From NCBI GenBank assembly GCA_030149525.1, contig JASBRJ010000332.1, positions 1 through 42,770 of the forward strand: DNA of 42,770 nucleotides, in the 5' to 3' direction. The stretch is from a bacterium (GTDB taxonomy: Bacteria > Vulcanimicrobiota > Xenobia > Xenobiales > JADMJV01). The notes beneath the pieces are model-generated. The model was not told where the DNA came from and made no database searches. It saw only the letters and a list, made by a program, of their open reading frames with translations. Both the position numbers and the translations under genes were made by a program. Positions 1-42,770 of this stretch are shown here, one piece after another (position 1 is the first letter of the stretch; each line of letters starts with the position of its first letter).

Positions 1-1
1 C

Positions 2-739
2 TTTATGGAAGAGAATGTCCCACAGCATGTTCACCCCTGGGCCGTTGCACCAGGAGACCGGAGCGGTCCGATCATCAATCTCGATCCCACCGGCGAGGAG
101 CCCGTAGCCGCTCATATGCGACCGGGTGCTCGCCCCCCTGAGAAGCCCCCCGAGGCCCTTCCCAACAGATTGCCGCGACCGGGAGAGTCCGGGGCTTCGT
201 CTCAATCGACTCCCCCGGAGCGGGTGGAGACTGTGCAAATTCCTCCCGCCGAGGGGATTCCACAACATGTGACAACCCAGGGGGGACCCTCCGCCTCTAC
301 GACGATTTCTCAGCCGGCGGCAGTGGACCCTAACGGTCTGCAACCTATTCCGGAGCCGCCCAAAGAAACACCCCGGGATGTTCCTTTCGAGCACTCCGGC
401 AAGCTCACTCAAAGTTCGGCTCAGAATTCCGTTTTTCTGGTCACCGTCCTCGGCGGGACCTGGACTGCGGAAAAGAAGAGCCGAATTTTAAAGCTCAAGC
501 TCAATCAGGAAAACAGAAGCAAAGTTGCCCAGTCGAACCTTGGAAGCTTTACCGTTCGTTGCGCTGACGGCAGCAGGGTAGAGGCGAGCCGCACTCGTTC
601 TTATCTGCCGGACGGGACGCTCGACCCCGGCGGTGCCCGCGACGGAGAACTGATCTTCCGTTTTTCTTCCGCACAGACTCCTGAGGTGGTCGAGTTGGAG
701 GGGGCGCTTCGTCTGACCGTCCCCCTTCGGCTCCAGTAG
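2..739 (+). CDS. Hypothetical proline-rich protein, probably 5'-truncated by the window edge
   Basis: The frame is open to the first bases of the window, so the first ATG at position 5 may be internal; there is no room to see a ribosome binding site. The first ~125 residues are rich in Pro, Gly, Glu and Gln, contain no hydrophobic segment and look disordered; PQHV occurs twice. The last ~115 residues look like a compact beta-strand domain with alternating hydrophobic residues, ending in a strand-like segment rich in Leu and Val. This could be a small beta-sandwich, but I cannot assign a family. The next gene lies 166 bp downstream with its own ribosome binding site. Function unknown. Confidence 0.7.
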   Translation, partial: FMEENVPQHVHPWAVAPGDRSGPIINLDPTGEEPVAAHMRPGARPPEKPPEALPNRLPRPGESGASSQSTPPERVETVQIPPAEGIPQHVTTQGGPSASTTISQPAAVDPNGLQPIPEPPKETPRDVPFEHSGKLTQSSAQNSVFLVTVLGGTWTAEKKSRILKLKLNQENRSKVAQSNLGSFTVRCADGSRVEASRTRSYLPDGTLDPGGARDGELIFRFSSAQTPEVVELEGALRLTVPLRLQ

Positions 740-852
740 CGTCGTAACGACCCGATAAAATCGCCTTTCTTTCGAGGAGAGGATTCTCGATCCCGTTTGC
801 GAAGCCCCGCTTCATATTTGCCCATTCGGCAACATCCCACTAGGGAGGCCAG

Positions 853-890
853 CGAGTCGTAAATCCATTTTTTACGGGGGAGACGGCTCG
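853..890 (+). promoter_or_regulatory. Inverted repeats in the leader of the beta-propeller lipoprotein gene
   Basis: Two nested dyads lie just upstream of the GGAGGTG ribosome binding site (about 898-904). The outer pair is CGAGTCGT (853-860) with ACGGCTCG (883-890), eight pairs including one G-T. The inner pair is CGTAAA (858-863) with TTTACG (871-876). The two share bases, so only one can form at a time. The position allows an RNA leader structure or an operator, but nothing shows which, if either. Confidence 0.25.
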
Positions 891-905
891 ATTCACGGAG
901 GTGTT

Positions 906-2534
906 ATGAGGAAGAGTAGATTTCTTTTAAATCTGATCGCGGCAACGGCTATAGGGCTGTCCGTTTTCGGATGTGATTCAAGTAGTACAGAGGCTGTGCA
1001 GGGCGTTAGCGACCTCACCGTCGGTGCCGGGTCGAACAACGGCCAGATTGCGACCGAGCGTCAAAATCTACGCGAGTATATGATTGTAGGGGAGAGGGGG
1101 ATTGAAACTTTTCAGCCTAACTACGGCAACAACCAGGGTGACCCGGCTGACGCTGCCACGGTGGTCGCTTCTCCCGGTGACGGAGTTGTCGACAACAGGC
1201 GCGCTGCACTGTGGGAGCTTTTGGGTGTTGCTGAGCGGCCCACTCCAAACTCGAACATTGTGGGGCCCGGAACCACAAGTACCACTGCGCCGCAGGTGCC
1301 CACGGTGGGAGGATCGTTCTCCAACCAGGGTACCACCGGCTACCACTCGGTGGCTATCGACCCGACCGGCAATTTTGTGGTCATGATCAGCCGAGGGCGA
1401 AATCGTGGTCTGACCGGTGACACCGGAACTCTTACCGGTGCTCAAATGCAGATTTTCAAAATCGGACCTCAAGATGCGTTCGACCAGACGTTCCCCCCCG
1501 TGTTCGAGTTCCAAGCCACGGCCGACCCGCTTCCGATTCTGGTTTTTAACAATACCAACCAGGGAGCTTTCGTCTCCGGAGAGTGGAGCCCCGATGCCCG
1601 GAACTACTACTGCTGTATCGACGGAACGATTCGTGCTTTCGGCATCGACGGAACGATCGGTCGCTTGACCCTTGTTGATTCCAAAACATTTCCCGCCGGC
1701 ACGCCTCCCACGGGCACCGTGGGAAGCACCATCAACAACGCGGCTCAACTGCTGTTCACTCCCGATGGTTCGGTGATGTACGCCATCGATAACGGCAACA
1801 ATCAGATCATTCCTTACGCCCGCAACGCCTCTACCGGTCAGTTGACGGCGCAGGCGGCAGTGCCCACGGTTGTCGACCCTCGAGGAGCTACTATCGATCG
1901 CAGCGGTAAGTTTCTCTATATCGTAGGTCGTGAATCCGGAGATCTTGCCGGATACAGTATCGGTGCCAACGGCGCCCTCACTCAAATCGAGGTGTTCGCC
2001 AACTTCGGGCCCATTGCGGTGAACCTCGGCTCTCGCCTAGGTGATGTTGACTGCAGCCCTATAAACGACCAACTGTTTCTCTCGACCTATCGTGGAGTGA
2101 CTCAGGGCTACAGCATCAACCCCACGACCGGTCTTCTGAATGCCGTGGGTGCCTCGAGCAACGTATTGGCCGGAGTCCGAAACGTCAACAACATCGAGGT
2201 GGAGCCCACCGGTGCTTTCATTCTGTCTTCTTGCGAAGCTGACAGGGAAGCTCCCACAAGCTTCTTCGCCAATATCGACTCGAACGCTAACGGGACCGGA
2301 CAACCGGTCAACGTAGCCACTCCTGCTGCGGCCACCGACTCAGTGGGTAGGATCGTTTATGCGGTCACCGATAGTGCGAATCTGTCTTTCGACGGTGCCG
2401 TGACTATCTCGCGGATCAATCCCGACGGCTCTGTGAGAATCGAGCGACAGGTGTCTGCCACCAACCCTTACGGAATCGACTTCTTCCAAAGAGTGATCAC
2501 GCCGCCTGCGGGTGCCGCGACCACAACTCCGTAA
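906..2534 (+). CDS. Lipoprotein with lactonase-type (Pgl-like) seven-bladed beta-propeller
   Basis: The 542-aa product begins with a lipoprotein signal: a basic start, a hydrophobic core and Cys23 in VFGC, so it should be lipid-anchored outside the cytoplasm. From about residue 140 on, repeated blade-like units of the form 'ID.sG.f.yv....g.l..y.i...G.L' appear, for example around residues 285-330 and 335-365. This is the pattern of the 6-phosphogluconolactonase/lactonase beta-propeller family. An enzyme activity is uncertain, because many secreted members of this fold are uncharacterised. The start has a GGAGGTG ribosome binding site 1-2 bases upstream. A strong terminator follows. Residues 23-130 are Asn/Thr/Gly-rich and probably flexible. 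It precedes two Ig-like lipoproteins and may belong to the same envelope set. Confidence 0.85.
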   Translation: MRKSRFLLNLIAATAIGLSVFGCDSSSTEAVQGVSDLTVGAGSNNGQIATERQNLREYMIVGERGIETFQPNYGNNQGDPADAATVVASPGDGVVDNRRAALWELLGVAERPTPNSNIVGPGTTSTTAPQVPTVGGSFSNQGTTGYHSVAIDPTGNFVVMISRGRNRGLTGDTGTLTGAQMQIFKIGPQDAFDQTFPPVFEFQATADPLPILVFNNTNQGAFVSGEWSPDARNYYCCIDGTIRAFGIDGTIGRLTLVDSKTFPAGTPPTGTVGSTINNAAQLLFTPDGSVMYAIDNGNNQIIPYARNASTGQLTAQAAVPTVVDPRGATIDRSGKFLYIVGRESGDLAGYSIGANGALTQIEVFANFGPIAVNLGSRLGDVDCSPINDQLFLSTYRGVTQGYSINPTTGLLNAVGASSNVLAGVRNVNNIEVEPTGAFILSSCEADREAPTSFFANIDSNANGTGQPVNVATPAAATDSVGRIVYAVTDSANLSFDGAVTISRINPDGSVRIERQVSATNPYGIDFFQRVITPPAGAATTTP

Positions 2535-2541
2535 CTCGGGT

Positions 2542-2584
2542 AACTGCCGGACGGGGATCCCCGTTCGGCAGTTTTAGTTTTTTT
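2542..2584 (+). terminator. Rho-independent terminator after the beta-propeller lipoprotein gene
   Basis: A long hairpin with arms AACTGCCGGACGGGG and CCCCGTTCGGCAGTT (2542-2573, one G-T pair) is followed by a T-rich tract broken by one AG. It ends the upstream gene's transcript. Confidence 0.85.
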
Positions 2585-2586
2585 AA

Positions 2587-2601
2587 ACCCCCTTCGGGGG
2601 T
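2587..2601 (+). other. Short UUCG-type hairpin in the leader of the next lipoprotein gene
   Basis: ACCCCC and GGGGGT flank TTC; it can also be read as CCCC-TTCG-GGGG with the very stable UUCG loop. It lies right after the main terminator and about 25 bases before the next ribosome binding site. It may be a second terminator stem (TATTT follows) or an mRNA 5' stabiliser. Confidence 0.4.
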
Positions 2602-2638
2602 ATTTAGGCCCCTCGTGGGCATAATCAGGAGGTTTATT

Positions 2639-3652
2639 ATGAGATACAGGTCGCTTTGGGCCTTTCTTGTCATCAGTTTCGTGAGCTTAGGTCTGGTAGG
2701 TTGTGGTTCATCCAACGATAACACCAATTTCGTGAACACCGCTAACCCGCCCGTCCAAACCACTGGAGCTGTCCAGTTCAGTTTCGTCAATCCGCAGGCG
2801 TTTACAGTGGATGCAGCCACTTCTTCGCTTCTTTTCGAGTTCTTCGCAGCGGGCAATACGACCACTCCGGTAGTTACCAGCACCCAGAACTTCGCCGCCA
2901 CCGTGACCGTGAACAACGTTCCTGTCTCTGTGACCAGCGTTCGGATTACGGGATTTAACGCTAATCGCATTCCACTCTTTACCATCGATCAGGCTATTTC
3001 GGTCACCGGAGGTCAAACCACCGTGGTGCCAGGTCTTGGAACGGTTGTACCGGTCACCTTGAAGAAACTGCGTCTTGCCGGTGGAAGCGTCTTCGATACC
3101 GACAAAGAGATCACGTCTCTGACTGTTGAAGTCGGTGGCACCGGTCAGGTTTTCCTCTTCGGTGAATACAGCAACGGCTCCAACGTTTTGCTCGGCTCAC
3201 AGGCCACTTACGCCATTCTTACCGGCGGCGGCGGCTTTGCTAGCGTGAACCCGAACGGAACCGTTTCCGGGCTTTCGGTTGGAACAACTCAGTTGTTGGC
3301 AAGCTTCAGCGGTCAAACCCTGAACATCCCTCTGGCTGTGGTGACTCCTGGAACTCAGAACTACACTTCGATCCAAGTCACTAACACCACCAAGCCGATT
3401 CCTGTGACCGCCGGCAATCCGGTTCAGATCAACACCTCTGGAACCACTTCAGGCGGCAATGTGTTCGGTTTGAACGCTTCAACTCTCACCTACACCTTAA
3501 GCAACACAACCGATTTCTCCGTTACCAACGGCGGTCAGGTGAGTGTGAACACAGGGGTGGCTGCCGGAACGACGGCCACTGTGACGGTGAGCTTCACCAA
3601 CCCCAACACGACCACTGTCACCACAACCGTCAACGTTGTAGTCGGCCAGTAG
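2639..3652 (+). CDS. Ig-like (BIG2-type) lipoprotein
   Basis: I chose ATG at 2639 because AGGAGG lies at 2627-2632 and because it gives a clean signal peptide; an upstream GTG at 2615 would add eight residues and lacks a ribosome binding site. The 337-aa product has a hydrophobic signal and lipobox LVGC with Cys22. Residues ~35-150 form a beta-rich domain that matches the start of the next gene's product (pattern 'F.fv.aq....vp...s.LrFEFF'). A bacterial Ig-like 2 domain follows at ~165-245, with the typical 'v..nGtvsGlsvGttqllAsf.gqt' signature. The C-terminal ~90 residues are Thr/Asn/Val-rich, probably another beta-sandwich. Likely outside the cell or in the periplasm; the ligand is unknown. 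Confidence 0.85.
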   Translation: MRYRSLWAFLVISFVSLGLVGCGSSNDNTNFVNTANPPVQTTGAVQFSFVNPQAFTVDAATSSLLFEFFAAGNTTTPVVTSTQNFAATVTVNNVPVSVTSVRITGFNANRIPLFTIDQAISVTGGQTTVVPGLGTVVPVTLKKLRLAGGSVFDTDKEITSLTVEVGGTGQVFLFGEYSNGSNVLLGSQATYAILTGGGGFASVNPNGTVSGLSVGTTQLLASFSGQTLNIPLAVVTPGTQNYTSIQVTNTTKPIPVTAGNPVQINTSGTTSGGNVFGLNASTLTYTLSNTTDFSVTNGGQVSVNTGVAAGTTATVTVSFTNPNTTTVTTTVNVVVGQ

Positions 3653-3670
3653 TCTTCACCGCGTAAGCGA

Positions 3671-3702
3671 AAAACTCCGCAGAGTTTCTGCGGAGTTTTT
3701 TT
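3671..3702 (+). terminator. Rho-independent terminator
   Basis: A perfect 12-bp stem, AAACTCCGCAGA (3672-3683) with TCTGCGGAGTTT (3687-3698), loop GTT, runs directly into a T tract. It ends the 2639-3652 transcript. Confidence 0.95.
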
Positions 3703-3785
3703 CATGTCCGGCTTCTTGCGGCCTGACGGCAATTGTCGGGGGAATTTTATCACCGAAGATCCGGGTCGAAAGGGAAGGAACTCTT

Positions 3786-3802
3786 AAGTTATCGACTAAC
3801 TT
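3786..3802. promoter_or_regulatory. Perfect short dyad upstream of the large Ig-like lipoprotein gene
   Basis: AAGTTA-TCGAC-TAACTT forms a perfect inverted repeat with 6-bp arms and a 5-bp spacer, centred ~66 bp before the TTG start at 3860. The size fits a dimeric repressor or activator site, but no regulator can be named. The rest of 3703-3859 shows no gene. Confidence 0.25.
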
Positions 3803-3859
3803 TGGGTCTCCGATTAGGGCATGATCATTTCTATGTCCACATTTTGGAGGGAGTAGGTT

Positions 3860-6800
3860 TTGAGATTTAACCAAACAACTGACCTGACATCCCCGCATTC
3901 TCTGAAGAGGTCTATCCTCGGAGTCTTCGTTGCTTTCATCTGTGCGCTTTTCGCAGCCGGATGCTCAAGCGGCGGTTCCGGTGGTAACGATTTCGTAGCT
4001 TCTCCCGGCGGCGGCGCCGGGAATGGTGGCGCACCTGCGGGCAACGGTTCAGTAACATTTAATTTTGTGAGAGCACAGACAGCGGTCCAGGTTCCGACCA
4101 ACACTGCCAATCTGCGCTTCGAGTTTTTCAGTGGACTACAGGGTGGCGGCGCACTCGTATTCAAAGATACGAGAGCTTTTGCCAACAGCATTACCATCGA
4201 CAACGTCCCGTCATCGGCCCGATCTTCTGTGGTCACCGCCCTGACGACGGAGGGTTTCCCTGTACGCACGTTTACCGTCGACCTGACTGTGTCCGTCGGT
4301 GGAACGACCACCGTCGATGCGACTGCGGGAACCAGTGCCCCGGTAACAGTAACAGGTATCACCTCAAGTCCTTCGCAGGTTGCGCTAGGCCTTGGAGATA
4401 CCACCCAACTGCTTATCAGTGCTCAGTTCTCCAACGGCGACGTCGTGGCGCTCTCGGGTGCCTTGTCGAGTCAGGTGACTTTCACGTCCAACAACACCAG
4501 TGTGGTTTCTGTCAGTGCTAACGGCACTCTCACCGCGGGCGTGGCCGGAACGACAACCGTGACCGCATCTTTTATGGGGCAAACCGTCAACGTGACGGTT
4601 GCCGTCGGAAACGGAATCACTCCGCCTCCCACGGTTCAGAACCTCACCATTACAACGGTTGAGACTCAGCCGATCAGCTTGCCGCGCGGAACGGTTTCCC
4701 AACCTATCACCGTCACGGCTACTTTCAGCGATAACACGACCCGAAATCTGACTGCCACAAACGGCGTGAACTTCACGTTCACCGGCACGGGAGTCTCTGT
4801 TAACGCCAATAATCAGATCGCTGTTGAAGGCAATGCACCGCTCGGAAATCAGACGCTCACCGCGTCTTTCGGCGGATTGACGGCTGCCGTCCAGGTGACT
4901 GTTAACGACGCTACAGTCCAGCAGGGTAGTCTGACGGCAAGTCCAGCATCGGTTTCCTTACCCTTCGGTGGATTTGAGCAGCAGATTGCGATTTCCGCAA
5001 CCTTTACCAACGGTCAAACCCTGCCTCTCAATCCCGACGGCCAGGTCTCTTACCCGACCACGGGAACCAATGTAACGATTAACGACGTCACGGGTGTTCT
5101 CACCACGAACAGCAACGGTACAGCCGGAACCGAGACGATCACGATCTCCACTGTCGCCGACGCCAACATTAATCTGCCGGGTGGCATCACTGTTAACGTA
5201 CCTGTCACGGTAGGCAGCGTGACTGTGACCAGCCTCACCATCACTCCCAACGTGGTTCCTTTAGCCGGAGCGGTTTTCGCACCCGGTCAAACCCAGGAGT
5301 TTTCGGTTGTAGCCAACCTTTCCAACAACACCACGGTGAACGTCTCCGACTTTGCTTCGCTGCAACTTCAGGTGACCAGTGGTGGAAACTTCGTGGTAGC
5401 CAACGGCAAACAGATTGTTGCCATCGCTCCCACCCCTGCCAACACCCCGTCTGTGGTGTCTTTTAACATCCCCAACTCGGGTCTCCCGGCCCCTGCCACT
5501 GTGAACGTCACGGTGGTGGCCGAGGTGGTTGCCAACTTCTCGGATATCGAATACCGCTTCGGTGGTATCCGAATTCCGGCTAACAAGACGGTTAACTTGC
5601 CTCGTGGTTATGTCGGCGTCTTCGAAGTTTTCGCGACTTTCAATACGGGTGTGACCCGTCGTCTGAGAGCCGATGAGTATGAGATCCGTGGTGAGGCTGA
5701 GCTTAACGGCAACAACGGTGCTGCCATTCAGCTCTTCAGAGACGGCTACACGCCGGAAGCCATCAATGGTCAATTCATTGATGGGCAACCTGTGGATCTC
5801 AACATTGCGCCTCTTGGAACGGATGCTACTGCCTTCAATACGGCTGAGGCTCAAGTGGATGACATTTTCTTCCGTCCTCGAACGGTAGCAAGCGTCGGTG
5901 ACACGGTGGATGCTCGTGTGGTTACCGGTTCTACCACCAGTAACGGAAGCACCCGCGGTGTCGCGGCAACTCGGAGTACCTTCCGGGCCGTGGTGGCCGA
6001 CTGGCGTCGAGGTGAAGCCTACCAGGGTAACCTCAACTACACTGTTGGCGCTATGAACCCCAGCCTGTCCGCCAATGCAACTACGGGCGCCGATGGAAAT
6101 AGGGTTTCGCCCGGTTCCCAACGTGACTTCGACGTGGTTCTCAACAGAAGCGTGACCGGTTATACCGGTGCGGTAGACGGCTCGGGATTCCCCACCAACC
6201 CGTCCGACGATGGTTTGAGCCTCCCCGGAGTCTCGGTCACCGTCATCGACCCTAAAACAGTGACTTTCGTTTCCGCCGGCTTCCTGAACTACCCCACGGA
6301 CAATCAGGTTCCCGTGGGTGCCGTTCGGGAGTTTGAGGTACGAGTGAGCTTCTCGGCCGTGGTCGCAAGCGACTCCATTTCCGATAACGCCGACCTCCCT
6401 GCAGGTGGTCCTACGGTTCAAGCCATTCCGAACTGGAAGTTGGCTGAAGCTAACGTCACTATCGCTTCGCAGATCGGGCTGTCCGCAAACAGCTTCGTGG
6501 AGCACACACCCACCGAGATCGGGTTCATCGGAATCACTTCCGAGACACCCGTCGACGTGAACACCACCTTCGTCAGGGCGCAGCCTCTGCTCGGAGACAA
6601 TGTGCGTCCTCTGGCCACCGTCCCGCCTGCAGTCGACCCAGTTAGCATGGCCTACCAGGCGGCTACCTACGAAGAGATAACCCGGGTTTTCGGAACCAGC
6701 TTCGACTTAACTGGAGCTGAGTTCACCGGCTTGGTTCCCTCTCGTGACCCTGGTCCTGCTCCGAACAACCAGCAGACCAATGAAGCTCGCGCAGGCGGCG

Positions 6801-7300
6801 CGCCGAACGATGTTCAGACCCGTACGGTCGTTGATGTCCCCGGACAGAGCATCGATATCGTCGATCCCAACCTGTTCAGCATCGATCCTATCAACCCCGC
6901 CGGAACCGGAACACCTTTGGTGCTCAATGTTGGTGCCGGCGACGACTTCCGAACCGTCGTTCAGTACGAGGCCGGTCAGCCTGTGGTTGACCGCTCCCTC
7001 GACTATCCGCCGGTCGCTTTCTTCGGGACTCCCCCTGCCGGCTCCGCCAGAGGCGTTCAAGCCACGGGTGGTCTCAGGGTGAGCGGGATTAACGCAGCCG
7101 GTGGAGTGGCCACTCTGCCTACCGTCATCTCAAACGTGATCGGTAACCCTGCTGCGGAAATCGTGGTTGTCGCGGTGGACTCTGTGGGTGAAGTGATCTC
7201 GGCTAAAGGTGTGTTCGCGAATGCGACCGGCTTTATCGTCGACTCTAACGGACAAGTGGGTAACGCTTCGTCCTTCACCACCATCAACGTCAATCCGTAA
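3860..7300 (+). CDS. Large multi-domain Ig-like lipoprotein
   Basis: The 1146-aa product starts at TTG, supported by GGAGGGAG at 3846-3853. An extended N-terminus precedes the hydrophobic core and lipobox AAGC with Cys35, followed by a Ser/Gly-rich tether. Residues ~50-150 match the N-terminal domain of the preceding lipoprotein, so the two are paralogues. A series of Ig-like beta domains follows at about 155-248 (clear BIG2 pattern), 258-350, 355-450 and 455-550. A further stretch to the C-terminus has variant domains and no catalytic motif I recognise. The composition is Thr/Val/Asn/Gly-rich with few Cys, typical of surface or adhesin-like proteins. A terminator follows, so it is probably monocistronic. 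Binding partner unknown. Confidence 0.85.
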   Translation: MRFNQTTDLTSPHSLKRSILGVFVAFICALFAAGCSSGGSGGNDFVASPGGGAGNGGAPAGNGSVTFNFVRAQTAVQVPTNTANLRFEFFSGLQGGGALVFKDTRAFANSITIDNVPSSARSSVVTALTTEGFPVRTFTVDLTVSVGGTTTVDATAGTSAPVTVTGITSSPSQVALGLGDTTQLLISAQFSNGDVVALSGALSSQVTFTSNNTSVVSVSANGTLTAGVAGTTTVTASFMGQTVNVTVAVGNGITPPPTVQNLTITTVETQPISLPRGTVSQPITVTATFSDNTTRNLTATNGVNFTFTGTGVSVNANNQIAVEGNAPLGNQTLTASFGGLTAAVQVTVNDATVQQGSLTASPASVSLPFGGFEQQIAISATFTNGQTLPLNPDGQVSYPTTGTNVTINDVTGVLTTNSNGTAGTETITISTVADANINLPGGITVNVPVTVGSVTVTSLTITPNVVPLAGAVFAPGQTQEFSVVANLSNNTTVNVSDFASLQLQVTSGGNFVVANGKQIVAIAPTPANTPSVVSFNIPNSGLPAPATVNVTVVAEVVANFSDIEYRFGGIRIPANKTVNLPRGYVGVFEVFATFNTGVTRRLRADEYEIRGEAELNGNNGAAIQLFRDGYTPEAINGQFIDGQPVDLNIAPLGTDATAFNTAEAQVDDIFFRPRTVASVGDTVDARVVTGSTTSNGSTRGVAATRSTFRAVVADWRRGEAYQGNLNYTVGAMNPSLSANATTGADGNRVSPGSQRDFDVVLNRSVTGYTGAVDGSGFPTNPSDDGLSLPGVSVTVIDPKTVTFVSAGFLNYPTDNQVPVGAVREFEVRVSFSAVVASDSISDNADLPAGGPTVQAIPNWKLAEANVTIASQIGLSANSFVEHTPTEIGFIGITSETPVDVNTTFVRAQPLLGDNVRPLATVPPAVDPVSMAYQAATYEEITRVFGTSFDLTGAEFTGLVPSRDPGPAPNNQQTNEARAGGAPNDVQTRTVVDVPGQSIDIVDPNLFSIDPINPAGTGTPLVLNVGAGDDFRTVVQYEAGQPVVDRSLDYPPVAFFGTPPAGSARGVQATGGLRVSGINAAGGVATLPTVISNVIGNPAAEIVVVAVDSVGEVISAKGVFANATGFIVDSNGQVGNASSFTTINVNP

Positions 7301-7322
7301 TCCTCCGATTTCGGAAATCAGG

Positions 7323-7353
7323 AAAAGCCTCGTCTTCGGACGGGGCTTTTTTT
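7323..7353 (+). terminator. Rho-independent terminator with TTCG loop
   Basis: AAAAGCCTCGTC (7323-7334), loop TTCG, then GACGGGGCTTTT (7339-7350, one G-T pair) and further T residues. It ends the large Ig-like lipoprotein transcript. Confidence 0.95.
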
Positions 7354-7423
7354 GTGGCGGGGAAGGCTGGCTCTCCTCACTCGACGTAACTCTTCTGAGT
7401 GCAAGGTAGAGCGGGAGGAATGT

Positions 7424-8164
7424 ATGGCTGGAAAAACTGATGAAAAGCGACCCTTAACTCTAGAAGAGATGACGGAGCGACTTCTAGAGATTCCCTTTCT
7501 GGCTATCCTCGACGACGAGGAGCGCAAGACGCTTGCCGAGAGATTGAAGTCGCGTCGGACGACCAAGAACCAGCCGATTTTTCTTCAAGGGGATCCGGGT
7601 GATGAGATGTATCTCTTGCTCGAAGGTCGAGTCAGAATCTGCTGCGAGAGCCTCTCGGGAAGAGAAATCACGCTCGCTTTCCTGAAGGACGGAGGCTTTT
7701 TCGGGGAGATGGCTCTGTTGGATGGCGAACCCCGGTCGGCCACAGCCATAGCGGAGACGAAGGGGCAGCTTCTCATGCTGAGGCGGGCCGACTTTCAGAG
7801 CTTCCTGTTGGAGGTTCCCACGGCTGCTATTTCCCTTCTGGCCTTTATCAGTGGGCGGCTGAGGCGCGCTAATAATAAGATTCAGGACCTGGCGCTTTTG
7901 ACCGTTCGCGAGAGGCTAGCAGCGCTCTTGTTGGATCTTGCCGCCAGAGAAGGGGAACCGCTGAAAGGGGAGGCGGGGGTTCTCCTTCCCAAAGAGGTGA
8001 GTCATAAAGCTCTTTCCGGTCTGTTGGGAACAAGCCGCGAAACGGTGAGCAGGATGTGCTCGGACCTGAAGGAGCAAGAGCTTGTCACGCAAAAAGGCCG
8101 CCAACTTGTGATCCTTGACCTGGAAGGTCTCCGCAAAATATTTGCTGATGCTGGTGTTCGTTGA
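7424..8164 (+). CDS. Crp/Fnr-family transcription regulator
   Basis: ATG at 7424 was chosen because GGGAGGA lies at 7413-7419; a longer frame begins upstream but overlaps the terminator of the previous gene. The 246-aa product has an N-terminal cyclic-nucleotide-binding fold. Its cassette 'GEMALLDGEPRSATA' (residues ~103-117) has the Gly-Glu and Arg-Ser residues that bind the phosphate and ribose in cAMP-binding members. A long dimer helix follows. The C-terminal HTH_Crp winged helix contains the recognition-helix pattern SRETVSR, near residue 205. There is no N-terminal Cys cluster, so an iron-sulfur FNR role is unlikely. It overlaps the next gene by four bases (TTGA) and so is translationally coupled to it. 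The effector and the targets are unknown. Confidence 0.93.
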   Translation: MAGKTDEKRPLTLEEMTERLLEIPFLAILDDEERKTLAERLKSRRTTKNQPIFLQGDPGDEMYLLLEGRVRICCESLSGREITLAFLKDGGFFGEMALLDGEPRSATAIAETKGQLLMLRRADFQSFLLEVPTAAISLLAFISGRLRRANNKIQDLALLTVRERLAALLLDLAAREGEPLKGEAGVLLPKEVSHKALSGLLGTSRETVSRMCSDLKEQELVTQKGRQLVILDLEGLRKIFADAGVR

Positions 8165-9198
8165 CTGCCAAGAAAATTCTCAAGTCCCTTCGCATAATTT
8201 TAAGCTTCCTCATCGCCATCTATCTGATTCGATTTGTCATCAAGTCGAACGACGTCGATGTGGCTCAGGTGTGGAGAGACGTGGACCGCCGTTATCTTGC
8301 GGCCGCTTTCCTAGCTTTGGGCGTCGGCTTTTTTTTGGCCGCCTACCGTTGGTATATTTTGCTTCATCATATTCAGGTGGAGTTGAGCCTTGCCGTGGTC
8401 GTGCGGTTGGCTTTGATCGGACAGTTCTTCAATCTGTTCGTTCCCGGCGGAGTCGGCGGAGATCTGATTAAAGCGTTTTATCTTCGTAAAGATTCAGGCC
8501 CGAAGTTTGCTGAAGCCCTCCTCACCGTGCTTTTGGATAGAATCCTGGGTTTGACGGGCCTTCTTCTGTTGGCGCTCCTGGCCTTGGGGTTCAATCTCTC
8601 GTTGTTTTCTCAATCCGGACCAGAAGTGAGCGCGATCCTTGCCGTGGTGGCAGTGGCAGGGATAGGAGGTCTGGGTGTTGCTCTTACCTTCTTTCTCTGG
8701 CCCTTTCTCACACGCTTCTCCGAGCAGTTTCAAGCCCTCAATAACAAGCTGCCTTCAAAAGTGCAGGGGATTGCCGAGCGGGTCGTTTCAGCCTTTTCTC
8801 TATTGCGCTCCTCACCGCTCAAGGTGGGTTTGCTGCTGCTTTTCGCCATGGGAGGCCATCTGTTTGCCACCCTCTCGGTCTGTTTTCTGGGCCTCGGTTA
8901 CGGAGGGGTTGCTACCGTCGACTTCGAGCAGTTTTTGCTGGTGACTCAGATGTCGAATCTGGTGGCTGCGGTGCCTTTGACTCCAGGCGGATTGGGAGGC
9001 CGTGATCTCATTATGAGCTTCCTCCTCGGATTGAGTGGCGCCTCCGAAAAAGCCCAGGGAGCCATTCCCCTCTGTGTCACCAGTATCCTGATTTTGTGGA
9101 GTTGTATCGGTGGGTTTGCTCTCTTGTGGGAGAAAAAAGCTCACCCGGATGAGGTCGACCCAGGGGACGGGGAAGGCGAATCGAAGCTAGCGATATGA
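8161..9198 (+). CDS. Flippase-like integral membrane protein (LPG synthase TM / UPF0104 family)
   Basis: The 345-aa product starts at TTG, overlapping the regulator's stop as TTGA, with no strong ribosome binding site of its own. It has about eight hydrophobic segments. Two family-typical glycine motifs are present: 'NLFVPGGVGGDLIKAFYL' (near residue 87) and 'PLTPGGLGGRD' (near residue 273). This architecture is that of the MprF/AglD-type flippase-like family (DUF/UPF0104), whose members are linked to lipid or polyprenyl-glycan translocation; substrates are mostly unknown. The short C-terminal tail is acidic. It sits between a Crp-like regulator and a BON lipoprotein, all coupled, which suggests an envelope-related response operon. 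Confidence 0.88.
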   Translation: MTAKKILKSLRIILSFLIAIYLIRFVIKSNDVDVAQVWRDVDRRYLAAAFLALGVGFFLAAYRWYILLHHIQVELSLAVVVRLALIGQFFNLFVPGGVGGDLIKAFYLRKDSGPKFAEALLTVLLDRILGLTGLLLLALLALGFNLSLFSQSGPEVSAILAVVAVAGIGGLGVALTFFLWPFLTRFSEQFQALNNKLPSKVQGIAERVVSAFSLLRSSPLKVGLLLLFAMGGHLFATLSVCFLGLGYGGVATVDFEQFLLVTQMSNLVAAVPLTPGGLGGRDLIMSFLLGLSGASEKAQGAIPLCVTSILILWSCIGGFALLWEKKAHPDEVDPGDGEGESKLAI

Positions 9199-9506
9199 AA
9201 CGCCTAATTCTCGCTCTAGCGACTTGCTTATCGTTCACGATTCTGGCCGGCTGCGCCGGGCCTAAAGAGCCGCCGCCGCGCAGCATCAAGGCGATCGACC
9301 AAACAGTGGTGGCCACTGTGCGTATGAATCTTAAGACCGATGCTGAACTCGCTTCTTCCACCATTCAGGTGAACGCCGAGAACGACTTACTTATCCTTCG
9401 CGGTTCGGTGCCCAGCGAGGCGGCCCGGAAAAAGGCAGAAGAGATTGCCCTCAAGACGCCTAAAGTGGAGAAAGTCGCCAATCACTTGGAAGTTGCTACC
9501 CAGTAG
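9195..9506 (+). CDS. BON-domain lipoprotein
   Basis: The 103-aa product overlaps the previous stop as ATGA. Lipobox LAGC with Cys20 follows a hydrophobic segment. Residues ~35-100 form one BON domain: 'D..v...vr..L..d.el..s.I.V...n..l.L.G.v.s...r..A..iA....gV..V.n.l.v'. BON domains (as in OsmY, BamE-like and secretin-associated proteins) are thought to bind phospholipid or the envelope. It is the third gene of the operon and likely periplasmic, attached to a membrane. Its 3' end is only four bases from the convergent pseudopilin gene, with no visible terminator between. Confidence 0.92.
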   Translation: MKRLILALATCLSFTILAGCAGPKEPPPRSIKAIDQTVVATVRMNLKTDAELASSTIQVNAENDLLILRGSVPSEAARKKAEEIALKTPKVEKVANHLEVATQ

Positions 9507-9510
9507 CGCC

Positions 9511-10119
9511 TCAACGGCGGTCGAGCACAACGTTTCCGCTTGCAGACAGTTCCAAGGTTCTTCGGTAATCGTTGTAATCCAATGAGATCGCTGCCGTTGC
9601 GGCCGTTGTTACCAGCGCCAAGTCTCCGTTGACGTCGACGGGCAGGGTTGCCAGGAGCTGAGAGGGCCCCGTCTCAGGTTTGGCTAGAAACTCTACATAG
9701 ACCCCCGTGAGGCTCTGGTCCGCATCAATGTCCACCTGCCCCAGTTGAAAAAAGCTGACTCTGCTGTTGACAGTTGTCGACAGACTTTTCTCGGTGACGA
9801 GAATCGGCGTCGTGGACGGCCGAATTCGCTTTCGGACTCTCACCACAACAGCTGATCCGGGCGGAGAATTTGGAGCGCCGGCACTGGCTAGTCCTGAGTC
9901 TATGGAGGCGGGGAGAGGTGTTCCCGCTGTCTTGGCTTCTTGAATCCCTCGCTCTATCAAAGCCTTGCAGATTTCAATACCGCGATTAACCCCTGTTCTT
10001 CCTCGATAACGGGAGATGAGCGGGACGGACGCAGCCACGATGAGAGCAAGGATCAGCAGCGAAATGCTAATTTCGGCCACCGTGAACCCTGATACCTGAA
10101 GCTGTTTGTGTCGTCTCAT
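9511..10119 (-). CDS. Pseudopilin-like protein (GspG/H type N-terminus)
   Basis: The 202-aa product carries a class III (prepilin) signal: short basic leader, then G^FTVAEISISLLILALIVAA, with cleavage expected after Gly11 and the conserved Glu at +5. The rest is a soluble domain with Val/Thr/Ser-rich strands and no Cys pair. This is the architecture of type IV pilin-like or type II secretion pseudopilins; the exact class is unclear. It requires a prepilin peptidase encoded elsewhere. The ribosome binding site is weak (AAGGG four bases before ATG). It lies near two further pseudopilin-like genes, separated from them by a plus-strand membrane-protein gene. Confidence 0.85.
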   Translation of the reverse strand: MRRHKQLQVSGFTVAEISISLLILALIVAASVPLISRYRGRTGVNRGIEICKALIERGIQEAKTAGTPLPASIDSGLASAGAPNSPPGSAVVVRVRKRIRPSTTPILVTEKSLSTTVNSRVSFFQLGQVDIDADQSLTGVYVEFLAKPETGPSQLLATLPVDVNGDLALVTTAATAAISLDYNDYRRTLELSASGNVVLDRR

Positions 10120-10210
10120 GGACCCTTACTTCGGGGTAAGAAGGTTTCAATCCACCCTTTTGGGGAAGGAAATTCAAATGAACATTCTAACGCACAGCAC
10201 AGGAGCCTGA

Positions 10211-11152
10211 ATGCTAGCAAGACTACCCCAGGGGTCGGAAGCGATCACCTATCAAAATACTCTGTTTCGAATCTCCGAGCTTTGCTGGATCAAAGCGGTG
10301 AGATTGCCGATTCCTGTGCTTGTCTTGAGAGTCCTAGCCTTGGTTCTTGCCATCGGTTGGGTGATCTTTATGCAGAAGGCCAAGGGCACTTATTACAATG
10401 TGGAGTTTCTTCTTGCCGTCTTCCCGCTGATGTTGGCATGGAGCACTGCGGGCAGTCTCAAGATCGGTTGTTCAGGAGACTTTGAGGAAGCCTACGAGTC
10501 AAGAAGAGGCATTCAGACCTCACTCTTCCGTGGCTGGATCGAGGCACTTCGCCAGAAGGAGCCAGAATGGCTTCATCTCAAATCGTCCGACTACGACCTC
10601 TTGCTCAACCCTCACCGAGTCGCCTGGATCCGCCCCTGCTTTCAGTGGAGATTGTTTCCCCTCGTTGTGGCCGCGATCTTTTATGGGTATATCAAGTTGG
10701 TCGGTCTGAACTACGACTTCGGTGATCTCCCGGTGATCTCAGACTTCCACATTCTCACCTTCAACAATTCCGGAACCATCATCACCATGAGCTATGTCGT
10801 GATCGTTGTCTCGCTTTTGTTGTTCGGGTTTTCCATCCGAAGAAGCGTTGAAATCTGCGGTACGGGGGGAGTGCAGGACGTGTTTCCCCTGACTGCCGAA
10901 GATCAGGCTGCTGTTCTGGGCATTCTGGCCGGGACCACCACATCCTCAGCCACCAAGCCTGCCGCTGCCAAGAGTAAGCAGATTGAAGTGGCCAAGGATG
11001 CGCCTTCCAAACCATCCCCCGCCAGCAAGCAGCCTGCCGCTGCCCCTAAGCCCGCACCGGCGGCTCCCCAGGCTGCACCAGCCCAAGCCCAGACGGCTCC
11101 GCTGGCTCACTCGGTCACGGAAGAACTCAAAAAAGACTCCACGCCCGGCTAG
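10211..11152 (+). CDS. Hypothetical four-helix membrane protein with Ala/Pro/Lys-rich tail
   Basis: ATG at 10211 is preceded by AGGAG at 10201-10205. The 313-aa product has predicted membrane segments near residues 33-54, 66-82, 148-165 and 190-209. A soluble loop (83-147) contains charged and aromatic residues. The cytoplasmic or periplasmic tail (~231-313) is almost entirely Ala, Pro, Lys, Gln and Ser, a flexible linker-like sequence. I recognise no family. It is transcribed opposite to the flanking pseudopilin-like genes, so a shared role is only a guess. Confidence 0.8.
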   Translation: MLARLPQGSEAITYQNTLFRISELCWIKAVRLPIPVLVLRVLALVLAIGWVIFMQKAKGTYYNVEFLLAVFPLMLAWSTAGSLKIGCSGDFEEAYESRRGIQTSLFRGWIEALRQKEPEWLHLKSSDYDLLLNPHRVAWIRPCFQWRLFPLVVAAIFYGYIKLVGLNYDFGDLPVISDFHILTFNNSGTIITMSYVVIVVSLLLFGFSIRRSVEICGTGGVQDVFPLTAEDQAAVLGILAGTTTSSATKPAAAKSKQIEVAKDAPSKPSPASKQPAAAPKPAPAAPQAAPAQAQTAPLAHSVTEELKKDSTPG

Positions 11153-11164
11153 CTGAACTAGGGT

Positions 11165-11767
11165 TTAAAGTTGTGCCGGCACGGGTTCCGGTTTGCTTCT
11201 GTCCTCTTCCACCACGTTCGGGTCGAAAGGGGCGTACATGCTACTGAAGCTCGTGAAGATCTCGCCTTTACGACCCTCCTTCAACACTTTGAGGTGCACA
11301 TCTGCTCGCCACGGTTGGGTAACTTGGACCTCGAAAAGCTCCAGATTGGAACCGACCCTTCGTTTCGACTCCAGGGAGTTTAGGTCTGCCGGAGAGAGAG
11401 AGGGAGGGCCCGAGGACCCTGGCGGGAGAGTTCTGGAGCCCCGGAACAGGTCGCCCTTGTCTTCCCAGTAGGCAACCAGTTGATCGAACTCGTTATTGTG
11501 GTCGGCCTGTTGCCCCAGGGCGCAACGCATGACGAGAATGCCGTCCGCCGTCATCTGGATGGAGTCGGGGGAGCTTCTCACAATATCGTCACCAAGCCAA
11601 TTCGCCGTCACTAGAAGGCTCTGGCTGACTTCCGATCTTCTCTGTCCGTCGCTCCAAGCTCTGAGGGCCGGGATGAGAACTTTGAACGCCACCCCCATCA
11701 GAAGGGAAAACACAAAGGAAGCGACCAGCACCTCCGCTAGGGTCAGACCGCGGGTTCGTCTTCTCAT
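11165..11767 (-). CDS. Pseudopilin-like protein, GspJ/PulJ type
   Basis: The 200-aa product begins with a basic leader and the prepilin motif G^LTLAEVLVASFVFSLLMG, with Glu at +5. The next part ('f..L...l.....W..g....e..qslll....lgdDIv.ss') fits the minor-pseudopilin GspJ-like pattern, where a conserved 'L..DI' follows the long helix. It overlaps the upstream gene by ATGA (11764-11767), so the two are co-translated. GspI-like followed by GspJ-like is the usual order of minor pseudopilins in type II secretion and type IV pilus clusters. No assembly ATPase or secretin is present in the window. Confidence 0.85.
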   Translation of the reverse strand: MRRRTRGLTLAEVLVASFVFSLLMGVAFKVLIPALRAWSDGQRRSEVSQSLLVTANWLGDDIVRSSPDSIQMTADGILVMRCALGQQADHNNEFDQLVAYWEDKGDLFRGSRTLPPGSSGPPSLSPADLNSLESKRRVGSNLELFEVQVTQPWRADVHLKVLKEGRKGEIFTSFSSMYAPFDPNVVEEDRSKPEPVPAQL

Positions 11768-12180
11768 GGCTCCGGCCCCGCGGGATCATATTTCGTGAGG
11801 CTCAGTCTCACCGGTTCCACCGCTTCGTCCCAATTGGTCTCAACCTCGATCTTGTAAAGATAGGATTCGCCGGGAATGGTGCTCAGGGTGCGTACCGCCG
11901 TAAAGTTGGTGGAACCGATTTTTGCTTGATGCTCCGTTTTGGCGATCTCCGGGGGAATGGGGAACTCCTCCGGGACCGGGGCATTCTCCAGAAGTTGCCT
12001 GGACCAGGCGGCGGCAGCCTGGACATTTTCGGCCCTCTGAGCGGAATGGATCCCCGCCGGAATGAGGGCCAACACGAGCATGAGACTGACTGCGATTAGG
12101 GCGACGGCCACCATGACCTCAACCAGGGTAAGGCCGGCCCATCGAGGGCGTTTTTGTTTTCGCTCCAAACAGTTTTGCAT
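11764..12180 (-). CDS. Pseudopilin-like protein, GspI/PilV type
   Basis: I chose ATG at 12180 (138 aa) because it gives the normal short basic leader before the prepilin cleavage motif AG^LTLVEVMVAVALIAVSLM. A longer frame from 12255 would overlap the divergent gene and produce an abnormally long leader. After the helix comes 'A.....aaaWsrqLLEnapvp', resembling the 'a..lA..lle' segment of GspI/PilV proteins. GAGGA directly abuts the ATG, too close for a normal ribosome binding site. A TATAGT -10-like hexamer lies nine bases upstream (12190-12195, minus strand), so the message may be leaderless. Coupled to the GspJ-like gene. Confidence 0.8.
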   Translation of the reverse strand: MQNCLERKQKRPRWAGLTLVEVMVAVALIAVSLMLVLALIPAGIHSAQRAENVQAAAAWSRQLLENAPVPEEFPIPPEIAKTEHQAKIGSTNFTAVRTLSTIPGESYLYKIEVETNWDEAVEPVRLSLTKYDPAGPEP

Positions 12181-12241
12181 TCCTCGTACACTATAGCGTA
12201 AAGTAGTGGCCAAAGCTTCTGAATCTGTATTAGGAGAACCC

Positions 12242-12538
12242 ATGAATTCAACCATGAAACAAAAGCTGGGCCCAGCCCTGCAAGAGATGATACAAAATCA
12301 AACTTTACCTGACCCGGTGTCGGTGATCATTCAGGTCAAGGGCGATAGCAAGGAGACAAGTCGACTCAACGATGAGGACCGACAGATGATGGAAACTGTG
12401 GGAGGCAAGATTCTCGACGACCTCTGGCTTATCAACGCCTATTCCGCCGACATTCCGGCCAAAGCTCTGGAAATGCTGGTTCTCAGCTCTAGGGTAACCC
12501 ATATTCATCACAACAGTGACGTCACCGGCGAAGAGTAG
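12242..12538 (+). CDS. Small stand-alone protein resembling a subtilisin propeptide (inhibitor I9-like)
   Basis: The start at ATG 12242 is fixed by AGGAGA at 12232-12237; the product is 98 aa. There is no signal peptide, membrane segment or Cys. The pattern is 'vsVIIqvKgd..e......', then a helix, then 'l..inAysAdIPakalemLvlssrVthIhhnsdV'. This matches the fold signature of S8 protease propeptides and I9 inhibitors, where the 'f.a.....v..l....V..I..d' half ends the domain. No protease gene is adjacent. It could inhibit or chaperone a subtilase encoded elsewhere, or be an unrelated ferredoxin-like domain. The similarity is by eye only. Confidence 0.8.
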   Translation: MNSTMKQKLGPALQEMIQNQTLPDPVSVIIQVKGDSKETSRLNDEDRQMMETVGGKILDDLWLINAYSADIPAKALEMLVLSSRVTHIHHNSDVTGEE

Positions 12539-12541
12539 GTC

Positions 12542-12571
12542 TTGACGCACCGCCGCAACTCTTGCTATAGC
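12542..12571 (+). promoter_or_regulatory. Candidate sigma70-type promoter of dusA
   Basis: TTGACG (12542-12547) and an extended -10 TGCTATAGC (TATAGC 12566-12571) are 18 bp apart. Transcription would start only ~5 bases before the ATG at 12583. No ribosome binding site is visible, which fits a leaderless or near-leaderless message. Confidence 0.5.
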
Positions 12572-12582
12572 TCCCCTATATC

Positions 12583-13623
12583 ATGAAACCTCTCACCCTT
12601 AAGAAAAAGAATCTCGATTGGCGTTTCTCGGTCGCTCCCATGATGGGTTGGACAGACCGCCATGAGCGGACCTTTCTGCGCGTCCTGTCCAAGAGGGCTG
12701 TACTCTATACCGAGATGATCCCGGAGGGAGCTCTCGTCTATGGTCACCGAGACCGCTTTCTTGAGTTCCATGATTCTCAGCATCCCGTGGCCCTTCAGAT
12801 AGGTGGGAGTGATCCGGACCTGATGGCTCAGGGCGCTAAACTTGGTGAGGAAGCGGGATACGACGAGATCAATATCAACGTCGGTTGCCCCAGTGAACGG
12901 GGAGCCCATCGCCTCTTTGGGGCGCACCTGATGAAGCATCCGGAGTTGGTGGCCGATTGCTTTATGGCCATGAACGAAGCGGTGAGCATTCCGGTGACCA
13001 TCAAAACCCGGATTGGAGTGGACCGCGACGATGCCTACGAGCCGCTCTTAAAGTTTGTGGAGCGCCAGGCGGAAGCCGGTTGTGAGGTCTTTCATATTCA
13101 TGCTCGGAAAGCTTGGCTTGACGGGCTTTCCCCCAAGGATAATCGTCACATACCTCCGTTGAGGTACGAGTACGTGTATCGCCTGAAGCAAGAGCGCCCC
13201 GACCTGGCGATCACCATCAACGGTGGGATCAAGACCATGCAGGAGTGCAAAGAGCACATTCGCCACACCGACGGCGTTATGGTGGGGCGAGAGGCCTATC
13301 ATAACCCCTTCTTGCTGTGCCAAGTGGACTCCCAACTCTACGGCGAACCGGAAGGCGGGCCTATGACCAGGGAGCGGTTCTTAGATGAAATCGAGCCCTA
13401 CATCCAAGAGCAGTTGGACAAAGGCTCGTCGCTTCACAGCATGACCCGTCATATACTGGGTCTCTACCAGGGGCGGCCGGGAGCACGGATCTTTCGGCGC
13501 GTCCTCTCAGAGGAAGGCTACCGCGACGGGGCTGGAATCGAGGTGCTTCGCAAGGCTCGCGAAGAGCAAGCCCGGACCGCCCGGGAGGTCGAGGACTACC
13601 GGGCGCCGGTTCACCAGCACTAG
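12583..13623 (+). CDS. dusA: tRNA-dihydrouridine(20/20a) synthase
   Basis: The 346-aa flavoenzyme reduces uridine in the D-loop of tRNA with NADPH. The N-terminal TIM barrel has the Dus signature 'APMMGWTDRHERTFLR'. Cys102 in NVGCPS is the catalytic acid, and 'FGAHLMKHPELVADC' (near residue 111) is typical of the DusA subgroup, as is 'HARKAWLDGLSPKDNR' (near 175), which other Dus classes lack. FMN-contact motifs 'ITINGGI' and 'GVMVGREAYHNPF' follow. The length fits DusA (about 330 aa in E. coli). It lacks an obvious ribosome binding site but has a close upstream promoter. It converges with glyS, 34 bp away. Confidence 0.96.
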   Translation: MKPLTLKKKNLDWRFSVAPMMGWTDRHERTFLRVLSKRAVLYTEMIPEGALVYGHRDRFLEFHDSQHPVALQIGGSDPDLMAQGAKLGEEAGYDEININVGCPSERGAHRLFGAHLMKHPELVADCFMAMNEAVSIPVTIKTRIGVDRDDAYEPLLKFVERQAEAGCEVFHIHARKAWLDGLSPKDNRHIPPLRYEYVYRLKQERPDLAITINGGIKTMQECKEHIRHTDGVMVGREAYHNPFLLCQVDSQLYGEPEGGPMTRERFLDEIEPYIQEQLDKGSSLHSMTRHILGLYQGRPGARIFRRVLSEEGYRDGAGIEVLRKAREEQARTAREVEDYRAPVHQH

Positions 13624-13657
13624 CAAGCTGATGCAGAACTCGGACCGAGTCAGCCTG

Positions 13658-16651
13658 CTAGAAGCCTTCTAGCCTAGAGATATCGAGCAAGCCGTCGGGT
13701 AAGGCTGCTATGGCTGCCAGTAAATCGAGTCTCGCTTTGCGTAAACTGTCGTCTTCGGCCATCACTAAGACGTTATCAAAGAAGTTGTCGATGGCGGGTT
13801 GCAGAGTGGCGAGAGCCTGAGCTAGTTCGTCTACCGTGCTGAAGGGCGCTTTGCCCGCCACTTCCTGGTAGACCTTGTGAAGCTCTTTGGTCTGGGGCTC
13901 CACAAACTTCCCGGCGTCAGCTTCGCCCGGTTTCTCGTGCTTTTTGATGATGCGACAGCACCGAGCATAAGCGTTGAGTAGCGTGTCCCAGTTATCCTGA
14001 GCCACCAGTTTGGTGGTCTCTTCGATCACCTGGGCGATTCGAGCGGGGTTGGGAGCGCCACCCATCACGGCGGCTTCCACGATGTCGTGACGGTAGCCCT
14101 TATCCTTGAAAAGAACCATCATCCGGTCATTAACGAAGCCTAAAAGATCGTCCTTATGGGCTTGACTCACCTCCACCGGCATGTGGCCGGCCGCCATCTC
14201 AAACAGCTTATCAAGCGAGACCGACAGGTCGCCGGAGATGAGAAGGTCGACCAGAGTCAGAGCGTGACGTCGCAAGCCAAAAGGATCGGCCGAACCGGTT
14301 GGCTTCTTGCCCACAGCGAAGAGGCCGATCAGGCTATCCAGTCGGTCGGCAAGACCGAGGACCTTGCCCGGGAGGCTTTCCGGTTGAGTGCCACCGGCGG
14401 CCTTGGGTAAATATTGTTCCCGAACAGCCTGAGCCACAGCTTTGTCTTCGCCGCTGTCGAGAGCGTAGACTTCGCCGAGGACCCCCTGGAGCGAAGTCAT
14501 TTCGACAACCATGGCGGTCACCAGGTCGTTCTTAGCCAGGCCGGCCGCTCTTTTGACCGTGTCGGCTTCGGAGCTTGAAAGATTGAGCAGGTCGGCTAGT
14601 TGAACGACCAATTTCTCTAACCGGACCTGCTTGTCCAGCATAGAGCCCAACTCCGTCTGGAAGGTTAGGCCGGAGAGGTCTTGTCGGAAATCGGCGAGCT
14701 TCTTCTCGCGGTCGGCTTTGACAAAGTAAGTGGCGTCGGCGTAGCGGGCTCGGAGCACGTCTTCATTACCCTGAACAACCAGAGATCGATCTTTGTTCTC
14801 TCCGTTGCAAACCACCACGAAGTTGGGCAGCAGGCCGGAACCGTCGGCTTTTTCCACAGGGAAATAGCGTTGATGCTTCTTCATGACGGTGACCAGAACG
14901 GAACTGGGTAGAGCCAGATGTTCTTCGGCAAATTTTCCGACGATGGCCACGGGTGACTCCACCAGGTCGGTGACCTCGTCCAGCAGGGCTTCCTGGCCTT
15001 CCGGAAGCCGCCCACCGATGTTTTGCGCGGCCGACTCAACAAGGGCCAGAACTTTGGCCCTACGAGCGGGTCGACTCGCCACGATACGATTTGAGGTGAG
15101 GGTCTCCTGATATTTTTCCGCGCTCTCTAAAGTGATCGCGGGAGAGCCTTCAGGTCGACTCCCTCGTGTGGTCCGTCCGCTGTTCAGGCCGGCGTACTCG
15201 AAGTCCACCACTGCACCACCGTGGAGGGCGACCAACCAGCGAACTGGCCGGCTAAAAGCAGCTTTACTCTCATTCCAGCGCATGGTTCTTCCAAATTTCA
15301 GAGACGAGACCAGCGCTCCAAGCGACTCCGAAAGGACTTCGGAGGCTCTTTGCCCCTCCTCTTTCTTGGTGGCCGCCACATACTCGCGCTTGCCGTCGGA
15401 CTCCACTCTGAGATCCTTGGGATCGATGCCTTGAGCCTTACAGAATCCAAGGCCCGCCTTGGTGGGGTTCCCTTCGGCATCCAGGGCCACCTGGGGTGGC
15501 GGACCTTTGAGCTCAACCTCTCGGTCAGGTTGTTTGGGAGCCAGGTCGTTGACCACTAAGGCCAGGCGGCGAGGAGTTGCGAAGACTTCGATCTCTCCGT
15601 GTTCCAATCGCCCCTTTTGAAGAACCTCTAGGAGACCGTTCTTGAGTTGTTCAGCGGCAGGTTCGACCTCGTGAGAGGGGAGCTCTTCTGTGCCTACCTC
15701 CAGCAGGAAAGGAGCGGCGCCGTCGGGTGCGGTGCCTTTGTTCTCCTCGGCTTGTGAGGTTTCTGCTCGCTTGATACGGTCCATAAGCGGGTAGCCAAGC
15801 TTCTCTCGCTGCGCCAGATAGTTCTCGGCGGTGGCTCGAGCCATGTCGCGCATGTTGGCGAAATATCCGGCTCTTTCCGTCACCCCGATGGCACCCCGGG
15901 CGTCCAGCACATTGAACGTGTGGGAACACTTAAGAACGTAGTCGTGGGCAGGAACCACAAGGCCCGCTTCCAGGCACGACTTGGCTTCTTTCTCGTAAAG
16001 CTGATAGAGATCTTTGAGACGGTCCACGTCGGCTTTGTTGAAATCGTATTCACAGTGATCGATCTCCGGTTGCAGAAGCACATCACCGTAGCTGTAGACG
16101 CCGTTCCAGTCCAGATCCCAGACGGTGCGGACGCCCTGGATGAACATGGCGATTCTTTCTAAGCCGTAGGTGATCTCGATAGCGGGCGTTTCCAGCACCT
16201 GACCGGCAGACTGTTGGAAGTAAGTGAACTGGGTGATTTCCAGTCCGTCAAGCCACACTTCCCAACCCAGACCCCAGGCACCGAGCGCGGGTGACTCCCA
16301 GTTGTCTTCCACGAACCGGATGTCGTGGGCGTCTACGTCGATGCCGCAGGCTTTGAGAGATTCGAGATAAATCTCTTGAGGATTGCCGGGATCCGGTTTC
16401 AGAATGACCTGGAACTGAGTGTGCATTTGCATCCGATTGGGGTTCTCACCGAAACGACCGTCGTCGGGTCGGTAGGATGGTTCCGGATAAGCCACATTCC
16501 AAGGTTCAGGACCAACCACTTGCAGGACAGTGGCAGGGTTCATGGTCCCCGCACCAACCTTCTCGGAGTAGGGTTGCCATAAGATGCACCCCTGTTCCGA
16601 CCAGAACTGTTGCAGTCTGACGATCAATTGTTGGAAGTTTGGGACGGACAT
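13658..16651 (-). CDS. glyS: Glycyl-tRNA synthetase, fused alpha and beta chains
   Basis: The 997-aa product joins both subunits of the bacterial (alpha-beta)2 enzyme, which charges tRNA-Gly. Residues 1 to ~290 are the alpha chain: FWSEQGC near the start, '[12 protein letters not shown]', '[17 protein letters not shown]' and '[18 protein letters not shown]'. A short linker (~290-312) leads to the beta chain beginning '[12 protein letters not shown]' and ending with the C-terminal anticodon-binding helices. Separate glyQ and glyS genes are the norm; fused forms are known, for example in chlamydiae. GAGGTG (minus strand, plus coordinates 16656-16661) supports the start. A terminator-like hairpin sits just upstream of it, suggesting attenuation. 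Convergent with dusA. Confidence 0.97.
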
Positions 16652-16675
16652 TTCACACCTCGTTATTGCTCAAAT

Positions 16676-16702
16676 AAAAAAAGCCCACTCGGACGAGCGG
16701 GC
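16676..16702 (-). terminator. Terminator in the glyS leader (probable attenuator)
   Basis: Read on the minus strand: GCCCGCTCG, loop TC, CGAGTGGGC, then seven T residues, ~15 bases before the glyS ribosome binding site. The neighbouring upstream gene (ppdK) is divergent, so no transcript other than glyS's own can end here. It also contains CTCGTCC, common in T-box terminators. Confidence 0.75.
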
Positions 16703-16707
16703 CGTTC

Positions 16708-16740
16708 GGCGGTAAAACCGCCTGAGCCTCCTACTTGCCT
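16708..16740 (-). promoter_or_regulatory. Possible T-box-like antiterminator region in the glyS leader
   Basis: On the minus strand, AAGTAGGAGG is followed by a hairpin GGCGGT-TTT-ACCGCC (16708-16722), immediately before the terminator stem. This recalls the order of a T-box ('AGGGTGGNACCGCG', then a CTCGTCC terminator). The exact T-box core is not present, and I could not find a convincing stem I or glycine specifier. Treat it as a candidate leader element only. Confidence 0.3.
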
Positions 16741-16756
16741 CCATTGCCCGAATTTG

Positions 16757-16797
16757 AAGGCTAAAAAGTCCGATTTATGGGGGTTAAGGCTAAAAAG
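16757..16797. repeat. Two direct 12-bp repeats between glyS and ppdK
   Basis: AAGGCTAAAAAG occurs at 16757-16768 and 16786-16797, 29 bp apart start to start (about three helical turns). Both lie upstream of the candidate ppdK -10 and inside the presumed glyS leader. They could be binding sites for an activator of ppdK or part of the leader RNA. Confidence 0.4.
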
Positions 16798-16818
16798 GGC
16801 AGGAGTTTTGTTGGGTCT

Positions 16819-16827
16819 TGGTATAAG
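16819..16827 (+). promoter_or_regulatory. Candidate extended -10 promoter of ppdK
   Basis: TGGTATAAG is an extended -10 element (TGnTATAAG) that would start transcription about 50 bases before the ppdK start. No good -35 hexamer is visible at the usual distance. Confidence 0.35.
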
Positions 16828-16883
16828 CCAGGTTCACCATCCAGAAGAGCTTTCGAGCCATAGAATTTGTAGAGGTGCCAACT

Positions 16884-19766
16884 GTGACACAAACACTGAG
16901 CCAAGACTGGAAAAAAGAGCTCACCGACCAAAAAGCAACCTACGCCTTCGAAGAAGGCGGCGCCAAGATGAAGAACATCCTGGGCGGAAAAGGGGCTAAT
17001 CTTTCCGAGATGACGAGTCTCGGATTCCCTGTTCCTCCAGGATTTGTTGTAACTACGGAAGTCTGTAATGTTTACTCCGCCCTGGGTAAAATGCCCGACG
17101 GACTGGGCGACGAGGTTCTTCAACGAACTGAAGAACTGGCCAAGAAAATGGACAAGAAGTTTGGGAGCAGCGATAGCCCGCTTCTTCTCTCCGTCCGTTC
17201 CGGGGCCCGTATCTCCATGCCGGGAATGATGGACACCGTTCTCAATCTCGGTCTCAACGACGAAGCGGTGAAAGGGCTTGCCAAAGAGTCCGGCGACGAG
17301 CGCTTCGCCTACGACGCTTACCGCCGATTCATCCAGATGTTCTCCGACGTGGTTATGGGTTTGCCCAAACACGAGTTCGAACACCTGATCGCCGACAAAA
17401 AGAAAGAAGTGGGCGTCGTCTTCGACAAAGACCTCACCGCAGAGCATCTGAAAGCTCTGGTCGACGACTTTAAAGACAAGTTCCGCAAAGAAGCCGGTCG
17501 AGAATTTCCCACCGACGCGAAAGAGCAACTTCTTCTTGCCGTGGAAGCTGTTTTCAAAAGCTGGAACAACCCGCGCGCTATGGTCTATCGTGAGAAAGAG
17601 CGTATTCCTCACGACCTGGGGACCGCTGTGAACGTTCAAGCCATGGTGTTCGGCAATATGGGCGACGGTTCCGGAACCGGTGTAGCGTTCACCCGCGACT
17701 ACAACACGGGTGAGAAGAAGCCCGTGGGAGACTTCCTTATCAACGCCCAGGGTGAAGACGTGGTGGCCGGTATTAGAACTCCGCAACCGCTCCAGGAGAT
17801 GGAGAATGTCTTTCCCGAGCTTTGGAAAGAACTCCAAGACATCAGCACCAAGCTTGAGAATCACTACACCGACATGCAAGACATGGAGTTTACCGTCGAA
17901 AAGGGCAAACTCTTCATGCTGCAGACTCGTACCGGCAAAAGAACCGCTCAGTCGGCGGTGAAGATCGCCGTGGACATGGTGGAAGAGGGTCTCATCGACG
18001 AGAAGACCGCTGTGATGCGCATTGCGCCGGAGCAATTGGACAAGCTTCTCCACCCTTACATCCCCGAAGATGTGAAGAAAAAGGCTGATTCGGAAGGCAA
18101 GCTTCTGGCCAAAGGGACCAACGCGAGTCCCGGAGCTGCCACCGGTATTGTGGTTTTCGAAGCCAACGACGCCGTTCACAAGGCTCACGAAGGTCACCAG
18201 GTCATTCTGGTTCGCCCCGAGACAACTCCCGACGACGCCCACGGTATGGCGGTTGCGAAAGGGATTCTGACCTCCACCGGTGGTCCGTCTTCTCACGCGG
18301 CTTTGGTGGCTCGCGGTTGGGGTATCCCTTGTATCGTGGGCTGTGAAGCCTTGAAGATCGACCTGGCCAAGAAGAAGGTGACCGTTGGTGACGTGACTTT
18401 CGGCGAAGGTGACAAAATCACCATCGACGGTGGTACCGGTGAGGTTCTGCTCGGTGAGCTGGAACTCCACGAACCCACCGACCTCTCTCCCGAAACCAAA
18501 ACCATTCTCGGTTGGGCCGACCAGTATCGTAAACTGGGCGTCTACGCCAACGCCGACACTCCCACCGACGCTCAGCGTGCTCGCAACTTTGGAGCCGAGG
18601 GGATCGGACTGTGTCGTACCGAGCACATGTTCATGGAAAAAGATCGACTTCCCATCGTTCAGGAAATGATCATGATCGCGTCCGCTGCCGAGTCCGGTCA
18701 TCGCGAATTGACGAAACTGGAAGACAGCCTCAAGGGTGTTAACAAAGAGAGCCGTCAGCACCGCGATACCAGTGAGCAGATCGCTAAGCTCAAGGCCAAG
18801 GTGGAAAAGCCCTGGAACAAATACAACGATTTGCTCGGAAAGCTGCTGCCCATCCAGCGGGGCGACTTCTCCGGGATTCTGGAAGCGATGAAAGGTCAGT
18901 GGGTGATCATTCGACTGCTCGACCCGCCGTTGCACGAGTTCCTGCCCGCTTTTGGCGACCTCCTGGTGGACGTTACCAGACTGAAGACCCTCCAAGGGGT
19001 GGACAGTGGTGCCTATGATAAAGCTCTGAGTGAAATCAAAGCCCGCCGTGGCGATGATGCAACGCTTGAACAGCTGGAAGAGCTGCTGGAAAAAGTCGAG
19101 TCGATGAAGGAGTCCAACCCAATGCTGGGTCAGCGCTTCTGTCGACTGGGTATCGTCTTTCCCGAGATCTATAAAATGCAGGTGCGGGCCATTATGGAAG
19201 CCGCTTCCGAGCTTCAGAAAAAAGGCATCGATGCCAAGCCGGAAATCATGATCCCCGGTATCGGTTCGGTGGAAGAGATGAAGCTCTGTCGCGCTCAAGC
19301 CGAGGCTGTTATCGCCGAGGTAGAAAAAGAGCAAGGCCTGAAGGTGGAGCACAAGATAGGTACCATGATTGAGCTGCCCCGCGCCACCACTGTGGCCGGT
19401 GAACTGTCTCAAGTGGCCGACTTCTTCTCCTTCGGTACCAACGACCTGACCCAGACCACCTACGGTTACTCCCGCGATGACGCGGCGGGAACCTTCATGC
19501 CGGTTTACCTGGAGAAGGAAGTGCTCAAGCGCGACCCCTTCCAGGTCGTTGACCGCAAAGGTGTGGGCCGCCTCATGAAGATGGCCGTCACCGAAGGACG
19601 GGAGTCCAACGAAGGTCTGGAAGTCGGTATCTGTGGTGAGCACGGCGGCGAGCCGGAGTCGGTCGATTTCTGTCACTCCCTCGGTCTCAACTACGTGTCT
19701 TGCTCTCCTTTCCGAGTGCCCATCGCTCGACTGGCGGCAGCTCACGCGGCCATCAATCAAGCCTAG
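16884..19766 (+). CDS. ppdK: Pyruvate, phosphate dikinase
   Basis: The enzyme interconverts pyruvate + ATP + Pi and PEP + AMP + PPi. I chose GTG at 16884 because AGAGG (16871-16875) lies eight bases before it; a GTG at 16875 is the alternative. The N-terminal ATP-grasp part has 'GGKGANLSEMTSLGFPVPPGF' and 'SVRSGARISMPGMMDT'. The phosphohistidine domain has 'GGPSSHAALVARGWG', with the swivelling His. The C-terminal PEP barrel has 'EGIGLCRTEHMF', 'FGTNDLTQTTYGYSRDD' and the catalytic Cys in ICGEHGG. At 960 aa it is longer than the usual ~880. Extra charged residues, probably helical, sit at the start of the PEP domain (about bases 18700-18830). A terminator follows. Confidence 0.97.
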   Translation: MTQTLSQDWKKELTDQKATYAFEEGGAKMKNILGGKGANLSEMTSLGFPVPPGFVVTTEVCNVYSALGKMPDGLGDEVLQRTEELAKKMDKKFGSSDSPLLLSVRSGARISMPGMMDTVLNLGLNDEAVKGLAKESGDERFAYDAYRRFIQMFSDVVMGLPKHEFEHLIADKKKEVGVVFDKDLTAEHLKALVDDFKDKFRKEAGREFPTDAKEQLLLAVEAVFKSWNNPRAMVYREKERIPHDLGTAVNVQAMVFGNMGDGSGTGVAFTRDYNTGEKKPVGDFLINAQGEDVVAGIRTPQPLQEMENVFPELWKELQDISTKLENHYTDMQDMEFTVEKGKLFMLQTRTGKRTAQSAVKIAVDMVEEGLIDEKTAVMRIAPEQLDKLLHPYIPEDVKKKADSEGKLLAKGTNASPGAATGIVVFEANDAVHKAHEGHQVILVRPETTPDDAHGMAVAKGILTSTGGPSSHAALVARGWGIPCIVGCEALKIDLAKKKVTVGDVTFGEGDKITIDGGTGEVLLGELELHEPTDLSPETKTILGWADQYRKLGVYANADTPTDAQRARNFGAEGIGLCRTEHMFMEKDRLPIVQEMIMIASAAESGHRELTKLEDSLKGVNKESRQHRDTSEQIAKLKAKVEKPWNKYNDLLGKLLPIQRGDFSGILEAMKGQWVIIRLLDPPLHEFLPAFGDLLVDVTRLKTLQGVDSGAYDKALSEIKARRGDDATLEQLEELLEKVESMKESNPMLGQRFCRLGIVFPEIYKMQVRAIMEAASELQKKGIDAKPEIMIPGIGSVEEMKLCRAQAEAVIAEVEKEQGLKVEHKIGTMIELPRATTVAGELSQVADFFSFGTNDLTQTTYGYSRDDAAGTFMPVYLEKEVLKRDPFQVVDRKGVGRLMKMAVTEGRESNEGLEVGICGEHGGEPESVDFCHSLGLNYVSCSPFRVPIARLAAAHAAINQA

Positions 19767-19791
19767 TCGCTGGAGGTTATTCCAGGACCAC

Positions 19792-19822
19792 AAAAAAGCG
19801 CTCCGAGAGGAGCGCTTTTTTT
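19792..19822 (+). terminator. Rho-independent terminator after ppdK
   Basis: GCGCTCC (19798-19804), loop GAGA, GGAGCGC (19809-19815), flanked by A6 and T7. The A and T tracts extend the stem. It ends five bases before the next start codon and carries AGGAG in its 3' half. Confidence 0.93.
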
Positions 19823-19826
19823 ACTT

Positions 19827-20225
19827 ATGAAGATGATACACTCATGTTTAAGGGTCCTGGATCTTGAGCGGTCCAAGACATTCTACGAAGAGGTCTTTGA
19901 ACTCAAGGAATACTCTCGTCACATCTTTGATAGCTTCACTCTTTTGTATTTACGCCATCCAGGACTCGAGTTCGAGTTGGAACTGACAGCAAATCATGAT
20001 CGTGAAGAGCCGTACGACACAGGAGACGGCTACGGCCACCTCGCCTTTGTCACCGACGACCTGGAAGCAGCCCTGGCGCGTTATCACGCGACCGGAGCTG
20101 AAGAAGTCTCCATCAAGTCGTTAGACCACCAAGGAGCCCTTTTGGGTCGCTTCTTTTTTGCTACTGATCCCGACGGATACAAAATTGAGGTTCTCTCACG
20201 AGAAGGTCGATTCAGCGATTTTTAG
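19827..20225 (+). CDS. Glyoxalase I-like VOC-family protein
   Basis: The 132-aa product is one complete vicinal-oxygen-chelate unit pair: 'IHSCLRVLDLERSKTFYEEVF' at the N-terminus and 'GYGHLAFVTDDLEAALARY' in the second half, ending 'DPDGYKIEVL'. The four metal ligands of lactoylglutathione lyase can be placed at His5, the Glu in 'FELELT', the His in 'YGHLAF' and the Glu in 'YKIEVL'. It therefore may detoxify methylglyoxal with a thiol, though VOC substrates vary. The ppdK terminator directly precedes it. The only ribosome-binding-like sequence (AGGAG) is inside that terminator, 14 bases from the ATG; ATG at 19833 is an alternative start. Confidence 0.88.
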   Translation: MKMIHSCLRVLDLERSKTFYEEVFELKEYSRHIFDSFTLLYLRHPGLEFELELTANHDREEPYDTGDGYGHLAFVTDDLEAALARYHATGAEEVSIKSLDHQGALLGRFFFATDPDGYKIEVLSREGRFSDF

Positions 20226-20239
20226 AGCAGGACAAACCA

Positions 20240-21622
20240 CTAGATCGATTCGATGAGACCGAGTAGTTCCTCGGTCTTTTCTTTGACCAGCGCTTCGTCT
20301 CCTCGAGATTCGACATTGAGCCGGATGAGCGGCTCGGTGTTGGACTTGCGCAGGTTGAAGCGCCATTTCTCGAACTCCAGACTGACGCCGTCGATATCGC
20401 TTGCGGCGATCGCTTCAGCCTGGTACTCAGAGCGAACTTTCTCCAGAACTCTGTCGGCATCTTCCACCGTTCGATTGATTTCGCCACTGATGGGGAAGTT
20501 GCGCTTGGCCTCTTCGATGAGGTCTTTAAGAGAGATGTTTTTCTCTTTAAGCACACTCAGAATAATGAGCCACGGGAGCATGCCTGAGTCGCAGTTTCCG
20601 AATTCTTTGAAATAGTGATGACCCGACATTTCCCCGCCGTAAACGGCTCCTGTCTCTTTCATCATCTGTTTGAGAAAGACGTGTCCGGTGCGGCAGAGAA
20701 GGGGTTGACCGTTCAGCTTCTTCACGCTCTCTATGGTGCACCATGTGAGTCGAGGGTCGTAGAGGACGGGTGCGCCCGGTTCTTGCTTGAGGCAATATTC
20801 GGCCAGCGGACCGATCAGATAGTAACTGTCGACGAAGTTGCCTTCGTTGTCGTAAAGAAAACAACGGTCGAAGTCGCCGTCCCAGGCAACTCCGAGGTCG
20901 GCCCCGCTTCGCACCACTTCAGAGGCCGTGAAGTTTCGATTCTCAGGAAGAAGGGGGTTGGGCACTCCTCTTGGGAAACTGCCGTCGGGTTCTCCGTTAA
21001 CCAGTTCTATGGTGAGTTGAGGGTAGTGCGTGCGTAGTTTTTCCACCCACGGGCCGGCGGCGCCGTTACCAGAGTCGCAGAGAACCTTCCATCGACCTAC
21101 CGACTCCGGCTTGACCATGTCACAAAGATGAGACAGGTAATCTTCCGAAAGATCCATCTCTTTCACTTCAAGAGCCGCGTCCAGAATCTCGGCTGAGGGG
21201 GGAGCGATCTGCTTGACCATTTCCTCCAACGCTCGAACGTCTTCGCCGGAACAGGGAACCGCATTGGGGCCGACCATTTTCATGCCGTTGTAATCCATGG
21301 GATTGTGGCTTGCCGTCACCATGATTCCCGCGTCGAATTCGTACTTAGGAGAAAAGCAGCTGAAGTACACCACTTCGGTACCGCAAAGACCCAGGTGGGT
21401 CACTTCGGCGCCGCCCGCCTGCAATCCCAGGGTCAAACCTTTCACCAGAGGAGGCCCGCTCAGGCGGGGGTCTCGGCCCACGGCCACTTTTTTGGGTCGG
21501 AAGCGTTGGCAGAAAGCGAGCCCAATTCGGTAAGCGAGCGCCGGCGTCAATTCGCTGAGTTGACCGCGGATATCGTAGGTTTTGAAACAGTGGAAAGTGT
21601 TGTCGTGGGTGGAAGTTGTCAT
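20240..21622 (-). CDS. Phosphomannomutase/phosphoglucomutase
   Basis: The 460-aa product is a full alpha-D-phosphohexomutase with four domains. The phosphoserine loop is TASHNP (Ser105), the metal loop is DGDFDR (near residue 250), the sugar-specificity loop is GGEMSGHH and the phosphate-binding loop is RKSNTEP near the C-terminus. The start FKTYDIRG and the GGEMSGHH loop fit the PMM/PGM (AlgC/ManB) group, which supplies mannose-1-P or glucose-1-P for surface polysaccharides. It overlaps the upstream amidohydrolase-like gene by ATGA and so is coupled to it. It converges with the VOC gene with a 14-bp gap and no clear terminator. Confidence 0.94.
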   Translation of the reverse strand: MTTSTHDNTFHCFKTYDIRGQLSELTPALAYRIGLAFCQRFRPKKVAVGRDPRLSGPPLVKGLTLGLQAGGAEVTHLGLCGTEVVYFSCFSPKYEFDAGIMVTASHNPMDYNGMKMVGPNAVPCSGEDVRALEEMVKQIAPPSAEILDAALEVKEMDLSEDYLSHLCDMVKPESVGRWKVLCDSGNGAAGPWVEKLRTHYPQLTIELVNGEPDGSFPRGVPNPLLPENRNFTASEVVRSGADLGVAWDGDFDRCFLYDNEGNFVDSYYLIGPLAEYCLKQEPGAPVLYDPRLTWCTIESVKKLNGQPLLCRTGHVFLKQMMKETGAVYGGEMSGHHYFKEFGNCDSGMLPWLIILSVLKEKNISLKDLIEEAKRNFPISGEINRTVEDADRVLEKVRSEYQAEAIAASDIDGVSLEFEKWRFNLRKSNTEPLIRLNVESRGDEALVKEKTEELLGLIESI

Positions 21623-22443
21623 AGCGTCGGAGCCTTTTGCTCAATCAGCGACTTAGACCTTTCTGCTAAGAGAGGGGCCAGGATCGCGACGTATTTTTGG
21701 ACCATTTCGGGAGAGAAGCGGAGCTCTTTGCCATGCTCAATTTGCCAGGCGTCCACCTTGGGGTCAAATCCGTACTCCTTAACGATGAACCCACCGTTAT
21801 ATTTTGTTCTTTGCTCGGGATAGTCAGGTTGGATGGTGAAACCGGCTTTCTTGAGCCGGCTCAGAAGTCCGTTCTCCGACCAAAGCAGATCTTCAGACCA
21901 GGGCGAGATAGTTTTGCCTTCTCGGGTACCGACGGTCACGTCGACCTTCTGTGACGATTGGCCGTGAATATCGATGAGAAGAACTTTTTTGTGCTTTTTC
22001 TTGAGTCGCGACAACTCCGCTCGAAGAGCGTTATGAAAACGTCTGTGAGCCAATCGGCCCTTAGGGTGATGTGAGGACAGCAACTCTTTGCGATTGTGGT
22101 CGACGTATTGTCGATGGACCTGACTGATCAGAACGGAGGGCTTTTGTCCTGCTGGAAATTTGTCTGCGATCTCTTTGGCGAGTTCGACGGTTAGCATATC
22201 TCTCTTGGTGGTGAAGTGGGGGTCACTCACCTTCTCTTTCTCTCTCACCGTTGCACCCATCAGTTGCTGACTTCCCCCGTGGGGCGCCACCAACAAGATA
22301 GGGATTTGCCCGCGGGAAAGGGTGAATTCTTGAGGGTTTGCCAGGGCCGACTGAGCCTGCACTAGGAGGAGGAGAACCGCCACGGCCATCCTTGGCAAGA
22401 GTCGCTTCCCGGTATAGAATCGGCTTGGTGAGTGAGTCAACAA
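21619..22443 (-). CDS. Secreted N-formylglutamate-amidohydrolase-like protein
   Basis: The 274-aa product has an N-terminal signal peptide: KRLLPR, a Leu/Val-rich core and a cleavage-like ALA near residue 35. The rest resembles the FGase/N-formylglutamate amidohydrolase fold: 'LLVAPHGG' (metal His), 'ISQVHRQYVDHNR', 'VLLIDIHGQ' and 'AWQIEHGKELRF' supply the His and Glu residues expected at a zinc site. Being exported, it is unlikely to work in histidine degradation; a role on envelope amides is possible. I used TTG at 22443, with AAGGGA upstream; ATG at 22389 would remove the overlap with the divergent small gene. Coupled to the phosphohexomutase by ATGA. Confidence 0.82.
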   Translation of the reverse strand: MLTHSPSRFYTGKRLLPRMAVAVLLLLVQAQSALANPQEFTLSRGQIPILLVAPHGGSQQLMGATVREKEKVSDPHFTTKRDMLTVELAKEIADKFPAGQKPSVLISQVHRQYVDHNRKELLSSHHPKGRLAHRRFHNALRAELSRLKKKHKKVLLIDIHGQSSQKVDVTVGTREGKTISPWSEDLLWSENGLLSRLKKAGFTIQPDYPEQRTKYNGGFIVKEYGFDPKVDAWQIEHGKELRFSPEMVQKYVAILAPLLAERSKSLIEQKAPTL

Positions 22444-22670
22444 AGAATCCCTTTCGAATCTGTGCCTTGTGCCGGCATTTTCAGGTTTTGGAGTCGAAGA
22501 AAGAATTTCCCCACATCGCAGATTCGGCTTATATCAAGTATTCCTGCGCCAAGTTAGGTTGGGAGAGCCGTGAGGATTACCTCATGACTTCAGATGCTGT
22601 GGGCGAGTATTCCGAACATCCTAATCAAGATTTTGATTGCCCACACTGGGAAGCTCACCCCCGTGAGTGA
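22428..22670 (+). CDS. Small Cys4 protein, possible metal-binding
   Basis: An 80-aa product from GTG at 22428 (TTG at 22425 is possible). Four Cys at positions 12, 15, 40 and 71 follow the pattern C-x2-C-x24-C-x30-C-P-H-W, with His17, His29 and His73 near them. This suggests a zinc or iron-sulfur site. There is no signal or membrane segment. Its 5' end overlaps the divergent amidohydrolase-like start by up to 16 bases, and its 3' end overlaps the rhomboid start by eight. Family not recognised. Confidence 0.7.
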   Translation: MSESTKNPFRICALCRHFQVLESKKEFPHIADSAYIKYSCAKLGWESREDYLMTSDAVGEYSEHPNQDFDCPHWEAHPRE

Positions 22671-23373
22671 CAAGAACTCAAGAAATATCCCGTACGGATG
22701 GATATTGGCTGCCGTCCTGGTGGTCTGGCAGCTTTACGTTGCCGGCTGGGATGCCACCGCTCAGGGCGGGACCCTCATTCACTACGGAGCTAGAAAGCCT
22801 AATTTTGGCTTTCCTCAGGCTCCTTGGAGACTGGTGGCGTCCATGTTCCTGCACAGTGGCTGGCTCCATCTCAGCGTCAACTGTTTGCTTATCGCCTGGT
22901 GGGGAAATCAGCTGAGCAAACTGGTGGGTGGTCTTCTGTTTTTCCTCTCGTTTCTAGCCACGGGTCTGTGGGGCTCACTGCTGAGCGATATCTATGGTCC
23001 TGAAGCGCTTGCCATAGGAGCTTCCGGGGGCTCTTCAGGGTTGGTCACCCTCCTTCTTGTCCTTTCTCTGCTTTGCGCAGATTGGGAAGGTTGGGGGAAA
23101 GACGGCCGTTGGGAAGCTCGGGCCTGGCTCAAAGTTTCAGGGGGATGTTTGCTGCTCAATGTGGCCATGGCTTTAGGTCTGACCAGTGCCGGGGTGGGGG
23201 TTCTCGATGATTGGGCTCACATAGGAGGAGCGGTCTCCGGGTTTGTTCTGGGTTTGATAGCCAGTCGAGGAGACGGCAAGCGACACTCTTGGCACTGGAT
23301 TGGGTTAGGAGTTCTCGCCGGAGTGGCACTCTTGATCATTTGGCAGCGCGGTTCGAGCCCACTGGGCGGCTAA
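22663..23373 (+). CDS. Rhomboid-family intramembrane serine protease
   Basis: I chose GTG at 22663, which gives 236 aa with the first membrane helix near residue 10; the frame is open further upstream without a better site. About six hydrophobic segments are present. The family marks are 'FLHSGWLHLSVNCLL' (the HxxxN oxyanion region), the catalytic Ser in 'GASGGSSGLV' and the catalytic His in 'DDWAHIGGAVSGFVLG'. It should cleave membrane-spanning substrates within the bilayer. The substrate is unknown. It overlaps the Cys4 gene by eight bases, so the two are probably co-translated. Confidence 0.9.
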   Translation: MSDKNSRNIPYGWILAAVLVVWQLYVAGWDATAQGGTLIHYGARKPNFGFPQAPWRLVASMFLHSGWLHLSVNCLLIAWWGNQLSKLVGGLLFFLSFLATGLWGSLLSDIYGPEALAIGASGGSSGLVTLLLVLSLLCADWEGWGKDGRWEARAWLKVSGGCLLLNVAMALGLTSAGVGVLDDWAHIGGAVSGFVLGLIASRGDGKRHSWHWIGLGVLAGVALLIIWQRGSSPLGG

Positions 23374-23442
23374 CGGTCAGCAACCTCAAAAGTTAACTTC
23401 GTGTACGGGGGGCGTGTCTTTTGACGTCCTGTAACTGAATGT

Positions 23443-24945
23443 ATGCGAAGTCTAACATTTTCATCAACGTTAATAGGTATCGAAGCCCATCTTGTGGGGG
23501 TCGAGGTTGTGGTATCCAATGGATTGCCGGGATTGACAGTGGTCGGATTGCCCGATGCCGCTGTTTCTGAAGCGGGTGCTCGGGTCAGAAGCGCCCTCAA
23601 GTTGACGGGAGTGAATCTCCCGCCGAGGCGCATGGTAGTGAATCTTGCTCCCGCCGACCTCAGAAAGACAGGTTCGGGATTTGATCTGGCTCTTGCGCTC
23701 GGTCTTCTGGAGGCCATGGGGGAGATTCCCCAGGGAATTCTACAAGACTGTCTGGTGGTAGGAGAGTTGTCTTTGGCAGGTGAGGTTCGAGGAGTGAGAG
23801 GAGTGGTTTGTTCGCTGACTTTAGCTCGTCGAACCGAGCGAATCTCGCGAATTTTGCTACCCGCTTGCCAAATTGGAGAGCTGCCTCAGTGGAGTGATAT
23901 CGAGGTGGTTCCCATTGAGAATCTTGAGCAAGCGATGCGGTATTGTCGTGGTGAAGTTGCTCTTGAGAGCACCCCATCATCGGTGATGTCGTCCCCGAAG
24001 ACAGCCGTTTCCAACGACCTTCGTGACGTGCGGGGGCAAGCCCTGGCTAAACTGGGCCTGGAGATCGCCGCGGCAGGGGGGCACCATTTGGCTCTTAGCG
24101 GGCCGCCCGGTTGTGGAAAGAGTCTGTTAGCCAGTTGTTTGCCCGGCCTTTTACCCCCCATGACCGAGTGGGAGGTCGCTGAAGTAGCGGCAATCGCAAG
24201 CGTTTGCCAGGAGAGGACCGATTCGAGAGTTCGTCCCTTTCGGGCCCCGGGCAACGGGATTTCTTCCGCGGCGCTTCTGGGTGGCCATCAACCGGGAGAG
24301 GTGACCCGAGCTCATCGGGGGGTTCTGTTTCTGGACGAGTTTCCGGAGTTTCGGCGGGACAGTCTCGAGGCTCTAAGGGTTGTCCTGGAGGAGGGGCAAG
24401 TGAAGATCTCAAGGGCGCGTTTTCGCACCATCTATCCGGCTCACTTCACATTGGTTTGCGCCATGAACCCTTGTCCCTGCGGTCGTTTTGGTGTTGCAGG
24501 TGAGATCTGTATTTGCACCCCCAACCAAGTGCAGAGGTATCGCTCGAAGCTGTCGGGCCCCTTGCTGGATCGATTCGACCTCCTGGTTTCCCTAACGCGA
24601 GTCCCCCTGGTAGAGTCATCGGAAGTCGAGGCGGAGGAGTCTTCTGAAGCCGTTGCTCAGCGAGTGAGCGACGCTCGCAAGCTTCAAGCAGACCGTGGTT
24701 TCTTGAACCGAGACCTGCGTGGCCCCAACTTGCTTCAAGCCCTGGGATGGAAAAATCAGGATAGGGCATTCGCCTACCAGCTCGCTGAAAGTTCTCGACT
24801 TTCCATGAGAGCTTTTGAGAAATGGCTCCGAGTGGCGCGAACAGTGGCTGATCTCAAGCAGGCCGAATCGGTCTCTCGGAGGGAGCTGCTGATCGCACGG
24901 TCGGTTAGATTTTCGGTGGATGCGGAAGAGTCGCTGGTTTCCTGA
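23443..24945 (+). CDS. comM: ComM/YifB-type Mg-chelatase-like AAA+ ATPase
   Basis: The 500-aa product has the normal family length. The N-terminal ChlI-like (Lon-protease-fold) domain shows 'GLPGLTVVGLPDAAVSEAGAR'. The AAA+ core has Walker A GPPGCGKS (near residue 218) and Walker B 'GVLFLDEFPEF'. The Cys-rich insert 'CAMNPCPCGRFG...CICT' precedes 'LSGPLLDRFDL', and the Mg-chelatase C-terminal domain ends the protein. ComM helicases drive branch migration of incoming DNA during natural transformation; here that is inferred from family membership. The start lacks a clear ribosome binding site. Confidence 0.94.
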   Translation: MRSLTFSSTLIGIEAHLVGVEVVVSNGLPGLTVVGLPDAAVSEAGARVRSALKLTGVNLPPRRMVVNLAPADLRKTGSGFDLALALGLLEAMGEIPQGILQDCLVVGELSLAGEVRGVRGVVCSLTLARRTERISRILLPACQIGELPQWSDIEVVPIENLEQAMRYCRGEVALESTPSSVMSSPKTAVSNDLRDVRGQALAKLGLEIAAAGGHHLALSGPPGCGKSLLASCLPGLLPPMTEWEVAEVAAIASVCQERTDSRVRPFRAPGNGISSAALLGGHQPGEVTRAHRGVLFLDEFPEFRRDSLEALRVVLEEGQVKISRARFRTIYPAHFTLVCAMNPCPCGRFGVAGEICICTPNQVQRYRSKLSGPLLDRFDLLVSLTRVPLVESSEVEAEESSEAVAQRVSDARKLQADRGFLNRDLRGPNLLQALGWKNQDRAFAYQLAESSRLSMRAFEKWLRVARTVADLKQAESVSRRELLIARSVRFSVDAEESLVS

Positions 24946-24954
24946 GAACGGAGG

Positions 24955-25536
24955 CTAGAAGCGCCCGGGACAGCCTCTAAAGCCTGGAAATCCACCGGTG
25001 TACCTCACCGGCACCGGTTGTCTGTAGTTGATAATGGGCTGAGTGTAGTTGATCGGCGGAGCGATGTAATTCTGAAAACCTTGACGAAAACCCACGCCGG
25101 CTTCGAAATTGACGGAGTTGACGAAACCGTTTCGGTAATAGCCTTGAAAGCCAGGTGTTGGGAAGAATCCTGGTCCGTAGGGAGTGGCAAAAAAGTTGTT
25201 ATAGAAACCGTTTCCAAACCAATTGTTGTATGCTCCGGGATTGGGGGCTATGGGCGGCGGGTTTCCGATGACGACAACGGTAGGCTTCTCTGCCCTTTCT
25301 TCGGTCTCGGCTGCTCCCAGGTCATAGACCTTGAACGCGGGGCGGCTCGGTTGGGAGATGTCCAATTCCACCGGGCGCGGTTTCTTCGTCCGAGGCGAAC
25401 TTTTGGAGCCCTTTATGGTGATGACCGGGACTCCATCCTCGCCCACTTGCCGGTTCACCTGGGGAGAGTCGGCGAGAGCGAGACCGGCCAGTAGGAGGGT
25501 CGTTAGCGCGTATCGAGTCAGGTTTTGAAAATTCAT
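24955..25536 (-). CDS. Secreted Asn/Gly/Phe/Tyr-rich protein
   Basis: The 193-aa product has a signal peptide ending near ALA-DSP at residue ~22. Residues ~25-95 are charged and Pro-containing. Residues 95-193 are Asn, Gly, Phe, Pro and Tyr-rich with repeated GF/GFQ/NYxQPI motifs and a single C-terminal Cys. No fold is apparent. It overlaps the upstream gene by ATGA and is its second cistron. The two together resemble secreted matrix or coat-like low-complexity proteins, but no function is known. It converges with comM at a 9-bp gap. Confidence 0.75.
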   Translation of the reverse strand: MNFQNLTRYALTTLLLAGLALADSPQVNRQVGEDGVPVITIKGSKSSPRTKKPRPVELDISQPSRPAFKVYDLGAAETEERAEKPTVVVIGNPPPIAPNPGAYNNWFGNGFYNNFFATPYGPGFFPTPGFQGYYRNGFVNSVNFEAGVGFRQGFQNYIAPPINYTQPIINYRQPVPVRYTGGFPGFRGCPGRF

Positions 25537-26045
25537 CTGCCGGTTCCTCTGTAAGGATAGTAGCCCTGGTTTGCTCTCGGGCCGGGATTGTATCGATAAG
25601 TTCGGTTGTAGTTGGGCGTGTATCCGTATCCATAGCCGTTCGGACCGTATCCGTACCCGTAGCCGTAGGACGGCACATAGTCGATGCCCGGCTGTGGGAG
25701 AGGGGCGTTTCGTCCGGGGTAAGTGGGGATGCCGTAGCTGTTAGGATTCCAAGATTGATGCCCTGGTTGAACGCCGCAAGAACGATCCGGTGGAGTGCTC
25801 TTAACCCGCTGGGTTGTGGTTGGCTGCAAATTCTGGGCAGGGGAATTTCTCTGCTGCATCTGACTGCTCGTCAGCGCCCGGTTGACCTGTTGAGTCTGTC
25901 TGGGGGCGACGGCTCCGGCGCTTGAAGGCCCGGTGCGGTTGAAGTTTCCGTAAGGGCTGCCCGTTTGGGCCGCAGCGGGTGTGGTTGAGAAGGCGGCTGT
26001 GGCCAGAGCGGCAAGGGAGAGACCTATGAGGGAAGATTTCTTCAT
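25533..26045 (-). CDS. Secreted Gly/Tyr/Asn/Pro-rich protein
   Basis: The 170-aa product begins with a classic signal peptide (MKKSS, Leu/Ala-rich core, AAA-QT cleavage near residue 27). Residues 28-95 are Gln/Ser/Thr-rich. The C-terminal ~60 residues are dominated by Tyr and Gly in YGYGYGYGPNGYGYGY-type alternation, followed by NYNRTYRYN. One Cys is present near residue 90. Such sequence is expected to be disordered and self-associating. It is the first of two coupled genes and carries a candidate promoter that starts at the ATG itself. Confidence 0.75.
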   Translation of the reverse strand: MKKSSLIGLSLAALATAAFSTTPAAAQTGSPYGNFNRTGPSSAGAVAPRQTQQVNRALTSSQMQQRNSPAQNLQPTTTQRVKSTPPDRSCGVQPGHQSWNPNSYGIPTYPGRNAPLPQPGIDYVPSYGYGYGYGPNGYGYGYTPNYNRTYRYNPGPRANQGYYPYRGTGR

Positions 26046-26051
26046 GCCTAT

Positions 26052-26080
26052 ATCATATCGTGAATCGTCCGGGCGGTAAA
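26052..26080 (-). promoter_or_regulatory. Candidate sigma70-type promoter of the GY-rich gene pair
   Basis: On the minus strand, TTTACC (26080-26075) and TATGAT (26057-26052) are separated by 17 bp. The -10 ends six bases before the ATG at 26045, so the transcript would start at or next to the start codon. No ribosome binding site is visible. Confidence 0.45.
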
Positions 26081-26097
26081 GTTTCCTCGGAAGTTAC

Positions 26098-27036
26098 TCA
26101 GGATTTCATGGCGCGTTGGGCGTTTTGGAAGTCCTCAGGTGGTTCAGCTTCGAACTCCATGGGCTTGCCGCCCACCGGGTGCGCGAAGCCCAGGCGGCAG
26201 CAATGGAGAGCCTGACCGCTTAAGCCATAGGTTTGGCGGGGTCTTCCGTAGAGAGTGTCGGCCACGATTGGATAGCCCAGCCAAGCCAGGTGGACTCGGA
26301 TTTGGTGGGTTCGACCCGTATGGAGCAAGATCTCCACGAGGGCGTGGTTGGAACCGAGCTCTTCCAGAACATCGTAGTCGGAAATGGCGGTTTTGCCACC
26401 GGCGACAACGGCCATTTTTATTCGGTCACGAGGATTTCGGGCGATCGGTTGATGGATTCTGCCCCGCTTCGGATGAGGAACGCCCCAGACCAACGCTCGA
26501 TAAACCTTGTGAACCTCTCGGTCGCGGAATTGATTTTGCAGACCAACGCAGGCCTGGTCATGCTTGGCGCACACCATCAGTCCGGAGGTGTTCTTGTCCA
26601 AGCGGTGGACAATGCCCGGTTTGAGAACCCCTCGGATCCCCGCCCAGTCTGCGGCGTGGGCCAGCAGAGCATTGACGAGCGTCCCGTCGGGATTCCCTAT
26701 TCCCGGGTGAACGACAAGTCCGCGTTGCTTGTTGATCACCAGGATGTGTTCATCTTCGTAGACCACATTGAGCGGGATGCTGTCGTCCGGCAACGGGTCG
26801 GCGGGGGTGAGGGGAGGGACCTCGATAAGGACTTGCTGACCAGGCTTCACTTTGCTGGAAGCTTTGACCTGACGAAAGTCCAGCATGACACGGCCGCCTT
26901 TGATCCAGTCCTGAATCAGGCTTCGGGAATAGTCTAACTGACCGGCCAAATACTGATCCAGCCTCAGCCCTTCGTAGCCCTCGGCCACGGCGAGTTCCAG
27001 AATTTCAGAACTTTCGTATGCTTCCAACTCTTCCAA
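26098..27036 (-). CDS. rluD: RluD-family 23S rRNA/tRNA pseudouridine synthase
   Basis: The 312-aa product has an N-terminal S4 RNA-binding domain (residues ~20-75: 'LRLDQYLA...SRSLIQDWIKGGRVMLD') and a pseudouridine synthase domain. The catalytic Asp is in HRLDKNTSGLMV, and 'LVEILLHTGRTHQIRVHLAWLGYPIVADTLYG' is the second family motif. RluD makes pseudouridines in helix 69 of 23S rRNA; closely related RluC-type targets cannot be excluded. TTG at 27036 is the longest start and lacks a ribosome binding site; GTG at 26988 is an alternative. Confidence 0.93.
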   Translation of the reverse strand: MEELEAYESSEILELAVAEGYEGLRLDQYLAGQLDYSRSLIQDWIKGGRVMLDFRQVKASSKVKPGQQVLIEVPPLTPADPLPDDSIPLNVVYEDEHILVINKQRGLVVHPGIGNPDGTLVNALLAHAADWAGIRGVLKPGIVHRLDKNTSGLMVCAKHDQACVGLQNQFRDREVHKVYRALVWGVPHPKRGRIHQPIARNPRDRIKMAVVAGGKTAISDYDVLEELGSNHALVEILLHTGRTHQIRVHLAWLGYPIVADTLYGRPRQTYGLSGQALHCCRLGFAHPVGGKPMEFEAEPPEDFQNAQRAMKS

Positions 27037-27090
27037 GAATGGGCACTTGTTAACAAACTGTTATGGTCCTTCTTTCCAGAGGCTCACGCC

Positions 27091-27119
27091 TTGATGATAC
27101 TTGACTTTCGGGGTAGAAT
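27091..27119 (+). promoter_or_regulatory. Candidate promoter of the 863-aa repetitive protein gene
   Basis: TTGATG (27091-27096) and TAGAAT (27114-27119) are exactly 17 bp apart, giving a ~49-base leader before the ATG at 27175. The remainder of 27037-27174 holds no gene. Confidence 0.45.
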
Positions 27120-27174
27120 TGAGCGTCGCAGCATGTTTTGCGGCAAGCTTAGAAGCAGATTACGGGAGGATTTG

Positions 27175-29766
27175 ATGAGCAAAGTCAGTCACAACCCGGC
27201 CGTTAAGACCGCAGTACTCCAAGGCGGCCAGGCCAACGTGAATCGTATGGGAGCCGGTGGCGGCGCCAAGAAGGCGGAGAAGCAGCAGCAAGCCGTTGCG
27301 GCACCGTCGACCCAGACGAGCAACACCACCAGTGAGGGCGGTGTAAAGACGACGACTAAGCCAGATGGATCTGTTTCCAAGCAAGCCGAATCCGGACTCC
27401 AGATGGAGAGTTCGACGGACGGTTCGAGAACGATTAGCTTCGGTGATAGCGACGAGAAGCTGAAGATCGCCGACGGTAAAGTCGAAGTCACGGGCGGGGG
27501 CGCTAAATCGGCCGAGTTCACCAAGACCGACGACGGTCTGGAGCTGATCTCATTTCTTGACAAAAAGGGGAATCAGGTCCAAGTCGACCCCGATTCCATG
27601 ACCTACGAGGTCCTCAATAAGAAACAGACCGTGGCCCAGGTTTTTCATCCCGACGGACATCAAGAAGTTGTCGCCTTCGGGACTCATCGAAGCGCCGACG
27701 GCACTCACACCGAATACCAGAAACGAGCTCTCTACGACAAACAGGGCGCACTCGTCAACCAAGAAGGCTTCGATAACTTGCAGGCCAAGGACGGAAAGAT
27801 CAGCTTTTCGCTAGGAGACGGGGTGGCAACGAGAACGCTGGCTCGCCCTCTGCCGGGTCAGCCTGAAGTGACGGAGTCTCCTAAAGCTGAAAGCGCCGCC
27901 GGAGCCAAAGACAACAGCGCAGCCACAGCGCCGCTTCTGGCCGAGCAGCCTTTGTTGCTGACCGGTCCCGAAAAACCGCTCTTGTTGGAGTACAAGCCCG
28001 AATCAGGAAAATCCACAAGCTCAGAGCCTGTTCAGCAGCAACTGCCCATGGATCTCCCTGAGGTGAAGGCTCCGGAAAACAAGGTGGCTCCCGAGGCTCC
28101 CAAGGCCGAACCAAAGGCGGAGAACGCTCCCCAGCAGCTTGAACTCCCACTCGACCCCAAGCAGCGCCTGGCTCGCCTCAAAGAAATTTCCGCTGACTTT
28201 TTCAATCCTGAAAAGGCCGGTCCGGATGTGTCCATCCAGGAGACCCCTTCAGGCCTCGTCACTCGCTCTGACGCAGAAACCATCGCCTATTCTCTCCCCA
28301 CCGGCGATAAGTTCCGCACCGACGGTGAGCAGGTGGCCGTTCTGGGAGAGAATCCTCGAGCGAAGAACGCCCGCCTGGTTCAAGAAGACGACGGAAGAAT
28401 TCTGCTCTCTTACAACGACAAGAACCGAAACTCTTATCAAATGAATATGCAGACAGGTGAGCTGGAAATCTCCAACGCCGACGGCACCATGCGCCAGTTC
28501 GTCCGAGCCGACGGCTCGCAGGCTTTCGAGGCCCGAAGTGTTCACACTACGGAAGCCGGAAGCGTTCGACCCAGTTTCCATAGGGCAGAGTTTGATGCCG
28601 AGGGCAATCTTGTCCGCAAGCAGGGGTTTGAAGATCTCAAGGTCGGTGACAAGCATCTCGAGTACAAACTCCCCAACGGCAACCCCACGGTGAGAAACCT
28701 TTTTACCAAAACCGGCGTGAAGTTCGACGAGGGTGAAGCGAAGGCGGCTCAAGCGAAACAGCAGGCTGCTAAAGATGAGTGGAACATCGACGATCTGGTG
28801 GAGTCGGTCATCGGGAAGGTTCCGGGAAAATCGGGCCCCGAAACCTCAAATCAGGTCGACGGTGGGGCCAAGATGGACGGCCCGCTGGCTGCCTCTCCCT
28901 TTGAAAAACCGCAATTCGCGCCTTCCGGAATGAGTCGAACGACCTTGCCTGACGGAAGCACCATGACACGTCTTCCCAACGGCATAACAATCACCGACGG
29001 CGAGAAGATTTCAGCTAAGGATGCGGACGGCAATCCTCTTCAGGTCATTAAGCGTGAAGTCCCTTCTCAGGGAACCTACGTGCTCTACACAAAGAGTAAA
29101 GAGGGTCACGGTTACACCATCGCGCCTGACCATCTGGACATGATTACCGAATCAAAAGATGGGAAAGTTCATCAACTGGTCACCGAGCAGGGTCAGATTC
29201 TGACTAACATCCAGGACGGCAAGAATCAACACCTGCACAACTTTGAGATGTCCAACATGATGGAGACGGCAAGTCCCGGCGTTCGAAGCGACATTCGAAC
29301 ACCCAATCGCCTGTTCATCGATGGACCGGAGGGTCGTTCCTACGAGCTTCCCCACGCTTTGCCCAGCCCGCAGAACTCCATGACACAACGCCCCTATGGA
29401 CAACTGCCGCCTGGCCATCCGCAGCCCGGCTACAAGCCCTCCTTCTGGGATAAGGCCAAAGCCTTTTTTAAAGGCGAGCCTATGCCCGAAGGAGGTCCGC
29501 AGCAAATGGGACCCGGTCCTCAAGGGGCCTACGCTCCAGGTCCCCAGGGGTATTACAATCAGCAATACCATCATCAACAGCCGCCCCAATTTGGTCAGAT
29601 GCCCGGCAGTCATTACCATTACGATCACGGAGCCCAAGAGATTCGGCAGATGGAGCGAATGGGCAAAGTTATGTCAACAGTGAGTTGGGTTGGTCTCGGT
29701 CTCACCGCCCTGAGTACCTTTACCATGCCCGGTCTGTTCTTTCCCTTTGGGGGCATGTACTACTAA
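27175..29766 (+). CDS. Repetitive 863-aa protein with charged modules and hydrophobic C-terminus
   Basis: ATG at 27175 is supported by GGGAGGA at 27164-27170. There is no signal peptide. The N-terminal ~50 residues are Gln/Ala/Thr-rich. Three related modules follow (about 27360-27850, 28220-28715 and 28925-29225). They use alternating strands such as 'l.dGs..r...G..i...g', and each of the first two ends in a near-copy of 'a.yD.qGnLv.qeGFd.Lk..d..i.y.l..G...tr.L'. This recalls YD/RHS-like beta repeats without the exact motif. A Lys/Glu/Pro/Ala-rich linker separates modules one and two. The end is Pro/Gly/Gln/His/Tyr-rich, then a hydrophobic C-terminus. Function unknown. Confidence 0.75.
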   Translation: MSKVSHNPAVKTAVLQGGQANVNRMGAGGGAKKAEKQQQAVAAPSTQTSNTTSEGGVKTTTKPDGSVSKQAESGLQMESSTDGSRTISFGDSDEKLKIADGKVEVTGGGAKSAEFTKTDDGLELISFLDKKGNQVQVDPDSMTYEVLNKKQTVAQVFHPDGHQEVVAFGTHRSADGTHTEYQKRALYDKQGALVNQEGFDNLQAKDGKISFSLGDGVATRTLARPLPGQPEVTESPKAESAAGAKDNSAATAPLLAEQPLLLTGPEKPLLLEYKPESGKSTSSEPVQQQLPMDLPEVKAPENKVAPEAPKAEPKAENAPQQLELPLDPKQRLARLKEISADFFNPEKAGPDVSIQETPSGLVTRSDAETIAYSLPTGDKFRTDGEQVAVLGENPRAKNARLVQEDDGRILLSYNDKNRNSYQMNMQTGELEISNADGTMRQFVRADGSQAFEARSVHTTEAGSVRPSFHRAEFDAEGNLVRKQGFEDLKVGDKHLEYKLPNGNPTVRNLFTKTGVKFDEGEAKAAQAKQQAAKDEWNIDDLVESVIGKVPGKSGPETSNQVDGGAKMDGPLAASPFEKPQFAPSGMSRTTLPDGSTMTRLPNGITITDGEKISAKDADGNPLQVIKREVPSQGTYVLYTKSKEGHGYTIAPDHLDMITESKDGKVHQLVTEQGQILTNIQDGKNQHLHNFEMSNMMETASPGVRSDIRTPNRLFIDGPEGRSYELPHALPSPQNSMTQRPYGQLPPGHPQPGYKPSFWDKAKAFFKGEPMPEGGPQQMGPGPQGAYAPGPQGYYNQQYHHQQPPQFGQMPGSHYHYDHGAQEIRQMERMGKVMSTVSWVGLGLTALSTFTMPGLFFPFGGMYY

Positions 29767-29794
29767 AGGCTCAATCCTTGAGTAGGGATAGACG

Positions 29795-30325
29795 TTGGAG
29801 AAAACTCTTTCCAAATCCACTGATTTTCGAGGGTCTTTGCTGACTCTCGAAGTTCATGAGGTCGAACTGCAAGACGGTTCCATCTCTCGTCGTGAAATCG
29901 TCCGGCATCCCGGAGCTGTGTGTTGTGTAGTCTTGCGAAAAGATGGGCACACGGCTCTGGTGCGGCAATATCGTAAGGCCATCGAGGCGATGACCCTTGA
30001 GATTCCGGCGGGCAAGATCGACCCTGGTGAGTCTCCGCAATCCACCGTGATTCGAGAACTCCAAGAAGAGGTGGGCTACCGCTCGGGTCACATCCGACAT
30101 CTTATGGACTTTTACTGTAGTCCGGGGTTCTGCGACGAAAATCTCAGCTTGTATCTGGCCACCGATGTGGAAGTGGGAGCACAGAGTCTCGACGACGGCG
30201 AGTTTCTCGAGTTGCAGTGGCTTCCGTTTGAAGAAGCTCTTGAAATGGCTCTCACCGGTCGTCTGGGCGACGCCAAGTCGGTGGCCGGAATTCTCGCTAC
30301 AGATCGTCTTCTGAAACGCGGATAA
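29795..30325 (+). CDS. Nudix hydrolase, ADP-ribose pyrophosphatase type
   Basis: The 176-aa product starts at TTG with AGGGA at 29784-29788. The Nudix box is complete: 'GKIDPGESPQSTVIRELQEE' and then VGY (G-x5-E-x7-REL-x-EE-x-GY). Upstream residues 'HPGAVCCVVL' and 'VRQYRKAIEAMTLEIPAG' are characteristic of ADP-ribose pyrophosphatases (NudF), which split ADP-ribose to AMP and ribose-5-phosphate. The Pro-Gly 16 residues after the box ('YCSPGFCDE') supports the same subgroup. Its 3' end overlaps the convergent hypothetical gene by 29 bases. Confidence 0.93.
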   Translation: MEKTLSKSTDFRGSLLTLEVHEVELQDGSISRREIVRHPGAVCCVVLRKDGHTALVRQYRKAIEAMTLEIPAGKIDPGESPQSTVIRELQEEVGYRSGHIRHLMDFYCSPGFCDENLSLYLATDVEVGAQSLDDGEFLELQWLPFEEALEMALTGRLGDAKSVAGILATDRLLKRG

Positions 30326-30830
30326 TGCTGCCGTCTTCGTCTGTCTGGAAAAGGGCGGCGATTTCCGGGTTTTTCGGGGGCGGCCCCTGAGGTTTCTTTT
30401 CCTCCGGCGGCTTACTCTTAAAGGCTTCGTATTTCCAAAACTCCCAAACCTTAGGCGGTGGGGGAGGGGCGCTGGTGACTCGATTGAGCCACCACCACCA
30501 GTGAGACTTGGGCGGGTCATTGATCACCTGGTATTGCAGGAAATTCTGATGCCCAATCTCGTCCACCAGATCTTGAGCCTTTTTACGCAGAATTTGATCG
30601 AGTTCATTGACCTTCTGCCAGGCGCCTTTGTAGTTGATTTGGGGATTGTCGGTGAGTTCATCCAGAAATTCCTGGACTTCATCTCGGTAGTACAGGACCT
30701 GAGGAGCCGAGAAGCCTAGATCACCGATATTGGCGAGAAAGCTCTCGTAATCGGCGATCACCTCCATGAGGTAGTTCCACGCCTCTTTGGTGGCAGGATC
30801 TATCTCTGGTTCTTTCTTTTCATCTTTCAT
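30297..30830 (-). CDS. Hypothetical helical protein with Trp- and Pro-rich segments
   Basis: The 177-aa product has no signal peptide or clear membrane span. Residues ~1-105 are predicted helical, with regular charged and hydrophobic spacing. A short stretch of four Trp is followed by five Pro, then a second aromatic cluster (WEFWKYEAF). The C-terminal part is Lys/Pro-rich and ends in an acidic tail. No family recognised. It overlaps ispD by ATGA and is the last cistron of the minus-strand operon. Its 3' end overlaps the convergent Nudix gene. Confidence 0.75.
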   Translation of the reverse strand: MKDEKKEPEIDPATKEAWNYLMEVIADYESFLANIGDLGFSAPQVLYYRDEVQEFLDELTDNPQINYKGAWQKVNELDQILRKKAQDLVDEIGHQNFLQYQVINDPPKSHWWWWLNRVTSAPPPPPKVWEFWKYEAFKSKPPEEKKPQGPPPKNPEIAALFQTDEDGSIIRVSEDDL

Positions 30831-31540
30831 ATCGGTTGCTTGTAGCCTTGATAGAGATGACTGAGAAGAGCGATATCTTCGGGAATTGTCACTTTAAGAT
30901 TGTAGCTTGGGCCGTCAACCCAGCCAACAGTTTTCCCGTACTTCTCAAGCAAACTGGCGTCGTCGGTTCCGAGGAACTCTTCTTCGGCGGCTCGTTCATG
31001 AAGCTCGAAAATCGTTGCGAACGGAAATACCTGAGGTGTTTGGACCAGGCGAAGTGTCTCGCGATCCTCGGTGTGGAGCACTTTGTTGCCCTGGACTCTC
31101 TTAATGGTGTCCCGGACCGGTAGAGCGGGTATGACGCCGTCATACTGTTCAAGCTTCTCTAGAAGATCGTTGAAGAGTTGCTCGGTCACGAACGGACGTG
31201 CCCCATCATGAATCATGATCGGATCCTCGGGAGAGGAGAGTTTTTGCTCTTTCAGTAAACGCAAAGCGTTCAAGATTGACTGCTGGCGATGCTCGCCACC
31301 GGCTGTGACCTTGATTCGGTCTGCCGCAGGGCCCAGCTGTTCACGGAATAAGGCCTCGAACTCTGCCAGCCTTTCCGGATTGGCGGCCACCACGATCCAA
31401 CCGATAGGGTCATAATTGAGGAAGGGTTGGAGCGTTTGTACAAGGAGGGGTCTTCCTTCAAGTGGGAGCGTCAACTTGTCGACTTCGCCCATTCTTCTGC
31501 TGCTACCCGCAGCTGTGACAATAGCGTGTATTTTTCTCAT
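30827..31540 (-). CDS. ispD: 2-C-methyl-D-erythritol 4-phosphate cytidylyltransferase
   Basis: The 237-aa product makes CDP-methylerythritol in the MEP isoprenoid pathway. The CTP loop is AAGSSRRMGEVDKL, with the conserved Arg and Lys; later motifs are 'MIHDGARPFVT' and 'VQTPQVFPF'. I chose ATG at 31540, which overlaps the PIN/TRAM stop as ATGA and gives the standard N-terminus; a longer frame upstream would lie inside the preceding gene. The PIN/TRAM-ispD order is also known in Firmicutes (yacL-ispD). The usual partner ispF is not next to it here. Confidence 0.95.
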   Translation of the reverse strand: MRKIHAIVTAAGSSRRMGEVDKLTLPLEGRPLLVQTLQPFLNYDPIGWIVVAANPERLAEFEALFREQLGPAADRIKVTAGGEHRQQSILNALRLLKEQKLSSPEDPIMIHDGARPFVTEQLFNDLLEKLEQYDGVIPALPVRDTIKRVQGNKVLHTEDRETLRLVQTPQVFPFATIFELHERAAEEEFLGTDDASLLEKYGKTVGWVDGPSYNLKVTIPEDIALLSHLYQGYKQPI

Positions 31541-32676
31541 TTCTGAGTTGTTTCGCTTTCCTTTTCCTCTTCGTTTGCGTCGGTTGACGGAGTCCCGGCA
31601 TAGCGCGCAAAGATCATTCGGCCGCTGGCTGTTTGCACCAGGGAGGTCACGATGCACTCCACCTCGCGCCCGACCTTCTTGCGCGCGTTATCCACCACGA
31701 CCATGGTCCCGTCATCTAAGAAGCCAACTCCCTGCCCGCTCTCTTTGCCCGGTCTCGTGATCTGAATGTCCAGTGATTCCCCCGGAAGATAGATCGGTTT
31801 CACCGCCTTGGCCAGGGCGTTAATGTTGAGAACCTTGACATTTTGCAGGGCCGCGACTTTCTGGAGGTTCACATCGTTGGTGAGAAGGGGGCTCTTGAGA
31901 TCTTGGGCGAGTTTCACCAACTTGGCGTCGACGGTTTTGAGGTCGGGGTAGGGGCGCTGTTCGACTTTGATCGTCATTTTGGCGCGAAGGGAGTCGAGCA
32001 GATCCAGAGCGCGCTTTCCTCGCAGACGATCTGATTCTCGAGGAGAGTCGGCTTTGGCCTGAACTTCGTCCAGGACGAAGCGGCTAACGACCAGAGTTCC
32101 GCTGATGAATCCCGTATCCACAATCTCCGAGAGTCGACCATCGATGATGACGGAGGTATCGACGACAAATCTTTGGTCGCCCCAGTTTCGTTGCCCCGCT
32201 CCCGATTCCAACAGCTCGGCGAAGGAGTGGATAAACACAAGTCGACTTCCAAAGAACGCCCCCATGAGAGCCAGGAAGATGGTCGATAAAACAATGAGAA
32301 ACGGTCCTACATATGTTCCTACGGCTGGGATGGAGCTGAAATCAATTTGGCGCAGCGCGAGATTGACAAAGAAGGCGATGATTAATCCGAACAGGAGGCC
32401 GGCAGAACCCATGAGCACCTCTTGAACGGAGAGGCGTTGGAGGGATAGGGCGAAAGCGTCCACCGCTCTCAGGGCCAGTCGCGTGAAGGGGGGGGCTACG
32501 GTCAGTCCAAGCAGAATTCCAAGCAAAATGAGAGATAGAAAATTGGTCATTCTCCCCATCTGAGAAAGACTATGGTAGAAGCCTTCTGTATACAGGGCGA
32601 TACTGTATCCGCACAGACCGCCGAAAATGATGAAGACGAATGAAAACATTACGCCCACCGTCTTTTGCATGCTCAT
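31537..32676 (-). CDS. PIN/TRAM-domain membrane-anchored protein (YacL type)
   Basis: The 379-aa product has four N-terminal membrane helices (residues ~8-150). A PIN nuclease domain follows, with acidic residues in 'VVDTSVIIDGR', 'VLDEVQ', 'VDAKLVKLAQ' and 'LLTNDVNLQ'. A TRAM domain (~315-360) carries 'GQGVGFLDDGTMVVV'. This matches Bacillus YacL and cyanobacterial homologues, believed to be RNases whose targets are not settled. The start could be at 32676 or at the second ATG, 32670; a perfect TATAAT overlaps the first ATG but has no -35. First gene of a coupled run with ispD. Confidence 0.92.
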   Translation of the reverse strand: MSMQKTVGVMFSFVFIIFGGLCGYSIALYTEGFYHSLSQMGRMTNFLSLILLGILLGLTVAPPFTRLALRAVDAFALSLQRLSVQEVLMGSAGLLFGLIIAFFVNLALRQIDFSSIPAVGTYVGPFLIVLSTIFLALMGAFFGSRLVFIHSFAELLESGAGQRNWGDQRFVVDTSVIIDGRLSEIVDTGFISGTLVVSRFVLDEVQAKADSPRESDRLRGKRALDLLDSLRAKMTIKVEQRPYPDLKTVDAKLVKLAQDLKSPLLTNDVNLQKVAALQNVKVLNINALAKAVKPIYLPGESLDIQITRPGKESGQGVGFLDDGTMVVVDNARKKVGREVECIVTSLVQTASGRMIFARYAGTPSTDANEEEKESETTQK

Positions 32677-32679
32677 TAT

Positions 32680-32734
32680 AGGAAACTACCCCGGCCGAGG
32701 ACCGGGCTCCTTTTTTGACTTTAGGCGGTTTCCT
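32680..32734 (+). other. Terminator-like hairpin facing plus between radA and PIN/TRAM genes
   Basis: CCCGG (32690-32694) with CCGGG (32702-32706) is followed by CTCC and six T (32711-32716) on the plus strand. It sits inside a wider AGGAAAC / GTTTCCT pair (32680-32686, 32728-32734). The flanking genes run on the minus strand, so it cannot be their terminator. It might stop antisense transcription, or be chance. Confidence 0.3.
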
Positions 32735-32752
32735 GGAAGGGCGAGTTGTTGT

Positions 32753-34177
32753 TTAAAAAGGGGGGTCCTGAGAGCTCTGTTGAGCCGATTTCCCGGAATT
32801 CCCGACGATTCCGGGCAGTTGGGTGACACTCTCGACGCCCTCCAGTGCCAGCCCAACCGCACTTTGGAGCTTTTTGGTGATGCTGGCGGCAGGGAGAATG
32901 CATTTTTTGAAGCCCAGTCTGTGGAGTTCTTGAAGCCGCAACTCCGTTCCGTGGACCGGTCGAATTTCGCCTCCCAAGCCGATTTCCCCAAAGCTTGCCA
33001 CCTGTCCCGAGATGGGTCTTTCGTTGCGACTGGAGAGGAGGGCAAGGGCCAGGCTGAGGTCGAGGGCCGGATCTTGAAGTTTCAGACCACCTGCAATTTT
33101 TGCATAGACGTCTTGAGTTCCCATCTTCAGTTGGCCCACTTTTTTGCTCAAAACGGCCAGAAGCAGCGACATTCGATTTCCGTCGATCCCCACGGTTCGA
33201 CGAGCCGGAGGGGCGCCTTGAGTCGCGGAGTAGCTTTCGGTAACCAGGGCTTGAACCTCTACCAAAATAGGACGCGTTCCTTCAAGACTGGGGTAGACAA
33301 CGCTACCGCTTAATCCTTGAGTCCGCTGGTTGAGGAAGAAAGAAGAGGCCTCGGTCACGGGAATGAGTCCTTGAGACGTCATTTCGAAAAGACCGACCTC
33401 GTGGGAGGGGCCGAATCGATTTTTGGTACTGCGGAGCAGTCGAAGTTGACTCTCTGTCTCGCCCTCAAAGCTCAAGACCGTGTCCACCAGGTGTTCCAAG
33501 ACACGCGGTCCTGCTATATGTCCATCTTTGGTGACATGGCCGACCAGGACTGTCGGTGTTCCGGTCTCTTTGGCAATTCGCATCAGTCCGGCGGCACATT
33601 CTCGAACCTGAGTGACCGAGCCCGGGGCTGAATTGATGTCCGAGCGGAAGAGCGTCTGAATGGAATCGATAATGACAAATCCGGGTTTGAGGTTGGTCAT
33701 CTGCTGAGTTACGGCCTCAAAGCGGGTTTCGTTGAAGAGCAGAATTCGGTCACTGACGGCTTTCAGTCGGTCGGCCCGCAACTTGATCTGCTGCGGACTC
33801 TCTTCTCCGGAGACGTAGAGAACAGGTCCCAAGCTTGTGGCTAAGCGGGAGGCCAACTGAAGGAGAAGGGTGGATTTGCCGATCCCAGGAGCGCCGCCCA
33901 GTAGGATGAGAACTCCAGAGACGAGTCCGCCGCCTAGTACTCTGTCCAGTTCTGAAATCTGGCTGGAAACACGGTCTTCGGTATTGCTTTCTACCTTGTC
34001 CAAGGCGATCAGTTCGCCGACCCCCTGATTTAGGGTCATTCCGGTTTGATTGGCTTTGGGTAAAATGCTTTCTTCCTGGAACGTATTCCAGCCACCACAA
34101 TCGTTGCATTTTCCCGACCATCTCGGACTTTGTGCGCCGCACTCCTGGCAGACGTAAACGGTTTTGACTTTAGCCAT
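32753..34177 (-). CDS. radA: DNA repair protein RadA (Sms)
   Basis: The 474-aa product begins at ATG 34177 with a C4 zinc finger (CQECG...CNDCG). Walker A is GGAPGIGKST, Walker B-like 'GFVIIDSIQTL' follows, and the RadA-specific KNRFG motif is present ('STKNRFGPSHEVG'). The C-terminal Lon-protease-like domain ends the protein. RadA is a DnaB-type branch-migration helicase in recombination and transformation, which suits the presence of comM in the window. The long frame reported to start upstream of 34177 is not used, because the zinc finger starts right after this ATG. Confidence 0.96.
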   Translation of the reverse strand: MAKVKTVYVCQECGAQSPRWSGKCNDCGGWNTFQEESILPKANQTGMTLNQGVGELIALDKVESNTEDRVSSQISELDRVLGGGLVSGVLILLGGAPGIGKSTLLLQLASRLATSLGPVLYVSGEESPQQIKLRADRLKAVSDRILLFNETRFEAVTQQMTNLKPGFVIIDSIQTLFRSDINSAPGSVTQVRECAAGLMRIAKETGTPTVLVGHVTKDGHIAGPRVLEHLVDTVLSFEGETESQLRLLRSTKNRFGPSHEVGLFEMTSQGLIPVTEASSFFLNQRTQGLSGSVVYPSLEGTRPILVEVQALVTESYSATQGAPPARRTVGIDGNRMSLLLAVLSKKVGQLKMGTQDVYAKIAGGLKLQDPALDLSLALALLSSRNERPISGQVASFGEIGLGGEIRPVHGTELRLQELHRLGFKKCILPAASITKKLQSAVGLALEGVESVTQLPGIVGNSGKSAQQSSQDPPF

Positions 34178-34289
34178 GGTTTGCCAGGCTACTAGAAATG
34201 GGATAGACAGGCAAGGTCTGCAACCGTCCTGCAACGCCAGGCGGCGAGGATTCGGATTGAAAATTCGGGGGGTTATACGGAGGTTTAGA

Positions 34290-35021
34290 ATGCGTTTAAA
34301 GGACAAGGTCGCCTTGATTACGGGCGGCGCTCGAGGCATCGGGCGTGCAACTGCTGAGGTTTACATTCGTGAGGGAGCCAGGGTTGCCATCGTTGATGTG
34401 GACGCGGCTGCGGTCGAGGAAGCTGCCAAAGAGCTCGGCAACGACACTCTAGGGCTGGTCATGGATGTGACCAGTCGGGAGTCGGTTCTGGCTGGCGTGG
34501 ATGCCATTACGGAGAAGCTCGGTCCTATCGATATTTTGGTGAACAACGCTGGAATTATCAAGGATGCCCAGTTACTTAAGATGGAAGAAGCCGATTTTGA
34601 TGCCGTTGTGTCCGTCAACCTGAAAGGGGTCTTCAATACGACTCAGGTGGTGTCGAGACAGATGGTCGAGCGAGGGACGGGAGTGATTTTGAACGCGTCT
34701 TCGGTTGTGGCTCTTTACGGAAACTTCGGTCAGACCAACTATGTTGCGACGAAATCCGGCGTTATCGGCATGACAAAAACCTGGGCCCGTGAGTTAGGTC
34801 GTAAGGGTGTTCGAGTCAACGCTGTAGCTCCCGGCTTCATCAAGACCCGCATGACGGAAGGTATCCCGGACAAGGTGATGACAAAGCTTGAGGCTATGGT
34901 TCCCATGCAGCGCATGGGCGTGCCGGAGGAGATAGCGAACGCTTATCTCTTCCTCGCCTCCGACGAAGCATCGTATGTCAATGGTCATGTTCTCAGTGTG
35001 GACGGCGGCGTAACGACCTGA
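34290..35021 (+). CDS. fabG: Short-chain dehydrogenase, FabG-type 3-oxoacyl-ACP reductase
   Basis: ATG at 34290 has ACGGAGGT at 34277-34284. The 243-aa product has the NAD(P) motif TGGARGIG, NNAG, and the catalytic Ser-Tyr-Lys set in 'NASSVVALYG...NYVATKSG'. 'VNAVAPGFIKTRMTEG' is the usual substrate-side motif. The sequence fits FabG, which reduces 3-oxoacyl-ACP in fatty-acid elongation; acetoacetyl-CoA reductase (PhaB-like) is possible. It is divergent from radA, with 112 bp between. No other fatty-acid gene is next to it. Confidence 0.88.
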   Translation: MRLKDKVALITGGARGIGRATAEVYIREGARVAIVDVDAAAVEEAAKELGNDTLGLVMDVTSRESVLAGVDAITEKLGPIDILVNNAGIIKDAQLLKMEEADFDAVVSVNLKGVFNTTQVVSRQMVERGTGVILNASSVVALYGNFGQTNYVATKSGVIGMTKTWARELGRKGVRVNAVAPGFIKTRMTEGIPDKVMTKLEAMVPMQRMGVPEEIANAYLFLASDEASYVNGHVLSVDGGVTT

Positions 35022-35090
35022 TCCGGTAGGTTTTCCAGCAGTAGGCAAAGATGACTTCAGGTCGTTTAAGGCTGTTGAAATTTCGCAGAT

Positions 35091-35128
35091 TTGCATTTTT
35101 TTCGAACATGGGTTCGAAAAAAATGCAA
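35091..35128. repeat. Perfect 17-bp-arm inverted repeat between fabG and HU
   Basis: TTGCATTTTTTTCGAAC and GTTCGAAAAAAATGCAA are exact reverse complements around the loop ATGG. No T tract follows, so it is not a typical terminator, although its A/T arms could terminate weakly either way. It can form a cruciform or a long RNA hairpin in the 209-bp gap. Nothing else is seen in the gap. Confidence 0.85.
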
Positions 35129-35230
35129 CAAAAGTGCCAAAAACCAAGAAATATCAACGATTAGAAGGATTCGGTACTGTCCGCGAGAACGGTCGTTCGT
35201 CTACATCAACCTACTGGGAGGAAGCCAAGC

Positions 35231-35542
35231 GTGGCGAAAACCAAAACTAAGAAAAAAGCAGCAACTATCGTAGGAAAGGCTGAGCTGATCGCGGACATCG
35301 CAGAGAAGCACAACTGCTCCAAGAAAGAAGCAACCGACACCCTCAACGTGGTACTGGAAACCATCCAGGAGCACTTGACCAAAGGAAACGGCGTACGCCT
35401 GATCCCCTTCGGAAGTTTCGAAGTGCGTGAGCGTAAAGGTCGCACCGGTCGCAACCCGCGTACCGGCGAAGAGATCAAAATCGCAGCGCGCAAAGTTCCT
35501 GCTTTCAAACCCGGGAAAGCTCTTCGCGACGCGGTTCAATAA
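35231..35542 (+). CDS. hup: HU-family nucleoid-associated protein
   Basis: GTG at 35231 has GGGAGGA at 35216-35222. The 103-aa product has a Lys-rich N-terminal extension of ~12 residues, then the HU core: 'KAELIADIAEKHNCSKKEATDTLNVVLETI', 'GVRLIPFGSFEVRERKGRTGRNPRTGEEIKI' with the DNA-binding arm and its Pro, and 'FKPGKALRDAV'. HU dimers bend DNA and compact the nucleoid. The basic tail may strengthen DNA contact. It is followed by a terminator. Confidence 0.96.
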   Translation: MAKTKTKKKAATIVGKAELIADIAEKHNCSKKEATDTLNVVLETIQEHLTKGNGVRLIPFGSFEVRERKGRTGRNPRTGEEIKIAARKVPAFKPGKALRDAVQ

Positions 35543-35569
35543 ACGCCTCTCGATATAGCTATTCGGAAT

Positions 35570-35605
35570 GTGGGAGCTGGTTGCAAGACTGGCTCCCACT
35601 TTTAT
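35570..35605 (+). terminator. Rho-independent terminator after HU
   Basis: GTGGGAGCTGGT (35570-35581), loop TGCAAG, ACTGGCTCCCAC (35588-35599, two G-T pairs), then TTTTAT. Ends the HU transcript. Confidence 0.85.
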
Positions 35606-35676
35606 ATGATGATGTTTCGTTGCGGAATTCTGTCCCAGTATTGGAGAGGCCGTTCCGGTTAGGGTGCTAAACGGTC

Positions 35677-35705
35677 TTGACCCTGTTCGGGATTTTGCAA
35701 ATAAT
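35677..35705 (+). promoter_or_regulatory. Strong sigma70-type promoter for the giant TPR protein
   Basis: TTGACC (35677-35682) and AATAAT (35700-35705) are exactly 17 bp apart. Transcription would start near 35712, leaving a ~95-base leader before ATG 35807. The leader has no clear ribosome binding site near that ATG; GGGGG lies about 19 bases upstream. Confidence 0.6.
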
Positions 35706-35806
35706 TTAGAATCTTGGTACTTTGTTGCACTTTCATGGAGGGATACAGTCGACAACTTTCGTAACGGAAGTCAGTTCACCTCAGGGGGTGGGCCGCTTTC
35801 TCTTTT

Positions 35807-38800
35807 ATGCAAACTGAGTTTATTACGAAAAGAGAGCTGAAGGTCCCGGAACGGGCACCAAAAGCTCTAAATAGTCTCCTGGTTAAGACTCAGGAGGGCA
35901 TTGTGGCCGGTGGTGGACTTGATACGGTTCGCTGGCTGCATGACAGCTTGGCCTTTCTGACCGAGTTCTTTGCCTCTTTCGCCGTAGGTGCGCTTCAAAC
36001 TGTCGGCCCTTACTCCAATGCCATCAAAAAGCTTATGGAGCAGCCGCCGTCTCTCGACCGTTCAGAGCGACTGTTGGCCCAAGCTTTCACAGACTGGAAA
36101 GCGCATCCCCATCACCCCGCTTATGAGAGTCTGAGAGAAACCTTTTTCCTCACCAGTCGTCTGCAAACGTCGCGCTTTGCGCCTCGTCGACATGCTCGTT
36201 GGTTAGGTGTGGAAGGGCGCGCCGTGGCCGGAGTCGAGAGACTCCCGCGCTGGAGTCGAAGAATCGACCTGGTGGTGAGCGGTGGCGATGAACAGGCAGC
36301 TCATGGGTTTATCGAAACTTACACTCCGCTTCTCTGGACTTGGACGGACTCGCTTCAGGGGTTCTTTAGCGGATGGGCAGTGACGGTTCAGACCGACGTT
36401 AAGGACGGCCGCATAGGTCTGGCCGGCTCAGCTTCGAGAAACGATGTCCGCTTGGAATTAGTCCCTGTCGATGTCTTGAGCGGACTGAAAAGTAGTTTTG
36501 GCTCCGACGGCAACGGTGGGATCCTCTTGGAGGGTTTTCGGGAACTGGGCGGCCCGGGACAGACGTCCCAGCCCGTTCCGGAGGCCGCTCCTGTTTCGCC
36601 CTCCGAGCAGCCTGCAGGCGCCGTGTCTGAGGAGCGACCTCCTCTCGACTCGGACCCGCATTCAGACGCCCCCGAGCCCCAGGCTCAGATTTCATCGGTC
36701 GGTGAAGAGGCTCCACTCTTTGCTCAGGAACCGCAATCCGTTGAGGCACCTTTGTTTGCTCCGGCACCTGGAGCCGTGAGAACGGATGACCCGCTGACGC
36801 GTGGAACCAAAGCGCTCCTGGTAGACCAATTTCGTCAGCCCACGCCGGAACAGGCCGAAGAGGCTCCCGCATCCGGAGCGGAGGCCGCCCCGGCTGAGCC
36901 TGCACAGCCGGATCATGAGTCGTCTCTTTTTAATCTGTCGGCACCTACTGCGGAAGAGAGTGGGGAAGCTCCGACCACTAGTACGGTCGGCGAGTCCGTC
37001 AGTGTGGAACCCGCTCCAGACCTCGGGTCGCCCTCGGAGCCCGTTGCCGAGATTCCCGCGCCTGATTTTGGAGATGAGCCGGTTACTCAAGTTCCTGCAC
37101 CTGATTTTGGAGCTGGGCCGGTGGCAGAGATTCCTGCTCCTGACTTTGGCACCGACTCGATTGTGCCGGTTCCGGGCCCTGATATGGGTGCACCAATAGC
37201 GCCGCCTACTGAAACTTCGGCCCCCAATTTTGGAGCTGAGTCTGTAGATGATGTTCCCGCTCCTGATTTTGGCGCCGAGCCGGTTGCTGAGACTCCGGCT
37301 CCTGATTTTAGCGCGCCCACTGAACCCGGCGCGGAGGCTCCTACCGCCGACTTTGGTGCCTCCCTCGAACCGGTTGCCGAAGTTTCTGCTCCGGATTTTG
37401 GTGCGGTCTCCGAGCCTGTAGCTGAGGTTCCGGCTCCCAACTTCGGAGCAGAGCCGGTGACTGAAGTTCCAGCCCCCGATTTCGGTGTGGAGCCCGTAGA
37501 CCAGGTTCCAGCTCCCGACTTCGGTGAGCCTGCCGAGCCGGTTGCTGAAGTTCCCGCTCCTGACTTTGGTGCGGAGCCCGTAGATGAAGTTCCCGCTCCC
37601 GACTTCGGTGCGCCTTCCGAGCCTGTGGCTGAAGTTCCCGCCCCCGAGGAGTCCGTAGACGAGGTTCCAGCTCCCGACTTTGGTGCGCCAGCCGAGCCGG
37701 TGGCTGAAGTTCCGGCCCCCGATTTCGGTGCGGAGCCCGTAGACGAGGTTCCAGCTCCCGATTTCGGTGAGCCTGCCGAGCCGGTGGCTGAAGTTCCAGC
37801 TCCTGACTTCGGTGCTGAGCCCGTAGACGAGGTTCCCGCTCCCGACTTCGGTGCGCCTGCCGAGCCTGTGGCTGAAGTTCCAGCCCCCGATTTCAGCGCG
37901 CCTGCCGAGCCAGTCGCTAAAGTTCCAGCTCCTGACTTTGGTGCGGAGCCCGCCGACGAGGTTCCAACTCCCGACTTCGGTGCGCCCGCTGAGCCGGTTG
38001 CCGAGGCTCCTACTCCGGATTTTTCTTCACCTGCCGAGCCTGTGGCGGAAGTTCCTGCCCTCGATTTTAGCGCGCCTGCCGAGCCTGTGGCTGAAGTCCC
38101 GGCTCCTGACTTTGGTGCGGAGTCCGCAGACGAGGTTCCCGCTCCCAACTTCGGTGCGCCTGTGGCGGAAGTTCCTGCCCCCGATTTTAGCGCGCCTGCC
38201 GAGCCTGTGGCTGAGACTCCAGCCCCTGATTTCAGTGCCGCCGCAGAAACCGCTGCTGGGGACTTCGGTGCGCCTGCTGAGCCTGTGGCGGAAGTTCCTG
38301 CCCCCGATTTTAGCGCGCCTGCCGAGCCTATGGCTGGGATTTCTGGCCCTGATTTCAACTCGCCCGCCGAACCCGTTGGTGAGGTCCCGGCTCCTGATTT
38401 CACCGCGCCCGCCGAGCCCGTTGCCGAGGTCCCAGCCCCTGAGCTCGGCTTATCAAGTGACAGCGTTGAGGAAATCCCTACGCCCGATCTCGGTTCGCCT
38501 GAAGACGATGCCGAGCTTCTTGTAAGTGACGATTCCGCTGAAGGATTGCCTTACGCGATCGACGCTCCCCAGACTGTGGAGGTCCCCGCTGTTGATGCGC
38601 CGTCCAGCGTTTCGGAAGAGTCTGTTCCCGCTGTGCCCGAACCGACTGTGGAGGTCTCTCTTCCCTCACTAGGTCCGGAGAATGTCGCGCCCGCTCTGCC
38701 CCCGGTCGAGCCTGAAGCCACAGTAGAAGTTCCTCTGTCGGTGCCTGTGAGCACGGGCGACGATATCTTCGCTCTAAATGAGGACCAGGAAGATATCTTC

Positions 38801-41800
38801 GCTCAAGATCCTGACAGCGCCTCAAAGCCGCTCTTTCCCTCGGATGCAGAAACTGTCCCCAGTTCTGTGTCGGCTGAGCCGGAGCCTCAGTTCACTTCGG
38901 TCGAAATCGAAGTGCCGGCGGACAGCATTCGTGACATGGGTGCGGCGGCTGAAGAAATTCTCGAAGACAACTACGATTTCAGCCCTGAAGACGGTCCTGC
39001 AAAACCCAAGTGGAAAGGATGGTCCGTCGACGAGCGAGAGGCCGTTCAAGAGGTTTGCGAGTTCGTTGTTGGGCAATCTGAAAGTGTTATCCCTGAGGCT
39101 TATGGCCAACCCGTTAGGGCGGCCATCGAGTCCACTCACCAAAAGATTCAAGTTCTTCTAGAGCGATGCTGCGGAAAGACTCGACTCGCTCAAGACCTGT
39201 CGCTTCAGGAGTCCTCGAAAGATAGTCATATCGCCCTTCTTGCGAGCTGGGAGAAGCGCAAGACAGACGGCCGCCCCGGTACGGAACTCCTTCGCTTCTA
39301 CTATGAGTTGCGCCGTAGTAAGCGATCCCAGCGCGGCCAGTTGGCTTTGCCGGAACCGCAAGCAGTCACGGCGCTTGCGACGTCTGCAGACAAAGAGGGC
39401 TTCGGGCAGGCCTTCCAACGGCTGCTTGGGCAAATTTCGTCTCTCAACAAGAAGCCTTTGTTATTCATACTTGACGAGCCACCCGCACTCGTTCGAGAGG
39501 CGTTGGCTCTCAATCTGAGTTCCGGAGTCCGCTTTCTGAGTATCTTAGAGCCCCAGAACTCTCTTCCGGCACTCGGTGAGATCGTGGACCTTCGGCCCAA
39601 CTGGAAAGCGGCTGCGGAAGAACTCTTCGGCGAAACCGCGAGCAATTACAAAGATAGGCCCGACGCTAATCTTCTTCGACTGGCCATGGCTAACGAACTG
39701 GTGAACTCCGACTACGTCGTTCCTCAGAGCCTCGCAGAAGTCGAAGAAATGGTGGTGAAGAGCGAGATTGTCGATACGGAGCTACTCGCTGTGCTCAGTC
39801 TTGAGGAACGGGCTATTTCTCTCGATGATCTCGATCAATGGTTCCTCGATGCCGAAGCTGTTACCGAGACGATTACAGCGTTCCCGTCGATTTTTGAGCT
39901 GGCCAAGACGCGTTTGTCCCCTGTGTTGGGACTGGCCCACCCCTCCGTCACCCAACGAGTGATAGAGCAGTACGCCTCTGAGCGCTCCAGTGTGGCTAAA
40001 AAGCTTCTCGGATGGGTCGTTCTCCAATTGGAAAGAACCAATGCGGAGAAGTACGGTGGACTGCAAGTCCGCGAGATCGTCTTCAGGAACTTTCTAAGGC
40101 TTTATCGATTCGCCAAGCTCTCGAACGACCCAGATATTCTAGAATGGGTCCTCAGAAACAAAGACCTGCAACGCCGGCGCGTCGTTCTGACCAGCCATCT
40201 GGAGAAGCCTGGAAGCCGCTATGAGCTTTCCGAGATGCTTGAGACCCTGGTGGAATTGCTCACCGAGTTGGTGAACTCAGGAAAGTCGGACGACCTCCGC
40301 GACGAGCTCGCCTGGGCTCACTCAAATCTTGCTCTTAATCAGTTGAAGCTCGGTCTCTATCCGCAGGCTGCCGAGCATGTAGAAATAGCGTTCAAGCTTT
40401 TTGAAACTCTGGTTAATAAAGAGAAGCAGTATGAGTTCCGTTCCGCCCTTTCGACATCTCAATATCGGGCCTCGCGGATATACGATGCCATGGGAGTGTC
40501 GGATAAGGCGGTGGAGTTTGCGGATGCGGCCGTGCAAGGCTTTGTCGACCTTGTGGAGGATCGCGGCAAAACGGAACTCACTCCTCGCTTAGGGCTCGCT
40601 CTTGCTCATCGTGGGCGCCTCTTTAGTCAGGCCGACAAAGATGCCGCTGCCAAAACCGATCTGCAGAGGGCGGCCACTCTCCTCGAGAACAACGACCAGG
40701 TCGAGCCCGGAGAATCGTTCAGAACCTTGGTGGACATTCAGCTTGAGCTCGTCACCATCTTCATGGACGAGAACGATCTTGAGAGTGCTATCAAGGAGGC
40801 GGGTAAAGCTGTAAAGACAGCGACCGTTGCACTCGAGGAGCATGGAATGGAAGAGTTTCAGCCCATTCTTGCTACCTGCCACGGTCTGCGTGCCAAGTGC
40901 TACCAGAAACAGAACGAGCCGGAGAGAGCCCAGAGAGATATTGTTAAGAGCATCAGTTTGCGCAATCTCTCCGTCGACGAAGGTCGTTTGGAACAGCGCT
41001 ATTTTCTGGCCAAAGATCTTCAGTTGCGGGCTCAGATCGACCAACTTCGTGGTGCCGGCGAAGACGCCACTCGTGATCTCGGTCAAGCTATTGAACTACT
41101 GCAAAAACTGGCCGAAGAGGGCCGTGCCGATGCTAACTCTCAGCTTCTGGTCTGTCTGCTGGACCGAGCCAACATTTACCTTGGCGCCGGCAAAGCTCAG
41201 GAAGGCGTGGCCGATCTTCAACGTTCGCTGACCCTGGCAGAGCAAGACAACTCCGCTGAAGCTGGAGTGCATCGAGCAGCAATCCAGGACAGCTTGCTCC
41301 AAGCTTATGTGAAAAACGAAAGCTTCGACGAGGCGCTGGCGATTTCCCAAAGCCTGCTGGCCGACTACCATGCCGCTCAGGCCTGGGAGAAGTATTCCAG
41401 GGTTCAGTTGATCCGAGGTTCCGCTTTCGAGAAAAAGGGAGACCAAAAGCAGGCTCACGAGAGTTACACTCAAGCTGCCAACCTGCTGAGTCAGCTTCTG
41501 GCTCAAGGACAGACCGAGCCTTTGCTTGTCAGCGTGGCCGAGGCTTACCTCGGTCTCGGAGGGCTTGAGATGGCCATGGGACGCTCGGTAAACGCTCAGA
41601 AGCAGATCAAGCAAGCCATCGACGTCTACAGTCACCTGTTCCAGCAACGTGGTCGACCGGATGTTCTGCCTCTTATGTTGAAGAGTTACTCTCTCATGGC
41701 AGCAGCCAATCTTGCGCAAGATCGTGTTGGGGAAGCCAAGCAGGCGCTGAAATCCGGTTTTGATATCCTCAAGTACATGGATTCCAGTCAAGGCAAGAAT

Positions 41801-42770
41801 GGGATCCCTACCTCTCAGGGTCTTGAAAACTTGAAGGGGCAGTTGCACCGACTTCGGGCTCAAGCTTCCATCGCCGACGGCGATCCGGGCGCCGCTCTCA
41901 ACGATACGGAAGAGGCCACCAGGAACTTCCTGGCGACTCGAGGGCGTCCTGACGGGCTTCATTGGAAAGACGAATTCAGCCGCAACCAGATACTTAGGTC
42001 AAAAGTCTTCTTTGCGCTCAAGGATTTCAACCAGGCAGAGAACTCGATCCAGGAATCCATCGCTCATTTTGACGAGAAGATTCGCGAAGGCCGCTATGAG
42101 TACTTCGGCGATTTGATCACGGCTATGGGCGTGAAGGCTGACAACTCAGCCAAAGCCGGCAAGATCGACCAGGTGCTGGAAGAGTATCAAAAGATGCTGG
42201 CTACCACCACAACGGCCGCCAAGGCGGGCGCTTCCATCGACGGCGAGTCCGAAATGGCCAAGATCCTGGAAAAACGCGCTCGTGTCTACCGCGATCAGGG
42301 ACTTCTCAACGAAGCCTACGCCGATTATGAATCGGTCATCGGGCTGTATCGCAACCTGGTTACCAACCAAGGGCGAGGAGACCTGGCGCTTGAGTTGGTC
42401 AGGATTCACCTCGAGAGAGGTGAGATGACCACCAAGGCTGGTCACGGCCAGCACGCCATCAACGACTTTAGCGAGTCCATCAACGTGGCTAAGGCTCTGG
42501 TGGGTCAGGGACAAGCTAGTGCCGTGCCGGAGTTGGCCAGGGCTCTCCACAGGCGTGCCGACGTGCTGAAGGGCCTCGGACGGGCCCAGGATGCTCTGGC
42601 CGATCTGCAGGGCTGCATAGGATTTCGTTCTCAGTTAGCTCAACAGAGTCAAGACCCTGAACTCCTCGGAAGTCTGGGGAAAGCCTTTCTGGCTCAGGGA
42701 ACGATTCTCATGCAAGCAGGTCATGTTCCTCAGGCGGCCCAGAGTTTGGACCAGGCAAACGTTATTTTCA
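35807..42770 (+). CDS. Giant protein: PAPDFG-repeat region, STAND-like ATPase region and TPR array (partial at 3' end)
   Basis: One frame stays open from ATG 35807 to the window end (2321 codons, no stop). An in-frame TAA at 35762 bounds it upstream. Residues 1-~235 are a domain I do not recognise. A Pro/Glu/Ala-rich stretch leads to ~36 units of VPAPDFG-type repeats (401-898), then acidic sequence. Near residues 1121-1125 CCGKT lies in a Walker A-like position but lacks the upstream glycines; 'LLFILDE' (1218-1224) is Walker B-like. Residues ~1325-1390 look like a winged helix. From ~1470 TPR-like helix pairs run to the edge (e.g. 'AWAHSNLALNQLKLGLYPQAAEHVEIA'). This suggests a STAND-type signalling or scaffold protein. 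No signal peptide was found. Confidence 0.8.
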   Translation, partial: MQTEFITKRELKVPERAPKALNSLLVKTQEGIVAGGGLDTVRWLHDSLAFLTEFFASFAVGALQTVGPYSNAIKKLMEQPPSLDRSERLLAQAFTDWKAHPHHPAYESLRETFFLTSRLQTSRFAPRRHARWLGVEGRAVAGVERLPRWSRRIDLVVSGGDEQAAHGFIETYTPLLWTWTDSLQGFFSGWAVTVQTDVKDGRIGLAGSASRNDVRLELVPVDVLSGLKSSFGSDGNGGILLEGFRELGGPGQTSQPVPEAAPVSPSEQPAGAVSEERPPLDSDPHSDAPEPQAQISSVGEEAPLFAQEPQSVEAPLFAPAPGAVRTDDPLTRGTKALLVDQFRQPTPEQAEEAPASGAEAAPAEPAQPDHESSLFNLSAPTAEESGEAPTTSTVGESVSVEPAPDLGSPSEPVAEIPAPDFGDEPVTQVPAPDFGAGPVAEIPAPDFGTDSIVPVPGPDMGAPIAPPTETSAPNFGAESVDDVPAPDFGAEPVAETPAPDFSAPTEPGAEAPTADFGASLEPVAEVSAPDFGAVSEPVAEVPAPNFGAEPVTEVPAPDFGVEPVDQVPAPDFGEPAEPVAEVPAPDFGAEPVDEVPAPDFGAPSEPVAEVPAPEESVDEVPAPDFGAPAEPVAEVPAPDFGAEPVDEVPAPDFGEPAEPVAEVPAPDFGAEPVDEVPAPDFGAPAEPVAEVPAPDFSAPAEPVAKVPAPDFGAEPADEVPTPDFGAPAEPVAEAPTPDFSSPAEPVAEVPALDFSAPAEPVAEVPAPDFGAESADEVPAPNFGAPVAEVPAPDFSAPAEPVAETPAPDFSAAAETAAGDFGAPAEPVAEVPAPDFSAPAEPMAGISGPDFNSPAEPVGEVPAPDFTAPAEPVAEVPAPELGLSSDSVEEIPTPDLGSPEDDAELLVSDDSAEGLPYAIDAPQTVEVPAVDAPSSVSEESVPAVPEPTVEVSLPSLGPENVAPALPPVEPEATVEVPLSVPVSTGDDIFALNEDQEDIFAQDPDSASKPLFPSDAETVPSSVSAEPEPQFTSVEIEVPADSIRDMGAAAEEILEDNYDFSPEDGPAKPKWKGWSVDEREAVQEVCEFVVGQSESVIPEAYGQPVRAAIESTHQKIQVLLERCCGKTRLAQDLSLQESSKDSHIALLASWEKRKTDGRPGTELLRFYYELRRSKRSQRGQLALPEPQAVTALATSADKEGFGQAFQRLLGQISSLNKKPLLFILDEPPALVREALALNLSSGVRFLSILEPQNSLPALGEIVDLRPNWKAAAEELFGETASNYKDRPDANLLRLAMANELVNSDYVVPQSLAEVEEMVVKSEIVDTELLAVLSLEERAISLDDLDQWFLDAEAVTETITAFPSIFELAKTRLSPVLGLAHPSVTQRVIEQYASERSSVAKKLLGWVVLQLERTNAEKYGGLQVREIVFRNFLRLYRFAKLSNDPDILEWVLRNKDLQRRRVVLTSHLEKPGSRYELSEMLETLVELLTELVNSGKSDDLRDELAWAHSNLALNQLKLGLYPQAAEHVEIAFKLFETLVNKEKQYEFRSALSTSQYRASRIYDAMGVSDKAVEFADAAVQGFVDLVEDRGKTELTPRLGLALAHRGRLFSQADKDAAAKTDLQRAATLLENNDQVEPGESFRTLVDIQLELVTIFMDENDLESAIKEAGKAVKTATVALEEHGMEEFQPILATCHGLRAKCYQKQNEPERAQRDIVKSISLRNLSVDEGRLEQRYFLAKDLQLRAQIDQLRGAGEDATRDLGQAIELLQKLAEEGRADANSQLLVCLLDRANIYLGAGKAQEGVADLQRSLTLAEQDNSAEAGVHRAAIQDSLLQAYVKNESFDEALAISQSLLADYHAAQAWEKYSRVQLIRGSAFEKKGDQKQAHESYTQAANLLSQLLAQGQTEPLLVSVAEAYLGLGGLEMAMGRSVNAQKQIKQAIDVYSHLFQQRGRPDVLPLMLKSYSLMAAANLAQDRVGEAKQALKSGFDILKYMDSSQGKNGIPTSQGLENLKGQLHRLRAQASIADGDPGAALNDTEEATRNFLATRGRPDGLHWKDEFSRNQILRSKVFFALKDFNQAENSIQESIAHFDEKIREGRYEYFGDLITAMGVKADNSAKAGKIDQVLEEYQKMLATTTTAAKAGASIDGESEMAKILEKRARVYRDQGLLNEAYADYESVIGLYRNLVTNQGRGDLALELVRIHLERGEMTTKAGHGQHAINDFSESINVAKALVGQGQASAVPELARALHRRADVLKGLGRAQDALADLQGCIGFRSQLAQQSQDPELLGSLGKAFLAQGTILMQAGHVPQAAQSLDQANVIF
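37007..38500 (+). repeat. Array of ~36 imperfect 39/45-bp in-frame repeats
   Basis: Each unit encodes VPAPDFGAEPVDE (13 aa, 39 bp) or VPAPDFGAPAEPVAE (15 aa, 45 bp) with substitutions such as PDFS, PNFG and TPAP. In the middle the two forms alternate, giving an 84-bp higher-order period. One unit near 37648 is cut short. All unit lengths are multiples of three, so gain or loss keeps the frame. Confidence 0.95.

Follow-up and report, generated by a model that had tools for sequence, protein, structure and literature searches.

A giant STAND-derived protein from the Eremiobacterota with an apparently eroded nucleotide switch and an N-terminal module shared across its genome

Introduction

Inactive STAND proteins have been described in bacteria as iSTAND and iSTAND2, which belong to MoxR-vWA ternary systems, and it has been proposed for other bacteria that inactive STANDs act as sensors, with repeated adaptor modules as the couplers (PMC7159879, PMC8195603). 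Bacterial NACHT proteins, for their part, do act in defence (PMC12169576). NACHT-clade STAND NTPases that carry TPRs at the C-terminus share with the protein described here the order of their parts, in which an N-terminal module is followed by an NTPase, a winged helix and superstructure repeats. Here we describe a giant gene of this architecture from a window of 42,770 nucleotides, by which we mean the whole stretch of DNA analysed, together with its orthologs, its paralogs and the other proteins of its genome that carry the same N-terminal module.

Results

The window is the entire contig C299 of an 8.27 Mb assembly in 398 contigs, and the truncated 3' end of the giant gene is therefore an assembly break. 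A single open frame of at least 2321 codons had been noted from the letters of the window alone, and it is indeed present, starting at an ATG and open to the window end (Table 1). Extension past this end, which the sequence-only reading had proposed, recovered the C-terminal end of the protein: when the C-terminus of an ortholog was used to search the same genome, a single site was returned, at the extreme end of contig C273 (L055:14184-14822, minus strand), which holds the last 212 codons, ends in a stop and can be aligned to the conserved C-terminal part of the orthologs. The gap between the two contigs is about 19 residues, as estimated from the ortholog alignment, and the full protein therefore comes to about 2550 aa. 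Codon-position GC in this frame remains coding-like across the NTPase region. Around the P-loop, neither of the remaining frames contains a P-loop or a substitute motif, and a frameshift was accordingly rejected as the source of the odd P-loop. An antisense ORF of 438 aa opposite the repeats (window positions 37087-38403, minus strand) was dismissed as a gene, as it is solely the complement of the PAPDFG repeats and almost certainly spurious. The "strong promoter" of the earlier reading comes down to one sigma-70-like match at 10 of 12 consensus positions; two such matches were found where 0.4 would be expected, which is not evidence of strength.

Table 1. Features of the giant gene and its upstream region in window coordinates
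Feature	Coordinates	Strand	Basis or remarks
Sigma-70-like promoter match TTGACC-17-AATAAT	35677..35705	+	consensus match only, 10/12
Giant gene	35807..42769	+	2321 codons within window, ATG start, frame open at window end
N-terminal ~180-aa module, residues 15-200	35849..36406	+	invariant RRHxRWLG in giant orthologs; AF2 pLDDT 77, pTM 0.78
Acidic Pro/Ala/Val/Glu-rich linker	36485..38992	+	836 residues, net charge -167
PAPDFG-type repeat array	37010..38494	+	motif present 34 times, at intervals of mostly 13 or 15 residues
Degenerate STAND (NACHT-like) NTPase core, residues 1063-1245	38993..39541	+	profile score and alignments
Remnant P-loop CCGKT, residues 1121-1125	39167..39181	+	alignments
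Retained Walker B LLFILDE, residues 1218-1224	39458..39478	+	alignments, profile
Post-core helical region, residues 1246-1320	39542..39766	+	~40 gap columns vs orthologs
Winged-helix-like segment with LAHPSV (orthologs IAHESLRDFL)	39767..40006	+	alignments, profile
Conserved helical linker ahead of TPR array	40007..40276	+	39% identity to G001 ortholog
TPR-like array, period 46-47 residues	40277..42769	+	Pfam; runs on beyond window

The NTPase core was compared with a profile built from seven relatives, from which the window copy had been left out. It scores 22.3 bits, the best of 500 shuffles reaching 4.3, and since the relatives keep NACHT-type motifs the earlier proposal of a degenerate STAND-like ATPase holds. 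The profile alignment pairs CCGKT with the relatives' GVGKS and the window ILDE with their Walker B, and CCGKT and LLFILDE lie 97 residues apart, in agreement with the spacing of about 100 noted earlier. When submitted to the Walker A test GxxxxGK[ST], the window CCGKT fails, whereas the assembled orthologs and most paralogs pass; the loop is two residues shorter than the orthologous GESGVGKS. The first glycine is lost; the GK-T core remains. The sensor-1 arginine is also missing, and about 40 residues have been deleted after the NTPase core (some 40 gap columns). LLFILDE passes the Walker B test hhhhD[D/E/G]. The test for DGLDE, the NACHT-type acidic signature behind Walker B, is failed by the window LDEPPAL, passed by the paralogs' LIIDGLDE and FVLALDGLDE, and passed in part by the orthologs' LDEIDRR.

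The winged-helix-like segment and the linker behind it score 103 bits against the profile of the relatives, which establishes the homology of the segment noted earlier; that it is a winged helix we infer from its position and an H-S-hR motif. Structure prediction, also proposed as a check, gave a model of low confidence. The AF2 model of the NTPase and winged-helix region (4 sequences) has a pLDDT of 56 and a beta-alpha-beta order compatible with a P-loop fold, but does not resolve the winged helix, and Foldseek with this low-confidence model returned no match at E<=0.001. A search of PDB sequences with the NTPase profile gave weak AAA-type matches only (RFC and mS29, with E of at least 0.02). 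Given both its descent from STAND NTPases and the failed P-loop test, we therefore file the protein as STAND-derived rather than as an active STAND; the window copy has probably lost NTP hydrolysis.

Orthologs are present in the related Eremiobacterota genomes G001-G006, and the gene was found in all seven genomes searched of two related families. Complete orthologs come from G001 (2840 aa), G004 (2926 aa) and G006 (2428 aa), those of G002, G003 and G005 being split at contig ends. All have the same order of N-terminal domain, acidic Pro/Ala/Val linker, NACHT-like NTPase, winged-helix-like segment, TPR-like array and conserved C-terminus. In every ortholog with an assembled, alignable NTPase, both Walker motifs are intact: Walker A reads GESGVGKS in G001 and GDEGVGKS in G006, and Walker B reads LLYLDE and LMLDGLDE, respectively. 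Paralogs in the window's own genome likewise keep their P-loops (GSGKT with LIIDGLDE on contig C349 and with LLILDGFSD on C185), and one own-genome paralog passes the Pfam cut-off for NPHP3_N and narrowly misses those for NACHT and AAA_16. Of the giant orthologs, only that of the window lineage thus looks to have an inactivated ATPase.

Regional identities point to the same part of the protein. Between the window copy and the G001 ortholog, identity is 22% in the NTPase and 15% in the post-core region (40 gap columns), compared with 39% in the pre-TPR linker and 37% at the C-terminus, whereas the intact pair G001 and G006 shows the opposite trend (NTPase 32%, C-terminus 27%). We therefore conclude that the NTPase has decayed preferentially. 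In a tree of the winged helix plus linker, the window copy falls within the giant clade (support 0.92), with the intact G006 protein as outgroup (0.93). When the decayed NTPase columns are included, the window copy groups instead with the C185 paralog (0.81), a placement that we attribute to its long branch. Its nesting within an intact clade makes the P-loop loss a derived one, which most simply would have arisen in the lineage of the window, a genus sampled by one genome. In a different protein of G006 (C228, L044:4255-9630), Walker A (GARGNLTAS) and Walker B (VVLVLHRFPDG) have both been lost, and the wider family has therefore seen at least two inactivations.

The PAPDFG array of about 500 residues had been recognised correctly: it spans residues 402-896, where a relaxed pattern finds 34 copies, 15 of them exact PAPDFG, and TRF reports arrays of 39, 45 and 84 nt. 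The linker that contains it is 836 residues long in the window protein and 1097, 1183 and 678 in those of G001, G004 and G006. The four linkers differ in sequence but have a common composition (Pro 19-27%, Ala 15-19%, net negative), and short acidic-hydrophobic motifs recur in three of the proteins, PAPDFG in that of the window and SLDDLLAEE-type in those of G001 and G004. What is conserved in the linker is composition and spacing, not sequence, and it is probably disordered. The long TPR array of the earlier reading is recognised by three Pfam families, all above curated cut-offs (TPR_2 E=1.7e-9, TPR_8 6e-7, TPR_1 1.6e-6), and has a repeat period of 46-47 residues, compared with the canonical 34.

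An iterated profile search with the N-terminal module found 27 copies in the 14 proteins examined. The giants and most other STANDs have a single copy, and proteins of the C5/C19 type have two. Three to four copies occur in own-genome proteins on contigs C202, C84 and C354, all three of which end in hydrophobic, TM-like segments. The module is thus common to the window protein, the C349 STAND and the C202, C84 and C354 proteins, which is a sharing pattern in line with the principle of effector-associated domains (EADs), and its carriers include STAND paralogs with intact P-loops. In the own-genome proteins with 3-4 tandem modules at L039:1603-4638, L040:5355-8417 and L047:6062-11128, the modules precede a conserved 'VLTNAGGG'-type segment and a hydrophobic tail, the L039 protein being without a Pfam match. 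The domain occurs in 7 of the 149 genomes searched of the phylum, or 7 of 18 of the class, throughout in the same two families. Its AF2 model is mostly helical with C-terminal strands. Foldseek with this model found no PDB relative, PDB sequences searched by profile gave no credible match, and Pfam finds no family in the C202 protein. On sequence evidence, this module of about 180 residues is an undescribed domain family outside Pfam.

The neighbours of the gene in the window are housekeeping genes (FabG-like SDR, RadA, PIN-TRAM, IspD, RluD-like, YifB, GlyQS, PPDK and Dus), and a defence island was rejected on this ground. PADLOC finds no defence family in the window protein or in its G001 ortholog, and a weak Avs1b match (E=0.003) in a paralog. 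The anti-phage role suggested by the sequence-only reading is accordingly not borne out. In G004-G006, what we take from its sequence to be lepA follows the gene or the C-terminal part of it, and in G001 and G004 a glycosyltransferase gene lies near the giant gene. Neither the scanned window ORFs nor the main ORFs of C273 gave a MoxR or vWA match. C273 also carries a Prim-Pol/PriCT primase and a serine recombinase (L055:616-3453, 9237-9914), some kilobases downstream of where the giant gene ends and possibly as parts of an integrated element. Elsewhere in the window, the glycyl-tRNA synthetase alpha and beta subunits are fused into one chain of 997 aa with a C-terminal DALR domain (13658-16651, minus strand), and a protein of 1146 aa (3860-7300, plus strand) has a Big_2 Ig-like domain and is otherwise without a Pfam match.

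Discussion

On balance, we lean towards regarding the window gene as the local ortholog of a giant NACHT-like STAND, in which the switch has eroded and whose product most likely serves, independently of nucleotide, as a scaffold or sensor docking through its N-terminal module. In this model, a giant NACHT-like STAND signalling NTPase would have been inherited by descent in two related Eremiobacterota families, and its nucleotide switch would have eroded in the window lineage. The TPR-like array and the conserved C-terminus may bind a ligand or partner. The acidic and presumably disordered tether of some 836 residues, with its evenly spaced PxPDF(G/S) motifs, would extend the reach of the protein and possibly allow multivalent binding; the N-terminal module may dock other carriers, namely the STAND paralogs with intact P-loops and the proteins whose C-terminal tails are hydrophobic. 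That module copies dock with one another is a proposal, and a role as scaffold is plausible. A broader proposal, which we consider possible but doubtful, is that the module is a new lineage-specific coupling domain through which giant STANDs, the pseudo-NTPase of the window and membrane-anchored proteins with 3-4 copies assemble like-with-like, the pseudo-NTPase being a constitutive scaffold or a competitor of its intact paralogs.

The shortened CCGKT loop could, with an intact Walker B, still bind nucleotide and act as a switch that is slow or limited to binding. In favour of this, GK-T and LDE have been kept and Walker B is unaltered, but the first glycine is gone, the loop is two residues shorter, the sensor arginine and about 40 post-core residues are lost, and the canonical loop is kept in every assembled ortholog, which together make this reading unlikely. 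An error of assembly or sequencing in a normal STAND is hardly credible: this is a single draft assembly in 398 contigs, yet the degeneration spans about 200 residues, from P-loop through sensor to post-core deletion, and the motif is not recovered in any alternative frame.

Two further explanations concern the gene as a whole. It could be an anti-phage, NLR-like protein of the bNACHT/Avs kind, with the TPRs as sensor of a phage product and the N-terminal module as trigger of an effector. The STAND/NACHT architecture, the weak Avs1b match of the paralog (E=0.003) and the defence activity of bacterial NACHT proteins (PMC12169576) speak for such a role. We consider it quite unlikely, as the gene is present in 7/7 searched genomes of two families, beside housekeeping genes and with no defence island, no effector domain is recognisable, PADLOC is silent on both the window protein and the G001 ortholog, and the switch is lost here. 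Decay of the entire gene, following a loss of its function, is very unlikely. The eroded NTPase and the low identity to orthologs (15-39% by region) would be expected of such a gene; more than 2500 codons remaining open over two contigs, with coding-like codon-position composition, would not, nor would a C-terminus and pre-TPR linker that are better conserved than the NTPase.

A nucleotide-independent scaffold or sensor thus remains our preferred reading, and the protein is a clear example of a STAND that has lost its switch in a single lineage, with orthologs in related genera keeping theirs. As these orthologs retain the switch, a switch-less function can be tested by comparison. Furthermore, in a phylum that is poorly known and largely uncultured, an undescribed domain family connects membrane-anchored proteins to STAND giants, and this pattern of a shared module recalls how adaptors work in bacterial conflict systems and in animal inflammasomes.

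Compared with NACHT-clade STANDs, the intact paralogs here conform, showing a P-loop and an hhhhDGLDE Walker B and scoring at NACHT, NPHP3_N or AAA_16, whereas the window copy has no functional-looking P-loop and adds an acidic repeat linker of 836 residues and a non-Pfam N-terminal domain. The anti-phage bNACHT/Avs proteins are similar in combining a NACHT/STAND core with C-terminal sensor repeats, but the giant gene has no effector domain, lies in a housekeeping context and occurs in every genome of its families, and the window copy lacks the switch. With iSTAND and iSTAND2 it shares the fusion of an inactive STAND domain to an adaptor-type domain at the N-terminus; there is no MoxR or vWA among the neighbours examined, and, in contrast to iSTANDs, which are inactive as a whole family, the loss in the window copy is recent and confined to one lineage. 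The module differs from EADs (PMC7159879) in its length of about 180 aa, in being non-Pfam and restricted to two Eremiobacterota families, and in having neither adjacent-gene pairing nor a known effector. It resembles them in looking non-enzymatic, in being carried by a STAND core protein as well as by further proteins encoded in that genome, and in having lineage-specific paralogs.
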